Positions 1-56,262 of a stretch of 56,262 nucleotides of DNA are shown piece by piece. This DNA is from Phycisphaerae bacterium. Lineage in GTDB: Bacteria; Planctomycetota; Phycisphaerae; Sedimentisphaerales; Anaerobacaceae. The DNA lies in assembly GCA_012744475.1 (NCBI GenBank), contig JAAYBV010000030.1:1-56262 (forward strand). Reading direction: 5' to 3'. Numbering within the stretch: position 1 is the first letter of the stretch; each line of letters opens with the position of its first letter. Made by a program: the position numbers and the translations under genes. The notes under the pieces were generated by a model. The model had not been told where the DNA came from. It ran no database searches and was given only the letters and a program-made list of their open reading frames with translations.

Positions 1-49
1 CCGACAGCCCTATCGACAAAAGCATCGCCCATCCCAGCAGTCGGCGCAT
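1..49 (-). CDS. 5' end of a gene for an exported protein, cut by the window edge
   Basis: Only the first 16 codons lie in the window. Read on the minus strand they start at an ATG at 49 and encode MRRLLGWAMLLSIGLS, which looks like the start of a signal peptide: two arginines followed by a hydrophobic core. A purine-rich stretch (GGGAAGGGAA) sits about 7 bases upstream as a possible ribosome binding site. The rest of the protein is outside the window, so no function can be given. A chance short ORF cannot be excluded. Confidence 0.45.
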   Translation of the reverse strand, partial: MRRLLGWAMLLSIGLS

Positions 50-263
50 GTCGCAGTTCCCTTCCCTTGGCATTCGCAGCAATCCACGAGGCCCCTGGCC
101 GAACCCCACTGCCCCCTCTTTCGACCACGCCCGCCTGTTCTCTTGAGCCAAACGCCCGGAACGCAAACGCGCATGGGGCGCCTCTTGCACGGACACACTC
201 TCTCACGAATTCATCATGCGTCGATCCAAAATCACGGCCCGGCCCCTATTCTCTTGATGATTA

Positions 264-947
264 TCAAAAGGGCTCACCCTCAACACGTCCCCTTCCCATA
301 GCATTCCGCAATCTGACCGGATCTGACGTGTTGCCGCTTCGGTCGTAGATGTAGGCCCACACCGCGACATCATTGGGTTCCGGAATGGAAATATACATTG
401 CTGGAGTCTTCGACTCACCTGCGGACTTGCGCGGAAGGTCCTCATACGATTCACTGTGCAGGACGTAGGCTTCCCAACGCTCAGTGTCTTTCCGCTGGTC
501 AGAGTCACGAGCTTGTACGGGGACCAGCAGATAGTTGAGCACGCCACTGAGTCGATCGTGCGCAAAGACAGGACACTCTTCGACAAAGCAGGTCTCGTGC
601 CCACTATCTGCAGTCCGTTCTTCGCGCATACCGACGCCAAGTACATCCCTGTCTTCATCATATACAGCCATGCGTAGAAACGGATCTTCACCTTCGCGCA
701 TGTCCGTCACCAGACCAGCTACAATCAACACGGGTTCGCGGTCCAAGACATTGTTCTGTCTCAGAGAGAGAGCCGCTGCGATACGCTCTTTTGCTTCGGG
801 ATACTTCATAGTCAAATCGATGCGCCGGAGTTCATCCGCAACGGTATCTGCGCCACTATCGCCTCGTGTGGCATACTTACACCCTGCAAATGCTATCGCG
901 CATAGGGCAACCGCCCATGCTGTCTTCGTGACTATTGGGATTGACAT
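264..947 (-). CDS. hypothetical lipoprotein
   Basis: A 227-residue protein of unknown function. The N-terminus (MSIPIVTKTAWAVALCAIAF, then AGCKYA) is a lipoprotein signal peptide with the acceptor Cys in a FAGC lipobox, so it should be anchored in an envelope membrane. The mature part is mixed alpha/beta and acidic, with no motif I recognise; a stretch near residues 165-200 (YISIPEPNDVAVWAYIYD) looks like beta strands. I chose the ATG at 947; in-frame GTG and TTG codons lie 6 and 9 bases further upstream and would lengthen the protein by two or three residues. It is transcribed in the same direction as the prepilin gene but is separated from it by about 295 bases with no gene, so it is probably a separate unit. 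Confidence 0.72.
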   Translation of the reverse strand: MSIPIVTKTAWAVALCAIAFAGCKYATRGDSGADTVADELRRIDLTMKYPEAKERIAAALSLRQNNVLDREPVLIVAGLVTDMREGEDPFLRMAVYDEDRDVLGVGMREERTADSGHETCFVEECPVFAHDRLSGVLNYLLVPVQARDSDQRKDTERWEAYVLHSESYEDLPRKSAGESKTPAMYISIPEPNDVAVWAYIYDRSGNTSDPVRLRNAMGRGRVEGEPF

Positions 948-1242
948 CGTCACCAACTTCTCATGTCACTATTTCACAATTCGGAAATTCAAGGACGCCG
1001 TAGAGTGGCCGTCCGTTACGCTGTTGTCTTCGCTCTGATTTGCGTTCTTACGCCAGAAATGAGGACTCCGTGTATGGTGCGTCTCTTCACGGACCAGCAT
1101 TCGGGACAACATACTCATTCCTCGTCGCGCCATCGGGCCGGAATGTGGGAACCTCTCTACGCATGGCTTCCCTTCGCATATTCGCGATACAGGCTACAGG
1201 GAAGCCTCGCCGGCGTCAAGGGCGGTTCTCAGGCACCGAGGA

Positions 1243-2004
1243 TCAGTTCTTATCGAGAGGGTCGTACCAGCGTTTGGGGACTTCTTCGCCGTTGGTCTCG
1301 TTCATGCTGGTGACGTGGCCGTCGAGCCAGAGGATGTTGAGGGTGCCGCCGGTCTCGAAGTTCCCCGACCGTCGGATGTTGTGGCGGAAGATGCCGCGGT
1401 ACCAGTTGTCGCGCCCACCGCCTTGCCGATAATGCGTCAGGTTGACGCCCCCGGGGTTGGCATAGAGCATGTCCGCCGTGGAATTCTCGATCCGCGGCTC
1501 CATGTGGTCGTGGGCCATGATGACCTCGGAGTGCCGGGGGATACGGATCGTGTTCTCCTTGGTCAGCCAGCCGTTGCCGGCATAGGCCGAAGTGTAGATC
1601 AGCTTGTGGTCCCCGCCGTACAGCAGGTCCTTCGCCAGCGTCTCGCAAAAATTGCGGAACGCCGCACAGCCGAAGACCTCTCGCTCTTTGGTGTACTCGT
1701 AGAAGGCGATCCCCCAATACGCCATGTCGGCCCCGGCTTTGAGGGGATTGCCGGCGGCGTCCCACCACAGGTGCCCGTTCGTGTTGCCGGAGTGCGTGTG
1801 AAAATCGGGCATCGTGAAGTCGTTGTCCTGGAGGTACATCATGATGCCCAGGCCGACCCCCTTGAGGTTGGCCCGGCAGGCCTGGTCGCGAGCCTGGTCC
1901 TTGACCCGGGCCAGCGCAGGCATGAGAATGGCCATGAGAACGGCGATGATCGAGATGACAACCAGCAGCTCAATGAGGGTGAAGGCTCGTGGGGTGCGCG
2001 TCAT
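1243..2004 (-). CDS. prepilin-type N-terminal cleavage/methylation domain protein (type II secretion pseudopilin-like)
   Basis: A 253-residue pseudopilin-like protein. The N-terminus has a short basic leader and then AFTLIELLVVISIIAVLMAI, the class III signal cut by prepilin peptidase, with Glu at mature position 5 and one long hydrophobic helix. The residue before the cut is Ala rather than the usual Gly. Near the C-terminus, ILWLDGHVTS matches the DGH/DGS signature common in planctomycete pseudopilins. Several His, Trp and Tyr residues fill the globular part. The ATG at 2004 has AGGAGA about 9 bases upstream. A sigma70-like promoter lies at 2067-2094. Planctomycetes carry dozens of such isolated pseudopilin genes whose specific roles are mostly unknown. 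No other secretion genes flank it, so its partners must lie elsewhere. Confidence 0.9.
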   Translation of the reverse strand: MTRTPRAFTLIELLVVISIIAVLMAILMPALARVKDQARDQACRANLKGVGLGIMMYLQDNDFTMPDFHTHSGNTNGHLWWDAAGNPLKAGADMAYWGIAFYEYTKEREVFGCAAFRNFCETLAKDLLYGGDHKLIYTSAYAGNGWLTKENTIRIPRHSEVIMAHDHMEPRIENSTADMLYANPGGVNLTHYRQGGGRDNWYRGIFRHNIRRSGNFETGGTLNILWLDGHVTSMNETNGEEVPKRWYDPLDKN

Positions 2005-2066
2005 GATGTCGGATTCTCCTCAACGGAGGCCATCCGCATCCTGACAGACAGCCATCCACATCAATG

Positions 2067-2094
2067 ATAGTATTCCCCATCCCAGCCGCGTCAA
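2067..2094 (-). promoter_or_regulatory. predicted sigma70-type promoter of the prepilin-like gene
   Basis: On the minus strand, TTGACG (2094-2089) and TACTAT (2072-2067) are separated by 16 bases, upstream of the prepilin-like start at 2004. It is a sequence match only; the start site is not known. Confidence 0.5.
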
Positions 2095-2109
2095 CACCCC
2101 CATAATACA

Positions 2110-2139
2110 CCAAGCGGCCTGCACCCGCAAGCCGCTTGG
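2110..2139 (-). terminator. inverted repeat downstream of the beta-helix gene, possible terminator
   Basis: CCAAGCGGC (2110-2118) and GCCGCTTGG (2131-2139) form a perfect 9-bp stem with a 12-base loop, 50 bases past the stop of the 912-residue gene and upstream of the prepilin promoter. There is no clear T run after it, so intrinsic termination is only a suggestion. Confidence 0.4.
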
Positions 2140-2188
2140 CGAGAAGATCGGATTTAAGCTAGAACGCTCGGCGAGGCGTCGCCGGAGA

Positions 2189-4927
2189 CTACTTGCGGTC
2201 CTCCTGGGTCGTAGAGGCGTTCTTGCCCTGCCAGAGCCCGGACGACCGCACCTCGACGGAGTCGATATAGATCTTCAGGGTGTGTCCCTTGATCGCCGTG
2301 TCGAGCAGGAGGTCCTGCTGCCGGCGACTCCAATGGAACGGTCCATCCATCTGGACGTCCACGCGATCGGGATAGGCCGAGTCGTCGATCGTCGCGGCAC
2401 CGTCCAGCTCGTACTCCGTGGCGACACCGGTCAGGTTCACGTCGAACTTGCCCCCATCCACGACTCCCGAACCGGCGATTCGATACGTGTCGTCATCCGA
2501 GGCCTCTTCGGCGCCGGCAGCCGTCGGGAATGACAGGCTCCTGGACTCGATGGCGTACGGGCCTCTCGGCGCCAGGGCGTCGAAGAACCCGTTGAGCGCC
2601 AGCGCCACCGGCAGATCGACCACTCCCGCATCGGCGAGGGTGATGGTGGTGGCGTGCTCGACGAATTCGCTTTCGATATGGAACTCGCTCATTTCGGCAG
2701 TCATCGCCTCGAAGTCCACGGTCAATTGCATACGTCCGGCCGCCGGCGTAAATGTGACGGTCGCATTGTCGAGGCGGGCCTCCTGACCATCGACATAGGC
2801 CTTCAACTGGACCACGAAGGAGGCAGCGTCGCTTCCGCCGGTCAGCGCGTAGACGGCAGCGGAGTCGGACGGCGTCGGCGTCTCCGGGTCCTCGACTTCG
2901 TCCGGCTCGTCAAAGGCATACCAGACCACGCCTTCAAAGGCCCACATGGCGGTGTTGGCGCGATACTGCTCCTTCTCGGTCTCGTCGATGGTGTAGAAGT
3001 GACCGCCGAGCCGATCCGACCAGAAGCGATACACCGGCTTGGTCCCCTGCGGCTGGCTGCCCTCGGGGTACGCGTAGAATGCGATGCCTTCGAACGCCCA
3101 CACATCCGAGGTGTACTGCGTCAGGAGGCGATTCTTCTCACTCTCGCTGATGGTGTAGAGATGGCTGGAGAGCTTCGCCGACCAGAATCGATAGACCGGC
3201 TTGAGTGTGGCGACCACGGCGCTGCGGTAGACGTAGTATGCCGTGCCTTCGAACTGCCACGGACCGGAGGTCTGGCCGATCAGGTTGTCTTTCTCGCTTT
3301 CGCTGGCCGTGTACAGGTACTTGTTGGTCTGGCGCGAACGGAACCGATAGACGGGCACGAGGTTCTGGGACTCGTAGGCGCCCATGTCGGCCGCCGCATC
3401 GGCAACGCGAGTCCTTCCGTCGAGATCGGTCTCGCCGGCGATGGACGCATGCTCCGGATCGGCTGCATCGATGCAGGGCGAGGCATCGGACAGATGGTAG
3501 TCGCCGCTGACCCAGACCGCATCGGCATCGCCGGCTCGGGCGGCTACTTCCGTATCACGCGGGTCGGCCCAGTACCCCGCCTCAGCGAAGTGCGGATCGG
3601 CGGAGATGTTGCTGCGACTATCAAGACACGCGTTGTCTTCGATGTCGCAATAGAGCACATTGGCACAGTCCTGGCCGGCGATCTGGTCCAAGGCGTTGTC
3701 CCACAGAATCGAGTTGGTGACAGCCGTCTGGGCAGTGCAGGCCACGCCCCCGCCAGAACCCAGCGTCACGGCCTTCCCATCGACCACCTGCCCGAATGCG
3801 GCGTTGCCGACGATGGTGCAAAGGTCGATAACACCGGCCGAACAAAAGACGCCGCCGCCACGACCGGCCAGCGCGGTGACCGTCGTATCCACGGCGCCGC
3901 CGGCCAGCCCGGCGCGGTTGCCGGCGATCAGACTGCTTTGCATATCCAGCGAATCCTGGCAGAACAGGCCACCGCCGTGACCGCCCAAGCCGCCCAGGCC
4001 CTTGGTTCCGATGGTGCTGTCCCCGCCGGTCCCGGCCCGGTTGGCCTCGATAACGGTCGTGGCAACCGTGGCGCGCGAGCAGTAGATGCCCGCGCCGTGG
4101 CCGCCCTGACCGCCCTGCGACCCGCTGCCGCCCTGGCCGCAGGAGTTGTCGGCGATCGTGGAATCCGTCACCAGGAGCGAATCGCTGTGGATGCCGGCGC
4201 CATTGCCGCCACGTCCGGCAAGCACCTCGGAATTGCCTCCGGCGCCGGTTGTGTTCTCGGAAATGGTCGAATCAGACACGGACAATAGCGAGCTGACCGA
4301 GTAGATGCCCGCGCCGTCACCGCCGGCTCCGGCCAGCGTGTCTCGGGAATCGGCGCCGGCGCCTGTGGCGTTGCCGCTGACCAGACACGCCACAACCTCG
4401 ACGGTGGAAGCCTCACAGTGGATGCCGCCGCCGGCTCCGCCATCGGCCTGGCCTCTCTCCGAGCCGGCCAGAGTGCCGTTGCCGACGATGCGACAATGCT
4501 TCAATGCCAGCGTGCTGTTGCGGCAGTAGATCGCGCCGCCGGCCGAGGCAAGCCCATTGGTGATCGTCAGACCGGCGATTTCACCGGCGAAATCCACCGC
4601 GTAGAAGCCGCGATGAGGATCAGATTCCGCGCCGGCACAATCGATGATCGTCGATTCGACGACCGCCGGGTCTTCGGGGTCAGTGCTCTGAATCCGGATG
4701 GCCTTGCGCTGCAGACTGACGTCCTGGTTGCCCCGGCCGGTATACGTGCCGGGTTGGATGATGATGACGTCACCGTCAGTGCAGGCGTCGACCGCCGCCT
4801 GAATGTTCGCGAAGCCGGTCTTGCCGCTACCGCCCACGTAGACCGTGGCCGCAGACAACGAACCGCAAACACTCACCAGACACGCCAGCACAACCAGTAC
4901 AGACATACCACGGGGTCGGCAAAACAT
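2189..4927 (-). CDS. secreted right-handed beta-helix protein with three DUF5648-type repeats
   Basis: A 912-residue exported protein. It begins with a signal peptide (MSVLVVLACLVSVCGSLSAA; an alternative start is the Met at residue 8). Residues about 27-480 are a parallel beta-helix (pectin-lyase-like) region, opening with an NIQAAVDACTDGDVIIIQPG block and continuing through Gly/Ala-rich coils with repeated GGAG and GAGIY motifs. After a DMGAYE end-cap around residue 520 come three tandem copies of a module starting VYRFxS, with YLYT/HLYT/HFYT, then ESEK or ETEK, then an AFEG or QFEG motif, matching the DUF5648 pattern (about residues 523-690). The C-terminal part (about 700-912) is Ala/Asp-rich beta structure. 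AAGGAGGG precedes the ATG by 6 bases. The protein is probably surface-exposed and may bind or act on polysaccharide. No catalytic residues are assignable by eye. Confidence 0.88.
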   Translation of the reverse strand: MFCRPRGMSVLVVLACLVSVCGSLSAATVYVGGSGKTGFANIQAAVDACTDGDVIIIQPGTYTGRGNQDVSLQRKAIRIQSTDPEDPAVVESTIIDCAGAESDPHRGFYAVDFAGEIAGLTITNGLASAGGAIYCRNSTLALKHCRIVGNGTLAGSERGQADGGAGGGIHCEASTVEVVACLVSGNATGAGADSRDTLAGAGGDGAGIYSVSSLLSVSDSTISENTTGAGGNSEVLAGRGGNGAGIHSDSLLVTDSTIADNSCGQGGSGSQGGQGGHGAGIYCSRATVATTVIEANRAGTGGDSTIGTKGLGGLGGHGGGLFCQDSLDMQSSLIAGNRAGLAGGAVDTTVTALAGRGGGVFCSAGVIDLCTIVGNAAFGQVVDGKAVTLGSGGGVACTAQTAVTNSILWDNALDQIAGQDCANVLYCDIEDNACLDSRSNISADPHFAEAGYWADPRDTEVAARAGDADAVWVSGDYHLSDASPCIDAADPEHASIAGETDLDGRTRVADAAADMGAYESQNLVPVYRFRSRQTNKYLYTASESEKDNLIGQTSGPWQFEGTAYYVYRSAVVATLKPVYRFWSAKLSSHLYTISESEKNRLLTQYTSDVWAFEGIAFYAYPEGSQPQGTKPVYRFWSDRLGGHFYTIDETEKEQYRANTAMWAFEGVVWYAFDEPDEVEDPETPTPSDSAAVYALTGGSDAASFVVQLKAYVDGQEARLDNATVTFTPAAGRMQLTVDFEAMTAEMSEFHIESEFVEHATTITLADAGVVDLPVALALNGFFDALAPRGPYAIESRSLSFPTAAGAEEASDDDTYRIAGSGVVDGGKFDVNLTGVATEYELDGAATIDDSAYPDRVDVQMDGPFHWSRRQQDLLLDTAIKGHTLKIYIDSVEVRSSGLWQGKNASTTQEDRK

Positions 4928-5249
4928 GCGTAACCCTCCTTCTGAAGAAACCCTGAAAGTCGGATGGTCAAAAAACTGAGATTAAGTGCCATCCCGCGTG
5001 ATGTTCGTAACGCCGTTTTTTGCGTTTTTCACCCCCAGAAAGCGGCGTCCTTGCGCACCGGCAGCCTGAACGGCGCCGTCCCCATCTTTGATCCCTGCTC
5101 CGAGAAGACGATGGAAGAAACCTTGGCTACCCACCTGGATATTGTAGCAAATCCATCCTTCTTTGTCCAGTTCTTTCGCCTGGAGGCGTCGGCTCCACCA
5201 TAGGTCCGATAGTCGGCGTTCGACGTATTGGACCTGTGGCGCGGCGCGC
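4928..5249. other. intergenic, no gene seen
   Basis: This 322-base stretch lies between the SGNH hydrolase stop and the beta-helix gene start. It holds the strong AAGGAGGG ribosome binding site of the beta-helix gene next to its start. Short ORFs on both strands have no plausible ribosome binding site or recognisable content. I see no convincing promoter. Confidence 0.4.
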
Positions 5250-5957
5250 TTATCGGTCGTTGGGACCGCTCGAAGAGGATGCCAGGGCTTGTTTGAGAAT
5301 GGGCGCCAAAGCCTTGTTCCAGATGGCATAGCCCTGCGCGTTCAGGTGCAGCCGGTCTGCGAGAAAGAAACTGTCGTCCGGCTTGCCTTCGGAATCCAGC
5401 AAAGGCGTCGCCAGATCAGCGAAGAACAAGCGATCGCTCTTGGCGCAGAGGTCCCGGACGAGTTCGTTGGCTTTGTGCATTTCGGGCCAGAGCGCCCAGC
5501 GCTGCCCGCTGGGCTTGATTGTCACGAAGATGAGGCGCGTCCGGGGCAGTTCGGTGCCGACGCGATCGACGAACTTGCGATAATCCTCAAGGACGCGCTG
5601 CGCCGGCTTGCCGCCGGCCACGTCGTTGTCTCCGGCGTAGAAGACGATCACCTTGGGGCGGTACGGAAGGACGATACGGTCAAAGAAGTATAGGACGTCG
5701 GAAATGTGCGAACCGCCAAAACCCCGATTGATCACGGGCAGATTCGCAAAGCCCTCGCGCGTACGCCACATGCGGATGCTCGAAGAGCCGACGAACAGAA
5801 CCGGCTCGGCGGGAAACGCGTTCTTGCTGTCCCACTGCTCGAACGCCTCGATATCCCGGGCGAATCGGTTCGGATCGGGGTTTGTAGCGGGCACATCCGT
5901 TTGAGTAACGGCGAACATCGACAGGATCGACAACAGCAACAAGCCTGCTACAGACAT
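5250..5957 (-). CDS. SGNH/GDSL-family hydrolase, exported
   Basis: A 235-residue SGNH hydrolase. I start it at the ATG at 5957, preceded by GGAAAGG, because it opens a signal peptide (MSVAGLLLLSILSMFAV); the longer open frame upstream is not protein-like. The family blocks are visible: block I FVGSSSIRMW with the likely nucleophile Ser59, block II NRGFGGS (about 77-83), block III AGDND with Asn111, and block V DRLHLN with Asp201 and His204. The FxGSSSIRxW form is typical of the branch often found near carbohydrate-degradation genes and annotated as acylhydrolases or acetyl esterases. The substrate is unknown; an ester on polysaccharide in the periplasm is a reasonable inference. It lies downstream of nothing obvious and is transcribed away from the small-gene cluster at 6.1-8 kb. 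Confidence 0.88.
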   Translation of the reverse strand: MSVAGLLLLSILSMFAVTQTDVPATNPDPNRFARDIEAFEQWDSKNAFPAEPVLFVGSSSIRMWRTREGFANLPVINRGFGGSHISDVLYFFDRIVLPYRPKVIVFYAGDNDVAGGKPAQRVLEDYRKFVDRVGTELPRTRLIFVTIKPSGQRWALWPEMHKANELVRDLCAKSDRLFFADLATPLLDSEGKPDDSFFLADRLHLNAQGYAIWNKALAPILKQALASSSSGPNDR

Positions 5958-6117
5958 AAACCAGCCCTTTCCACACTTTGGCTCGCGAATCGCGAGAACC
6001 GAACCTTTCCTCCCTGTGGATCGTACATACAAGCGAAGGAGCACGCAAGGAGTATGTCTTCTTTGCGCCCCGATGGGCCGACTCTGTGTGCGGATCCTCC
6101 GAAACGTGCCGGGGGGC

Positions 6118-6145
6118 TTGACTTTTTTCAACGCCAGGGTATATT
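6118..6145 (+). promoter_or_regulatory. predicted sigma70-type promoter of the small-gene cluster
   Basis: TTGACT (6118-6123) and TATATT (6140-6145) are separated by 16 bases. Transcription would start near 6152, leaving about 60 bases before the small ORF at 6212 and then the genes at 6646, 7027 and 7791. Confidence 0.5.
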
Positions 6146-6211
6146 GCTCCTGGACGTGTGGCGTTGCGCAGAGAGAAAACCGTGATGCCAGGTCAAAAGG
6201 AGGTGTCAGGC

Positions 6212-6283
6212 ATGCTGAAAAGAACGAACGATCGAGGCGGTCGCCTCCGAATCGGACATACGATCGACTGGTGTTTCTTCTGA
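6212..6283 (+). CDS. possible 23-residue small protein or leader peptide
   Basis: ATG at 6212 follows AAAAGGAGG by about 8 bases and opens MLKRTNDRGGRLRIGHTIDW plus three more residues before TGA. An in-frame ATG at 6185 lies upstream of that ribosome binding site. A promoter match ends at 6145. The peptide is basic, with no known relative that I can name. The translation signals are better than chance, but the length makes this uncertain. Confidence 0.3.
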   Translation: MLKRTNDRGGRLRIGHTIDWCFF

Positions 6284-6645
6284 CGCTGCGAGGTGCACGA
6301 ATGAGAACCTGCATGGATTATATCCTCACCGCAGTCGGTTTAGTGTGCAAGCAAAGGCTGAACTGCGTGTATCCGTGCAACCCTGCCGGACCCGCCTTCG
6401 ATAGCAAGCATCCTCATCTGCCGAGAAACGAAGATCTGCTCGCAAACCCCTCGTCCGCGGCAGATCGCTCGTAGGGCTCGCATCCCCTCGCACAGGACCG
6501 TATCACAGCGCATGAGGGATGCGCATCGGTCTGCCACCGCCTGAACCGGAGAACACGCACCCCGCATTTCCGGCGGATTGTCCGCGCGCCCATGGCCGCA
6601 AGGACCTCGCGGAAATGCATCACCACAGGATGGGAGTGTCGAGCA

Positions 6646-6930
6646 ATGGCCAAGTGGAAGATTGAACTGAAGGATGTGGGGCCCGGAAGGGCCTGTGAAA
6701 CCGTGGTGGTGGAAGCGGAGAACCTGGTCAAAGCCAAGGTGCACGCGATGCGGGCCTGCCGCAGGCACCTGCCCGGCGGCGACATCTACCTCGAGGCCGA
6801 GGGCCATTACCGGTACCTCGTCATTTACAACCTGGACGAGGTCGGCGAGGTCCAGTTGACGTGCCTGGACGCCCGCTCACGCGGCGCCGCGCAACCGCGG
6901 CAGGTCCAGGAATCCGAATCACTGACGTAG
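6646..6930 (+). CDS. small hypothetical protein, 94 residues
   Basis: I start this at MAKWKIELKD (ATG 6646, GGGAG about 9 bases upstream) rather than at 6592, where there is no ribosome binding site. The first 75 residues have well-patterned beta strands (KWKIELKDV, ETVVVEAENL, YRYLVIYNL, EVQLTCLD) with a helix containing AKVHAMRACRR, so it looks like a real small folded domain followed by a disordered tail. I do not recognise the family. It precedes the Rnk-like gene in the same direction by 96 bases, so the two may be co-transcribed. Confidence 0.6.
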   Translation: MAKWKIELKDVGPGRACETVVVEAENLVKAKVHAMRACRRHLPGGDIYLEAEGHYRYLVIYNLDEVGEVQLTCLDARSRGAAQPRQVQESESLT

Positions 6931-7026
6931 CGTGCAGAAGCGCGCATCGCATCCCGGGCGATATCACAGCTGCAACGACGGGCACCCTCGCAAATGGAGC
7001 GGGGCGTGCAGAAAGGAGATGCTGCC

Positions 7027-7728
7027 ATGACCGAGAGACGGGTACAGCAATTGATCGCCAAGGCTCTCACGTCTGCCAACGTTGACCGAGCGAAGTACTA
7101 CCACATGTGCTGGTGGGAAGGCCGACTGCGATGTCTTCACGTCCACCACACCAAAGACGTGCACCCGGTCTTCTTTGCCGCCCCTGGAGAGGTGTTTGCG
7201 GAAACACTGAATCCGCACCAATGGCAACTGCTGACCGATCGTATCATGGCTTTCCGTCGGAGCCACAATCTCGCACCAAACCGCTGGCGGCCACCCGGGG
7301 CGCTGCGCGGCCGCGGCGCGTCCCGGCAGAGGCCCAGGGTCACCGGATTCGACGCCCAGCGTCTACGCCGGCTGCTGAGCGGCAATCCCCGTGCCCCACT
7401 TGCCACCAGGGCATGTTTGGACCGACTGGAGCACTTGCTGGAGACAGCCGACACGGTCGCGCCCGAGGAAATACCGCGCGACGTGGTCACGATGAACTCG
7501 CGAGTCCATCTGAAGGATCGCAACCACGAAGATGCCCAGAGGAGCATCTCCCTGGTCTTCCCCGCGGACGCGGCAATAGACGCGGGTCCTGAAACGGCCA
7601 AGGTCTCCGTGCTGACGCCGATCGGCTTGGCCATCCTCGGGCGGCGCGTCGGCGACCGCGTGGAAGGCCGCATCCGAATCCAGGACTTGCCGTACCAGCC
7701 GGAAGCGGCCGGACATTTCGATCTGTAG
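7027..7728 (+). CDS. Rnk-like (GreA/GreB C-terminal domain) protein with an extra N-terminal domain
   Basis: A 233-residue protein. Residues about 106-219 match the Rnk (regulator of nucleoside diphosphate kinase) family: a short helical hairpin (FDAQRLRRLL ... LDRLEHLLE), then VVTMNSRVHLKD, ISLVFPADA and VSVLTPIGLAILGRRVGD, which form the GreA/GreB C-terminal FKBP-like fold. Such proteins bind RNA polymerase near the secondary channel. The first 85 residues are an added domain (YYHMCWWEGRLRCLHVHHTK, then VFAETLNPHQWQLL) that I cannot assign; a basic Pro/Arg/Gly linker (about 88-104) joins them. Canonical Rnk is about 136 residues, so this is an N-terminal fusion. Start at ATG 7027, with AAAGGAG about 8 bases upstream; an upstream in-frame ATG at 6994 is less likely. 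Confidence 0.8.
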   Translation: MTERRVQQLIAKALTSANVDRAKYYHMCWWEGRLRCLHVHHTKDVHPVFFAAPGEVFAETLNPHQWQLLTDRIMAFRRSHNLAPNRWRPPGALRGRGASRQRPRVTGFDAQRLRRLLSGNPRAPLATRACLDRLEHLLETADTVAPEEIPRDVVTMNSRVHLKDRNHEDAQRSISLVFPADAAIDAGPETAKVSVLTPIGLAILGRRVGDRVEGRIRIQDLPYQPEAAGHFDL

Positions 7729-7790
7729 CTGGATGCAGGCAATCTTCCGACAACGAATACGCACAACAGCAGTGCAGAAAGGAGTCATCC

Positions 7791-7979
7791 ATGGCTCACG
7801 CTCTGAACTGGCGAGATCGTCGCGGCTCCGCCAAGGGCCGACCTCCGCCGGCGACGCAGACGGATTTTGCCCCACCCGACTTGTCGGGGACTGGCAGACA
7901 TCGGCGCGAAGGCAGTCTCCAACGCGGCTCGAAACACCCGATGCCGGCGCGGCGGGGTTGGGGCAACGCGTCCAACTGA
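7791..7979 (+). CDS. possible small basic protein, 62 residues
   Basis: ATG 7791 follows AAAGGAG by 7 bases, in the same CAGAAAGGAG context seen before the Rnk-like gene, which argues for translation. The product (MAHALNWRDRRGSAKGRPPP and on) is rich in Arg, Gly and Pro and is likely disordered. It has no motif I know, and the composition could also be that of a chance GC-rich frame. It lies 62 bases after the Rnk-like gene and would be the last member of that cluster. Confidence 0.4.
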   Translation: MAHALNWRDRRGSAKGRPPPATQTDFAPPDLSGTGRHRREGSLQRGSKHPMPARRGWGNASN

Positions 7980-8044
7980 CGGATATGCAATGATGCGGGT
8001 CGGCGGAGTGAAGCCGACCTGCCGGATAAAGGATACCCCCTATT

Positions 8045-8896
8045 GTGAAACACACGGCCAAGGAGTTCATTCGGCACACGGCGCTGCTCGTACTGGGCAG
8101 CGCTCTGTGCGCGTTCAGCGTGAAGGCCATCCTGGTTCCGCACGAGTTCGTGTCGCGCGGCATGACCGGCGCGGCACTGGTCATGCATTACAGCTACCCG
8201 AGGCTGTCGGTCGGAATCCTGTACCTGCTGCTGAACGTGCCGGTGTTCGTCCTGGGTTGGCGTTTCGTCGGTCTACGGTTCGTGCTGTATTCGCTGTGGG
8301 GCATGGCCATCTATTCGGCCATGTTGTCCATCATGACGTTCCGGCTGGAGATCCACGACAAGATGCTCAGCGCCGTGGTCGCCGGAGCCATCGCCGGAAC
8401 AGGCGTGGCCGTGATCCTGCGTTCGTACGGCTCCACCGGCGGAGCGGAAATCCTGTGTGTCATCCTGAACAAGGCCTTCTCGATCACACTGGGAGCGGGA
8501 TCCGTGATCCTCAATGCCGCGATCATGGTCGTTGCCGGGACGCTCTTCCCGATCGAGAACGTACTGTACAGCGTCGTCAACGTGGCCGTAGCCGCACAGG
8601 TAACCAATATGGTGTTCCACGGCCTCGCCAAACGACAGGCGGCGCTGATCCTGTCGGACAAATGGGAACAGATCGCACGGGAACTGACGACGGTACACCG
8701 ATTTGGCGTCACACGAATCCACGGCCAGGGCGGCTATCACGGAACCGACAAGACCCTTCTGTATTCCGTTGTCCATCGCGCCAAAGCGTCCGGGCTGAAA
8801 CGCATCGTCCTGGAGAAAGACCCCAACGCCTTCATTGCGATGATGGCCGCCGAGGACGTCACCGGCGTGGAGGTGGGAAACCAGCCCCACTGGTAG
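8045..8896 (+). CDS. YitT-family membrane protein with C-terminal DUF2179-like domain
   Basis: A 283-residue protein starting at GTG 8045. About five hydrophobic segments fill residues 8-200, including the family-typical stretch near TGVAVILRSYGSTGGAEILCVILNK (conserved GSTGG around residues 129-133), where small residues line the membrane region. The last 90 residues form a soluble alpha/beta domain with GVTRIHGQGGYHGTDKTLLY (about 220-239) and EKDPNAFIAMM, typical of DUF2179. Length and order match the YitT family (about 280-290 residues). Members are inner-membrane proteins of uncertain transport function. The gene is convergent with the exporter operon, with only about 27 bases between the stops. 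Confidence 0.9.
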   Translation: MKHTAKEFIRHTALLVLGSALCAFSVKAILVPHEFVSRGMTGAALVMHYSYPRLSVGILYLLLNVPVFVLGWRFVGLRFVLYSLWGMAIYSAMLSIMTFRLEIHDKMLSAVVAGAIAGTGVAVILRSYGSTGGAEILCVILNKAFSITLGAGSVILNAAIMVVAGTLFPIENVLYSVVNVAVAAQVTNMVFHGLAKRQAALILSDKWEQIARELTTVHRFGVTRIHGQGGYHGTDKTLLYSVVHRAKASGLKRIVLEKDPNAFIAMMAAEDVTGVEVGNQPHW

Positions 8897-8923
8897 AGAT
8901 CGCCGGGCCGGGCGTTGCCGACC

Positions 8924-10192
8924 CTATTCGTGCCGCAGGGCGACGATCGGATCGACCTTGGCGGCGTTGATGGCCGGGTACAGGCCGAACAGAATGCCGA
9001 TCCCCATACTGATGAACAACGGCAGCAGGATGCCGTTCCAGGTCATGACGGTGGGCATGCCCGAGAAGTACGTGATGAGCAGTGGGATCAGAAGCCCCAC
9101 GCCGAGCCCGATCAATCCGCCGGTTGTGGAAAGGACGACGGTCTCGACGAGAAACTGGTAGATGATCTGCCTCCGCTTGGCGCCGATGGCTCGACGGATG
9201 CCGATTTCGCGGGTGCGTTCCGTCACGGAGGCCAGCATGATATTCATGATCCCGATCCCGCCGACGAGCAGGCTGATGCCGGCGATGGAGCCGAGAACGA
9301 TGTTGAACGTCCGCTTGGTCGCCTCGGCCTGCTTGAGCAGCGCCAGGGGAACGCTGACCGTGTAGTCCTTTTTCTTGTGGAATCGCTCCAGCATGCGCTC
9401 GATGCCCGTCGCGACGGCCTCGACGCCTTTCGGGTCCTCGACTTGGACGATCACCTGATGCAGCTCGACCTTCTCGCGTTCCTCCGAGCCGGAGGTGCGT
9501 TTCATGAAGATGTCGCCGAAGTACCGCCGGGCGACTTCCATGGGAATATAAACGTCCACTTCCTGATCCGGAATCTGGATGTTGCCGGCCTGCCCGCTCT
9601 CGCTCTTGACGATCCCGATCACCTCGAATTCATCGCCCCCAATGCGAATGGTCTGGCCGACCACCGCTTCCGTCGCCAGAATCTTCCTGGCGCCGAATTC
9701 CGTCAGCACAGCCACAGGCGCCAGCCTCGCCTGGTCCGCCGCCATGATCACGCGGCCGGCCAGAATCTCACGAGGCACCAGTTCGAACCATTCCGGCGTC
9801 GTGCCCACGATCCGCAGCTCCAGGCTGCGCTCGTGCAGACGGGTCTCCTTCCGCGTCAGTTTTACCGGCGCCACCTGTTTGATGTTGCCAAAAGACTCGG
9901 ATATGCGCCGGTGATCGTCATAGGTCAGGCCGTACACGCTCATGAAGGACGTGCTCGTCCGCTGCTGCTCGTCGGCCGAAGGCTTCACCGACGAGATGAT
10001 GATGTTGTTGCTGCCGAGCTTGCGGATGTCCGCCAGTGCCTGTTTGCTGGCCCCTTCGCCGACCGAGAGCATGGCCACGACGCTGCCGACGCCGAACACC
10101 ACACCCAGCATCGTCAGAAACGAGCGCAGCTTGTGCAGCAGCAGGTTTTCGATCCCCAGCCAGATGTTCCTGACGATCCTGGCTTGTCGCAT
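8924..10192 (-). CDS. MacB-type ABC transporter permease, second copy
   Basis: A 422-residue FtsX/MacB-type permease: one N-terminal membrane helix (about 20-45, LTMLGVVFGVGSVVAMLSVG), a large periplasmic MacB core domain (about 55-270), then three C-terminal helices. The cytoplasmic coupling motif SVTERTREIGIRRAIGAKRR is present. It ends VDPIVALRHE, as the family does. It is the last gene of the exporter operon and is closely similar to the permease just upstream (same length, near-identical N- and C-terminal membrane regions, more divergent periplasmic domain). A 221-base spacer separates the two. The start at 10192 has a GGAG about 10 bases upstream. Confidence 0.93.
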   Translation of the reverse strand: MRQARIVRNIWLGIENLLLHKLRSFLTMLGVVFGVGSVVAMLSVGEGASKQALADIRKLGSNNIIISSVKPSADEQQRTSTSFMSVYGLTYDDHRRISESFGNIKQVAPVKLTRKETRLHERSLELRIVGTTPEWFELVPREILAGRVIMAADQARLAPVAVLTEFGARKILATEAVVGQTIRIGGDEFEVIGIVKSESGQAGNIQIPDQEVDVYIPMEVARRYFGDIFMKRTSGSEEREKVELHQVIVQVEDPKGVEAVATGIERMLERFHKKKDYTVSVPLALLKQAEATKRTFNIVLGSIAGISLLVGGIGIMNIMLASVTERTREIGIRRAIGAKRRQIIYQFLVETVVLSTTGGLIGLGVGLLIPLLITYFSGMPTVMTWNGILLPLFISMGIGILFGLYPAINAAKVDPIVALRHE

Positions 10193-10236
10193 ATCTACAT
10201 ACTCCGTTGCGGGCCGTGAACGAATCCTCGTTCGCA

Positions 10237-10256
10237 GTGGCGTCGTAAGACGCTAC
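10237..10256. other. small hairpin in the spacer between the two permease genes
   Basis: GTGGCGTC (10237-10244) can pair with GACGCTAC (10249-10256) over a 4-base loop, with one G-T pair. It lies in the 221-base spacer 10193-10413, which otherwise shows no gene. It might stabilise or end part of the operon transcript, but there is no T run. Confidence 0.25.
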
Positions 10257-10413
10257 CGTTAGTCCTTTGTCGTGGCCCTACGCGTTCACGCCCTCACGAA
10301 CACATTCCAAATGGTCTGGTGTTGCCGCATCGCGGGCCGGTTACACTGTTGAAGGATTATTCCTATCCGCACCACACATCCTCCATTCCGTGCCGCCTGT
10401 CCGTCCGTTCCCC

Positions 10414-11682
10414 TTATTCATGCCGCAGAGCCACTATGGGGTCCACTCTGGCCGCGTTGATGGCCGGGTACAGACCGAAGAGGATGCCGATCGCCATGCT
10501 GATAGACAGCGGCAACAGAATGCCGCTCCATTTCACTACCGTGGCCATGCCTGAGAAGTAGGTGATCAGGAAGGGAATCAGCACGCCGACCCCCAATCCG
10601 ATCAAACCGCCGAACGTGGACAAGACAACCGTCTCTATGAGAAACTGGACGACGATCTGTCGGCGTTTGGCGCCGATGGCCCGCCGGATGCCGATCTCGC
10701 GGGTACGCTCGGTGACCGAGGCCAGCATGATGTTCATGATCCCGATCCCGCCGACGAGCAGACTGATGCCGGCAATCGAACCGAGAACAATGTTGAACGT
10801 TCGCTTGGTCGCTTCGGCCTGCTTGAGCAGGGCCAACGGCACGCTCATGGCGTAATCCGTCTTCGTGTGAAAGCGATTCAGCATCGTCTCGATGCCGACG
10901 GCGGTCGACTCGACGTGGTCGGTATGGTCGACTCGGACGATAATCTGGTGCAACTCCACCTTCTCCCGCTCGCGAGAACCGGCCGTTCTTCGGGCGATGA
11001 TGTCGCCATAATAACGGCGCGCCACCTCGATGGGGATGTAAACATCCACCTCCTGGTCGGGGATCTGCATGCTCGCGCTCGAACCGGTCTCGTTGCGGAG
11101 AATGCCGATCACTTCAAACGCGTCGCCGCCGATCCGCACGTTCTGACCGATAGTGCTGCGTGTGGCCAGGATCTTCCTGGCGCCGAACTCCGTCAGCACC
11201 GCCACGGGCGCCAGCTTCTGCTGATCGGAGGGGAGAATCACCCTTCCGGCCAGGACCTCGCGCGGCACCAGATCGAACCACTCGGGCGTCGTGCCCACGA
11301 CGCGCAGTTCCATCGCCCGGTCGTGAAGACGCACCTCTTTGCGCATCAGCTTCACGGGCGCCACCTGGCGGATCGCTGCGAAGCTCGAAGCGATGCGCTC
11401 CAGATCGGCGTAGGTCAGTCCATAGATGCTCATGTGACTGTGAACCGTGCTGGACTGCTCGTCTTCCACCGGTTTGACGGACGAGAGGATGATGTTATGG
11501 CTGCCCAGCATGCGAATCTGGGCGAGGGCCTCCGCGCTGGCCCCTTCACCGACGGAAAGCATCGCGACGACGCTGCCGACGCCGAAGACGACCCCCAACA
11601 TGGTCAAGAATGAGCGCAGCTTGTGCAGCAGCAGATTCTCAACGCCGAGCCAGATGTTCCTGATAAGGCTGGTCCGTCTCAT
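10414..11682 (-). CDS. MacB-type ABC transporter permease, first copy
   Basis: A 422-residue MacB/FtsX-type permease with the same layout as its downstream neighbour: helix 1 within about 20-45, a periplasmic MacB core (about 55-270), three C-terminal helices, the coupling segment ERTREIGIRRAIGAKRRQ, and the end VDPIVALRHE. With the ATPase encoded just upstream it would form the inner-membrane part of a tripartite exporter. Its start overlaps the end of the ATPase gene by 44 bases, which suggests translational coupling. MacB-type permeases dimerise, so two paralogous subunits could form a heterodimer here. The substrate is unknown. Confidence 0.94.
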   Translation of the reverse strand: MRRTSLIRNIWLGVENLLLHKLRSFLTMLGVVFGVGSVVAMLSVGEGASAEALAQIRMLGSHNIILSSVKPVEDEQSSTVHSHMSIYGLTYADLERIASSFAAIRQVAPVKLMRKEVRLHDRAMELRVVGTTPEWFDLVPREVLAGRVILPSDQQKLAPVAVLTEFGARKILATRSTIGQNVRIGGDAFEVIGILRNETGSSASMQIPDQEVDVYIPIEVARRYYGDIIARRTAGSREREKVELHQIIVRVDHTDHVESTAVGIETMLNRFHTKTDYAMSVPLALLKQAEATKRTFNIVLGSIAGISLLVGGIGIMNIMLASVTERTREIGIRRAIGAKRRQIVVQFLIETVVLSTFGGLIGLGVGVLIPFLITYFSGMATVVKWSGILLPLSISMAIGILFGLYPAINAARVDPIVALRHE

Positions 11683-12394
11683 GCGTTTCCGTCTCGATTC
11701 GATCGATCAGGCCATCCATCATGTGCAGCCGGCTTCGGGCGTGGGCGGCGATGTCCGGCTCATGCGTCACCATGATGATGGTCTTGCCTTGTCGGTTCAA
11801 GTTGCCCAACAACTCCATGATCTGCTCGCCCGTGGCCGAGTCCAGGTTGCCGGTGGGCTCGTCGGCGAAGATGATCTGCGGGTCATTGGTCAGGGCCCGG
11901 GCGATGGCCACTCGTTGCATCTGCCCGCCGGAAAGCTCCGTGGGACGGTGGTTCAGCCGTCCGCCCAGACCGACCATTTCCGCCAGTTCCTTGGCGCGCT
12001 GAGCGCTGCGCGCCGCGTCCCAGCCCAGATAGTAGAGCGGCAGCTCGATGTTTCGCTGCACGGTCAACTGCGGGATCAGGTTGAAGCTCTGGAAGATGAA
12101 CCCCAGATACGATAGACGCAACTCGCTGAGCGAATCGTCGTCAAGCCGGCTGACGTCCTTGCCGTCGAGGTAATAGGCGCCGCTCGTCAGCCGGTCGAGA
12201 CAGCCCAGGACGTTCATCATCGTGCTCTTGCCGGAACCGCTTGGCCCCATGATGGCCCAGAAGCTGCCCTTATGGAACGCGATATTCACGCCGGCCAGAG
12301 CGCGGACTTCTTCGGTCCCCATCTGGTAGATCTTGCGGGCGTTTTCAAGTCGGACGATGTCGTGGTTGCTGTCCGATGGGATCGGTGCGGCCAT
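11639..12394 (-). CDS. ABC transporter ATP-binding protein, MacB/LolD type
   Basis: A 251-residue ABC ATPase with all the needed motifs: Walker A GPSGSGKST (about 50-58), Q loop in FIFQSFNLIPQLTV, signature LSGGQMQRVAIARAL, Walker B IIFADEPTGNLD, and the switch His in IIMVTHEPDIAAHA. It belongs to the MacB/LolD/FtsE group that pairs with FtsX-type permeases. The ATG at 12394 directly abuts the stop codon of the adaptor gene, and its 3' end overlaps the first permease gene by 44 bases, so adaptor, ATPase and permease are almost certainly co-translated. Confidence 0.96.
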   Translation of the reverse strand: MAAPIPSDSNHDIVRLENARKIYQMGTEEVRALAGVNIAFHKGSFWAIMGPSGSGKSTMMNVLGCLDRLTSGAYYLDGKDVSRLDDDSLSELRLSYLGFIFQSFNLIPQLTVQRNIELPLYYLGWDAARSAQRAKELAEMVGLGGRLNHRPTELSGGQMQRVAIARALTNDPQIIFADEPTGNLDSATGEQIMELLGNLNRQGKTIIMVTHEPDIAAHARSRLHMMDGLIDRIETETHETDQPYQEHLARR

Positions 12395-14347
12395 CTATTG
12401 CCCCCCTCCCGGCTGCGGGCCTCTGGCGCCGGACCGGTCGCCACCCGGGCCGCCTGCCGGCCTGGCAGAGCCGTCAGGACCGCCCTCCGGGGAGCGCTGG
12501 CGCATCTGTCCCTGCTGTTGCGGGGCGGCGTTTTCGGTCATCTGCTGCCGCATGCGCTCCATTTCCTGCTGTCGCTGCTCGGGCGTCATGTTCTGAAGGC
12601 GCTCGCGCATCCGCTCTCTCTGGTCGTCCGAGAGCTGGGGCTGCCCCCCCTGGCCCTGGGGCGGGAATCCGCCCTCTGCCCCCGGCGGCTGAAACCCTTG
12701 CGCCGGCATGCCCTCCATGCCCTGGCCGAAACCGGGCCGGCCGGCATCCGATCCATTGACGCTCTCCAGCCTCTCGTTGATTCTCTGCTGCCAGTCGTCG
12801 GCTTCGCCGTCGGCGTCCGATCTGTCCTGACCCGAGCCTTCTTTCAATGTGGCCTCCTTCAGAGGCGGCGCCAGCCAGACGACTTCGCCTCTATCCAGAC
12901 CGCTGATGACCCGGACCATGCTGTTGTTGTCCAAGCCGATCTCGACAACCCGTTCCTGCACCGTGCCGTCCGGATGGACGATATAAACGGTCGGCTTGCC
13001 CCCAATGCGAATGACCGCGTGAATCGGGATATAGACGGCGTCGTCGTACTGGGCGACGATGATCTCGACTTTGCAGCTCATTCCCGTCCGCAACGCCGGA
13101 TCGTCGCCTTCCAGGTAGATGTCCGAGTTGTAGACCTTCAGGTCGGGGTTCATCCACATGCTCTGTGGATCGGGCAGCGGCGCGATCCGACCGACGGAGC
13201 CCATGAACTTCCTGCCCGGCAGCGCGTCAACCGTAACGATCGCGGGCAGCCCGAGACGGACCTTCTCCAGACTCGCCTCGTGAATATCCACCTCCGCCAT
13301 GGCGGACGTCGCCGTCGGCAGGTAGATCAGCTCCTGACGCTCGAAGACCTCGACGCCCTCGTCCAGCGGCTCGCGATTGTCGCGCCATCCGCCGCGGCGG
13401 GCACTGGTCGCATAGATCACCATGCCATCGGCTGGAGCATACACCTTGGCCTTGCTGAGCTGATCGTCGATCTTGTCAAGCTTGTACTTCTGGCGATCGT
13501 ATTCCTGCTTTCTGGCCAGCAGTTCGGCTCTGGCTTGGGCGACGTTGGCCCGGGCCTTGGCCTGGGTGCGTTCCAACGCCATCTCCGCCTGCCGGACGTC
13601 GCTCTCCAACTGCGCGATCTGCCGCTTGTTGGTGTATTCTTCGAGAAGCTCCCGATCGCGCTGCGCCACCTGAAGGTTGACCTCCGCTCGGCTGAACGCC
13701 AGCTCGTCCGCCTGGAGCTCGGTCTTCGAGAGGTATTTCTCCTCGTAAAGCTTTCGGGACCACTCCACTTTCTCCAGCGCCCGCGTCTTGTCCTCTTCGG
13801 CCAACTGGATCTCGGCCAAGGCCTTCGCCAGTTCGTTCGGATACTCCCCCTCTTTGTACTTGTTCAGGTCCTGTTTGGCGAATTCCAGCGTCAGCGTAGC
13901 CAGTTCCACGTCGCTCTGGGCCTGATTCTCGACGATGTCCATGTTCTCCTTGGCGTTGACGTATGCCGCCTCGGCATTCTGCACGGTGATGTCCTGGTCG
14001 ATCCGCTGGTCCTGCATCGTGCTGGCGTCGAGTTCGACCAGCAGCTCGCTCTTCTTGACCCTCGTTCCCTCGTCAATGAGGTAGATGATCGAGGTTCGCC
14101 CTTCCAGTTGATTGGTGATGATGATCTGCTCGCGCGCCTTGATCGTGCCCGATTCGAGCACGCTGATCGTCAACGGACCTCGCTGGGCCTCGAACGTGGC
14201 CATCTGCGTGGTGGGCGAGTCGCCCGCGCGAACCACCTTGAGCCAGATGATCACCAGTGCGATGGCGGCGAGAATAACCAGGACACCCAGCAACCGGAGA
14301 GGCTTGCGTTTGCCGTGTGTCGTCCCGTTGGCGTTCTTAACTGTCAT
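12395..14347 (-). CDS. HlyD/MacA-type periplasmic adaptor (membrane fusion) protein with a Gln/Gly/Pro-rich tail
   Basis: A 650-residue adaptor. Residues about 17-40 are one N-terminal membrane anchor (LRLLGVLVILAAIALVIIWL). The biotinyl-lipoyl-like half follows (LTISVLESGTIKAREQIIIT, about 59-78), then a long Ala/Glu/Lys-rich coiled-coil hairpin (about 115-310), the second half of the lipoyl domain (VYAPADGMVIY), and beta-barrel and membrane-proximal domains to about residue 490. The remaining 150 residues are an unusual low-complexity extension of Gly, Gln, Pro, Arg and Met, with ERMRERLQNMTPEQRQQEME. MacA is about 370 residues, so both the hairpin and the tail make it longer. Its start overlaps the end of the outer-membrane-factor gene by 11 bases. 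Confidence 0.93.
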   Translation of the reverse strand: MTVKNANGTTHGKRKPLRLLGVLVILAAIALVIIWLKVVRAGDSPTTQMATFEAQRGPLTISVLESGTIKAREQIIITNQLEGRTSIIYLIDEGTRVKKSELLVELDASTMQDQRIDQDITVQNAEAAYVNAKENMDIVENQAQSDVELATLTLEFAKQDLNKYKEGEYPNELAKALAEIQLAEEDKTRALEKVEWSRKLYEEKYLSKTELQADELAFSRAEVNLQVAQRDRELLEEYTNKRQIAQLESDVRQAEMALERTQAKARANVAQARAELLARKQEYDRQKYKLDKIDDQLSKAKVYAPADGMVIYATSARRGGWRDNREPLDEGVEVFERQELIYLPTATSAMAEVDIHEASLEKVRLGLPAIVTVDALPGRKFMGSVGRIAPLPDPQSMWMNPDLKVYNSDIYLEGDDPALRTGMSCKVEIIVAQYDDAVYIPIHAVIRIGGKPTVYIVHPDGTVQERVVEIGLDNNSMVRVISGLDRGEVVWLAPPLKEATLKEGSGQDRSDADGEADDWQQRINERLESVNGSDAGRPGFGQGMEGMPAQGFQPPGAEGGFPPQGQGGQPQLSDDQRERMRERLQNMTPEQRQQEMERMRQQMTENAAPQQQGQMRQRSPEGGPDGSARPAGGPGGDRSGARGPQPGGGQ

Positions 14348-16226
14348 GATTGTCTTCCTCTGGCGAGAATTCCTGCCACAACCCCTTTTCGTTCACTTCG
14401 AGCAGACCCAGATCGCGCTGCAACTCCAACTCCGCTATCCGGTAGTTTACGACGGCGGCGGCAAGCTGGTTCTGGGCGGAGAGCAAAGCATCCTGGGCTT
14501 CGAGCAGATCGCGGATCTGCGCCCGGCCGGCCTCCAGCGACAACTGGGCGCCGCGGACGCGTTTTTCGGCCACCACGACCTGTTGCGCGTTGATCTTGAT
14601 GCTCTCGCGCGATTCCAGCAGAGTGCGCAACTGATTGCGGATCGACAGCTTGATCTGGTCTTCAAGCTGCTGGACGCTCCGGGTGGCCCGCTCCAGATCG
14701 ATCAGGCTGTTGCGGTAGGCGTTGCGTTCGGCGGTCCGCTCCAAAGGCAGGTCCAGCGAAAGCAAAGCCGCATATTGCCCGCCCTCGAAACTCAGACTGC
14801 CGTCGTCGTCGTTGTCCGCGAAGCGCGCCTGGCCCCCGAGGGTCAGGCCCGCTCGCAGGGCATCGGCCCGGACGACGACCGCTCTCTGGGCATCGTAGAC
14901 CTGGCCGTTGGCGACCTGCAAATCGCGGCGATTCTCCAGTGCCAGATTGATTGCGGCGGTCACATCGATCTCGTACGGTCCGGCATCTTCATAGCTGGCC
15001 GGCTGCAGCTCCACCGGCGCATCGGCCGGGAGAGCCTCGCCCGACGTCGCGTCGGAGGAAGCCGCTCTCATCGTTTCGAGAATCTCGTTGGACCGCGAAC
15101 GAAGCTGAACCAGATCGTTGGGGTCCAACTCGATCGACGCGTCCGGCGGCAGGCCCAGTTGGCTCTTGAACGAATCGAGACGGCCGGCAAGCTGCTCGCT
15201 GGCGGAGATCCAACTGTTGCGGGCGCCGAGTTCACGCTGCACCGCCTGGTCCACCTCGACCTGCGTAATCAGACCGGCGTCCGCCCGTCTCCTCGCGTAG
15301 CGGGCCGAGGTGATCGCGCTGCGGTAGTTGTCCCTGGCGTTGGCCACCGAGTCCATCTGGCGCAGGACACCGAAGTAATCCTGGGCGACACTGACCGCGA
15401 AGGTGCGCTTGTACCGCTCGAATTCCCAGATCGCGTAGACGACATCGCGCTCGGCCTGGGTCAACGGCTCGGTCACGATGTGCCGGCCGGCTCCCCTCAG
15501 CAACGGAATCGACACGGATGTATCGGAGCTGAGCCCCAAGGCAGAGGAACCGCCCTGCGTCAGGATGCTCAGCAGATCGAGGGCCAGCGTCGAACTGAAG
15601 TCGAGCCCGTTCTTGAAACTCCGCGTCAGGCCGAGACTTGCCCCGCTGGCCAGATCGGTGACCGTCTCGTCCCCGCTCGTGTCGGTGGTCAGTTGGCTGT
15701 CGGCCTGGGCACGGAAGATATTGCGAAAGTCGTTCCGCGTCAGATCGAGGCTCAGCGCCGTCCGGAAGACCTCCTCCTTGCGGGACTGATACTCGAAGTT
15801 GTTGTGGGCTCCGACCTGGAGGGCATCGAGCAGAGACAGCCTGACCGGCCGGTTGGGCTCCACGGCAATGTCCGGACCGGTCGAAGAGCTTTCGGGCGGA
15901 TAGCTCTCGTCGGGCCAGTGCTCGATCGGCTCCAGAGCGTCGGTTCCCAGCGACGCCTGACTAGAATGGGGCAGATCCTGCCCTTCCAGGAGCCGGCGTC
16001 GGAGAAGGTCGCTCGGCCGTTCGATGGTGAACGGCTCCGTCCTGCCGAGGGCTTCGGTCTGCTTGTCGGAAATGATCTTCGAGCCGACCTCATCGGCCTT
16101 CTGCCGGTACTGCTGGGGGGATTTGCAGCCAACCACAGCGACGGCCACGCCCAACAGAACCGCCAGCAACGGGTCATTCCATCGGTCGCGGCACAGGCCG
16201 CGTTGTCCAAGGTGACTAGACTCCAT
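14337..16226 (-). CDS. TolC/OprM-type outer-membrane efflux lipoprotein
   Basis: A 629-residue outer-membrane factor. I start it at ATG 16226, which gives a lipoprotein signal peptide ending VAVVGC with Cys34 as the lipid acceptor; the open frame continues upstream without protein-like content. Two structural repeats rich in long helices follow, with typical OEP patterns (SVAQDYFGVLRQMDSVANAR, RADAGLITQVEVDQAVQREL, then INAQQVVVAEKRVRGAQLSL and AGRAQIRDLLEAQDALLSAQ near the C-terminus). An AGAGGAGA purine run lies about 24 bases upstream, which is far for a ribosome binding site. It is the first gene of the exporter operon and would form the trans-envelope channel with the adaptor. An extra N-terminal region (about 35-150) is longer than in TolC. 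Confidence 0.92.
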   Translation of the reverse strand: MESSHLGQRGLCRDRWNDPLLAVLLGVAVAVVGCKSPQQYRQKADEVGSKIISDKQTEALGRTEPFTIERPSDLLRRRLLEGQDLPHSSQASLGTDALEPIEHWPDESYPPESSSTGPDIAVEPNRPVRLSLLDALQVGAHNNFEYQSRKEEVFRTALSLDLTRNDFRNIFRAQADSQLTTDTSGDETVTDLASGASLGLTRSFKNGLDFSSTLALDLLSILTQGGSSALGLSSDTSVSIPLLRGAGRHIVTEPLTQAERDVVYAIWEFERYKRTFAVSVAQDYFGVLRQMDSVANARDNYRSAITSARYARRRADAGLITQVEVDQAVQRELGARNSWISASEQLAGRLDSFKSQLGLPPDASIELDPNDLVQLRSRSNEILETMRAASSDATSGEALPADAPVELQPASYEDAGPYEIDVTAAINLALENRRDLQVANGQVYDAQRAVVVRADALRAGLTLGGQARFADNDDDGSLSFEGGQYAALLSLDLPLERTAERNAYRNSLIDLERATRSVQQLEDQIKLSIRNQLRTLLESRESIKINAQQVVVAEKRVRGAQLSLEAGRAQIRDLLEAQDALLSAQNQLAAAVVNYRIAELELQRDLGLLEVNEKGLWQEFSPEEDNHDS

Positions 16227-16620
16227 CGATGCGCCTAAATACCGTAGTTTCTCCTCTTTTGCGCGATACGTCAACAACAAAGCTCCTGCAACGCCGTGCG
16301 TCGCCCGGTCCGGCACCTGCCCGACACAGACGACTCGTATAATCCCGAGTGGAGTACAGACGGACCCAAACCCCACGAAATTGCACGGAAACGGCCTTTC
16401 GAGCAGCTTGTCTGCAACAGGTTCAGTGCGAGGCCACCGCAGAATGGTTACACGTTCACTGCCACCGCCACGACGCAGAACTATCGGCATTGCATTCAGA
16501 CACGAAGCGGGTTAGTGTGTCGGGGCATTATGGACCGCAAAGTCGAGGGCGGCGTTCGGAGCGTTCCGGACCGGCTGCGAAGCCAAAGCCCCTCCTGACG
16601 CGTGCAGTGGAGAAAACGAA
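16227..16620. other. divergent promoter region, no gene seen
   Basis: A 394-base stretch between the exporter operon (minus) and the NagX-like gene (plus). On the plus strand, TTGCAT (16490-16495) and TAGTGT (16513-16518) with a 17-base spacer is a weak promoter candidate for the NagX-like gene. GGAGA before 16621 is its ribosome binding site. Overlapping short ORFs on both strands look like chance frames. Confidence 0.35.
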
Positions 16621-17742
16621 ATGGATTTGCCGGCGGAAAACCCCTTTGCATCAGCCCAGAAGCGACTGGTTTCGCTCGACGCCCTTCGCGGTTTCGACAT
16701 GTTCTGGATCATCGGCGGAGGCTGGATCGTCAGCGGCCTGGCCAAGGGGCTCAACAGCGAGTGGTTCAACCAGTACATCGTTCCGCACGCCGAGCACGTG
16801 CCCTGGGAAGGGTTCGTCGCGTGGGACCTGATCATGCCGCTGTTCCTGTTTGTGGTCGGAACCGCGATGCCGTATTCCTTCGCCAAGCGGCTCGAACAAG
16901 GCCACCCCAAGGGCAGGCTCTACGTGCACATCCTCTTTCGCGTGGTCGTTCTCTGGATTCTGGGCATGATCGCCCAGGGCCGGCTGCTGGAGTACGATCT
17001 GTCGAAGCTGCGTCTGTACAGCAACACGCTTCAGGCCATTGCGGCCGGCTACCTGATCGCTTCGGTCATCCTGCTGAACCTGCGGGTCTGGGGGCAGTTG
17101 GCGGTCACGGTCGCCCTGCTCCTGCTGTACTGGGCACTGCTGATGCTGGTCCCGGTGCCCGGATTCGGCCCCGGCCAACTGACGCCGGAAGGCAATCTGG
17201 CGATCTACATCGACAAGCTGATCCTGGGCCCCTATCAAGACGGCACATCCTACACGTGGATTCTCAGTGGCATGACGTTCGCGTGCACTGTCATGATGGG
17301 CGCCCTGGCGGGCCAGTTGCTCCGGTCCGACTTGGGCAAGACTCGAAAGGTGCTCTTCCTGCTGGCTTCCGGCGTCGCCTGCATCTGGATCGGCTGGGCC
17401 TGGGGGCTGGTCTTCCCGATCATCAAGCACATCTGGACCAGTTCGATGGTGCTCTATGCGGGTGGCTGGAGCCTGGTACTGCTTGGGCTGTTCTACCTCG
17501 CCTTTGACATGCTGCCGCTTCGTTTCCTGGCGTTTCCGTTCGTCGTGATCGGGATGAACGCCATCGCCGTCTATATGATTACCCGCGTGTACGACTTCCG
17601 GCACCTCGGCGATATCGTTGTCTCGGGGCTGTCGCGATGGACGGGCGATTGGCACGACCTCGTCCGTGCTGTGGCCGGCGTCCTTGTGATCTGGCTGATT
17701 CTGTTCTTTATGTACCGCAAGAAGACCTTCATCAAGGTCTGA
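16621..17742 (+). CDS. heparan-alpha-glucosaminide N-acetyltransferase-like membrane protein (NagX/DUF5009 family)
   Basis: A 373-residue polytopic protein with about ten hydrophobic segments. It begins with the family hallmark RLVSLDALRGFDMFWIIGGG (residues about 15-34), and has WDLIMPLFLFVVGTAMPYSF around residues 69-88, where the conserved Asp and Pro are seen. This acyltransferase group moves acetyl groups across the membrane onto amino sugars in the human lysosomal enzyme; the bacterial NagX relatives lie among amino-sugar catabolism genes. The real substrate here is unknown. GGAGA precedes the ATG by about 9 bases. It is followed 57 bases later by tdh in the same direction, but no functional link is evident. 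Confidence 0.88.
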   Translation: MDLPAENPFASAQKRLVSLDALRGFDMFWIIGGGWIVSGLAKGLNSEWFNQYIVPHAEHVPWEGFVAWDLIMPLFLFVVGTAMPYSFAKRLEQGHPKGRLYVHILFRVVVLWILGMIAQGRLLEYDLSKLRLYSNTLQAIAAGYLIASVILLNLRVWGQLAVTVALLLLYWALLMLVPVPGFGPGQLTPEGNLAIYIDKLILGPYQDGTSYTWILSGMTFACTVMMGALAGQLLRSDLGKTRKVLFLLASGVACIWIGWAWGLVFPIIKHIWTSSMVLYAGGWSLVLLGLFYLAFDMLPLRFLAFPFVVIGMNAIAVYMITRVYDFRHLGDIVVSGLSRWTGDWHDLVRAVAGVLVIWLILFFMYRKKTFIKV

Positions 17743-17799
17743 AATGCGCATCGATGCCCCAAGGGGCGATACTCATCGTCATCGCAAGGAGATTGGTTC

Positions 17800-18828
17800 A
17801 TGAAGGCGCTCGTCAAGAGCAAGGCGGAACCGGGACTGTGGCTGGAAGAGGTTCCCATGCCCCGGATCGGCATCAACGACATCCTGATCCGGGTCGTCAA
17901 GACAGCGATCTGTGGCACCGACGTGCACATCTACAACTGGGACGCCTGGGCGCAGAAGACCATTCGCGTGCCCATGGCCATCGGACATGAGTTCGTCGGG
18001 CGGATCGTCGAGATCGGCAGCAACGTGCGGGACTTCGCCGTCGGCGATCTGGTCAGCGCCGAAGGGCACGTGGTCTGCGGGCGCTGCCGCAACTGCCTGG
18101 CAGGCCGGCGGCATCTTTGCACGGCTCCAAAGGGAATCGGGGTCAATCGGGACGGCGCGTTCGCCGAGTACATCTCCGTACCCGTGACCAACGTCTGGTA
18201 CTGTGACACATCCATCCCGACGGACGTTTTGAGTTGCTTCGATCCGCTGGGCAACGCCGCTCATACGGCGCTGAGCTTCAATCTCGTTGGGGAGGACGTG
18301 CTCATCACCGGCGCAGGCCCGATCGGCTGCATGGCGGCCAGCATTGCCAGGAAGGTCGGCGCACGGCACGTCGTCGTTACCGACGTCAACCCCTACCGGC
18401 TCGAACTGGCGAAGAAGATGGGCGCGACGCTGACCCTCGATGTTCGCAACGGTTCTCTGGCGGATGCGCAGAAGCAGCTCGGCATGAAGGAGGGATTTGA
18501 CGTCGGCATGGAGATGTCGGGCAATCCCGAGGCGCTTCGCGAGATGATCGCCAACATGGCCCACGGCGGCAAGATCGCCCTGCTGGGCATCCTGCCCCGC
18601 ACCGAAATCGAGTGGGACTTCGTCGTGTTCAACGGACTGACCCTCAAGGGCATCTACGGGCGGGAGATGTACGAGACATGGTACAAGGTCACGATGCTGA
18701 TCCAGGGCGGACTGGACCTGAAGCCCTTGATCACCCATCGGTTCCACTACACCGAGTTTCAGAAGGGCTTTGACGCCATGCGCTCGGGCAATTCCGGCAA
18801 GGTCGTGCTGACCTGGCACGACCAGTAG
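17800..18828 (+). CDS. tdh: L-threonine 3-dehydrogenase
   Basis: A 342-residue zinc-dependent medium-chain dehydrogenase, the same length as E. coli Tdh (341). It oxidises L-threonine to 2-amino-3-oxobutyrate with NAD. Visible motifs: catalytic zinc ligand region [13 protein letters not shown] (Cys38), GHEFVG with the conserved His-Glu, structural zinc cluster [15 protein letters not shown], the Rossmann segment [20 protein letters not shown], and VVTDVNPYR with the Asp expected for NAD specificity. AAGGAG precedes the ATG. The next gene is kbl, which completes the pathway to glycine and acetyl-CoA, making the assignment very firm. Confidence 0.96.
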
Positions 18829-18848
18829 GGGCGAATCATGATTCGCCC
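18829..18848. repeat. perfect 20-bp palindrome between tdh and kbl
   Basis: GGGCGAATCA (18829-18838) is followed directly by its exact reverse complement TGATTCGCCC (18839-18848). It begins at the base after the tdh stop codon and ends about 12 bases before the kbl ribosome binding site. In RNA it would fold into a hairpin with a minimal loop; in DNA it could be a symmetrical protein-binding site or a dispersed repeat. See findings. Confidence 0.85.
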
Positions 18849-18872
18849 TCGCGCCCGCAGGAGGACACGAGT

Positions 18873-20063
18873 ATGTATCGGGACATGAAAACGCACCTCT
18901 CGCAGCAGTTGGCGGAGATTCGCCAGGGGGGCCTGGAGAAACCGGAGCGGATCATCACCAGCCCGCAGAGCAACCACATCACCACTTCTTCCGGCCAGTC
19001 CGTGCTCAACATGTGCGCGAACAACTATCTGGGTCTGGCCAACCATCCGGCGGTGATTGCGGCCGCTCGCGAGAGCTACGAGAAGTGGGGTTTCGGCCTG
19101 GCCTCCGTGCGATTCATCTGCGGCACGCAGCAGATCCACAAGGACCTTGAAGCCGCCGTCACCCGGTTTCTCGGAACCGAGGACACGATCGTTTACGGCT
19201 CCTGTTTCGACGCCAACGGCGGTCTGTTCGAGACGCTGCTGGGTCCGGAAGACACGATCATCAGCGATCAGTTGAACCACGCGAGCATCATCGACGGGGT
19301 GCGGCTGTGCAAGGCGCAGCGGCTTCGTTACAGCAACAGCGACATGGCCGACCTGGAAGAGCAACTCAAGGCCGCCCGGTCCGCGCGATTCCGGCTGATC
19401 GCCACCGACGGCGTCTTCTCGATGGACGGCTACGTCGCCAAACTCGACGCCATCTGCGAACTGGCCGACCGCTACGACGCGATGGTGATGATCGACGACT
19501 GTCACGCCACCGGAGTGATCGGCAAGACCGGCCGGGGCACGCCCGAGTATCGCAGCGTCATGGGACGCGTTGACGTCATCACCGGGACGTTCGGCAAGGC
19601 GCTTGGCGGCGCCAGCGGCGGCTTCACCTCCGGACGCAAGGAAATCATCGCGATGCTGCGGCAGCGCAGCCGACCGTATCTGTTTTCCAACACGCTCGCT
19701 CCGGCGGTGGCGGCCGGCTCGATCAAGGCCCTGGAACTGCTCGACAAGTCGACCGAACTGCTGGACCGTCTGGCCGACAACACGCGGTACTTCCGGCAGC
19801 ACATCGCCAGGACGGGACTGAAGGTGCTGCCCGGCGACCATCCGATCACGCCGATCATCCTCGGAGAGGCGACGCTGGCCCAGGAGATGGCCCAGCGCCT
19901 GCTGGCCAAGGGTCTGTACGTGATCGGCTTCTCGTTCCCGGTCGTGCCCAAGGGCCAGGCGAGGATTCGCACGCAGGTCTCGGCCGCTCACACCCAAGAC
20001 GATCTGGATTTCGCGGTCGAGAAGTTCGCCGAGGTGGCCAGGGAGCTGGCCCTGACGACATAG
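18873..20063 (+). CDS. kbl: glycine C-acetyltransferase (2-amino-3-ketobutyrate CoA ligase)
   Basis: A 396-residue PLP enzyme of the alpha-oxoamine synthase family, matching E. coli Kbl (398). It cleaves 2-amino-3-oxobutyrate with CoA to glycine and acetyl-CoA. Seen: the N-terminal [10 protein letters not shown] motif, [20 protein letters not shown], the PLP-binding Asp region [11 protein letters not shown], and the Schiff-base Lys in [21 protein letters not shown] precedes the start ATG by about 8 bases. It directly follows tdh, so the pair forms a threonine catabolic operon. Confidence 0.96.
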
Positions 20064-20088
20064 AACGAATCGCTGCGAGGGCAGAACC

Positions 20089-22122
20089 ATGACCAGTGCA
20101 TTGAATCGCCGCCACTTTCTGGAGGCCGCAGGCGCAACCGTGGTCGGCCTGCCGTTGGCTGCGACACTCTGGGCGCAAGACGCTCCGTCCGCACAATCTG
20201 CAGCCCTCCCGCCAGAGTGGCTCAATCCACCGACGGAATTCTCCCAGGCGCCGTTCTGGTTCTGGAACGACGATCTGTCCGAGGCCGAGCTGCTTCGCCA
20301 GATCGATGACTTCCGCGAGCACGGAGTCCATGCGTTTCTGATCCATCCGCGAGCGGGACTGCCCAAGGCCATCGGCTGGATGAGCGAACGCATGATCGAA
20401 TTGATGCGATACGCCATTGAGCGGGCGGCCGAGCGGGACATGTGGGTAATCCTCTACGATGAAGGGATGTACCCGAGCGGCTCGTCCAGCGGCCAGGTGG
20501 TCGCGGAGAATCCCGCCTTTCGCACACGCGGCCTGGTCTGCGTCGACCTGGACGAAGCAGCGCCGGGCAGCGAGGTGCAGGGCGTGCGGATCGACGCGGA
20601 GGGCAAGCCCGATCTGGCCGTAGGACAGACGCTCGTGGCGCTGGTTCGCCGCAAGAGCGACGGCCATCGCCTGGCCATCATCGACCGGCCCGCCCGCGAG
20701 GGCCGCTCAGTCATTCGCGGCCTTCACTTCGTGGACGACGACCCGCCGCGACGTACCGACCGTCGAGAGGTCCCCGAGAACCAGCCGCCGGGAGCCGATA
20801 TCCTCAACCCCGAATCTGTGGCGTGTTTCATTCGACTCGTCTACCAGCGGTACTACGATCAGTTCGGCCCTCACTTCGGCAAGACCGTCAAGGCCATCTT
20901 CACCGATGAACCGTCGCTCCTGGCGCGGGGCGCCGAGCGCGGCATGATCCCCGGAACCACGGGCATTCTCGAACACATCAACCGCTTCCTGGGTTACGAT
21001 TTCACCGAATACCTGCCTGCTCTGTGGTACGAAGACGAGCCGGAAGCGGAGATGCGCCGCCGCGACTACAACCGGGCCATTCAGGCGAGGCTCGAAGAAA
21101 CGTTCTACCGGCAGATCTCCGACTGGTGCGGCGCTCACGGCGTGGCCCTGACAGGCCATCCGATGGGCCCGGACGACATCGGCCACCTGCGGCACTTTCA
21201 CATCCCCGGACAGGACATCGTCTGGCGCTACATCGAGCCGGGCAAGGCCAGCGCCATTGAGGGCGCCCAGTCCACACAGGGCAAGTGTGCCTCGTCGGCC
21301 ATGATCCACCTCAAGCGTCGCCGCAACCTGAACGAGTGCTGCGGAGCCTATGGACACAACTTCACGTTCGAAGAGATGCAGTGGCTGGCCCACTGGCTGC
21401 TGGTCCGAGGGTGCAACCTGTTCGTTCCGCACGCGTTCTACTACTCCATTCGCGGCCCCCGGATCGACGAGCGGCCGCCCGACGTCGGCCCCAACAGCCC
21501 GTGGTGGCCGCAATACAAACCGTTCGCACAGGCGACGTCGCGCCTCTGCTGGCTGAACACCGACAGCACGCACGTCTGCGAGCTGGCGATCCTCGGAAGG
21601 AACGACCGCTTGCCTTGGCAGGCGGCAAAGGTCTGCTTCCAGCATCAGTGTGATTTCAACTACCTCGAAGCGAGGCACCTGTGGGAAGACGCGCGGGTCG
21701 ACGCCGAGGGCATTCGCATCGCCGGGATGCACTATCGCGCGCTGATCGTCGAAGACGATGTGCCCGAGAAAGCTCAGGAAGCCATCGACACCTTGACCAA
21801 GGCCGTGCGTGTAATCCGCTGGAACGAAACGATGAAGCCCGAGACGCTCCTCGGCGCTGTCGACAAGTTGATTCGACCGGACGTGCAGGTTTCGCCTGCC
21901 GCGCCGGACTTGCGGGTTCGGCACGTGCGGAAGCTGGGCACAGACTACCACCTGCTGTTCAACGAGGGCGAGGGCCATCTCCGCGTGCAGTTGCGGCTCG
22001 CGGCGCACGGCAGATGGACGTTGCTCGATCCGACGACCGGAGATCAAAGACTTGTGACGAGCAACGAACCACTGTCCTTAGCCCGCCACGAGATGGGCGT
22101 GCTGGCCATCCAGCAGGCCTGA
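20089..22122 (+). CDS. Tat-exported glycoside hydrolase, GH106-like (alpha-L-rhamnosidase-type)
   Basis: A 677-residue exported enzyme. The N-terminus (NRRHFLEAAGATVVGLPLAA) is a Tat signal with the twin arginines at residues 7-8. The mature protein opens with APFWFWNDDLSEAELLRQID, then GVHAFLIHPRAGLPKAIGWM and WVILYDEGMYPSG, the N-terminal (beta/alpha)8 pattern of GH106 and related glycosyl hydrolases. The segment VKAIFTDEPSLL (about residue 269-280) carries an acidic pair likely to be catalytic. GH106 proteins are usually 900 residues or more, so this one lacks much of the accessory beta-sandwich part; the last 100 residues (VRKLGTDYHLLFNEGEGHLR) are beta-rich. The substrate is inferred only. 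It starts 25 bases after kbl but is functionally unrelated. Its stop lies 7 bases from that of the convergent CotH gene. Confidence 0.78.
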   Translation: MTSALNRRHFLEAAGATVVGLPLAATLWAQDAPSAQSAALPPEWLNPPTEFSQAPFWFWNDDLSEAELLRQIDDFREHGVHAFLIHPRAGLPKAIGWMSERMIELMRYAIERAAERDMWVILYDEGMYPSGSSSGQVVAENPAFRTRGLVCVDLDEAAPGSEVQGVRIDAEGKPDLAVGQTLVALVRRKSDGHRLAIIDRPAREGRSVIRGLHFVDDDPPRRTDRREVPENQPPGADILNPESVACFIRLVYQRYYDQFGPHFGKTVKAIFTDEPSLLARGAERGMIPGTTGILEHINRFLGYDFTEYLPALWYEDEPEAEMRRRDYNRAIQARLEETFYRQISDWCGAHGVALTGHPMGPDDIGHLRHFHIPGQDIVWRYIEPGKASAIEGAQSTQGKCASSAMIHLKRRRNLNECCGAYGHNFTFEEMQWLAHWLLVRGCNLFVPHAFYYSIRGPRIDERPPDVGPNSPWWPQYKPFAQATSRLCWLNTDSTHVCELAILGRNDRLPWQAAKVCFQHQCDFNYLEARHLWEDARVDAEGIRIAGMHYRALIVEDDVPEKAQEAIDTLTKAVRVIRWNETMKPETLLGAVDKLIRPDVQVSPAAPDLRVRHVRKLGTDYHLLFNEGEGHLRVQLRLAAHGRWTLLDPTTGDQRLVTSNEPLSLARHEMGVLAIQQA

Positions 22123-22129
22123 ACCTCTC

Positions 22130-25100
22130 TCACGGAGTGGGACGACGTCGCGCGGCGCCGGCCGAATCGACCGCACCCTGCCAGTTGTTCGGATCGTTGC
22201 TGTAGCCATCGGCACGCGTTCTCACCAGGGACTGGCCGGAGCCATCGGCGCCGACGGGCCAGGGATCGCGGCCGGTGGGGAAATCATCATGCCGGGAGCC
22301 GTCGCTGTAGCGCACGCGTTCGACGCAGATCCACTCGCGCTGCCCGTCGTCCTCAAGACCGCCCGGCGTGCTGAGTTGGATCGTCCCGGTGGCGTTGCTC
22401 AGCGACCCGATGCCCCACTCCAGGATCTGCGCCGACATGCCGACGGAATAGGCGCTTTCGAGCACCGCACGGTCCTTGGCCAGTACGAGATAGTGTCTCG
22501 GGGGCAAGGTCACGGGAGGATCGTCCGGAAAGAGAAACACGACGCTTGGGTCGTCGGGATCGTCGGTGAAACGCCAGGGAACCGCCCTCTCGAAATCGTA
22601 GAACACCACGTCGTTGTCACCGATGTTGAGCAGCTCGACGTACTCGGCGTCCTCGGAAAGCGTGGGGTGGTACATGATTTCGGTGATGACGATCGGCCCG
22701 ACCTGGGGGTAGGCGTTGCGCTGTCCCGGCGTCGGCTGGCTCATGGCCACCAAGTGGCTGACGCCCGTACTGGTTCGGTGCCGGCCGAGGGTCACACCCG
22801 ATTCGGAAGGTCCGAACGCGACCTCCTCGCTGTAGCCGGTCAGAATCCCGGAAGAGCCGGAATGCAGGTACAGGGTTTCGCCACTGCGACTGAGGCCAAA
22901 CGCCCTGTGACATCCGGGGTCTGCCTCATTGCCGAAGTGCTGGTCTTCGGTCAGGACAAGGTACCCCTGCGCCGGGACCGTCGTGCCCGGCGCAATCTCG
23001 TACCGCGTCAGATCGTTGGCGCTGTCGCTCAGAAACCAGCCGCCGACGTCAACCGGCTCGTCGGTGGTGTTGTGAAGCTCGATCCAGTCGGGGACCCCTC
23101 CGGAGGAATTGGCCAGAAGCTCGTTGATGACGATCGCCCCGGGAGCCGGAACCAGGCCGGTGTCATCGAAGCCGGGTGAACCGCCTGCCACAGCGCTGGG
23201 ATGCCAGGCATCCCGGTGATTCCAGGCATTCGTTCCGCGAGGGTTCCGAGCCGTAAGTGAGAAACCGGCTCCGTCGGTGATCCTGTACCAGTCGTCGCGG
23301 TAGCGAACCGTCTGGATGACTGCGCCGGCGGCATCCCAGACCTCGATCTGCTCGCCCGCGTTGCTGAGACTGCCCGCGTACTGCCCGGCCACGGGAAGAC
23401 CAGCGCCATAGCCCGCTTCGAAGGTCGCAAGGTCTTTGACCACAAGCAGATGGCCTCCCGGCGTCAGTTCCACGTCCGGAAAGGCAAAATCGATCCCGTC
23501 GGTGAACCGGACCATGTTGAGGTTGACCGGCACAGGCCCAATGTTGGTCAGTTCCACGTACTCGGCATTCGGATCGACCGGATGATACATGATCTCACTG
23601 ATACGAAGACTCTCGGCGACCGGGCCGACCGCAAAAGTCGCCTCATTGAGAACGCTCCAGACACCTCCCAGCAAGGCGCGGGCCTTGACGTGCGTGCTGG
23701 TCGTCAGCGGAATCGGACCGGTGTAGCGAAGGGCGTCCTCGGGCTCCTCCACGGTTACCCTGTCCGCCACTTCAAGCTCGGCGGCGATCAGGAAGTCGGA
23801 ACTCGTCGGCGAGACGTTCAGGCCGTGGATGGCCAGGAGGTTGTAGCCGCTTCGCAGGCTTGGGATATGCGCGGAAATGTCCATCGCCTCGAAGACCACC
23901 GCGGCGGCATCGTCGTGGGACGCGCTGGCGACAGAGTTCCACGCCGGCGTCCCGCTGCAGTTGCGGCGGGCAATCTCGGTCCCGTTGAGGTAGGCGACGA
24001 AACCATCGTCGTACCGCATCTTCAGCGTCATCGTGTGGAGGGCGCTCCGATCGCCTGCGAACTCGAACGGAATGCGGATGTAGCACGAACCGTTGACGCC
24101 GTACATCTGCTCTTCGGCGTCGACACTGATGTAGCTGTCGTATCCACTGCCCCGCTCGAAGCCGACGCCGCCGGGCGAGCCGCGAGCGATCGTCCACTGC
24201 GAGTCCTCGTAGGCGCGTGGATTCGTCCAGTTCTCCAAGTCGGGGCCCGTTGGGACCCGCACGTACTTGGCGGCGCTCTGAGGCACAAGTCTGGTGATGG
24301 TCGGCGGTGTGGCCGCCTGGGCCTCGCCCGGATCGGTCCCGTCCAGACTGTAGTAGACATTGGCGCCATTGTACGGCGGGATCAGATAGAGCAGGTCGCC
24401 GGCCGAGGCGTAGCCCCCCTGCCGATACGACGTGTTGACCGCGAAGATCGGCCCATCGAACGTGTACAGACCCTCGTTCATGCAGGCGGCCATGAAAATG
24501 TCCGCCCGGCCCGGCAGCCACGTATTGATGATGTAGCTGTTCATGTTGCCGATCACGCCCTGAAGCTCGTCGCGAAGCGCGTTGAATCGCGCATGCACGT
24601 TCTGCGAGGCCAGAGCGCCGCCGTTGTAGAAATGCCTGTACAGCCGGTCGCCAAAGAGCTGGCGGAACTGCCGGCTGGACTTGAGGGCGCGGTAGAGAAT
24701 CCCGTTGGCGTTGCTCTGGCTGTTGAGCTCGGACAACCGGTTGACGGTCAACTGGTTCGATTCGAAGGTCCCTTCTGCGTCCCAGACGAAGAACTTCCAC
24801 CGGCCGGTCGGCGACCGTTCGGCGGCGGCGGCCCAGTTGTTCTGCGGCCAGTCCCAGTCGTTGGGCCACAGGCGGATGATGAGGTAATCGACAAACGAGG
24901 GGATATCCAGCAACCGGCCCATCTCCTCGTAGCTGGCGGCGTCATCCAGGTTGTGCGTGCGGGCAAACTCCATCATCGCGTCCCACGACCGCGTATCGCC
25001 GTCGCGGATGCCGTTCATGGTCATCACGTCCCACGGCTGGTCGCTGTCGAACCACTGCTGGCAGGCCTCTTCCTTGATGTGCTCGGTCGGATTGAAGTAG

Positions 25101-26494
25101 CCCTTGTATTCGCCGTTGATGAACAGGTTCGCCATGGTCCCGAGGGCCGCCGCACTGCCCATGTCCTTGTGCAGGCGGCGCAGCAGCTCATCTTTGATGA
25201 AGGGATTGCTCTGGTCGTTGTGGCCGGCGCGAAGAACAATGCTCTTGAACCGTTCGGCGTTCGATTCGGCGAACAGCGGCTGCTCCAGCCAGCTCGCCCC
25301 ATACTGGCCCCGGAAATAGAGCCGGAGGCTGAACTTGCCGCTGCCCGACCAGCGGCCGCTCTGTCGCACGTAGCGGGGACGCATGTAGGGGCTGCCGTGG
25401 ACGCGCAGGCCGCAGTCGATCTGAAACGCGCCGTCGTCCTGCGGGATGAGCCACTCACACGAGACGGGCCGTTCCAGATCCCGGTTGTTGGGGTTGTTGT
25501 AGCTGTCGGGCCCGCTGGCCGTCCAGACCCCGTTGACGTAGGAGCCTCCGACGATGGCCATGACCCCGTCCGGCTCATAGAAGGTCTTGCCGGGATCGCC
25601 CACCAGGGAGATCACCGGCAGCGACCGGATGCTCTCCGAGGCGCCGAGGATATACGTGTGCGTGTAGACCTTGGAGGGCTTCCAGCCGGGCTTGACCGCC
25701 ATCGCGCGCAGGCACGTGGTCGTGCCGATCCGCAAGGGCGCCGTATAGGGCCGACCGGGCGGGAAACGGCCCGACTCGTCGTTGGGGACGCGGCCGTTGG
25801 TGGTGTAGATGATCTCGGCCCCCTCGGTGGCGCATGTGATGACCAGGTCGAACGTTCCGTCGTAGAAGCCGCGCTCGTGGCTGAATCGCAGCGGAGCCAC
25901 CTCGCCGAGATAGCCTTCGTTGTTGGGCTGGCCCGGCGTTGGAAGACCGAAGAACCGCAGCGTATCCCCGCCATCGGGATAGCGACCGAACGACACGTCG
26001 GCCGTCTGTTCGCCGAAAGTCAGGCGGTCGATCAGAGTCGTCCCATCGGCGGCGAACAGGCAGACCTCGTCCCCGGAGGCATCCAGCTTGAAACTCGCAT
26101 GGAGCTTGAACATCGGGTGTACGCCGCCGTCGGTCACCTCCTCGTCGGCCCAGACGATCAGGTGCCGCCCAGGCCCGATGGTGGTCACATCCGGCTCGTT
26201 GTCGGGGAACCGCCACCGGGTCGGCTCGGCCGGATCGTCCGTCAGATACATGCCCCCCACGTCCATCGGCGTCTGCCCGGCGTTGTAGATCTCGATCCAG
26301 TCGTCGAAATCCAACTGAAGATCGCGGACGCTGCTGACATTCGAGGCCATCACCTCGTTGACGAACAGCGGAATCCCCGCAGCGTCCGGCCCCTGTGTCA
26401 GATCGGCCGCTCCACCCAGGCCGGCCATGACCGCCGTCAGCCATCCACAGAATACGCATGTCGCAACCGCTTTCCGCATGCTGGATCCTTGCAT
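22130..26494 (-). CDS. giant secreted CotH-kinase-fold protein with four lamin-tail domains
   Basis: A 1454-residue exported protein. The signal peptide is MRKAVATCVFCGWLTAVMAG; I start at ATG 26494 (GGAG 8 bases upstream), but ATG 26479, with AAGGA 6 bases upstream, is equally good. In order: a lamin-tail domain (about 30-160, LFVNEVMASNVSSVRDLQLD), a chitobiase-C-like strand set (ITCATEGAEIIYTTNGRVPN), then a CotH domain with LFINGEYKGYFNPTEHIKEE and later FFVWDAEGTF holding the expected acidic residues. A linker with a second FN3/chitobiase-like block follows, then three more lamin-tail domains (LRISEIMYHPVDPNAEYVEL, IVINELLANSSGGVPDWIEL, IVITEIMYHPTLSEDAEYVE). CotH folds are atypical protein kinases; in bacteria these large versions are probably surface proteins of unknown substrate. 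Confidence 0.9.
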   Translation of the reverse strand: MQGSSMRKAVATCVFCGWLTAVMAGLGGAADLTQGPDAAGIPLFVNEVMASNVSSVRDLQLDFDDWIEIYNAGQTPMDVGGMYLTDDPAEPTRWRFPDNEPDVTTIGPGRHLIVWADEEVTDGGVHPMFKLHASFKLDASGDEVCLFAADGTTLIDRLTFGEQTADVSFGRYPDGGDTLRFFGLPTPGQPNNEGYLGEVAPLRFSHERGFYDGTFDLVITCATEGAEIIYTTNGRVPNDESGRFPPGRPYTAPLRIGTTTCLRAMAVKPGWKPSKVYTHTYILGASESIRSLPVISLVGDPGKTFYEPDGVMAIVGGSYVNGVWTASGPDSYNNPNNRDLERPVSCEWLIPQDDGAFQIDCGLRVHGSPYMRPRYVRQSGRWSGSGKFSLRLYFRGQYGASWLEQPLFAESNAERFKSIVLRAGHNDQSNPFIKDELLRRLHKDMGSAAALGTMANLFINGEYKGYFNPTEHIKEEACQQWFDSDQPWDVMTMNGIRDGDTRSWDAMMEFARTHNLDDAASYEEMGRLLDIPSFVDYLIIRLWPNDWDWPQNNWAAAAERSPTGRWKFFVWDAEGTFESNQLTVNRLSELNSQSNANGILYRALKSSRQFRQLFGDRLYRHFYNGGALASQNVHARFNALRDELQGVIGNMNSYIINTWLPGRADIFMAACMNEGLYTFDGPIFAVNTSYRQGGYASAGDLLYLIPPYNGANVYYSLDGTDPGEAQAATPPTITRLVPQSAAKYVRVPTGPDLENWTNPRAYEDSQWTIARGSPGGVGFERGSGYDSYISVDAEEQMYGVNGSCYIRIPFEFAGDRSALHTMTLKMRYDDGFVAYLNGTEIARRNCSGTPAWNSVASASHDDAAAVVFEAMDISAHIPSLRSGYNLLAIHGLNVSPTSSDFLIAAELEVADRVTVEEPEDALRYTGPIPLTTSTHVKARALLGGVWSVLNEATFAVGPVAESLRISEIMYHPVDPNAEYVELTNIGPVPVNLNMVRFTDGIDFAFPDVELTPGGHLLVVKDLATFEAGYGAGLPVAGQYAGSLSNAGEQIEVWDAAGAVIQTVRYRDDWYRITDGAGFSLTARNPRGTNAWNHRDAWHPSAVAGGSPGFDDTGLVPAPGAIVINELLANSSGGVPDWIELHNTTDEPVDVGGWFLSDSANDLTRYEIAPGTTVPAQGYLVLTEDQHFGNEADPGCHRAFGLSRSGETLYLHSGSSGILTGYSEEVAFGPSESGVTLGRHRTSTGVSHLVAMSQPTPGQRNAYPQVGPIVITEIMYHPTLSEDAEYVELLNIGDNDVVFYDFERAVPWRFTDDPDDPSVVFLFPDDPPVTLPPRHYLVLAKDRAVLESAYSVGMSAQILEWGIGSLSNATGTIQLSTPGGLEDDGQREWICVERVRYSDGSRHDDFPTGRDPWPVGADGSGQSLVRTRADGYSNDPNNWQGAVDSAGAARRRPTP

Positions 26495-26821
26495 CGTCAG
26501 GACTCCGATGCCGGCGCCGGAATCGTTGTGCCAACATCCACGAGGAGTGCTCCGAAGGAATATCGGACGGTCCCGACCTGTTCTCTGGCCCCCAGACCGG
26601 CTATCACATCTCCTCACTGGCAACACGTGGGCACGTCATAGTATAGCAGATGCGTCGACGAAAATCGAGCGACATATCGTATGGTCCAGACAACAAAACA
26701 GTTGCTCCCGGCTGCCAAGTGGATTATCTTTTCATGGCGAGGTGGGTGCGTTCTTCGCAACGCGTGTACTTTTGCACGGCATTCAGTGACAACGGCTACG
26801 GAAGGGTAGTGCGCTCGTAAA
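26495..26821. other. divergent promoter region between the CotH gene and mgtE
   Basis: A 327-base region. On the plus strand it holds the mgtE promoter candidate listed separately. On the minus strand TATACT (26645-26640) could be a -10 box for the CotH gene, with a poor -35. No gene is seen. Confidence 0.35.
26702..26730 (+). promoter_or_regulatory. predicted promoter of mgtE
   Basis: TTGCTC (26702-26707) and TATCTT (26725-26730) with a 17-base spacer, leaving a leader of about 85 bases before mgtE. That leader is too short for an M-box magnesium riboswitch. Confidence 0.4.
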
Positions 26822-28192
26822 ATGACGGAATTGCGGGAACAACTGCTGCGGGAAATCGAGCCTTTGCTGGAGAGCGAGAACCGGGCGACGCTCCGCGAGT
26901 TGCTATACGACTGGCGCACCAGCGACATCTCCGAGATCGTCGAGCTGGTCGACGATGACCGGAGGCGGCTGTTCTTCGACGTCCTGGAGACCCCGGTGGC
27001 GGCCGAGGTCATGGAAAAGGTCAACGAGGCAACGCGAGCCCGTCTCTTCGAGGTCCTCAAGGAGGAGGAGTTGCAGCGGATCTTCTCCGAGATGGACTGG
27101 GACGACGCCGCCGACCTCCTGGCGGAGATGCCTGAGGAAGTCGCCGACAAGGTCCTGCACAGCCTGTCGCAGACGGACCGCCTCCAAATCCACAAGCTGA
27201 TGCGGTACTCGGCGGACTCCGCCGGCGGCATCATGGACCCCTTGGTGATCAGCGTGCCCAAGGACGCGACGATCGCCGAGGCCGTCAGCAAGATTCGCAT
27301 GGCGGCGATCGAGGAGGATTTCTACTCTATCTACGTGCTGGACCAGGATGGGCGTTTCATCGGGGACGTGCGCATTCGGCTTCTACTGACCCGGCCCGAG
27401 AACACGCGTGTCGGCGACCTGGTGGATCCGGACGCGATCTACGTCCGAACGGACACGGACCAGGAAGAGGTCCGGAACATCTTCAGCAAGAACAATCTGA
27501 TCGTTGTTCCCGTTCTCGACGCCGACCACAAACTCGTGGGGCGTATCACGGCCGACCGCGTCATCGAGGTGGCGGAAGAGGAGGCAGCTGAAGACGTCTA
27601 CACGATGGCCGGCACGGACGCGGACGAGTTGGAGACCTTCTCCGCCGCGCGTGCGGCCCGGATTCGGATGACCTGGCTGCTGCCCTGCCTGCTGGGCACG
27701 GGCGTCACGGCGACGGTTATGAGTCTCTTCGGAGCACACTATCAGCCGGTCTACCTGGCCGCGGCGGCCTTCGTCCCGATGATCGCCGCCATCAGCGGCA
27801 ACGCCGGTTTGCAGACCTCCGCCATTGTCGTCTCCGGCCTGGCCACCGGCCACCTGGCGGCTCTGAAGCTTAGCACGGTGTTCACTCGCGAAGTGCGCAT
27901 CGCTCTGCTGGTGGCCCTGTCCTGCGGCATCGTAGGCGCCGTGATATGCAGCATTCTGATCCACTATCGTCCGGCTCAGCACACCATTGAGCCGGTCCAA
28001 CTGGTTTTCGCCTTCGGAACCGCCATGTTCTCGGCCATCATGGTCGCGACTACTCTGGGGCTGGTCCTGCCCTTTCTGTTCCGCCGGATCGGCATCGACC
28101 CGGCCATCAGTTCGGGACCGCTGGTGACCACCGCCAACGACTCCATCAGTGTGGCCATCTACATGGCGTTAGCGGTCACACTGGCCCGTTGA
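26822..28192 (+). CDS. mgtE: MgtE-family magnesium transporter
   Basis: A 456-residue Mg2+ channel, the usual MgtE length (about 450). Order: an N-terminal superhelical N domain (about 1-130, with repeats such as LFFDVLETPVAAEVMEKV and DWDDAADLLAEMPEEVADKV), a pair of CBS domains (about 131-260; MDPLVISVPKDATIAEAVSK and VGDLVDPDAIYVRTDTDQEE), a plug helix, and five membrane helices. The pore signature AAISGNAGLQTSAIVVSGLA around residues 321-340 and the C-terminal PLVTTANDSISVAIYM are both present. N and CBS domains sense cytosolic Mg2+ and close the pore. The ribosome binding site is weak. It is a single-gene unit; the M48 peptidase gene is convergent. Confidence 0.96.
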   Translation: MTELREQLLREIEPLLESENRATLRELLYDWRTSDISEIVELVDDDRRRLFFDVLETPVAAEVMEKVNEATRARLFEVLKEEELQRIFSEMDWDDAADLLAEMPEEVADKVLHSLSQTDRLQIHKLMRYSADSAGGIMDPLVISVPKDATIAEAVSKIRMAAIEEDFYSIYVLDQDGRFIGDVRIRLLLTRPENTRVGDLVDPDAIYVRTDTDQEEVRNIFSKNNLIVVPVLDADHKLVGRITADRVIEVAEEEAAEDVYTMAGTDADELETFSAARAARIRMTWLLPCLLGTGVTATVMSLFGAHYQPVYLAAAAFVPMIAAISGNAGLQTSAIVVSGLATGHLAALKLSTVFTREVRIALLVALSCGIVGAVICSILIHYRPAQHTIEPVQLVFAFGTAMFSAIMVATTLGLVLPFLFRRIGIDPAISSGPLVTTANDSISVAIYMALAVTLAR

Positions 28193-28211
28193 AGGCCCCT
28201 TGCCCCGGCGC

Positions 28212-28958
28212 TCACCTGGAAGCCTGCCGACGTCGCAGGAACTGACGAATGTTCCGGATGCGCAGATCGAACGTGGGATGGGTGGAGAGGTACTCGCCCA
28301 GATCCAGCGGGCCGGCCGACGTTTTCAGTTCGGCCAGGCGTTCGAGCAATCGGATCGATGCCTGCGGATCATAACCTGCCGCTGCGGCCAGCCGCACTCC
28401 CAGCCTGTCGGCGTCCAGCTCGTGGTCGCGCGAATAGGCGGTCTCCAGGAACTGCACGCCCACCTGTCGCAGCCACCCGCCCAGAAGCCCCTTCACGGGA
28501 GCGGCGCGCGAGGCGACGGACACCGCCGAATTGGTCACGATCCGCTCGATGGCATGACCGCTGATGATATGCCCCATCTCGTGGCCCAGGACGAAGGCCA
28601 GCTCGTCGCGCCCGCCCCGGCACAGGTCGATGATGGGCCGGCTGACGAAGACGAAGCCGCCGGGCAGCGCAAACGCATTCGGCTCCGTGGCCGAAAACGC
28701 CTCGAAATGGAACGAACGCCGCTTGTTCGCCACGGCCCCGGCCAGTCGCGACCCGACGTTACCCAAAACCTCTCCAATCGCCGGATCGTCGTCCGGCGGG
28801 ACCTGCTCGCGGACCTCCCGAGACAAATCCAGTCCGACATCGTGTTCCAGCCGGATCATCTCGCCTTCGGTGGCAGTCAGCGATCCCCAGAGCCACCGGG
28901 CTTTGCGGACTGTGGGACCGGCTTTCCTGCCCAGGTTGTAGAACAGATTACCCGCCAT
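28212..28958 (-). CDS. M48-family zinc metallopeptidase
   Basis: A 248-residue M48 peptidase. Zinc motif HEMGH at residues 126-130 within LAFVLGHEMGHIISGHAIER, and the third ligand is Glu180 in RDHELDADRLGV. LSTHPTFDLRIRNIRQFL near the C-terminus is the usual M48 ending. There is no signal peptide or membrane helix at the N-terminus, unlike HtpX; a hydrophobic stretch near 98-110 (LPGGFVFVSRPII) belongs to the fold. Compared with BepA/LoiP-type periplasmic members it seems cytoplasmic, or exported by an unrecognised route. It is a single gene, convergent with mgtE (20 bases between stops). Confidence 0.92.
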   Translation of the reverse strand: MAGNLFYNLGRKAGPTVRKARWLWGSLTATEGEMIRLEHDVGLDLSREVREQVPPDDDPAIGEVLGNVGSRLAGAVANKRRSFHFEAFSATEPNAFALPGGFVFVSRPIIDLCRGGRDELAFVLGHEMGHIISGHAIERIVTNSAVSVASRAAPVKGLLGGWLRQVGVQFLETAYSRDHELDADRLGVRLAAAAGYDPQASIRLLERLAELKTSAGPLDLGEYLSTHPTFDLRIRNIRQFLRRRQASR

Positions 28959-29334
28959 GTGTCACATCCGGATTCTTCATGGACGCCCTGTCCCTCCTAT
29001 GGGCGACGACCGGGCATCCGGCGCTCACTATAGCATCCGTGACGGAGCCATCAAAGCAAAAGGACAGCACCCGCCTCGTCGAATCGTTCGTCCGGGCATC
29101 GCGGACCACAGCGCGTGCACCACGGGAATGGCCCTGTTAAAAGGGGGCAGGAATCCATTGTCTGGCGAATGTATCAAGCTTGACAACAGCCGCCATTGTC
29201 TTATAATATGGGATTGTAAGGGTTTGTTTCTGCAAATCTTACCGTAAGAAATGGGTCGGCGAGTGACCCGTCCGTGCGCTGCGGTCGTCGCGGCGTGAGG
29301 GTAGGTGTTCTCGTCTTTTGGAGCAGGCCGCACG
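28959..29334. other. divergent intergenic region with the pilT promoter
   Basis: A 376-base region between the M48 peptidase gene (minus) and pilT (plus). It contains a near-perfect promoter (29180-29207) and a leader of about 120 bases before pilT. I see no small gene and no structured RNA that I recognise. Confidence 0.4.
29180..29207 (+). promoter_or_regulatory. consensus sigma70 promoter of the pilT operon
   Basis: TTGACA (29180-29185) and TATAAT (29202-29207) both match the consensus exactly, with a 16-base spacer. Transcription would start near 29214, about 120 bases upstream of pilT. Confidence 0.75.
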
Positions 29335-30468
29335 ATGACGTCGGACCAACCGCTGGACGCCCACAAGGCGCTCGATCATGAGCCCCAGTTGGACAAGTAC
29401 TTCAAGGTCGCCATCAAGACGCTCGCCAACGACATCCACCTCAAGGTCGGCCAGCCCCCGAAGCTCCGGCTGCAAGGCATACTGAAAAACACGACCGGAG
29501 ACGTGCTGACGGCCGAACGCATGGAGGAACTGGTGTTCGAGATCATGAGCCCCGGCCAGAAGGACTTCTTTCTGAAGAACGGGACACTGGATTTCGCGCA
29601 TGAGATCGGCAAGGAACATCGGTTCCGCATCAACGTCTTTCGCCAGCGCGGATTCATCAGCCTGGTGGCCCGACGGGTCAGCGCCCACGTGCCGTCGTTT
29701 GAGAGTCTGCATCTGCCCCCGGTGCTCGAGAAGATCGCGGAGGCCCACCAGGGCCTGGTCCTCGTGGTCGGCGCCACCGGCTCCGGCAAGACCACCACGA
29801 TCGCCTCCATGCTCGACTACATCACCCGAACGCGGGCTTGCCATATCGTCACGGTGGAAGACCCCATCGAGTATCTCTATAACGACAACAAGGCGATCGT
29901 CTCCCAGCGAGAAATCGGAATCGACGTGCCGAACTTCGAAGAGGCGCTGACGTACCTGATGCGACAGGACCCGGATGTCGTCTTCGTCGGCGAGATGCGT
30001 GACGCCCGAACGGTCACCGCCGGGATGCGGGCTGCCGAGACGGGGCATCTGGTCATGGGGACGATGCACTCGACAAACGCTTCGCAAGCCGTCCACCGCC
30101 TGCTCGATCTGTTCCCGCAGGAAGAGCGAGAGCTCATCCGGCAGGCGCTGGCCCTGGCGATCAAGGCGATCATCAGCCAGGCTCTCATGCCGTCCATCCG
30201 CGAAGGGATCAGCCGCGTGCCGGCCGTCGAGGTCCTGCTGGCCAACGCCTCGGTACGAAAACTCATCGCCGAGGGGCGCGAGGCCGACCTGCCCAGTGTC
30301 ATCCGAGGCGCCCAGAGGGAGGGAATGATCGACCTGACCGACAGCCTCTGCCGGCTCATTCAGGACGGATGGGTCGATCCGAAGGATGCCTATCCCGTCG
30401 CGCCCAATACCGAAGAACTGAAGATGGCCCTGAAGGGAATTCGAACGACCGCCGGAGGCATCCTCTAG
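29335..30468 (+). CDS. pilT: PilT-type type IV pilus retraction ATPase
   Basis: A 377-residue hexameric ATPase. I start at ATG 29335 (GGAG about 11 bases upstream). The motifs are intact: Walker A GATGSGKTT (146-154), Asp box EDPIEY (175-180), Walker B VVFVGEMRD (215-223), His box GHLVMGTMHSTNA (237-249), and near the C-terminus the PilT-specific SVRKLIAEGREADLPSVI, equivalent to the AIRNLIRE motif needed for retraction. The N-terminal domain begins DIHLKVGQPPKLRLQGIL, as PilT does. It would power pilus retraction, or a type II-like system, at the cytoplasmic membrane. It is first in a three-gene operon with the pseudo-ATPase and the CvpA-like gene. Confidence 0.93.
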   Translation: MTSDQPLDAHKALDHEPQLDKYFKVAIKTLANDIHLKVGQPPKLRLQGILKNTTGDVLTAERMEELVFEIMSPGQKDFFLKNGTLDFAHEIGKEHRFRINVFRQRGFISLVARRVSAHVPSFESLHLPPVLEKIAEAHQGLVLVVGATGSGKTTTIASMLDYITRTRACHIVTVEDPIEYLYNDNKAIVSQREIGIDVPNFEEALTYLMRQDPDVVFVGEMRDARTVTAGMRAAETGHLVMGTMHSTNASQAVHRLLDLFPQEERELIRQALALAIKAIISQALMPSIREGISRVPAVEVLLANASVRKLIAEGREADLPSVIRGAQREGMIDLTDSLCRLIQDGWVDPKDAYPVAPNTEELKMALKGIRTTAGGIL

Positions 30469-30535
30469 CGCAGAGCGGACCACGCGCATCCGCCATGGGG
30501 CGCATGATCGTAACCTTATGGGAATGGAGCATTCA

Positions 30536-32188
30536 ATGCCAGATATCCTGCTGCTGTCCGTCGAGTATGGCGGATACGTCTCGATCGTCAAGCTCATCCT
30601 TTTCCTCGTGATGTACTTGCTGTGGCTCCTGCTGATCCGCTGGGCAGGCAAAGACGCCAAGGCCGTCGACACCAACATCGGATTCTGGATCGGTCTGATC
30701 CTCGGCGCCGGAGCGATGGCCATCCTGCTGTGGTGGCTGATCCCGGTGTTTGTTGCCGGCCTGCTGATCTACGTGGTCGCCATCGCCGCGACCGGCCTGG
30801 CCTACGTGAGACACCGCAACACGCGCGTCCTGGACTTCGACCGTGTGCTGACGATCGAACACGTCAAGAGTCTCTTCGCCAAGTCGGAGAAGCTCGAGGC
30901 GATGGCGAGCTTTCTGTTCATCACCGCAAACAACAACGAAGTGCCGCCTCCGGAGCCGCGGACCCCGATGTTCTTCGGCTACCGCACCGCCTATGACGTG
31001 CTCACCGACGCCATGTGGCGCCGCGCCAGCACGATCACGTTCGCCCCCAAGGGCGACAACTACGAGGTGACGTATTACATCGACGGCGCGGCGACCAAGC
31101 AGCCCTCGGTGCCCCGAGAGCAAATGGAGTATTTCATCCACTTCACGAAGGAACTGGCCGCCCTCGATGCCAACGAGAAGCGCAAGCCGCAGAAGGGCAA
31201 GTTCCGTACGCGTCAGAAGAAGGAGAACGCCGACTGGGAGGTGATGACCGCCGGATCGACCGCCGGTGAACAGGTCCGTCTCAAGCACATCTCCAAGGAG
31301 CACGACCAACGCATCACCGACCTGGGCCTGGCGCCCGACCAGCAGGAGCAGTTCGAGAGCCTCACCCAGATCCGACAGGGTCTCTTCCTCATCGCCGGTC
31401 CGCGAAAGAGCGGCATTACCTCGACGCTCTACGCGCTGTTGAGAAACCACGACGCGTTCCTGAACAGCATCAACACCATCGAAAAACAGCCGGCCGCCCA
31501 ACTGCTGAACATCACGCAGAACGTGTTCGCCCTGACGGACACCGGGACGTCCACGTACGCCAGGAAACTCCAGTCCATCATTCGCATGGGCGCCGACATC
31601 GTCGGTGTCGGGGAATGCGAAGACGCCGAAACTGCCAAGATCGCCAGCGCTGCCGCCGGCGACGGCAAGCTCGTGTACGTCGTGATGAACGCCGACAATG
31701 TGCTCCAGGCGCTGGGCAAGTGGATCAAAATGATCGGCGACAAGAAACTCATCGCCGAGACGCTCATCGGCGTCAGCAATCAGCGTCTCATGCGCACGCT
31801 GTGCGAAGAATGCAAACAGGCGTACGCTCCCAACAAGGAACTGCTCAAGAAGTTCAACCTGCCGGCGGAGAAGGCCAAGGTCCTGTATCGCCCGGGCAAG
31901 GAGGTCTACGACAAGAAGGGCAAGCCGTCGGTGTGCGAGCATTGCCAGGGGACCGGTTATGTCGGCCGCACCGGTGTCTTTGAGATGATCATGCTGAACG
32001 ATGAGCTGCGCTCGGCCGTCCGCCAGGTCAAGCAACTGCCCGAGTTGGGCATGCAATTCCGACGGGCCAAGATGCTGTACCTGCAGGAACAGGCCCTCAG
32101 AAAGGTGATCGTCGGAAAGACTTCCATCAATGAAATGCTGCGCGTGCTGGCGTCGGGGAAGGCCCAGGACGGTGCAGCGTCACAGTAG
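30536..32188 (+). CDS. membrane-anchored GspE/PilB-like protein with degenerate ATPase motifs
   Basis: A 550-residue protein. The start is ATG 30536 (GGAG 6 bases upstream). Three hydrophobic helices (about 17-36, 48-67, 69-91) replace the usual soluble N-terminus. Residues about 105-550 follow the T2SS/T4P assembly ATPase plan, but its key sites have changed: Walker A reads GPRKSGITS (288-296) with Ile at the Lys position; the Asp box TIEDPVE has become TIEKQPA; Walker B keeps Glu360 (VGECEDAETAKIA) but the Arg is lost; the His box LHTND has become MNADN (384-388). The zinc tetracysteine (C423xxC426, C467xxC470) and the region KLIAETLIGVSNQRLMRTLC are preserved. So it is probably a structural, non-hydrolysing subunit. 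It lies 67 bases after pilT and 57 before the CvpA-like gene. Confidence 0.88.
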   Translation: MPDILLLSVEYGGYVSIVKLILFLVMYLLWLLLIRWAGKDAKAVDTNIGFWIGLILGAGAMAILLWWLIPVFVAGLLIYVVAIAATGLAYVRHRNTRVLDFDRVLTIEHVKSLFAKSEKLEAMASFLFITANNNEVPPPEPRTPMFFGYRTAYDVLTDAMWRRASTITFAPKGDNYEVTYYIDGAATKQPSVPREQMEYFIHFTKELAALDANEKRKPQKGKFRTRQKKENADWEVMTAGSTAGEQVRLKHISKEHDQRITDLGLAPDQQEQFESLTQIRQGLFLIAGPRKSGITSTLYALLRNHDAFLNSINTIEKQPAAQLLNITQNVFALTDTGTSTYARKLQSIIRMGADIVGVGECEDAETAKIASAAAGDGKLVYVVMNADNVLQALGKWIKMIGDKKLIAETLIGVSNQRLMRTLCEECKQAYAPNKELLKKFNLPAEKAKVLYRPGKEVYDKKGKPSVCEHCQGTGYVGRTGVFEMIMLNDELRSAVRQVKQLPELGMQFRRAKMLYLQEQALRKVIVGKTSINEMLRVLASGKAQDGAASQ

Positions 32189-32245
32189 GAACGAATCGGC
32201 GTCGGCGCCCGGGGGCCGACCCGTAAGAGAACCGGAGAACGTGGA

Positions 32246-33475
32246 ATGGCCAGTCTGGTAATGCTCGTAATCATCGTGGGTTGTGCCGCCTTCCTGTACC
32301 TCAAAGGAACGTTCGTGCAGAGCGTCGCGTGGGTCTTCAACGCGCTGTTCGCCAGCTTCGTCGCATTTGCCTTTTTCGAGATGCTGGCCGCGATGCTGAT
32401 GAAGTACTCGCCCGCGATCGCCGCATGGGCTCAGATGATCTGCTTCCTGCTGCTGTTTGTCCTGACGTTCGCCATCCTGCAAACCGCTGCCCTCCAGATC
32501 GGCAAGGAGAAGGTGGATCTGGGCCTGTGGCCCGAACGGATCGGGCGCGTCGTGTGCGGCGTCATTCTCGGCTACGTCATCACGGGCCAGTTGCTCGTGG
32601 CGCTGGCGACCGCTCCCCTGCCGAGCGCGTATCCCTATGCCAGATTCGCCGAGCGCAATCCGGATCCATCGAAGCCGAGCTCTCCGTTGCTCAGTCCCGA
32701 CGGGTTCGTGACGGGCCTGTTCGGCACGATCAGCAAGGGCAGCTTCGCCGCCATAGGGACGCCGAAGAGCTTCGCGGTTCTTCACGCGAACTTCCTGGAC
32801 CAGGTCCATCTGAATCGCATGAAGGGTTCGCAGGATGTGTCGATCATGACCAATTCTGGGGCTATCACCGTGCCGTCGAAGGCGGGCGTCTGGGAGGCCC
32901 CGAACACGCTGCGTGACGAAGAGGGCAAGCCGCTGCCCGCGCGTTCCGGCGAGAACCTGTTGCTCGTCCGCGTCGGGATCAGGAAGAGCGCCCTGAAAGA
33001 CGCGGCGAAGTTCACCTTGTCACAACTGCGTCTGGTCTGCACGCCGAAAGGCACTGCGGAACACCCGCTGGCAGGACAGGGGCACGCCGTCCACCCGATC
33101 GGCTACGTCGGGCCCGGCGGCCGCCTGGCGCAGAAAGGGCTGACCGAAGTAATCGCCATCCAGGCTTCTGACGTGCCCGACAACTCCAGGGACATCGACT
33201 TCGCCTTCTATGTGCCCACGCAACTGGTGCCGACGCTCATCCAGTTCAAGCGCAACAACGTGGAGAAGGTCTCTGCTCTGGTCTCGGGAGAGGATGCTCC
33301 GCAGGTTGTTCCCTTCGGAGGCTCGGCGCCCGCTCCGGCGGAAAGTCCCGAGCCTGAGCGACGCGAGCGGAGGCCGGACAGCGAGGCGCCGGACGCGCCC
33401 GGCAACTCCCGTCGCGGAAGCGGCCTGAGTCCGCCCAGTCGTATGCTCACGGAAGGGGCACTTGAAGAGAATTGA
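32246..33475 (+). CDS. CvpA-like membrane protein, hypothetical
   Basis: A 409-residue protein with four N-terminal membrane helices (about 1-18, 25-50, 60-82, 97-116) in a CvpA-like pattern (ASLVMLVIIVGCAAFLYLKG, then RIGRVVCGVILGYVITGQLL). A large soluble region follows (about 120-340), rich in beta strands, probably on the outer face, then a charged disordered tail (Pro, Ser, Arg, Glu). GGAG precedes the ATG by 9 bases. It is third in the pilT operon. The family is a tentative call; the soluble part is not recognised. Co-transcription suggests a link to a pilus or secretion machine. Confidence 0.65.
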   Translation: MASLVMLVIIVGCAAFLYLKGTFVQSVAWVFNALFASFVAFAFFEMLAAMLMKYSPAIAAWAQMICFLLLFVLTFAILQTAALQIGKEKVDLGLWPERIGRVVCGVILGYVITGQLLVALATAPLPSAYPYARFAERNPDPSKPSSPLLSPDGFVTGLFGTISKGSFAAIGTPKSFAVLHANFLDQVHLNRMKGSQDVSIMTNSGAITVPSKAGVWEAPNTLRDEEGKPLPARSGENLLLVRVGIRKSALKDAAKFTLSQLRLVCTPKGTAEHPLAGQGHAVHPIGYVGPGGRLAQKGLTEVIAIQASDVPDNSRDIDFAFYVPTQLVPTLIQFKRNNVEKVSALVSGEDAPQVVPFGGSAPAPAESPEPERRERRPDSEAPDAPGNSRRGSGLSPPSRMLTEGALEEN

Positions 33476-33653
33476 CGCTTGAGGGAATGGGGCTTCGGAA
33501 TACCTGGTGTCGTGGGATCCTGTGACGCATCGAGAAGCACGGCTTGACGAATCTGCAAGGTCCGTCCGCCGTGTGGCTCCGGCCGGATGTCACGACACCG
33601 CATGACACAACCCTCGACCCCGCACCGGCCTGGCGATGACGGCCAACCGGAGC

Positions 33654-33803
33654 TCAGCTACAGACCGCCAGCTCCTCCAGGTTCAGCTCCATCAGGTGAT
33701 CGAGGTAGGCGGTCAGGTCCTCTTCCGAAAACTGCGAGAGGAACTCTGTCTTGGCGGTCGTGTTGATCTCGCAGATGCGATCCATCAGTTCCTTCTTGTC
33801 CAT
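33654..33803 (-). CDS. small acidic protein, 49 residues
   Basis: ATG 33803 starts MDKKELMDRICEINTTAKTE and runs to LEELAVCS. The sequence is amphipathic and helical with well-placed Leu, Ile and Phe (FLSQFSEEDLTAYLDHLMEL), unlike a chance frame. AGGA lies about 11 bases upstream. No signal peptide or known domain. The open frame continues upstream to 34007, but that part is not protein-like. The neighbouring genes are unrelated, and it sits alone on the minus strand. Confidence 0.65.
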   Translation of the reverse strand: MDKKELMDRICEINTTAKTEFLSQFSEEDLTAYLDHLMELNLEELAVCS

Positions 33804-34209
33804 CCTCAGTATCCTAAAACACGAACAGGGCTCTCGTAAAAGACTTGTGGCATATCGGCAGGAAATCCCCCTTTTCTTTAGCTGCCACCCGACGGCAACG
33901 GCGAATGCCCCATAACCCCATGCACGATATGTGCGACCGAAGCCAATCGCGCCACCACATGTTGGGAGCCACAGGCGAGACCCGCGATCGGCCCGCCAAC
34001 TGTCCAATAAAATCCGAGATCGTACCGGTCCTCCTCAGGCGAAAAATTCCGTTCCGCTGCGGGTTTTCTTCCGCCGACCCCGCTGGTGCAACGCATGGGG
34101 AGGGCAGTAACGCGACAAGCCAATGCCGCGTGGATCACAGAACTGCCGCGACGCGCAGGCCGCCACAAGACCTTGCGGCGACTGGACCCGAGACGACTGA
34201 AGGAATACA
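33804..34209. other. intergenic, no gene seen
   Basis: A 406-base stretch upstream of the 49-residue gene (minus) and of the DUF483 unit (plus). Overlapping 110-122 codon frames on both strands lack ribosome binding sites and are low-complexity Arg/Pro-type shadows. A clear AAGGAA before 34210 is noted with the next entry. Confidence 0.35.
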
Positions 34210-34296
34210 ATGAACATGACGCCTCAGACGCTGCGTCGTGGCAACGGGCGCCGCTGCGGCGGTCTGCTGACCACGGCCGAATCGGACGACCAATGA
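34210..34296 (+). CDS. possible 28-residue leader ORF overlapping the DUF483 gene
   Basis: ATG 34210 follows GAAGGAA by 5 bases and opens 28 codons (MNMTPQTLRRGNGRRCGGLL and on), ending at a TGA that overlaps the ATG of the next gene as ATGA. The DUF483 start itself has only a weak ribosome binding site, so translation through this ORF could couple to it. The peptide is basic and not recognised. Alternatively this is chance. Confidence 0.35.
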   Translation: MNMTPQTLRRGNGRRCGGLLTTAESDDQ

Positions 34297-34835
34297 CAGA
34301 GCGAAGCAGTCACCAGCGTGTGCCGGACAAATGGGATCGGGCCATTCAAGCCGACATCCGGGCCCTGAAGAACATCGACTTCGAGTTGGCCTATCTTGCC
34401 CTGCTGACACACGAAGGGCTCAAGCCCCTCAGTCGCTGGGAAAAGCCTCTGGGCGAGCCGGGCCAAGCCGTCCTGACCCGAATGGGCCTTCACGTCGAGC
34501 GCGTCCACAGAAAGCTCCGATCGGGCAAGGCCTTCGATGAGACGATCTTTGGCAGGTCCGCCGCACACCTGGAAATCTACGCTCAGCACTTCCGCAATCG
34601 GGCGGTGGATAAATCCGCCGAGACGGTCCGGGTCGAAGGATATCTTTTCGGGTATCCCCCCTGCTGCATTGCCCAGTACATCAGACAGGCCTACGCGCCG
34701 CATGAGTTCCCCGTGGACCAGCAGAGAATCCTGTTCCACTGGAGTTGCAGGGGGTGCGTCATCACACCGACGCTGATCCCCCATTACGAGCGGATCCACC
34801 GCTTCGTCTGCGACCTTGGAACGGCAACTCCCTGA
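34293..34835 (+). CDS. DUF483-like protein
   Basis: A 180-residue cytoplasmic protein, starting at ATG 34293. Its C-terminal half has the DUF483 pattern: VEGYLFGYPPCCIAQYIRQAY with paired Cys, then QQRILFHWSCRGCVITPTLI with CxxC, suggesting a metal site or redox role. The N-terminal half is helical (IDFELAYLALLTHEGLKPLS). No function is established that I know of. It sits between the 49-residue gene and the EF-G-like gene with no clear partner. A longer open frame reaches 34086 but is not protein-like. Confidence 0.75.
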   Translation: MTERSSHQRVPDKWDRAIQADIRALKNIDFELAYLALLTHEGLKPLSRWEKPLGEPGQAVLTRMGLHVERVHRKLRSGKAFDETIFGRSAAHLEIYAQHFRNRAVDKSAETVRVEGYLFGYPPCCIAQYIRQAYAPHEFPVDQQRILFHWSCRGCVITPTLIPHYERIHRFVCDLGTATP

Positions 34836-34906
34836 CGGACAAAGGCCTCCACCGGCGTTTTTCCACCTCGAAACGCCCCGAAGTGGGCAAATTGCGTAAA
34901 AACCTC

Positions 34907-34934
34907 TTGAGACCCCCCCTGGGATTCTTATAAC
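34907..34934 (+). promoter_or_regulatory. predicted promoter of the EF-G-like gene
   Basis: TTGAGA (34907-34912) and TATAAC (34929-34934) with a 16-base spacer. The leader contains the string TTTTGGAGGT twice; the second copy is the ribosome binding site. Confidence 0.45.
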
Positions 34935-34994
34935 ATTCAAGGTTTTGGAGGTAGGCAGGCGCAAGCGGTCAAGAACCTTTTTGGAGGTTAAACA

Positions 34995-37025
34995 GTGACA
35001 GCAACGGGCGACATTCGGAACGTGGTCCTCCTTGGACACGGCGGCAGCGGCAAGACCTCGCTGGCCGAAGCAATGCTCCACAAGACCGGCGCGACGAGCC
35101 GGCTGGGCAGCGTTGACGACAAGACCAGCACTTGTGATTTCTACGAGGAGGAGAAGGAGCATCATCATTCCATCCTCTCGGCCATCGTCCATGTCGAGCA
35201 CGCCGGAAAGCTCATCAACATCATCGACACGCCCGGTTACCCCGATTTCACCGGTCCGGCCATCACTTCCATTCCCGCCGCAGAGACCGCGATTCTCGTC
35301 ATCGGCGCCACCGCCGGCATCGAAACGAACACGCGCAAGATGTTCCAGCTAGCCCGTGAGGCGAACAAACCGGTCGTCATCGTGATCAACAAGATGGCCG
35401 CCGAGAACGTCGAAGTGGGCGAACTGATCGGCACCATCCAGGAGACCTTTGGCTCCCAGTGCCGTTGCGCCAACCTGCCCGGCGCCGACAAGAACAGCGT
35501 CATCGATTGTCTGGTCAATGCCGGCGGCGATTCCCCTGTGGCGGACGTCGCACAGGCCCACACCGACCTGATCGAGAGCGTCATCGAGGCCGACGACGCC
35601 CTGATGGAGCGATACCTCGGTGGCGAAGAGATCGGTGCCGACCAGGTCGCCTCGGTGTTCGTCAAGGCCCTCAGCGCCGGCACGGTAATGCCGATCGTCT
35701 TCACCGAGGCGCGCAACGAAGTGGGGATCACGGAGCTTCTGGACGTGATCGCCAAGTACACGCCGTCCCCGATCGAAGCGGCGCCCGCCAAGCTCGTCGC
35801 CGGGGAGACCACCACCGAAGTGAAGGCCGACAGCAATGGACCGCTGGCCGGCTTGGTGTTCCGCGTGGGCTTCGATCCCAGATCCAACATGAAGTACTCG
35901 ACGATCCGCATCTTCAGCGGCACGCTGAAATCGGACACGAACATGATGTACAACGACGAGAAGAAAGGGTTGCGTCCCGGGCACATCCTCAAGAGCCAGG
36001 GCGGCGAGCACGCCGAGGTGCCGGCGGGAGTGGCCGGCGACCTGGTCACCCTGGCCAAGATCGAGGAGCTGAGAGTCGGCGATCTGATCCATGACGGTCG
36101 CATCCACGGCCGGTTTGTCATGCCGCCGGTTCCCCAACCCATGTTCTCGCTGGCCCTGGAGCCCGCCTCACGCGGCGACGAGCAGAAGATCGGCGGCGCC
36201 CTGGAGAGGCTGTCGGAAGAGGACCTCTGCTTCAAGACCACGCGCGACCCGCAGACGAAAGAGCTGGTGGCCCAGGGCTTGGGCGAGCTGCACCTCCGCA
36301 TCGTGCTGGAGAAGATGGAGAAGCGATTCAAGCTGGCGGTCCATACCAAAGAGCCGAAGATCCCCTACCGCGAGACCATCACCGGCAAGGCCGAAGGCCA
36401 TTACCGGCACAAGAAGCAGACCGGCGGCGCCGGGCAGTTCGGCGAAGTCTACCTTCGCGTCGAGCCGGCCGAGCGCAACAGCGATCCGCCCATGCAGTTC
36501 AGTTGGGACATCTTCGGCGGATCGATCCCGGGGCAGTACGAGCCAGCGATCATCAAGGGCATCAACGACGTCATGCAGACGGGCGTAGTAGCCGGCTATC
36601 CGTTGCAGGACGTCAAGGTCTCGGTCTATGACGGTAAGTATCACCCCGTCGATTCGAAAGAAGTCGCCTTCCGTGCCGCGGGCAAGGGCGCCTTCATCGA
36701 CGCGGTGAGCAAAGCCAAGCCCGCCCTGCTCGAGCCGATCGTCAACATGGAAGTCACCATTCCGGCCGAGAACGTCGGCGACATCACAGGCGATCTGTCG
36801 AGCAAGCGTGGGCGAGTCGTGGGCCAGGAGATGCTGCCGGGCAACTTCATCGTGATCAAGGCCCAGGTGCCGCTGTCGGAAGTGACGCAGTACACCAGCC
36901 AGCTCAAGAGCGTCACCGGGGGTCGCGGCAGCTACGCGATGACGCTGAGCCACTACGAGCCGGTCCCGCCGAACGTGCAGCAGCAGATCGTCGCCGCTCA
37001 CAAGAAGGCGCAGGAAACCGAATAG
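34995..37025 (+). CDS. elongation factor G-like GTPase (EF-G2 type)
   Basis: A 676-residue translational GTPase starting at GTG 34995, with GGAGG about 7 bases upstream. All EF-G domains are present (GTPase, domain II, then III-V, with GQYEPAIIKGINDVMQTGVV and VSVYDGKYHPVDSKEVAF in domain IV). The G motifs differ from canonical EF-G: G1 is GHGGSGKTS (14-22) rather than AHIDAGKTT, G3 is DTPGYPDF (78-85) with Tyr where EF-G has the catalytic His, and G4 is NKMA (132-135) rather than NKMD. This is the signature of the EF-G-like paralog group, whose role is uncertain. It has its own promoter and terminator, so it is a single-gene unit; canonical fusA should be elsewhere. Confidence 0.93.
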   Translation: MTATGDIRNVVLLGHGGSGKTSLAEAMLHKTGATSRLGSVDDKTSTCDFYEEEKEHHHSILSAIVHVEHAGKLINIIDTPGYPDFTGPAITSIPAAETAILVIGATAGIETNTRKMFQLAREANKPVVIVINKMAAENVEVGELIGTIQETFGSQCRCANLPGADKNSVIDCLVNAGGDSPVADVAQAHTDLIESVIEADDALMERYLGGEEIGADQVASVFVKALSAGTVMPIVFTEARNEVGITELLDVIAKYTPSPIEAAPAKLVAGETTTEVKADSNGPLAGLVFRVGFDPRSNMKYSTIRIFSGTLKSDTNMMYNDEKKGLRPGHILKSQGGEHAEVPAGVAGDLVTLAKIEELRVGDLIHDGRIHGRFVMPPVPQPMFSLALEPASRGDEQKIGGALERLSEEDLCFKTTRDPQTKELVAQGLGELHLRIVLEKMEKRFKLAVHTKEPKIPYRETITGKAEGHYRHKKQTGGAGQFGEVYLRVEPAERNSDPPMQFSWDIFGGSIPGQYEPAIIKGINDVMQTGVVAGYPLQDVKVSVYDGKYHPVDSKEVAFRAAGKGAFIDAVSKAKPALLEPIVNMEVTIPAENVGDITGDLSSKRGRVVGQEMLPGNFIVIKAQVPLSEVTQYTSQLKSVTGGRGSYAMTLSHYEPVPPNVQQQIVAAHKKAQETE

Positions 37026-37061
37026 CCGCAGCGAATCGCCACGACCGACCGATTTCTCAAC

Positions 37062-37101
37062 GGGCCCTGGAGCACAATCCTCCGGGGCCCACTTTCTTTC
37101 G
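37062..37101 (+). terminator. rho-independent terminator after the EF-G-like gene
   Basis: GGGCCC-T-GGAG (37062-37072) pairs with CTCC-G-GGGCCC (37080-37090) around a 7-base loop, followed by the T-rich ACTTTCTTTC. It lies 36 bases past the stop codon. Confidence 0.75.
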
Positions 37102-37402
37102 TTCCGATTGACACGGGAAATGCGTCCGCCGGCGGAGATGTCATCAGGATTGATGACTGCAAAAATCCGGCCGACTCTGGACGAATCGCAGGTTGGGTAT
37201 ATCCTATTAGAGAGCGACTGCCCGCCGGCAGATCGTCTGCACGGACAGTCGACCGACTATGACGTAACCCTGTTCGATCCGCAGGAGGAGGATTCGCCGA
37301 TTTGCCGAACGCGGGCCCTGCCGGGCCGGTAGTTCCAGAGGAGAGTGGTGAAAAGCGTTCTCGTTTCCCAGTCATGTCCAAACGGAGTGAAAGGAGAAAG
37401 CT
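37102..37402. other. intergenic, no gene seen
   Basis: About 300 bases between the terminator and the coiled-coil gene. A 74-codon frame (37108-37332) has no ribosome binding site. AAAGGAG before 37403 is the ribosome binding site of the coiled-coil gene. I could not pick a convincing promoter. Confidence 0.35.
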
Positions 37403-38467
37403 ATGGAAAGCCACGCTTCAAGAAGCCCTCGGCAGCACGGCCTCGGATTCGGTGTGCCCGTCATCCTGATCGTGCTGGTCGTTGCGGCGGGCGCACCGGC
37501 CGAATCGCAGATCGCCGAACTCGAACCCGGACCGTATTCCTACCAGCACGCCCAGCTCATGGCCGATGCGTATGCGACATCCTTCGGCCAGCGCCGACCC
37601 CCGTGCCCGGCACCTCCAGCCATGCGGGCGGAGGAGTTGGAGAACCTGTGCCGGCATCTGGACTCCCTGCAGGAGCAACTGCGACAAACCGAACAGAAAC
37701 TCGCCGAACTGAACGTGCCGACAGTGCCCGCGCCGCAGTGGACGCCGGCACCTCCTGTGCCCGCGTGCTCGTACCAAGTAGATGGCGGAATCGCGGAGCT
37801 GAGCCAGCACCGAGAAATGCTGGCCGAGCGAGCGGATCAGCGGACGATGGAACTGCGGGAACTCCGCGAGCACGTCATGAATCGCGAGCGGGAGATCGCA
37901 TCGGAGCTTCGTGACATCCATGAGCAGTTGTTGAGCATCGAGCGAGAGCTTGTCGGCCTCGACCGCCAGCGCCAGGAGGACCTGGAGCGCCTCGTCGCGG
38001 CACAGAACCGTGCGGCAGAACTCCAGGAGCGACTGCGGCGCCTCATGGCGGAGGTGGACGAACTGCGACGGCGTGTCGCCGACCAGATTGGGGCCAACCA
38101 TCGGCGAGAAGAGGCGATCCGCATCGAAATCGAGCAGACTCGACAGAAGGCACAACGGGTCCGTGACCAAATCGAAGAGATCGGGCGCGTGCCCGAACCC
38201 ACTCCCGAGCCGATGCCGCGTCGCTGGCCGACGTATGTCCCGCCCATCCCCTGCCCGGCACCGGTCCCGCCCGCGCCGTGCCCGCCGCAGGTCGTCTCCG
38301 TGCCCTGCCCCGATCCGGCCCTTCAGACCGAACTGAAGCTTCTGCGCGAAGAGGTGACCCTGCTGCGAGATCAACTGCGAGAGGCGCCCAAACGCGTGGA
38401 AGTGGTGCACGTGGCGAATCCCTACGCTGTGGGCAGCGCACGGTACTACTGCTGGCCGGACCCGTAG
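37403..38467 (+). CDS. exported coiled-coil protein, hypothetical
   Basis: A 354-residue protein. A signal peptide or membrane anchor lies at residues 14-35 (LGFGVPVILIVLVVAAGAPA). Residues about 75-105, 130-265 and 310-335 are heptad-rich coiled coil (LRELREHVMNREREIASELR, LQERLRRLMAEVDELRRRVA), broken by Pro/Cys-rich linkers (IPCPAPVPPAPCPPQVVSVP). It has about eight Cys, several in CP pairs. The C-terminus is VEVVHVANPYAVGSARYYCW and a few more. It may be a periplasmic spacer or envelope structural protein. AAAGGAG precedes the ATG by 8 bases. It lies 217 bases ahead of the first BlaI gene with an operator between, so it is likely a separate unit. Confidence 0.72.
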   Translation: MESHASRSPRQHGLGFGVPVILIVLVVAAGAPAESQIAELEPGPYSYQHAQLMADAYATSFGQRRPPCPAPPAMRAEELENLCRHLDSLQEQLRQTEQKLAELNVPTVPAPQWTPAPPVPACSYQVDGGIAELSQHREMLAERADQRTMELRELREHVMNREREIASELRDIHEQLLSIERELVGLDRQRQEDLERLVAAQNRAAELQERLRRLMAEVDELRRRVADQIGANHRREEAIRIEIEQTRQKAQRVRDQIEEIGRVPEPTPEPMPRRWPTYVPPIPCPAPVPPAPCPPQVVSVPCPDPALQTELKLLREEVTLLRDQLREAPKRVEVVHVANPYAVGSARYYCWPDP

Positions 38468-38594
38468 GCTCTGCCGCGAAGAAGCTTCTTCTCGACAGGT
38501 CGCATGAGGCGTCGTACAGGTCCTTTTGGTCTTCTTGGTCCTTTGGGTCTCCATGGGATCTATGCGCCCCAGTTAGAAGATTTTCTCACGAAAT

Positions 38595-38636
38595 GTAGAT
38601 TTTTCTGTTGCAATCTACTATTAGCCATAGTACGAT
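38595..38636 (+). promoter_or_regulatory. promoter and BlaI-type operator of the first blaI-blaR1 module
   Basis: TTGCAA (38608-38613) and TACGAT (38631-38636) are 17 bases apart. Within that spacer lies the dyad TACTAT-N5-ATAGTA (38616-38632), and a second overlapping dyad GTAGATT-N10-AATCTAC spans 38595-38618. The half-sites resemble the TACTA/TAGTA and TGTA-type half-sites bound by BlaI/MecI repressors, consistent with autorepression. Confidence 0.6.
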
Positions 38637-38684
38637 CCGCAACAGTAGACAGGACACGAGCAAATTCAAAAGGAGGTCCGCACC

Positions 38685-39077
38685 ATGAGCAGGCATGCAC
38701 TCGACGACCTGGGGCAGTTGCAGCGGGCGGTCATGGAGATTATCTGGTCGCGAGGCGAGGCCACCGTCCACCAGGTCCGCGATCGGCTGGATCGCGAGAA
38801 GGAACTGGCCTACACGACGATCCTGACCACGCTCCAGAAGCTGGAAAGGGCCGGCTGGCTCGAGCACCGTTCTGAAGGCAAGAGCTACGTTTATGTGCCG
38901 AGACGCAGCCGCGAGCAGGCAGGCGCCGGATCGGTCCGGGGCTTCCTCAAACGCGTCTTCGACGGCAACGCCGTCGCCATGTTCCAGCACCTGATCCGCG
39001 AGGGGGATCTGAGCGAAGAGGAACTGAAGGAGCTGCGCAGGATCATCGACGAGAAGAGAAAGGAGATGAGAGGATGA
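38685..39077 (+). CDS. BlaI/MecI/CopY-family transcriptional repressor, first copy
   Basis: A 130-residue winged-helix repressor. Its DNA-binding domain (LDDLGQLQRAVMEIIWSRGE, ATVHQVRDRLDREKELAYTT, ILTTLQKLERAGWLEHRSEG) has the BlaI signature W.....TV..V...L.....AYTT..T.L..L...G. The C-terminal half is the dimerisation helix region that is cut by the partner protease in the MecI/BlaI system. AAAAGGAGG precedes the ATG by 8 bases. Its TGA overlaps the ATG of the M56 gene by 4 bases (ATGA), so they are translationally coupled. The operator in its promoter suggests it represses its own operon. Confidence 0.95.
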   Translation: MSRHALDDLGQLQRAVMEIIWSRGEATVHQVRDRLDREKELAYTTILTTLQKLERAGWLEHRSEGKSYVYVPRRSREQAGAGSVRGFLKRVFDGNAVAMFQHLIREGDLSEEELKELRRIIDEKRKEMRG

Positions 39078-41365
39078 GCGGGCAGATCATTCCTGGAGAT
39101 TGCCTCGGGGCACTGCTGTTGGCGCAGGGTACAACCTGCATCGCGGCAGGTCTGGCGGTCAGCTATCTGCTGAGACGCCATCCGGCCAGGGCGCACCAGA
39201 TTCTGTTGCTCGCTCTCGCGGCGTCGCTCCTGATGCCGGCGTCTTACCTTCTGGTTCGGCACTTCGAACTGGGCGTGCTGGCACTTCCTTCGTCGGCGCC
39301 CATAGAGGTGGATCTGCCCGTGATAGCCGGGACATCTGTCGTCGCTTCGCCGGTTGAGGAGTTCGACAGCGATTCAGCGGAGATCGCATTCGCCGACACG
39401 CCTCTGCTTGTTCCGGTCACGCAGGCCGAGGATTCTCCCCTGCCCTGGACATCGATTGTGCTGGCCCTTTGGGCAACCGCTTCGGTGATTCTGGCGGGCC
39501 GCGTGCTGCTCCAATTCGTGCTGGGGCTGGGGCTGGTGCGCGCCGGCGAGCCGCTGGAGACGGAGTGCGTGCAGAAAGCTCTGGAAATCGCCAAGGCCAG
39601 AATCGGCATCCGAGGGCCGGTCGTGATCCGGAGCAGTCCAAAGATACACAGCCCCGTCATCTGGTGCTGGAGCCACGTGCCCGTGCTGCTGGTGCAGGAG
39701 GCTGATGAGGCGACATCGAACGATTGCGACTGGGCCGGCGTGTTCTGCCACGAGCTGGCGCATCTGAAGCGGCGCGACCATCTCAGCGGGCTGTTCGCGG
39801 AGCTGCTGGCCGCCGCGATTCCGTGGCACCCACTGCCCTGGTGGGCCCGCGAGCGACTATCGCAACTGAGCGAAGAAGCCTGCGACGACTGGGTCCTGGC
39901 CGGCGGTCGGTCCGGCGTGGACTATGCGGAATCCCTGTTGAGTCTTTCACCGCAGAGACGAGTGTCGTTTCTGCCCACGGTTGTAGGCAAGGAGAGAACC
40001 ATGAAAGCGAGAATCTACCGAATCGTGAGGGATCAGTGCAGCGACCCGAGAATCGGCCGGCGATGGGCGTTCGGCCTGTGCGCTCTCGTTGTCCTGGCCA
40101 TTGCCGCAGTGGCGTTGGCCCAGCCTCAGCCGGAGCCGGCGCAGGCGTCTGAGCCTGTTGTCGAACCAGAGACGGTCCAGCCGGCGCCTCCGCAGGAGCC
40201 GGCCGTTGCGGGCCGACGCAACGTCCTGCAACGGATGCTGGACCAGTTGGTCGCCCAGGCCGAAGAGACAGAGGCGGCCTTGCGCCGGCGTGGCGACGAG
40301 CCGGGCGAAGAGACCGAAGTCCTGCGTTCGGAGCTTCGCACCTTGCGCGACCAGATCAGCCGTATCGAGCGACTGCTTCGCGACCTCGAACAGAGCCATC
40401 GCCTGGCCCCGCCGCAGCGACCGACACTTGAAATAACGCAGCCGCGACAGCCGGAGGATGCTCTCCGCGCTCTTCAAAGCCGACGGGAACGGATTCAAAG
40501 CCGGTTGGATGAAATCCGCGATCCCGACAGCGAAGAGGCCCGTGAGCTTCGTGAGCAGTTGGCGAGATTGGACGTCCAGATCCGACAAGCCGAAGCTCGT
40601 GTGAGAGCTGCGAGAGCACGGCGAGAGGCAACCAGTCGCGCACCACAGCGTGAAGGCCGCTCCCGTGAACCCGACGACCGCGTACGTAACCTCCGGAATC
40701 GCCTGCTGGAACTGGAGGAGCAAAACGCCGAAAAGAGACGATCGTTGCAGCAGTCCGACGATCCTGATAGCGAAGAGAGCCGTGACCGCCGCGCGGCCCT
40801 GGAACAGTCCGAGCGAGAAAGGGCCGACGTTCGAGAGGAACTCGATCGCCTCGATCCCGACCTGAAGGCCTGGGAACTGGAGCGTGACCTTCGCGTGAAC
40901 GAAGAGTTCCTCAGCACAATCGCCCGACGCATCGCCCTCCACGAGCCCGAGCTTTTTGATCTGGAGCAGCAAGGCCGCAGCGACACCGCTGAAGCCACCG
41001 AGCTTCGCCAGAACCTGGCTCGTCTGCATTCGCAGGCGCGGGCCCTCGAAGCACGGATCGAAGCACAGAGGCGCGACCTCAGTCACCTGCGCACCGAGCG
41101 GGATCCGGATACGCGCCGCACCGAACAACGCGCGACGTCTCCATACGGGATTGGCCCCTACGGAGACGCCTACGCTCGCGCCACGACACGCGCTCGCATC
41201 GCCAGTCCGCAGGCATCGCCTGACGTGCAGAGGCAGGTCGAAGAGCTGCGGGGGCAGGTGAACGGCCTGAACGATCAGATGAAGGAGATGCGCGAGATGC
41301 TCCGGCAACTGCTCGAACGCCGCAGCGAAGCCGACGACAAGCCGCAGGAGATGAAGCGGTATTGA
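39074..41365 (+). CDS. BlaR1-type M56 membrane metallopeptidase with long coiled-coil C-terminus
   Basis: A 763-residue sensor-protease. N-terminal hydrophobic helices occur at about 15-32, 40-58 and 124-150, then the zinc site CHELAHLKRRDH (HELAH 226-230) and the SEEACDDWVLAGG motif (266-278), as in M56 peptidases. A fourth helix at about 332-349 (WAFGLCALVVLAIAAVALAQ) leads to an outside region that is not a penicillin-binding sensor. It is instead a Pro/Glu linker and about 370 residues of Arg/Glu/Leu-rich coiled coil with internal repeats (the phrase DSEEAREL or DSEESRDR recurs after DPD). BlaR1 itself is about 600 residues and binds beta-lactams; this version must sense something else. 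It is coupled to the BlaI gene by an ATGA overlap. Confidence 0.92.
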   Translation: MSGQIIPGDCLGALLLAQGTTCIAAGLAVSYLLRRHPARAHQILLLALAASLLMPASYLLVRHFELGVLALPSSAPIEVDLPVIAGTSVVASPVEEFDSDSAEIAFADTPLLVPVTQAEDSPLPWTSIVLALWATASVILAGRVLLQFVLGLGLVRAGEPLETECVQKALEIAKARIGIRGPVVIRSSPKIHSPVIWCWSHVPVLLVQEADEATSNDCDWAGVFCHELAHLKRRDHLSGLFAELLAAAIPWHPLPWWARERLSQLSEEACDDWVLAGGRSGVDYAESLLSLSPQRRVSFLPTVVGKERTMKARIYRIVRDQCSDPRIGRRWAFGLCALVVLAIAAVALAQPQPEPAQASEPVVEPETVQPAPPQEPAVAGRRNVLQRMLDQLVAQAEETEAALRRRGDEPGEETEVLRSELRTLRDQISRIERLLRDLEQSHRLAPPQRPTLEITQPRQPEDALRALQSRRERIQSRLDEIRDPDSEEARELREQLARLDVQIRQAEARVRAARARREATSRAPQREGRSREPDDRVRNLRNRLLELEEQNAEKRRSLQQSDDPDSEESRDRRAALEQSERERADVREELDRLDPDLKAWELERDLRVNEEFLSTIARRIALHEPELFDLEQQGRSDTAEATELRQNLARLHSQARALEARIEAQRRDLSHLRTERDPDTRRTEQRATSPYGIGPYGDAYARATTRARIASPQASPDVQRQVEELRGQVNGLNDQMKEMREMLRQLLERRSEADDKPQEMKRY

Positions 41366-41464
41366 CGTGCGACACGGCCGGCGTCGCCGAACCATCCAAG
41401 GCCCTTGCGATCGACTCGGTCGCGAGGGCCTTTCTCATTGGGGGATGCAACATTTTTCTCTATC

Positions 41465-41507
41465 TACGAATTTTTTCGTTGATTTACTACGAATTCGTTC
41501 GTATCTT
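41465..41507 (+). promoter_or_regulatory. promoter with two BlaI-type operator dyads, second module
   Basis: TTGATT (41479-41484) and TATCTT (41502-41507), 17-base spacer. The dyad TACGAA-N4-TTCGTA (41488-41503) fills the spacer, and a second copy, TACGAA-N4-TTCGTT (41465-41480), lies just upstream, 23 bases away. The half-site differs from the TACTAT half-site of the first module. Confidence 0.6.
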
Positions 41508-41556
41508 TGCCGATAGACAGTTCAGGATGGAAGAGCGTACAACACAGGAGAATCTC

Positions 41557-41940
41557 ATGGCCAGACACCGAAGCGCCGGACCGACAGACCGAGAGATGGC
41601 GATCCTCAGCGTGCTGTGGGAACGCGGGCCCAGCACGGTTCGCGAGGTGCACGAAGCCCTAAACGCCGACAGCGACACGGGTTACACCACGACGCTCAAG
41701 CTGATGCAGATCATGGCCGACAAGGGCCTGCTGTCGCGCAAGGACGCCGGACGCCAGCACATCTACCGCCCGGCCGTGTCGCAGGAGAAGACGCAGAGCC
41801 AGGTCGTCGGCGAGGTGCTGGAGAAGGTCTTCGCCGGCTCGGCGGAGAAGCTGGTCATGCGGGCCCTGTCGGCGCGCAAGGTCTCGCCCGAAGAACTCAA
41901 ACGCATTCGCGAGATGCTCGATGAAATGGAGGGAACATAG
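41557..41940 (+). CDS. BlaI/MecI/CopY-family transcriptional repressor, second copy
   Basis: A 127-residue winged-helix repressor. I start at ATG 41557 (AGGAG 7 bases upstream) rather than at 41362, which lies in the previous gene's 3' end. It has the family signature (LSVLWERGPSTVREVHEALN, TGYTTTLKLMQIMADKGLLS) and a C-terminal dimerisation helix with LSARKVSPEELKRIREMLDE. The recognition helix differs from the first copy (TGYTTTLKLMQ versus LAYTTILTTLQ), in line with the different operator dyads. It is separated from the giant M56 gene by 2 bases, so the two form one unit. Confidence 0.95.
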   Translation: MARHRSAGPTDREMAILSVLWERGPSTVREVHEALNADSDTGYTTTLKLMQIMADKGLLSRKDAGRQHIYRPAVSQEKTQSQVVGEVLEKVFAGSAEKLVMRALSARKVSPEELKRIREMLDEMEGT

Positions 41941-41942
41941 TC

Positions 41943-44900
41943 ATGGCAACACTGGAAACCCTGCTGTCGCAGCAGATGATCGAGCGGCTGGGCTGGACGC
42001 TGATCCACTTCGTCTGGCAGGCGGCGGCGGTTGCGCTGCTGCTGGCGGCTGTGCTGCGAGGCCTTCGCCGGAGCAATTCGAATGTGCGGTACGTCGTTGC
42101 GTGCCTGGCGATGGTGCTGATCGTCGCGCTGCCGCTGGTGACGATGTCGCTCGTGGAGGTATCGAGGCCCGTCGCGGAGGCGGGCCCGATCCTCAATCCC
42201 CCGCTTGTGATGAGGACGACGCCCGTCGAGGTGGTGGAATTGCCTCTTGAGCCGTTCGACGCGCCGGTTCCGGAGACGCCGGAGCGGGTTGCTCACGTGC
42301 CCTGGATGCAGCGAATCGCCACCGCGCTGGAACCTGCCTTGCCCTGGCTGGTGTTGGGCTGGCTGCTGGGCGTCTTCGGGCTTTCCACCTGGCACCTGGG
42401 CGGCTGGGCCCAGTTGCAGCGGATGAAACGGCGATTGGTCAGCGAAGTCGCCGCGCCGCTGCACGCAAGAGCGGCCGAACTGGCCGGACGACTGGGCATC
42501 CGCCGCGCGATCGGATTGTGGGCTTCGCCGTTGATCGACGTGCCTGCGGTCGTCGGATGGATCAAGCCGGTGATCCTGCTGCCGGTCGGCGCCGTTTCCG
42601 GCCTGAGCGTCGAGCAGCTTGAGGCGATACTCGCGCACGAGCTGGCGCACGTCCGCCGCTGCGATTACCTCGTCAACCTCGCACAGACCGTCGTCGAGAT
42701 TCTCGGGTTCTACCATCCAGCGGTCTGGTGGATCTCGCACCGCATTCGCGATGAGCGGGAGAACTGCTGCGATGATCTGGCGGTACAGGTCTGCGGCGAT
42801 TCGCGGCGCTACGCCCGCGCCCTGACCAGCCTGGAAGAGCTGCGCCACGCGGCGCGGGCGTCCCGCCCTCGTGTCACAGAAGAAAGAGCAAGGGCAAGAT
42901 GCCCTCGCCACACAGCAGTGGCCGCCAGCGGCGGCAGTCTCGTCGGGCGGATCGCCCGCCTGCTCGGCCGCCCGCCCATCGACCACCGCCGCTTCGCCTG
43001 GCTCCCCGGCCTGATCGCCCTGCTCGTCGTCGCCGCCATCCTCATCCCCACCGCCCTCGTCCTGGCCACGCCCGACGCCCCGCCGACAGCAGACACTATC
43101 GCCAGCGAGCCGGTCTCTGACGCAGCCCCGCTGGAAGTGACGACCCAAACGCTTCACGTCGACCAGGAACAGGACCAGCCAGAGGTTCTCGTCAATCTCC
43201 TGCTCTTCACCAACCCTATGCCGAACAAAATCGTCGATCGCGAAACGAAACGACGGATCGGTGATGTCCTGGCCCCCGAGATCCCGTCCGCTCGCCAAGG
43301 GGTCGCCTCGATGCAGAACTGCACCCTGCTCCAGATCCTGCAAACCTGGGTGGTCGGCCGAACCCTGACGCGACACACCATGGAAGTCCTCGTCGACCTG
43401 CTCCAGTCCAGAGGCTATCTCCAAGGCGAAGCCACCCCCGAGATCCTCCTAACTGACAACGTACCGGGCCACATGAACCTGATCACCGAGGAGCTGATAC
43501 TCCCCGCCCAAGACCCCACGTCGCCGCCCAAACCAATCGCACTGGGCACCTTCGTACAACTAACGCCCCACGTCCCGCCTGCGACGAGCGACCGCGTCAC
43601 CCTGGAGATCGGAGTCGAGTGGAAGAGCCGCATCGAACAATCCGACCCCAACAACAATCCAACGTTCCGCTCCACGGAGATCGCCTCGACCGTCACCGTC
43701 TTGAGAGATCACTACTTCACTCTGCTCGCAGAGCCGGACGACAAAGGCAACGCCGAGACCGGGATCGGTGAATTCCACCTCGTCATGCTCCGCGCCGACC
43801 TCTTCGAACCCGACCTCTCTCACGCTACCACGGCGGCCGCCCCCGCCCCCGCAGGCCAGAGCCTGTCCCGTCAGGTCATCCTGGACATCCAGACCGTGAG
43901 CGTCGAGAAAGGCAACCTCGGCGATGGCATCGTCGAATGGAGCCGCCCGCAGACAAGTGGATGGCCTTCGGGAATCCTGATGGGCTACACCCCTGACAGG
44001 ACCTTCACCGATGCCCTCCGGACCCGTCTCGATGAGCTTTACGCGCGAGGCGTGGCACGCCGCCTCGCCCACCAACGGTTGACAACGCAGGAGGGTTACG
44101 AAGCGCGTTTCAAGGCGGTCAAGGAGGAATGGTTCTCCCTGGCTCCGGCACCCGCAGGCAATGCCGCCGACCCCGGACCAGAACACACCAGCATCGCCTC
44201 CGGCACAATCATCACCGCGACCCCGACCATCGGCGACGCCAACAGCATCACCCTCAACCTGAACATCGAATTCAGTGAGAGTCTCCCGAAAGGCGAAGGC
44301 CTCGACCTGCCGATCATCACCCGGCGTACCTCCCGAAACGTTGTCACCGTCCGGGACGGCGGCACCGTCCTCCTTGCCGGTCTGTCCTCCATGATTTCCG
44401 ACGGAGTCGAGGACGTCACCATCCTCGTCACCGCCCTGCTCATCGCGGCACCGAATCCGCCAACACTTCCGAGCCCGGAAGCGAATTCCACAGGGCAGAT
44501 GGGCAGCCGTGATGTCGAGAGGACACGATTCGTACATTGGGATATCGAAGGACAAATCGACCGCGAGTTCGGGTTTGAGCAGTTGATCCGCGAGGAAGGA
44601 GATCGGTGGACTATTGCCAAACCCCGTCTGAAGCAGTCGGCCGGGAAGATGCGCTGCCACGTCCGTGCCGATCGGGGCGAACTGCGTTTGGATGGAGCCC
44701 TGAACCAGCCCACGCCGGACGGTGGCACATTCCGTGGCAATGTGGTCATTGAGATCACTTCCAGCGAACCGGACAGCATCGATGCGTGCACACTCTATCT
44801 CGACGAGGTGACCTTCTCCGCACAGAACAAACGATTCACCAGTTCCGGACCCGTTCGCCTGGTCTGCGGCGCAACCGAACTGGCCGGCCGGGGACTGGAG

Positions 44901-47900
44901 CTGTCTTTTGACGAACCACAAGACCTGTCCGATCCGAGCCGACTCACGGTCATTGCCGGAGTCGGCGTGCGAATCGCCCCCTCCGGCTCGCTGATCGTCT
45001 CACTGGGCGACCCCCAGACAGAAGTCTCAGAGGCATCTGCATCCACGCAACGCACGCCGGTCGGCGTGCCGACCGAAACGGCTGACAGTCGCACGTCCTT
45101 GCTGGATGGAGAGCCCAGGGTCATGCTGGATATTGAGCCGAGTGCTGATGCAGCAGACCGCCAGGTCCTGCTCAGCTTCACCATCGCGGAGATCGTTACG
45201 GAAGAAGCACTGGATCGTGCCACGGCCCGACAGCTTCGTGCCCTTCTCACCGACGCATCGCGCGACGCCAAATTCAATCTACCAAGCGTGGAAGAGCTCC
45301 AGAAGCCCGTACAGTATATCGTCAGCAAATACGCGAACATCTGCAACCAAGCAGATGACGCCGCCAGAGCCTTCACCGATCTGCTGGTTTCACGGGGTTA
45401 TGCGACCGTGTGTGCCAGCCCCGAAATGTTGATCCGCCTCGGCGAAAGCGGTCACCTCAGTTGCGGCAATATTCCGGTCATGGGACCTCCAGCGCCTCCC
45501 AGCCAGACGGACAATCCTGCTCTGAGTCTGGATGTGACACCGACCGCCCCGCATGACGCCAACGGCATCCGGCTCACTCTGGCACTGCGTGCAAGAAACC
45601 TGGTGTCCCTCGACTCCAAGGGCAGGTTCTCCGCGAGGGCAGCCTACGCCAGCTTCGATCTCGCGCTATCTGCCCGGAATGACCAGTGCGTCATGCTTCC
45701 TCTGACCACGGCCGTCGCCCTTGATGCGAAGACCACAACGACTCTGTTATTGGTCAAGCCAACCCTCATCGAGCCCCCCGCTGCCCCTGCGCTCGCGCCG
45801 TCCGCCTCCGAGCAGGCAACCGCCGACGCGGCGAGCGATTTCGTCCAGACCGACCCGATGGTCCGCGAGTTGGCGAAGAAGATCGCGGAGGTCGAAATCG
45901 AATTGCTGGAAGCGCAGCAGACGTTCCTGCCGGAGCATCCCGAAATCGTCCAGAAGAAACAACTGCTGGAAGCGCTGAACACCCGCCTGGAGGAACGACG
46001 CAAGGAATTGGAGCAAAGGCCTGACGCCGGCATCAACTCGGCCAGCGCGCCGGATGATCGGACGCAGCAGCGCGCCAACGCCGAGAAGGCATTGGCCATT
46101 ATGCGTGGACAAGTGGCAAGGGTCAACGAGAGAATTGACAAGGCCAGCTCAGCCTGGTACCCGGATGAGGCGGAGCGATCACGTGAACTGGCGGACCTGA
46201 AACGATTCAAGGAGGTAGTCGAAGCCCAGCTTCAGGAAATCGCGCGGATAGTAGAAGAGCAATTCGGCCCTCCTGCTGAGCCTGAGCCTTACCAGCTCTC
46301 CGAGACCGAGCGCTTCGCCGAGCGAATGAAGCATCTGGGCTTGGCCCTTCGTCTCTACACGGAGAATCACGATGGACGGTATCCCGACGATCTGCTGCCA
46401 CTGGACCCGTATCTGAGCCTGGAAGATTCACGCTGGATCGAGACGAGCGTTATCTACCTTGGCAAAGGCAAGACCGGAAACGATGTGCCTGAGAGCCCGA
46501 TTGCCTACGACGAAATGCTGCTGAAGCAGACGGGCCAGACCCACGTCTTGTTTGCGGACGGTCAAATCCGCGTCACTCCAGAGGGTTCTTCTATGATCTG
46601 GCTCGACCACCGCAAGGCGCGAGCCTCGGAGGCATCTGCATCCAGGCAACCCACGCCGGTTCGCGTGCTGAGCGAAACGGCTGACGGTCGCGCGTCCTCG
46701 CCGGATGAGAAGCCCAGGGTTATGCTGGATATCGAGCTGGTCAAGTTCCTGACGGACCGGTCGCTGAGCCCTGAGGCAGCGACACAGTTGTCGGGCCTGT
46801 GGGACCAGATGTACGCAAAGCGAGAAACCGGACGAGAGAAGCGAGGTTCACTTCCGCGTGTGGACGGGTTGCAGATTTCGCCTCAGGCTCTGCTCGAACG
46901 CTGCACCGAGAATGCGCAAGGAGATTCGGAGGCACTGGAGATCCTGGTCGATCTGCTGGCATCGCGCGAATACTTGAAAGTCGCCATGAACCCCACGGTG
47001 GAAGTCTTCGACGGCCGGCAGGCACAAGTCATGAGCAAACAACACGTGCCGAATCCAACCGCCCAACCCGGGGCGCCAGAGACGGTCGAATGCCGCGATC
47101 TTGTGACGGTCACGCCTCGCATCGATAGCGCCGGTCATATCAACTTGGACCTTGCGGCGGAGATCTGCGACGTCACACTGAACGACAGCAAGACGCCGCG
47201 CATCAGCAAGTACGGTATCGACACCAGGGCCGTCGTGGACAAGAACAAAACGTTCGTCTGTCGCCTGGAGTCCGCTGCCGAAGGGCAAACGCAGGACAAC
47301 GCCGTTCTCTACCTCCTGGCCCGTCCGCGCATCGTCCCATCCGCGCCGGCCCGAGAGCCCGCCACCGTCACAGCCAGCTTCGTCGACACGGATCTGATCG
47401 AGGCACTCGCCGAGATATCCGAACAAACACAGGCGAAGATCGCTGTGGACCCGACGGTCAAACACGAACGCATCACCGCGCGCCTGTCCGAAACCTCCAT
47501 CGACACAGCCCTGCAAACCGTCCTGCAGGACACCGCCTCCACATTCAAGAAACTGGGCGACACCGACACCTACACCGTCTTCCGTCCACTCAGCGGAACA
47601 TTCCAGGGCACCGATCTGCGTGAAGCCCTGAGACAAGTCGCCGAACAGGCTGGAGTCAATGTCACGTGGGATGCCACCGTCGGCGGAGAGGCCTGGGCCG
47701 AGTTTGAGGATGTATCTCTGCAAACGGCCCTCAGGATGCTGCTCGCCGGCAGCCCGTACGTCACCACGAGAACACCGGACGGGTATGCCATCACGAAGCG
47801 GAATGCGCAGCCTCCCGCAGCACCAAGCCGGGAAGCAGACGCCATCGAGGTGGCGGCGCGGTTCGTGCTGGTGGATCGTGCATGTATGGAGGCGCTGCGG

Positions 47901-48605
47901 CGTGGCTTGCCGATTAAGGGCGTCACCGCGCCGGCGGACGTCAATGCGCTGCACGAGATCGGCAGCGGCCTTGCCGAAGGCCGAACGCCCGTCCTGGAGC
48001 CCGACCGGGTTGGACTGCTGCTCAAGGCGGTCCAGCAATATGCGGGAAGCAAGATGCTGGCCGCGCCGAAGGTGACCGTGCTGGACGGCGAATCCGCCAG
48101 TGTGAGCCTCAGCCGCACCATCGGCTACGTCAGCGGGTACCGCGAGCCCAATGACGCCTCGCAGGAACCGATCCCGCAGCACGCCTCGAAAGAAGTCGGC
48201 GTCCGACTCGACGCTACGCCGCACCTCATCGAAGACCAGAACAACATCCGTCTTCAGTTCGAGATGGAGATCGACTCGCTGCTCAGGATGCAGAAGGCCC
48301 TGTACAGGGGCAAGTACGAGTACGACGTTCCCACGTTCACGGCCGTCACCACGGCCACCGAGATCGTCATACCTGATGGACAGACGGCCCTGATCCACGT
48401 AGGAGAAACACCAGCGGTCGGCAACATCCTCAGCGACGAAAGCGAGCCGGCCGGCCCATTGCTGATGCTGATCACACCCAGCAAGACGCCAGCGGAGCCT
48501 CTCGACCCAGCGCCTCCGATGCAACCGGGACGCCGCCCGGGCGATTCCGGCATGGGCGGCCTGCCGCCCGGAAGGCCGCAAGTCCACCCGCCCTTGTCAT
48601 CGTGA
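41943..48605 (+). CDS. giant mosaic M56 (BlaR1-type) peptidase fused to secretin-like, STN, LptA-like and prepilin-tail-like domains
   Basis: A 2220-residue protein. The N-terminal 380 residues are an M56 protease: membrane helices about 17-40, 50-72, 132-150 and 351-375, zinc site HELAH (232-236), and RENCCDDLAVQ (272-282). A 25-residue in-frame insertion (301-325) comes from a DNA repeat. The outer part is unlike BlaR1. It has five secretin-like modules (about 414-620, 644-836, 1061-1280, 1593-1798, 1970-2180), several with TVRDGGTVLLAGL-type strands. Between them are an LptA/OstA-like beta domain (about 863-1023), a coiled coil (about 1300-1443), a prepilin-tail-like segment (1456-1550, LRLYTENHDGRYPDDLLPLD, then VLFADGQIRVTPEG), and two STN domains (1803-1953). 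The last 40 residues are Pro/Gly-rich. The stop codon lies in an 85-bp inverted-repeat element. Domain borders are by eye. Confidence 0.88.
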   Translation: MATLETLLSQQMIERLGWTLIHFVWQAAAVALLLAAVLRGLRRSNSNVRYVVACLAMVLIVALPLVTMSLVEVSRPVAEAGPILNPPLVMRTTPVEVVELPLEPFDAPVPETPERVAHVPWMQRIATALEPALPWLVLGWLLGVFGLSTWHLGGWAQLQRMKRRLVSEVAAPLHARAAELAGRLGIRRAIGLWASPLIDVPAVVGWIKPVILLPVGAVSGLSVEQLEAILAHELAHVRRCDYLVNLAQTVVEILGFYHPAVWWISHRIRDERENCCDDLAVQVCGDSRRYARALTSLEELRHAARASRPRVTEERARARCPRHTAVAASGGSLVGRIARLLGRPPIDHRRFAWLPGLIALLVVAAILIPTALVLATPDAPPTADTIASEPVSDAAPLEVTTQTLHVDQEQDQPEVLVNLLLFTNPMPNKIVDRETKRRIGDVLAPEIPSARQGVASMQNCTLLQILQTWVVGRTLTRHTMEVLVDLLQSRGYLQGEATPEILLTDNVPGHMNLITEELILPAQDPTSPPKPIALGTFVQLTPHVPPATSDRVTLEIGVEWKSRIEQSDPNNNPTFRSTEIASTVTVLRDHYFTLLAEPDDKGNAETGIGEFHLVMLRADLFEPDLSHATTAAAPAPAGQSLSRQVILDIQTVSVEKGNLGDGIVEWSRPQTSGWPSGILMGYTPDRTFTDALRTRLDELYARGVARRLAHQRLTTQEGYEARFKAVKEEWFSLAPAPAGNAADPGPEHTSIASGTIITATPTIGDANSITLNLNIEFSESLPKGEGLDLPIITRRTSRNVVTVRDGGTVLLAGLSSMISDGVEDVTILVTALLIAAPNPPTLPSPEANSTGQMGSRDVERTRFVHWDIEGQIDREFGFEQLIREEGDRWTIAKPRLKQSAGKMRCHVRADRGELRLDGALNQPTPDGGTFRGNVVIEITSSEPDSIDACTLYLDEVTFSAQNKRFTSSGPVRLVCGATELAGRGLELSFDEPQDLSDPSRLTVIAGVGVRIAPSGSLIVSLGDPQTEVSEASASTQRTPVGVPTETADSRTSLLDGEPRVMLDIEPSADAADRQVLLSFTIAEIVTEEALDRATARQLRALLTDASRDAKFNLPSVEELQKPVQYIVSKYANICNQADDAARAFTDLLVSRGYATVCASPEMLIRLGESGHLSCGNIPVMGPPAPPSQTDNPALSLDVTPTAPHDANGIRLTLALRARNLVSLDSKGRFSARAAYASFDLALSARNDQCVMLPLTTAVALDAKTTTTLLLVKPTLIEPPAAPALAPSASEQATADAASDFVQTDPMVRELAKKIAEVEIELLEAQQTFLPEHPEIVQKKQLLEALNTRLEERRKELEQRPDAGINSASAPDDRTQQRANAEKALAIMRGQVARVNERIDKASSAWYPDEAERSRELADLKRFKEVVEAQLQEIARIVEEQFGPPAEPEPYQLSETERFAERMKHLGLALRLYTENHDGRYPDDLLPLDPYLSLEDSRWIETSVIYLGKGKTGNDVPESPIAYDEMLLKQTGQTHVLFADGQIRVTPEGSSMIWLDHRKARASEASASRQPTPVRVLSETADGRASSPDEKPRVMLDIELVKFLTDRSLSPEAATQLSGLWDQMYAKRETGREKRGSLPRVDGLQISPQALLERCTENAQGDSEALEILVDLLASREYLKVAMNPTVEVFDGRQAQVMSKQHVPNPTAQPGAPETVECRDLVTVTPRIDSAGHINLDLAAEICDVTLNDSKTPRISKYGIDTRAVVDKNKTFVCRLESAAEGQTQDNAVLYLLARPRIVPSAPAREPATVTASFVDTDLIEALAEISEQTQAKIAVDPTVKHERITARLSETSIDTALQTVLQDTASTFKKLGDTDTYTVFRPLSGTFQGTDLREALRQVAEQAGVNVTWDATVGGEAWAEFEDVSLQTALRMLLAGSPYVTTRTPDGYAITKRNAQPPAAPSREADAIEVAARFVLVDRACMEALRRGLPIKGVTAPADVNALHEIGSGLAEGRTPVLEPDRVGLLLKAVQQYAGSKMLAAPKVTVLDGESASVSLSRTIGYVSGYREPNDASQEPIPQHASKEVGVRLDATPHLIEDQNNIRLQFEMEIDSLLRMQKALYRGKYEYDVPTFTAVTTATEIVIPDGQTALIHVGETPAVGNILSDESEPAGPLLMLITPSKTPAEPLDPAPPMQPGRRPGDSGMGGLPPGRPQVHPPLSS
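42853..42914. repeat. palindromic repeat element inserted in frame in the giant M56 gene
   Basis: About 62 bases with two small hairpins: GGGCG-TCC-CGCCC (42856-42868) and AGGGCA-AGA-TGCCCT (42891-42905). It adds an Arg/Ala-rich segment (residues about 301-325) between LTSLEELR and VAASGGSLVGRI, which are normally adjacent or nearly so in planctomycete M56 proteins as I recall them. The ends are approximate. Confidence 0.55.
45026..45137 (+). repeat. internal direct repeat, copy 1 (giant M56 gene)
   Basis: 112 bases encoding SEASASTQRTPVGVPTETAD and on to PRVMLDIE. It is repeated without gaps at 46625-46736; by my count about 16 bases differ. Confidence 0.8.
46625..46736 (+). repeat. internal direct repeat, copy 2 (giant M56 gene)
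   Basis: 112 bases encoding SEASASRQPTPVRVLSETAD and on to PRVMLDIE. It introduces the fourth secretin-like module just as copy 1 introduces the third. Confidence 0.8.
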
Positions 48606-48680
48606 GCGTGAGCGAAGGACCTCGGTGGCGCGCGAAACCCTCTTGTCCTGTGGCCAGATCCTTCGCAGGCTCAGGATGAC
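48596..48680. repeat. 85-bp inverted-repeat element (MITE or REP-like) after the giant M56 gene
   Basis: The left arm 48596-48622 begins GTCATCGTGAGCGTGAGCGA and the right arm 48656-48680 is its near-complement (ending CAGGCTCAGGATGAC); arms of 27 and 25 bases with a few mismatches flank a 33-base loop. The TCATCCTGAGC...GAAGGATCT type of sequence is a common dispersed repeat in environmental bacterial genomes. It supplies the stop codon of the giant gene. Confidence 0.65.
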
Positions 48681-48737
48681 AGAGTCGCTGCGGGTGTAAT
48701 TCTGGCAGATGGACAACACTTCTCCGACGCAGAGCCC

Positions 48738-49766
48738 CTACGCGAGCATGGTTTCCGTCAGTTCCTTGCGGTGGCGGCGGAGCCACTTGGTCTTGCGGAC
48801 GATCATGCGCAGAAAGTCGAGGCCGCTGTGGTCGCCGAAGAAGCCGGTGGCCGCCACCGGCAGGACCGCCTCGGCGACCATCGCTTCGATCATCAGGTCG
48901 ACGAGCCCGTACAGTTTGTGTTTGCTCAGCGGGACGACTTCGCGATAGCCCGCCAGGAACTGCAAGAGACGCTCCTGGTCGAATGCGTCGGGCCACTGGG
49001 CCGGATCGGGCGAGACGCCGAGGATCGAGAACTGGAGCATGCCGTTGGCCAGGTCAGTCACGGGCGGAGCGATACGGATCGAATCGAAATCCACCACGCC
49101 CACCACCTTGCGGTCGGAAAACAGCAGGTTGCCCGGATGCCAGTCGCCGTGGATGACCTGTCGCTTCCAGGAGGCATAACCCACCCGGTCGACGCGATTG
49201 CTGGAGCGGTCGTATCGGATCACCAGTGATTCGGTCACAGCGGCGGCGCGTTGGAGCGATCCGGTGCGCTTGTCCGTCCGGATCATTTGAAGATGCTGAC
49301 GCACGGTCGCCGAGTCGTGAAAGCTGCCCTGGAACGGCTCGTAGTCGTGAGCGAAGTCGCGCAGGCACACGTGCAGATGGGCCAGATGCCGACCGGCGTC
49401 CGTCGTCGCTTCGGCCGAGCCGTCACACCGCGAGCCGGTGACAAAGGCGAACAGCTCATAAATGTGATTGTCCACGTTCAGAACAGTCTTGTGCTCGTCG
49501 CTCGTGGCCACCAGGGACGTGACGGGAAAGCCCCGCGCCGCCAGATGCCTCTGCACGGCGTGAGCGAACGCCACACGGTTCATGTCGTCGCGTCCTCGGG
49601 GACGTCGTTTGAGCAGGAACGTCCCTTTGTCGGCGTGCACGATCACTTTGGGGGCCCGCCGGTTGCCCGCCGGAAGGGAGCGAACGCGGTGAACCACTCC
49701 GACGTCGTAATGGCTCAGGACGCGGACGAGTTCCTCCGACGCGAAATTGGCTCCTCCTCTGGGCAT
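48738..49766 (-). CDS. APH/CotS-type phosphotransferase
   Basis: A 342-residue protein-kinase-like phosphotransferase. The catalytic loop VIHGDWHPGNLLF (about residues 208-220, Asp212) and the metal-binding VVGVVDFDSIRIAPPVTDLA (Asp of DFD at about 231) are typical of the aminoglycoside phosphotransferase superfamily. The N-terminal lobe has a glycine-poor loop and FLLKRRPRG with the likely ATP-binding Lys. Nothing points to drug resistance; homoserine-kinase-II or CotS-like roles, or small-molecule phosphorylation, are possible. It lies 51 bases downstream of the Ser/Thr kinase in the same direction, so it is likely co-transcribed. The ribosome binding site is weak. Confidence 0.85.
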   Translation of the reverse strand: MPRGGANFASEELVRVLSHYDVGVVHRVRSLPAGNRRAPKVIVHADKGTFLLKRRPRGRDDMNRVAFAHAVQRHLAARGFPVTSLVATSDEHKTVLNVDNHIYELFAFVTGSRCDGSAEATTDAGRHLAHLHVCLRDFAHDYEPFQGSFHDSATVRQHLQMIRTDKRTGSLQRAAAVTESLVIRYDRSSNRVDRVGYASWKRQVIHGDWHPGNLLFSDRKVVGVVDFDSIRIAPPVTDLANGMLQFSILGVSPDPAQWPDAFDQERLLQFLAGYREVVPLSKHKLYGLVDLMIEAMVAEAVLPVAATGFFGDHSGLDFLRMIVRKTKWLRRHRKELTETMLA

Positions 49767-49817
49767 TGGCGCTTTTCTCGATGCAGATGGGCGAGACCGG
49801 CCGGGGCCGTCAGGACG

Positions 49818-51041
49818 TCAGAACGCGAGCATCAGGACGATGATCAGAACGGAAATCGCGGAGACCGCCCCCAGAACGAGCACGGCCAGCCGGTAGCGAT
49901 TGATCCTCTCCTCCACGTGCTCCTCATTTTCGGTTTCGACGGTTTCGCCTTCTTCGAGCTTCTCGAGCACGGAAACGTCGAAGCGTTTGTGCGCCTGGAG
50001 CGGCGCGTGGCCCTCGCGCAAGGCCTCCAGATCGACCAGCAGTTCTTCGACGTTGTTGTACCGGTCTTCGCGCCGCTTGGCCATCATGATCTCGATGACT
50101 TCTGAGATTCCGGCCGAGAGCGTCGTGTTGATGTGGTCCGGCGGGATCAGCTTCTCGCGCAGGTGCTTCTTCATGATCTCGGCGGAGTCGTCCCCGGTGA
50201 ACGGCACGCGTCCGGTAACCATGTGATAAAGGGTCGCGCCGAGACCGTAGATGTCGGCCCGGCCGTCGATGTCGATCTTGCCGCGGATCTGCTCAGGGGC
50301 GATGTAATAGGGCGTTCCGTAGGCCTTGCCCGCCTCGCTCTGCGCCGCCTCGATATCGGTGGTTTCGCGAGCCAGACCCATGTCGGCCAGCTTCACCACG
50401 CCCTGCTTGTTGATCATGATGTTCTTGGGCTTGACGTCGCGGTGCACCAGACCGTGGGAGTGGGCGTGGACCAGGGCGTGGGCCACCTGGGTGATGATCT
50501 CGATGGCTTCCTTTTCGCCGAACGGAGTGCCGTTGGTCAGGTCGTCGGCGATGGTCTTGCCCTCGACGTACTCCATGACGAAGTAGTGGTAGCCGCCCGC
50601 TTCGCCGACGTCGATGGCCTGCACGATGTTGGGATGGTTGAGCTTGCCAGCGGCCTGTCCTTCTTTATAGAACCGCTGCACGTATTCCGGGTTCTCGGTG
50701 AAACGCTTGGGCAGCACCTTGATGGCCACCGTGCGATTGAGGCTGAGCTGCTTGGCCTTGTAGACGAACGCCATAGCGCCGGCGCCGATCTTACCGAGGA
50801 TCTTGTAGCCGGGAATCTGGTGAACGGCGACCTTGTTTTCTTTGATGCTCAGCTTGAGGCGCTCGGCCTGGGTCGCGGTGATGTAGCCCAGTTCGATCAG
50901 CAGTTCCTGGAGCATGACCGGGTTGATCTTGCGGCGTTCCTGGAGTTCCTGGATCGAGTGGCGAAGCTCCTGGTCGGTACAGAGCCCCTGGTCCACCGCC
51001 ATCTTGCCAAACACCGTGTCGTAGCTCGTTTCGCTCGTCAT
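49818..51041 (-). CDS. membrane-anchored Ser/Thr protein kinase
   Basis: A 407-residue Hanks-type kinase. Start at ATG 51041, with a GGGGGA ribosome binding site 6 bases upstream. Residues 1-70 are an N-terminal helical domain (FGKMAVDQGLCTDQELRHSI) like those found ahead of many planctomycete kinases and secretion ATPases. The kinase domain follows: Gly loop IGAGAMAFVY (85-94), Lys108 in VAIKVL, catalytic HRDVKPKN (Asp202), DMG at 220-222 instead of DFG, and GTPYYIAPE. A C-terminal membrane helix (about 385-406) ends the protein, so the kinase faces the cytoplasm and no outside sensor follows. The APH-like gene is directly downstream. Confidence 0.94.
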   Translation of the reverse strand: MTSETSYDTVFGKMAVDQGLCTDQELRHSIQELQERRKINPVMLQELLIELGYITATQAERLKLSIKENKVAVHQIPGYKILGKIGAGAMAFVYKAKQLSLNRTVAIKVLPKRFTENPEYVQRFYKEGQAAGKLNHPNIVQAIDVGEAGGYHYFVMEYVEGKTIADDLTNGTPFGEKEAIEIITQVAHALVHAHSHGLVHRDVKPKNIMINKQGVVKLADMGLARETTDIEAAQSEAGKAYGTPYYIAPEQIRGKIDIDGRADIYGLGATLYHMVTGRVPFTGDDSAEIMKKHLREKLIPPDHINTTLSAGISEVIEIMMAKRREDRYNNVEELLVDLEALREGHAPLQAHKRFDVSVLEKLEEGETVETENEEHVEERINRYRLAVLVLGAVSAISVLIIVLMLAF

Positions 51042-51141
51042 TGGGAATCCCCCAGGTAGCCCAGGGGCCGTATCCATACGCCAGGAAGCCTCGTTATCGG
51101 CTCCAATGATCGCATCCGATAAACGCCACCGCCGGCGATCA

Positions 51142-51169
51142 TTATCAATCTACGGTCGCTGGTGTCAAA
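51142..51169 (-). promoter_or_regulatory. predicted sigma70 promoter of the Ser/Thr kinase gene
   Basis: On the minus strand TTGACA (51169-51164) and GATAAT (51147-51142) with a 16-base spacer, preceded by a T run. The leader to the ATG at 51041 would be about 95 bases. Confidence 0.6.
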
Positions 51170-51297
51170 AAAAAACTCACCTTTTTGGCACAGACCCGAC
51201 AACATCGAGGGGACCATCGACGTTTTCGAGGCAAGGGTTTAACCGTTTTCGCGGCACGGCCGGAAAAATCGCCACTTATCACGCTTGCGTTTTAGGG

Positions 51298-51325
51298 TTG
51301 ACCTGACGGTCAAGAGCGGTAAACT
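51298..51325 (+). promoter_or_regulatory. etfB promoter overlapped by a TTGACC-N4-GGTCAA dyad
   Basis: TTGACC (51298-51303) as -35 and TAAACT (51320-51325) as -10, 16-base spacer. The -35 box is also the left half of a perfect dyad, TTGACC-TGAC-GGTCAA (51298-51313), a probable repressor or activator site for the etfB-etfA-acyl-CoA dehydrogenase genes. Confidence 0.55.
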
Positions 51326-51379
51326 TGGGCCTCGACAAAAACTGACATCAGGCAAGGAAGGACCGATAGGAGTTTCTAC

Positions 51380-52291
51380 GTGGCATATGATTGTGTGGTA
51401 CTGGCCAAGCAGGTGCCCGATACGCATCGGATCACCGGCAAGGTCATGAACGACGACGGCACGGTGAACCGTTCGGCTTTGCCGGCCATCTTCAATCCCG
51501 AAGACCTCAATGCGCTGGAGCTGGCCCTGAGCATCAAGGACCGCTTCGGCGGGCGCGTCACGGTTGTGACGATGGGCCTTCCCGGCGCGACGCGCATCCT
51601 GCGCGAGTCGCTCTACCGCGGCGCCGACGAAGCGATCCTGGTCACCGATATCCGCTGCGCCGCCAGCGACACGCTGGCGACCAGCTACATTCTGAGCTGC
51701 GCGGTCAAGAAGCTGGACTATGACATCGTTCTGTGCGGCCGGCAGGCCATCGACGGCGACACCGCCCAAGTGGGCCCACAACTGGCGGAGAAGCTCGGAA
51801 TCACCCAGATTACCTATGTTGAAGCCCTTGAAGATCTCCAGGACAACACGATCCAGGTTCGTCGCAGCATCGGCAACGGCTGGCAATCGGTCCGGACGGG
51901 TCTGCCGGTGCTTCTGACCGTTACAGGCGAGGCGAACACCCCGCGCGTAGCGGCCGCCAGGCACCTGATGAAGTACAAAAAGGCCCGCACTCCCGGTGAG
52001 GTGGCCGAAGAGATCAAGGTGATGAACCCGGATGCCGTCGAGGCGGAGATCAAAGAGCTGTGCGAGAGCCGCTGCGAGGCGCTGAGGGCCAGGGGGCTGC
52101 TCATCGAACAGTGGAACCTGGACCGGCTCGAAGCGGACCTGACCTGGTGCGGCCGGAGCGGATCGCCCACCAAGGTCCATCGCATTCAGAGCGTGGTCCT
52201 GGCCGCCAAGGAGAGCAAAGAAGTCCCGCCCACCGACGATGGGCTGGCCGAGATGATCCACGAGCTGATCGAAGACAAGATCATCGCGTAG
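51380..52291 (+). CDS. etfB: electron transfer flavoprotein beta subunit
   Basis: A 303-residue EtfB, starting at GTG 51380 with AGGAG 8 bases upstream. It opens MAYDCVVLAKQVPDTHRITG, and carries the EtfB features PEDLNALELALSIKDRFGGR, the AMP-site region VLCGRQAIDGDTAQVGPQLA (about 115-134) and GLPVLLTVTGEANTPRVAAARHLM. It is longer than the classical 250-residue form; the extra 50 residues at the C-terminus (after EAEIKELCESR) resemble the longer EtfB of anaerobes. With EtfA it carries electrons from the acyl-CoA dehydrogenase encoded downstream. Confidence 0.94.
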   Translation: MAYDCVVLAKQVPDTHRITGKVMNDDGTVNRSALPAIFNPEDLNALELALSIKDRFGGRVTVVTMGLPGATRILRESLYRGADEAILVTDIRCAASDTLATSYILSCAVKKLDYDIVLCGRQAIDGDTAQVGPQLAEKLGITQITYVEALEDLQDNTIQVRRSIGNGWQSVRTGLPVLLTVTGEANTPRVAAARHLMKYKKARTPGEVAEEIKVMNPDAVEAEIKELCESRCEALRARGLLIEQWNLDRLEADLTWCGRSGSPTKVHRIQSVVLAAKESKEVPPTDDGLAEMIHELIEDKIIA

Positions 52292-52414
52292 GATGGGCTG
52301 TCGCACACGGGGCGATGTGCCAACGGAGTGACTTTTTCCGCGGAGTCTCGTCGACGCCGCACCCGATGTAACGTTCCTGGAACCGCAAGGTTCATTTGCA
52401 GATTCGGATAATCC

Positions 52415-53452
52415 ATGATCGACGTGAACAGACAAGGTGAAGTGTGGGTGTTCGCCGAGCAGCATGACGGCCGACTCGAAGAAACCTCGATCGAATTGAT
52501 GAGCAAGGCCCGGCATCTGGCCGACACGCTGAAGGTCAGGTTGGGCATGCTCCTGCTCGGCGACGGCGTTCGCGATCTGGCCACCCGGCTCATCCACTAC
52601 GGCGCCGACAAGGTTTACCTGGCGGAGCATCCGCTGTTGAAGGCGTATCAGACCAACAGCTACGCCAAGGCCATCCTGGAGCTGATCCACAAGCACAAGC
52701 CCCAGGTCGTGCTGTACGGCGCAACGGTGGCGGGTCGCGACCTCGCTCCGCGAATCGCCAGCGCGGCCAAGGCGGGATTGACCGCCGACTGCACCGACCT
52801 GCAGATCGGCACACACAAGACGGCCAAGGACGGCGAGGTCCACGAGAACCTGCTGTTCCAGATCCGTCCGGCGTTCGGAGGCAACATCGTCGCGACGATC
52901 ATCAACTACGATCGCTGGCCGCAGATGGCGACGGTTCGCGAGGGCGTGATGCCCATGCCCGAGCCCAATGCCAGCCATCACGGCGTGATCGTCACCGAAA
53001 CTGTCAGTCTGACGCAGGACGATCTGCCGCTGGAGATCCTCCAGGAGCACAAGCGGCCGAAGAAGGTCGATCTGAAGGCGGCCCGCATCATCGTTGCCGG
53101 CGGCGCCGGCGTGGGAAGCAAGGAGAATTTCAAGCTGATCTGGGACCTGGCCAACTGTCTGGGAGCGGCCCCGGCGGCGACCCGGCCGGCCGTCGATCTG
53201 GGCTTCATCGATCACGACCACCAGGTCGGCCAGACCGGCACGACCGTGCGGCCGAGCCTCTACATCGCCGTCGGAATCAGCGGCGCGATCCAGCACCAGG
53301 CGGGCATGGCCCAAAGCCAGAAGATCGTCGCCATCAACAACGACCCGGAGGCCCCCATCTTCAGCATCGCCCACTACAAGATCGTGGGGGATTTGAACGA
53401 GGTCGTGCCGAAGATGATCCGGGCCATCAAGGAAAAAGGAATCAAGGACTGA
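52415..53452 (+). CDS. etfA: electron transfer flavoprotein alpha subunit
   Basis: A 345-residue EtfA. The N-terminal domain (GEVWVFAEQHDGRLEETSIE, then VVLYGATVAGRDLAPRIASA) is followed by the FAD-binding C-terminal domain with AARIIVAGGAGVGSKENFKL, VGQTGTTVRPSLYIAVGISG and IQHQAGMAQSQKIVAINNDP, the standard FAD motif. The length matches the family (about 320-350). The start ATG 52415 has a poor ribosome binding site; the 123-base gap after etfB is free of genes. It forms the heterodimer with EtfB. Confidence 0.95.
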   Translation: MIDVNRQGEVWVFAEQHDGRLEETSIELMSKARHLADTLKVRLGMLLLGDGVRDLATRLIHYGADKVYLAEHPLLKAYQTNSYAKAILELIHKHKPQVVLYGATVAGRDLAPRIASAAKAGLTADCTDLQIGTHKTAKDGEVHENLLFQIRPAFGGNIVATIINYDRWPQMATVREGVMPMPEPNASHHGVIVTETVSLTQDDLPLEILQEHKRPKKVDLKAARIIVAGGAGVGSKENFKLIWDLANCLGAAPAATRPAVDLGFIDHDHQVGQTGTTVRPSLYIAVGISGAIQHQAGMAQSQKIVAINNDPEAPIFSIAHYKIVGDLNEVVPKMIRAIKEKGIKD

Positions 53453-53494
53453 AGAAAGATCAAAAACGCGAACAGCCAAGATCAAAATGTCGGA

Positions 53495-53513
53495 ATGCCC
53501 GCGCCGCGGGCAT
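53495..53513. repeat. hairpin within an AT-rich intergenic block between etfA and the acyl-CoA dehydrogenase gene
   Basis: ATGCCCGC (53495-53502) and GCGGGCAT (53506-53513) form an 8-bp stem with a 3-base loop. It is flanked by A- and T-rich stretches (GATCAAAAA at about 53458 and TTTTGATTTTTGACC at about 53531) that can pair in part. It could be a weak terminator or a dispersed repeat. Confidence 0.45.
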
Positions 53514-53596
53514 GACTTCCTTAGTTTTGCCTTTTGATTTTTGACCTCTAATTCTGCCACAGTGGGCGAACGCCACTTGAGCACAGGACAAAAGAC

Positions 53597-55402
53597 ATGG
53601 GGAATTTCTACAAAGACAACGACGATATCCGGTTCCTCTTCCAGCACCTCGACCTGGCGCAACTGGCCGGCCTCTGCGAGGAGGGGTACCGCTTCGCAGA
53701 GGAATTCGACTACGCCCCGAGCGATGGCGATGAGGCGGTGCAGAACTACGAGATGGTGCTGGATGCGATGGGCGAGCTGAGCGCGGACTTCATCGCTCCG
53801 CGGGCCGAAAGCGTGGACCGTGAAGGCAATACGCTCAACGAGGATGGAACTGTCACACGAGCCAAAGGGATCGCCGAGGCGCTCGAGAAGCTGGCGCAGG
53901 CGGAGGTGATGGGCTTCACGCTACCCTACCGGTTCGGCGGGTTGAACTTCCCCAATCTGCTGTACTCGATGGCTACCGAGATCATCTCCCGCGCCGACGC
54001 GTCGCTGATGAACATCTTCGGGCTTCAGGGCATCGCCGAGACGATCAACGCCTTTGCCTGCGAGGAGATCAAGCAGGAATACCTGCCTCCGTTCGCCGAG
54101 GGCAAGGTCACCGGGGCGATGGTGCTGACGGAGCCGGACGCCGGCTCGGACCTTCAGGCCGTCAAGCTGCGGGCCTTCGAGGACGAAAAGGGCAACTGGT
54201 TTCTGCATGGCGTCAAGCGATTCATCACCAATGGCTGCGGCGATGTCCTGCTCGTGCTGTCGCGCAGCGAGCCCGACCGCAGCGGCGGACTGGGCCTGAG
54301 CCTGTTCGTCTGCGAGCCCGGCCCGACGGTGCACATCCGTCGGCTGGAGGACAAGCTGGGCATCCACGGCTCGCCCACCTGCGAAATCTTCTTCGACAAC
54401 ACTCCCTGCAAGCTGATCGGCGAGCGCAGGAGGGGCCTGGCTCCCTACGTCGCGACGCTGATGAACGGCGCGCGGATCGGGATTGCCGCCCAGTCGATGG
54501 GCATCGCGGAAGCGGCCTATCGTATCGCGCGGGACTACGCCGCCAGCCGCAAACAGTTCGGCATGGCCATTGAAAGATTGCCGGCGGTGCGCGACATGCT
54601 GATCGACATGAAAATCGCTGTCGAGACCGGACGCGCTCTGCTCTACGAGACCAGCCGGGTCGTGGATCTGGCGGTGGCCTACAACAAGAGACTGGAAGAG
54701 AATCCGCCTGAGGACAAGGCGGAGTTGAAGTCGCTCAAAGACGACGCCCGCAGCTACAAGCGATGCGCCGGCATGTTGACCCCGATGGCCAAGTACCTCT
54801 GTTCGGAGATGTGCAATCAGGTCGCTTACGACGCCATCCAGGTCCTGGGCGGCAGCGGATACATGCGAGACTACGCCAGCGAACGGCACGCGCGCGACGC
54901 GCGGATCACGACAATCTATGAGGGCACCAGCCAGCTCCAGATCGTCGCCGCGGTGCGAGGCGTGTGCAGCGGCACCGCGGAGAAGTACCTGGAAGACCTG
55001 GTCGCAAAGGAGTACGCGCCCCAGGTCAAGGACCTGCTCGACAAGCTCGCTGAAGGCCTCGGGCAACTCAAGGCCGCGGTCGAATTCGTCAAGGACAAGG
55101 GCAACGATTATATGGACCTGTACGGCCGGGCGCTGACGGACGTCGCGATCGCTTTGATTAACGGCTACTTGATGTGCGATCAGGCCAGCACGAAAGTCCA
55201 GATGGACGTCGCCGTCGCGCCGGGCATTTCCTCCACGGACGGCCAGACTGTCCCGATGAAGCAACGCAAGACCCTGCTGGCCCGCCGCTACGTCGAGAAA
55301 AACGCGCCGACGATCAAAGCTCTCACAGAACTGATCTGTCAGGGTGACAGATCGACGTTCAGCGACTACGAGGCCCTGGTCGGGCCGGTCCAGGAACAGT
55401 AG
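53597..55402 (+). CDS. acyl-CoA dehydrogenase
   Basis: A 601-residue flavin dehydrogenase, of the longer (about 600) type with an added C-terminal domain. N-terminal helical part (FLFQHLDLAQLAGLCEEGYR), then MVLTEPDAGSDLQAVKLRAF (substrate/FAD motif, about 175-194), FLHGVKRFITNGCGDVLLVL, and IGIAAQSMGIAEAAYRIARD, ASRKQFGMAIERLPAVRDML. The catalytic-base region IYEGTSQLQIVAAVRGVCSG (about 442-461) holds the likely Glu. The C-terminal part from about 465 resembles the DUF1974-like or class-specific extension. It follows etfA and etfB in one direction, so electrons pass to that pair. The substrate is unknown; the C-terminal end has VPMKQRKTLLARRYVEKNAP. Confidence 0.93.
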   Translation: MGNFYKDNDDIRFLFQHLDLAQLAGLCEEGYRFAEEFDYAPSDGDEAVQNYEMVLDAMGELSADFIAPRAESVDREGNTLNEDGTVTRAKGIAEALEKLAQAEVMGFTLPYRFGGLNFPNLLYSMATEIISRADASLMNIFGLQGIAETINAFACEEIKQEYLPPFAEGKVTGAMVLTEPDAGSDLQAVKLRAFEDEKGNWFLHGVKRFITNGCGDVLLVLSRSEPDRSGGLGLSLFVCEPGPTVHIRRLEDKLGIHGSPTCEIFFDNTPCKLIGERRRGLAPYVATLMNGARIGIAAQSMGIAEAAYRIARDYAASRKQFGMAIERLPAVRDMLIDMKIAVETGRALLYETSRVVDLAVAYNKRLEENPPEDKAELKSLKDDARSYKRCAGMLTPMAKYLCSEMCNQVAYDAIQVLGGSGYMRDYASERHARDARITTIYEGTSQLQIVAAVRGVCSGTAEKYLEDLVAKEYAPQVKDLLDKLAEGLGQLKAAVEFVKDKGNDYMDLYGRALTDVAIALINGYLMCDQASTKVQMDVAVAPGISSTDGQTVPMKQRKTLLARRYVEKNAPTIKALTELICQGDRSTFSDYEALVGPVQEQ

Positions 55403-55419
55403 CACCGAGGTTCGCTGTC

Positions 55420-56100
55420 ATGTTGGGAGCCGTGATTTTCGACTTCGACGGGGTCATCACCGACTCTGAGATCCTGCACTTCCGTGCATTCAACACGGTT
55501 CTGGCCGGTCTCGGACTGGAGCTGACCAAGAAGGAGTACTACTCGACCTACCTCGGTCTGAGCGACAAGGACTGCTACAAGGCGCTGATCGCCGAAGGCC
55601 GGCTCGACATCAAACCGTCCCAGGTCGCCGAGCTGATTCGGAAGAAGACGCGCATCTTCGAGGAACTGGCTCGCACGGACGGCAAGGTCATCGAGGGCGT
55701 CCGTCCGTTTCTCGATCTGCTCGCATCGAATGCGATCCCGATGGCGATCTGCTCGGGCGCGCTGCGGGCGGAGATCGAGCTGATCCTCGAAGACTCCGGC
55801 CTGCGGGACTTCTTCAAGGCCATCGTCTCGGCCGAACAGGTCAAGCGGGGCAAGCCGCACCCCGATGGATTCCTGCTGACTCTCAAGAAGCTCAACCAGC
55901 GTCTGCGCGCTCCCCTGCCGGCAAAGCAGTGCGTCGTGATCGAGGACTCCCATTGGGGACTCCAGGCCGCCAGGGCCGCCGGCATGCATACGGTCGCAGT
56001 GACCAACACCTACGAGGCCGAGCAGTTGGCCGGCGCCGAAAAGGTGGTCGACCGGCTCGACCGCCTTACCCTGTCCGACCTCGAACAACTCTGCCACTGA
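55420..56100 (+). CDS. HAD-superfamily phosphatase, beta-phosphoglucomutase/GPH type
   Basis: A 226-residue HAD hydrolase. Motif I is DFDGVITDS (residues 8-16; Asp8 nucleophile, Asp10 acid/base), motif II is ICSGAL (Ser112), motif III Lys is in VKRGKPHPDGF, and motif IV is VVIEDSHWGLQAARAAGM (acidic pair ED). The alpha-helical cap between residues 17 and 80 places it in subfamily IA (phosphoglycolate phosphatase or beta-phosphoglucomutase-like). The substrate cannot be read from sequence. Its ATG is 18 bases after the acyl-CoA dehydrogenase stop, so it may be the last gene of the operon. Confidence 0.93.
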   Translation: MLGAVIFDFDGVITDSEILHFRAFNTVLAGLGLELTKKEYYSTYLGLSDKDCYKALIAEGRLDIKPSQVAELIRKKTRIFEELARTDGKVIEGVRPFLDLLASNAIPMAICSGALRAEIELILEDSGLRDFFKAIVSAEQVKRGKPHPDGFLLTLKKLNQRLRAPLPAKQCVVIEDSHWGLQAARAAGMHTVAVTNTYEAEQLAGAEKVVDRLDRLTLSDLEQLCH

Positions 56101-56198
56101 CGGGCATCCGGCGCGAAGCTCCGCACCTGGGGCTCCCGTGTGTGTGAAAATATCGTGGCATGTGGGTGGCAGCCTCAAAGCGTAGTGCAACGGAGCTT

Positions 56199-56262
56199 TG
56201 GGGATGGCGAATGGGAGTGGCGCATCCGTACGGAAAGGCCTCTGCGAGGCGATCCATCCCCA
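56199..56262. other. inverted repeat enclosing smaller hairpins at the window edge
   Basis: TGGGGATGG (56199-56207) pairs exactly with CCATCCCCA (56254-56262), enclosing 46 bases that contain the palindrome CCGTACGG and the hairpin GCCTC-TGC-GAGGC. This could be a structured RNA, a leader of the next gene, or a repeat element. The context ends at the window border. Confidence 0.4.

Follow-up and report, generated by a model that had tools for sequence, protein, structure and literature searches.

We identified, in a stretch of 56,262 nucleotides from a Phycisphaerae bacterium (hereafter the window), an operon of a BlaI-type repressor and a 2220-residue M56 protease whose outer part is a mosaic of domains related to export channels. 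We interpret it, with a probability of about 0.5, as a BlaR1-class antirepressor cassette in which the mosaic periplasmic ectodomain docks export channels and the operon induces itself. Proteases of the BlaR1 type are best known for sensing antibiotics. The features of the locus are as follows, with residue numbers referring to the M56-ectodomain protein:

38616..38632, no strand: dyad before BlaI1, different from the BlaI2 operators, TACTATTAGCCATAGTA, seen by eye in 5 loci
38685..39077, + strand: BlaI1, first repressor of the tandem (PF03965, E 1e-32)
39074..41365, + strand: M56_1, neighbouring M56 protein of 763 aa (PF05569, E 1e-21)
41465..41480, no strand: putative operator O1, TACGAATTTTTTCGTT, from a phylogenetic footprint before BlaI2
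41488..41503, no strand: putative operator O2, TACGAATTCGTTCGTA; the genome has no other perfect TACGAA-N4-TTCGTA
41557..41940, + strand: BlaI2 repressor, start picked from a conserved MARxKS and a ribosome-binding site (longest frame begins at 41362)
41943..48605, + strand: M56-ectodomain gene, single open frame with an ATG start, 2220 aa and no stop inside
41943..43082, + strand: M56 protease and membrane part, residues 1-380 (Pfam, invariant zinc site, hydropathy)
43155..43826, + strand: secretin-like module M1, 405-628, without amphipathic loop (iE 2e-5, profile of genuine secretins only)
43860..44468, + strand: secretin-like module M2, 640-842 (iE 9e-19, same profile)
44478..45032, + strand: LptC-like stretch, 846-1030, by homology to a 735-aa protein of locus L054
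45132..45758, + strand: degenerate secretin-like module M4, 1064-1272 (seed profile, similarity, tree)
45810..46262, + strand: probably a coiled coil, about 1290-1440 (coiled-coil families match only weakly)
46263..46622, + strand: H-X9-DG-like (prepilin-tail-like) module, 1441-1560, by similarity to repeats of L003
46650..47312, + strand: secretin-like module M6, 1570-1790 (iE 2e-11, profile of genuine secretins only)
47370..47588, + strand: STN/N0-like domain 1, 1810-1882 (structure model; anti-sigma factor 4m0h matched at Z 11.4)
47589..47807, + strand: STN/N0-like domain 2, 1883-1955 (structure model; FpvA signalling domain matched at Z 11.3)
47829..48482, + strand: secretin-like module M7, 1963-2180 (iE 1e-19, profile of genuine secretins only)

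The initial annotation had described a single gene of 2220 residues, and a check for a merge or frameshift was negative, the frame 41943-48605 being open and its relatives aligning in blocks. These blocks cover residues 1-841, 1064-1566, and 1961-2210 in one independent genome of the same genus (G005) and 1-387, 811-1384, 1566-1881, and 1883-2210 in another (G004), and the gene is therefore not an assembly join. Nei-Gojobori dN/dS was 0.17-0.55 in every comparison made, well below 1, and mostly higher in the ectodomain than in the M56 part; on this value, the open frame, and the block homology, an assembly or frameshift artefact was rejected. The next gene in the window lies on the opposite strand.

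Pfam places the M56 domain at residues 22-303 (E 6e-28), and hydropathy alone predicts 4 membrane segments (16-42, 45-78, 129-150, and 349-380), with the ectodomain after the last of them and weaker hydrophobic segments at 189-221, 817-836, and 1001-1021. The residues H232-E-x-x-H236, D241, E273-xxx-D277, and Y290 were unchanged in 15 of 15 aligned homologs, and the spacing from HEXXH to E equals that of S. aureus BlaR1, with BlaR1 numbering from PMC9834060. In the loci examined, a BlaI gene comes before the M56 gene, and BlaI2 matches PF03965 at E 4e-30 on the frame 41362-41937. The zinc site and 4 helices first noted behind a BlaI gene were thus confirmed, and the comparison supports a BlaR1-type antirepressor with a BlaI partner and an intact gluzincin site, for which repressor cleavage is predicted. 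The proposed absence of a beta-lactam sensor also held: a search of the outer part with Pfam and NCBIfam (E up to 1) gave no penicillin-binding sensor domain, and the NCBIfam BlaR1/MecR1 models matched within residues 136-288 only, far under cut-off. By eye, the genome's other M56 proteins have a wide range of unrelated outer parts, and the C-terminal stretch of M56_1 is long, charged, and coil-like, with weak SMC-type matches.

Secretin (PF00263) was identified in 4 stretches of the protein by Pfam (E 6e-41). Our seed profile includes the window modules, and the search was therefore repeated, without circularity, with a profile built from 42 genuine secretin rows, which represent 37 proteins (5 occur twice), several of them near-identical orthologs, and most of which were chosen as best-scoring PF00263 loci. 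This profile matched residues 448-594, 647-826, 1640-1773, and 1991-2152 (iE 2e-5 to 1e-19), the best value against 50 shuffled copies being 20. Five secretin-like modules had been annotated; 4 of these stand as clear secretin C-domains by sequence, whereas M4 was not matched by the genuine-only profile and appears to be a degenerate fifth, recovered by the profile that contains it, by its resemblance to M6 (1570-1790, E 7e-8), and by the tree. A secretin fold was also predicted in the structure model, with M7 matching GspD at Z 10.3 (129 aligned, rmsd 3.5), and the only match in a PHROGs search was the filamentous-phage pIV secretin.

The modules are clipped secretin C-domains that lack the outer-membrane insertion loop. 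The amphipathic loop was missing in 5 of 5 window modules and in 46 of 49 family modules (3 kept it), in a count that, like the operon survey, also used the seed profile. Every one of the 42 genuine rows (37 proteins) has it, recognised in 35 through the pattern and in 7 by eye; the loop pattern occurred in 6 of 9800 shuffled module ends. A set of 80 loci used in the survey comprised the best of at least 271. In all 18 PF00263 matches within family M56 frames the alignment ended no later than model position 132, and in 66 of 69 matches outside them it ran to position 162 or beyond; the 10 other PF00263 matches in this genome all have the loop. We took VPxLGDIPxxGxLF as the amphipathic loop from published descriptions (PMC6532946, PMC6155069, PMC10653833, PMC8134430, and PMC9239104) and from sequence comparison rather than from a residue table; the descriptions present the segment between the membrane strands as among the most conserved, with an essential V and F 4 apart.

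By sequence comparison, the family modules group with at least 3 secretin lineages. Among the secretins of the cell itself, M2 is near the one at G000:C25, with 44% identity to L053 and a tree clade at 100/100, and M7 forms a clade with the own secretin C118 (98/91). M6 has its top match among the own secretins in C46/C15, yet the tree puts it in a module-only clade. We considered whether the secretins of C25, C118, C46, and C15 belong to T2SS or pilus operons and rejected this, as no such genes were recognised by eye in the flanking stretches examined. In G019, a T2SS-like pseudopilin cluster was seen by eye on the opposite strand at a distance of about 3.3 kb, an observation not counted as evidence.

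The remaining ectodomain parts are recognisable to different degrees. Both annotated STN domains were recovered: the STN/N0 folds are clear in a model with pLDDT 85.8, in which domain 2 also reached Z 10.5 to PupR and about 9.3-10.0 to secretin N0 domains, and Pfam gave STN under threshold (E 0.0006-0.002). Foldseek whole-chain TM-scores were low (mostly 0.2-0.3) with large rmsd, because several domains are joined in one chain, and the domain matches come from a separate per-domain comparison. The gene lptC usually sits beside kdsC. For the suggested LptA/OstA-like domain, residues 846-1030 share 37-45% identity with the 735-aa protein of L054, encoded beside a kdsC-like gene, the kdsC assignment, the membrane anchor of the 735-aa protein, and its lptC place being judged by eye; however, no LptA or LptC match was found by Pfam or PDB profile (PDB matches only at E > 1), and the model of 640-1060 (pLDDT 38) is too low for fold assignment of M2 or this stretch. 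The suggested pseudopilin tail, 1441-1560, shares 36% identity (E 3e-16) with repeats of the sister M56 protein L003, among which one scores above cut-off for the H-X9-DG model TIGR04294, but the window stretch itself had no NCBIfam match and did not resemble the pilin-like protein of G037 (E 0.28), and the protein had no match to the N-terminal methylation helix PF07963 at E up to 1. Homology and context suggest an LptC-like stretch and an H-X9-DG-like tail, and weak family matches suggest the proposed coiled coil.

The chassis is conserved while the outside part is exchanged even within a genus. Within the cassette family, secretin modules were identified in 21 genomes or MAGs, and the number of modules ranges from 0 to about 6. 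MAG bin71 and G384 are probably the same organism, as are L069 and G012. Elsewhere the same chassis carries Poly_export/Wza with SLBB (G154), a SecD P1 head (G028 and G381), or PDZ with Secretin_N (G318), and the view that the outside part is largely borrowed from outer-membrane and secretion machinery is upheld. Other members bear a cellulose-binding Sde182 (G384), CarboxypepD_reg (G149, and weakly G309), HEAT below cut-off (G051), or no further Pfam domain (G393 and G011); these members weigh against a narrow envelope reading. Divergence along the ectodomain is mosaic in block alignments, tree, and dS segments, the last picked after the profile had been inspected.

The putative BlaI2 operators are conserved and nearly exclusive to the BlaI2-M56 operon. 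Among the 397 genomes of the class, 28 have the double operator, TACGAA-N4-TTCGT(A) twice; its reversed control was in none of the rows searched. The double operator heads a BlaI-M56 operon in 27 of the 28, the contig ending in the 28th, and in 26 of these 27 it lies directly before BlaI2-M56, with 3 genes between in G037, whose operon includes 2 prepilin-like genes. A perfect site heads the cassette in 15 of 15 genomes with an identified cassette, this one included; a genome scan also found perfect sites in G016, G033, G050, and G053, and a second one in G037 lies inside a pilin-like gene. The BlaI-M56 pairs of G053 and G056, more distant (M56 34-35%), lack the operators. In several relatives, G019 and G037 among them, a TTGAC-like and a TATA-like element flank the equivalent of O2 by eye; a sigma-70 promoter at the window operators was rejected, the strict scan of the window giving no match there. 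Use of the TACGAA operator by BlaI1 was ruled out, since BlaI1 has a different dyad, which has a single exact match in the genome, but so does its reversed control.

The target regulon anticipated in the initial annotation did not emerge. A genome-wide search covering perfect and one-mismatch sites placed the operator at its own promoter only, and the 3 one-mismatch sites outside the cassette equalled the control (3) and lay inside open frames (a 2254-aa frame in C54, a PIN-like gene in C58, and a 265-aa frame in C118), and a wider regulon through such sites was rejected. With no target gene outside the operon, the sensor is without a visible downstream response, which suggests a self-contained envelope sensor or a decoy.

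We propose that BlaI2 would bind the 2 tandem operators and silence the BlaI2-M56 operon, while the M56 protein would be an inner-membrane protein whose zinc site faces the cytosol and whose large C-terminal ectodomain lies in the periplasm. The ectodomain would consist of soluble, insertion-deficient pieces (loop-less secretin C-domains, STN/N0, and the LptC-like part) and would most likely dock the corresponding parts of genuine channels or filaments, much like the PupR STN, which docks the signalling domain of its outer-membrane partner; envelope sensing is inferred. A changed contact would release the protease and BlaI2 would be cut, and the operon, with the sensor itself, would therefore be induced. 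This reading is backed by the catalytic set and its spacing, the adjoining BlaI gene, the operators, the loop loss, the STN and secretin folds, the other export parts on the chassis, the prepilin-like genes of the G037 operon, and the dN/dS. Against it stand the lack of a target gene outside the operon, the members with other ectodomains, the operator-less pairs of G053 and G056, the negative promoter scan, the absence of recognised T2SS or pilus genes beside the cell's own secretins, and the mostly higher dN/dS of the ectodomain.

An unlikely alternative is that the modules are generic ligand-binding beta domains picked up at random to sense a small molecule or polymer, as the heterogeneous ectodomains of the family and the varied outer parts of other M56 proteins in the genome would allow; this sits poorly with secretin modules that occur in 21 genomes or MAGs and group with at least 3 lineages, with the recurrence of export parts (Poly_export, SecD, STN, and PDZ), and with the loop being kept in all 10 other PF00263 matches of the genome. 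Rather unlikely, in our estimate, is that the sensor is also the effector: since BlaI2 and the M56-ectodomain protein are the operon's sole products in this genome, activation would flood the periplasm with channel-like modules acting as decoy, plug, or chaperone towards agents or subunits that bind export channels. The operator at its own operon only, the opposite strand of the next gene, modules that are loop-less yet under purifying selection, and their fast swapping and mosaic divergence agree with this, whereas the non-channel ectodomains of some members and the other genes in the G037 operon argue against it.

Plant NLR integrated decoys are receptors with copied fragments of other proteins that are exchanged over time. 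By analogy only, a self-inducing M56 protease with loop-deleted copies of export channels, swapped fast between species, might be such a receptor: a phage, toxin, or misassembled subunit that binds real channels would also bind the receptor, trip it, and be soaked up by more receptor. We regard this as improbable. A role as a defective subunit that is built into a secretin ring or caps it would suit the predicted secretin fold and the tandem modules, but a module count of 0 to about 6, several lineages, and an inner-membrane anchor make it very improbable, and a chimera, frameshift, or decaying gene, for which the split relatives speak (2 frames in G029, a remnant in G243, and G309), is barely credible against the open frame, the block homology, and the dN/dS.

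The docking cassette that we favour shares with BlaR1/MecR1-BlaI/MecI (PMC9834060) the HEXXH/E-xxx-D site and spacing, 4 membrane segments, a C-terminal ectodomain, an adjoining BlaI, and operon dyads, but has no penicillin-binding sensor, takes its ectodomain from export channels and exchanges it between close species, and has its operator only at its own operon. With the GspD, PilQ, InvG, and pIV secretins (PF00263) it shares the core C-domain and STN/N0-like domains, whereas its modules are loop-less (5/5), in tandem, and anchored in the inner membrane, and an outer-membrane channel is not expected. PupR/PupB and FoxR/FoxA (PMC7186176 and PMC11637429) likewise combine an inner-membrane regulator with a periplasmic STN and proteolysis as the switch, and the outer-membrane receptor gene is among those induced; compared with these two systems, the window operon holds no receptor gene, and its M56 protease would be expected to cut a BlaI repressor rather than act through anti-sigma proteolysis.

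We found no report of an M56-secretin fusion among titles and abstract openings in the open-licence library searched. The M56/BlaI pair itself is known; new here are the clipped modules, their grouping with at least 3 lineages, the double operator, and the ectodomain swapping. The same chassis as that of antibiotic sensors here carries swappable periplasmic modules akin to export channels, minus the part that enters the outer membrane, a compact case of sensor evolution through domain capture. Across the searched genomes, the family can be recognised by its operator pattern, and the cassette offers a hypothesis for how planctomycetes may watch or guard their secretion channels.

The cassette, formed by BlaI2 and the M56-ectodomain gene, lies in the following setting (nucleotides of the window; residues of the 2220-aa protein for its modules).

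38616-41365, plus strand: BlaI1-M56_1, tandem neighbour pair
41465-41480 and 41488-41503: dyads TACGAATTTTTTCGTT and TACGAATTCGTTCGTA, in intergenic DNA 5' of BlaI2
41557-41940, plus strand: BlaI2, BlaI-type gene
41943-48605, plus strand: M56-ectodomain gene
48738-51077, other strand, downstream of the M56-ectodomain gene: an APH-type gene and a Ser/Thr protein kinase gene
Residues 405-628, 640-842, 1064-1272, 1570-1790, and 1963-2180: secretin-like modules M1, M2, M4, M6, and M7

The M56-ectodomain frame is open over 2220 codons, with the stop of the BlaI-type gene two bases upstream. Peptidase_M56 (Pfam) was identified at residues 22-303, and the catalytic set of BlaR1 is entirely present (H232xxxH236, D241, E273xxxD277, and Y290), with the HEXXH-to-E spacing published for BlaR1. 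Hydropathy identified four membrane segments, of which the last ends near residue 380; by analogy with BlaR1, the residues beyond it, about 1840, should therefore lie in the periplasm. Pfam matched Secretin in four stretches (E 6e-41), and four secretin modules were also found (iE 2e-5 to 1e-19) with a genuine-only profile of 42 rows (37 proteins) of secretin C-domains from the window genome and relatives, for which the best value among 50 shuffled copies of the protein was 20. The fifth module, 1064-1272, is degenerate and was recognized only via its kinship with module 1570-1790. AlphaFold2 modeled residues 1795-2190 as two STN/N0 folds and, after them, a secretin core (11 rows, pLDDT 85.8, pTM 0.57); secretins were the best Foldseek matches of this model, at whole-chain TM-scores that are low owing to the joining of several domains. 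VIA-align superposed residues 1964-2185 of the predicted model on GspD (Z 10.3 over 129 aligned residues, rmsd 3.5); the STN domains matched an anti-sigma factor, FpvA, PupR, and the N0 domains of secretins, at Z of about 9.3-11.4.

Residues 846-1030 share 37-45% identity with a 735-aa protein encoded right after a kdsC-like gene, a position that we take to be the usual place of lptC; no LptA/LptC fold was confirmed for this stretch by sequence profile or structure model. A candidate LptC of this group (locus L054:8297-10486), directly 3' of the kdsC-like gene and with homologs in many relatives, encodes a protein with zero Pfam matches at E up to 0.1. Residues 1441-1560 resemble (36%) the repeats of another M56 protein of the window genome, one of these repeats scoring above cut-off with the H-X9-DG prepilin model; similarity to a pilin-like protein of genome G037 was not found. 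The outer part of that M56 protein (L003:2226-6782) consists of about six H-X9-DG-like repeats, and by eye the long outer part of a further M56 protein of the window genome (L001:3150-13967, 3606-aa frame) resembles a series of diverse domains ending in a thioredoxin-like one. The anatomy proposed in the initial annotation, with five secretin-like modules, holds overall, with the fifth degenerate and the LptA/LptC and pilin-tail parts assigned by homology and context only.

Published secretin studies single out an amphipathic helical loop, located between two membrane strands, as the family's most conserved part, required for outer-membrane association or insertion (PMC6532946, PMC6155069, PMC8134430). 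This loop was kept in only 3 of 49 cassette-family modules (G012, G235, and bin55, a MAG), whereas it was present in all 42 genuine secretin rows, the pattern finding 35 and visual inspection the other 7. Across six genomes of the genus, all 18 PF00263 matches within cassette M56 frames stop at profile position 132 or earlier; elsewhere 66 of 69 extend to position 162 or beyond, two of the three short exceptions lying at the start of one contig. The loop was identified in all ten other PF00263 matches of the window genome; nine of them fit the pattern, and the tenth was read by eye.

A tree of 80 domains placed the modules in at least 4 clades, grouping with the window-genome secretins C25 (support 100/100), C118 (98/91), and C15/C46 (100/99; G012 and bin89 modules), together with a module-only clade (96/91) that includes M1, M4, and M6 of the window. 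Its starred branches force four changes; several branches, including C118, are long, leaving details unsure, and the root is midpoint only. The simplest reading of this tree is a capture of individual modules from distinct secretins of the same organism type, a direction that we infer.

The M56 part (identity about 40-83% in most members compared) and BlaI2 are conserved while the outside part changes. Proteins of genus-mates have 2220, 1801, 1641, and 1474 residues (open-frame lengths), with differing module sets. In more distant members, the same cassette carries a SecD P1 head with secretin in G028 and G381, PDZ with Secretin_N and secretin in G318, Poly_export with SLBB, twice, in G154 (EpsE E 3e-49, under that model's own cut-off), Sde182 in G384, CarboxypepD_reg in G149 and weakly in G309, HEAT in G051 (below cut-off), and nothing further recognized in G393 and G011. 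The ectodomain of the member at L214:8004-11852 is Poly_export and SLBB twice; here components of a polysaccharide export channel sit on the shared chassis. The genuine-only profile detected at least 1 secretin module in 21 genomes or MAGs, corresponding to 23 of the 35 protein entries; these 35 include frames cut by contig ends. Among the best 80 of 271 named loci recruited by the M56 part, secretin modules were present in only 3, each from a Planctomycetota MAG (one titled Sedimentisphaerales). The sensing of envelope machines, suggested initially, appears plausible and gains support from the Poly_export, SecD, and PDZ variants, although the non-export ectodomains speak against its narrow version.

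Nei-Gojobori dN/dS was 0.17-0.55 across all segments compared, which argues that the ectodomain modules are kept by selection. In G029 (L041:2188-7865), an M56-secretin protein occupies two overlapping frames broken within a secretin module, by frameshift or decay. Synonymous divergence from G004, in segments picked after the fact, was uneven: 0.02-0.17 in 7 of 8 60-residue bins of 961-1320 and 1621-1740, 0.08-0.15 at 1-120 and 2101-2160, and 0.39-1.53 over 121-360, 1321-1380, 1801-1860, and 1981-2100, with 0.59 for the comparison gene EF-G. Recombination between lineages, the M56 part included, is therefore likely.

The evidence that the dyads before BlaI2 are an operator is phylogenetic; in the window alone, two matches at up to 2 mismatches are not significant (16 of 100 shuffles reach the same). 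Of the 20 loci examined, 18 have both dyads, spaced 21-31 bases; the two lacking them, G053 and G056, are more distant BlaI-M56 pairs. In relatives including G019 and G037, the dyads by eye flank a TTGAC-like hexamer, and a TATA-like hexamer lies where the second dyad ends; a strict scan found no sigma-70 promoter in the window. Of 397 genomes sampled from the class, 28 contain the double site; none of the rows has its reversed control pattern. It heads an operon of a BlaI2 ortholog and M56 in 27 of these 28, directly 5' of BlaI2 in 26, while in G037 two prepilin-like genes and a small membrane protein intervene; in the 28th, G017, the contig stops 35 bases past the site. The cassette M56 gene is split in G309. 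G243 (L209:6613-7543) retains only a remnant of it, alongside three operator dyads and BlaI2, and a divergent 548-aa frame starts nearby. The perfect dyad is single in the window genome, where one-mismatch sites outside the cassette are at control level (3 vs 3) and inside open frames. Further, 20 of 61 genomes (the window's own and 60 relatives) had a perfect site. A cassette was identified in 15 of these 20, each time headed by such a site; among the 15, only G037 had a second, within a pilin-like gene. The BlaI1-M56_1 pair bears its own, different dyad, TACTATTAGCCATAGTA, found once in the genome and with one control match too. A like pair adjoins the cassette in G005, G002, G029, and G012, and between the window and G005, M56_1 diverges faster (dS 0.88) than BlaI2 (0.35).

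In BlaR1, the M56 protease is known to cleave itself and BlaI, driven by ectodomain change (PMC9834060). In cell-surface signalling, the periplasmic STN domain of an inner-membrane regulator can bind an outer-membrane protein through the latter's signalling domain, and proteolysis serves as the switch (PMC7186176, PMC11637429). Combining the two, we infer operator binding, docking, signal, and cleavage: most likely, the ectodomain would dock to parts of real channels or filaments, the module copies would stay soluble for lack of the insertion loop, and protease release would induce BlaI2 and the sensor itself. The main surprise is that the operator was seen at no other promoter. Either weaker sites or other M56 substrates are hidden from sequence, or the sensor may be its own effector, acting as a decoy, plug, or chaperone.
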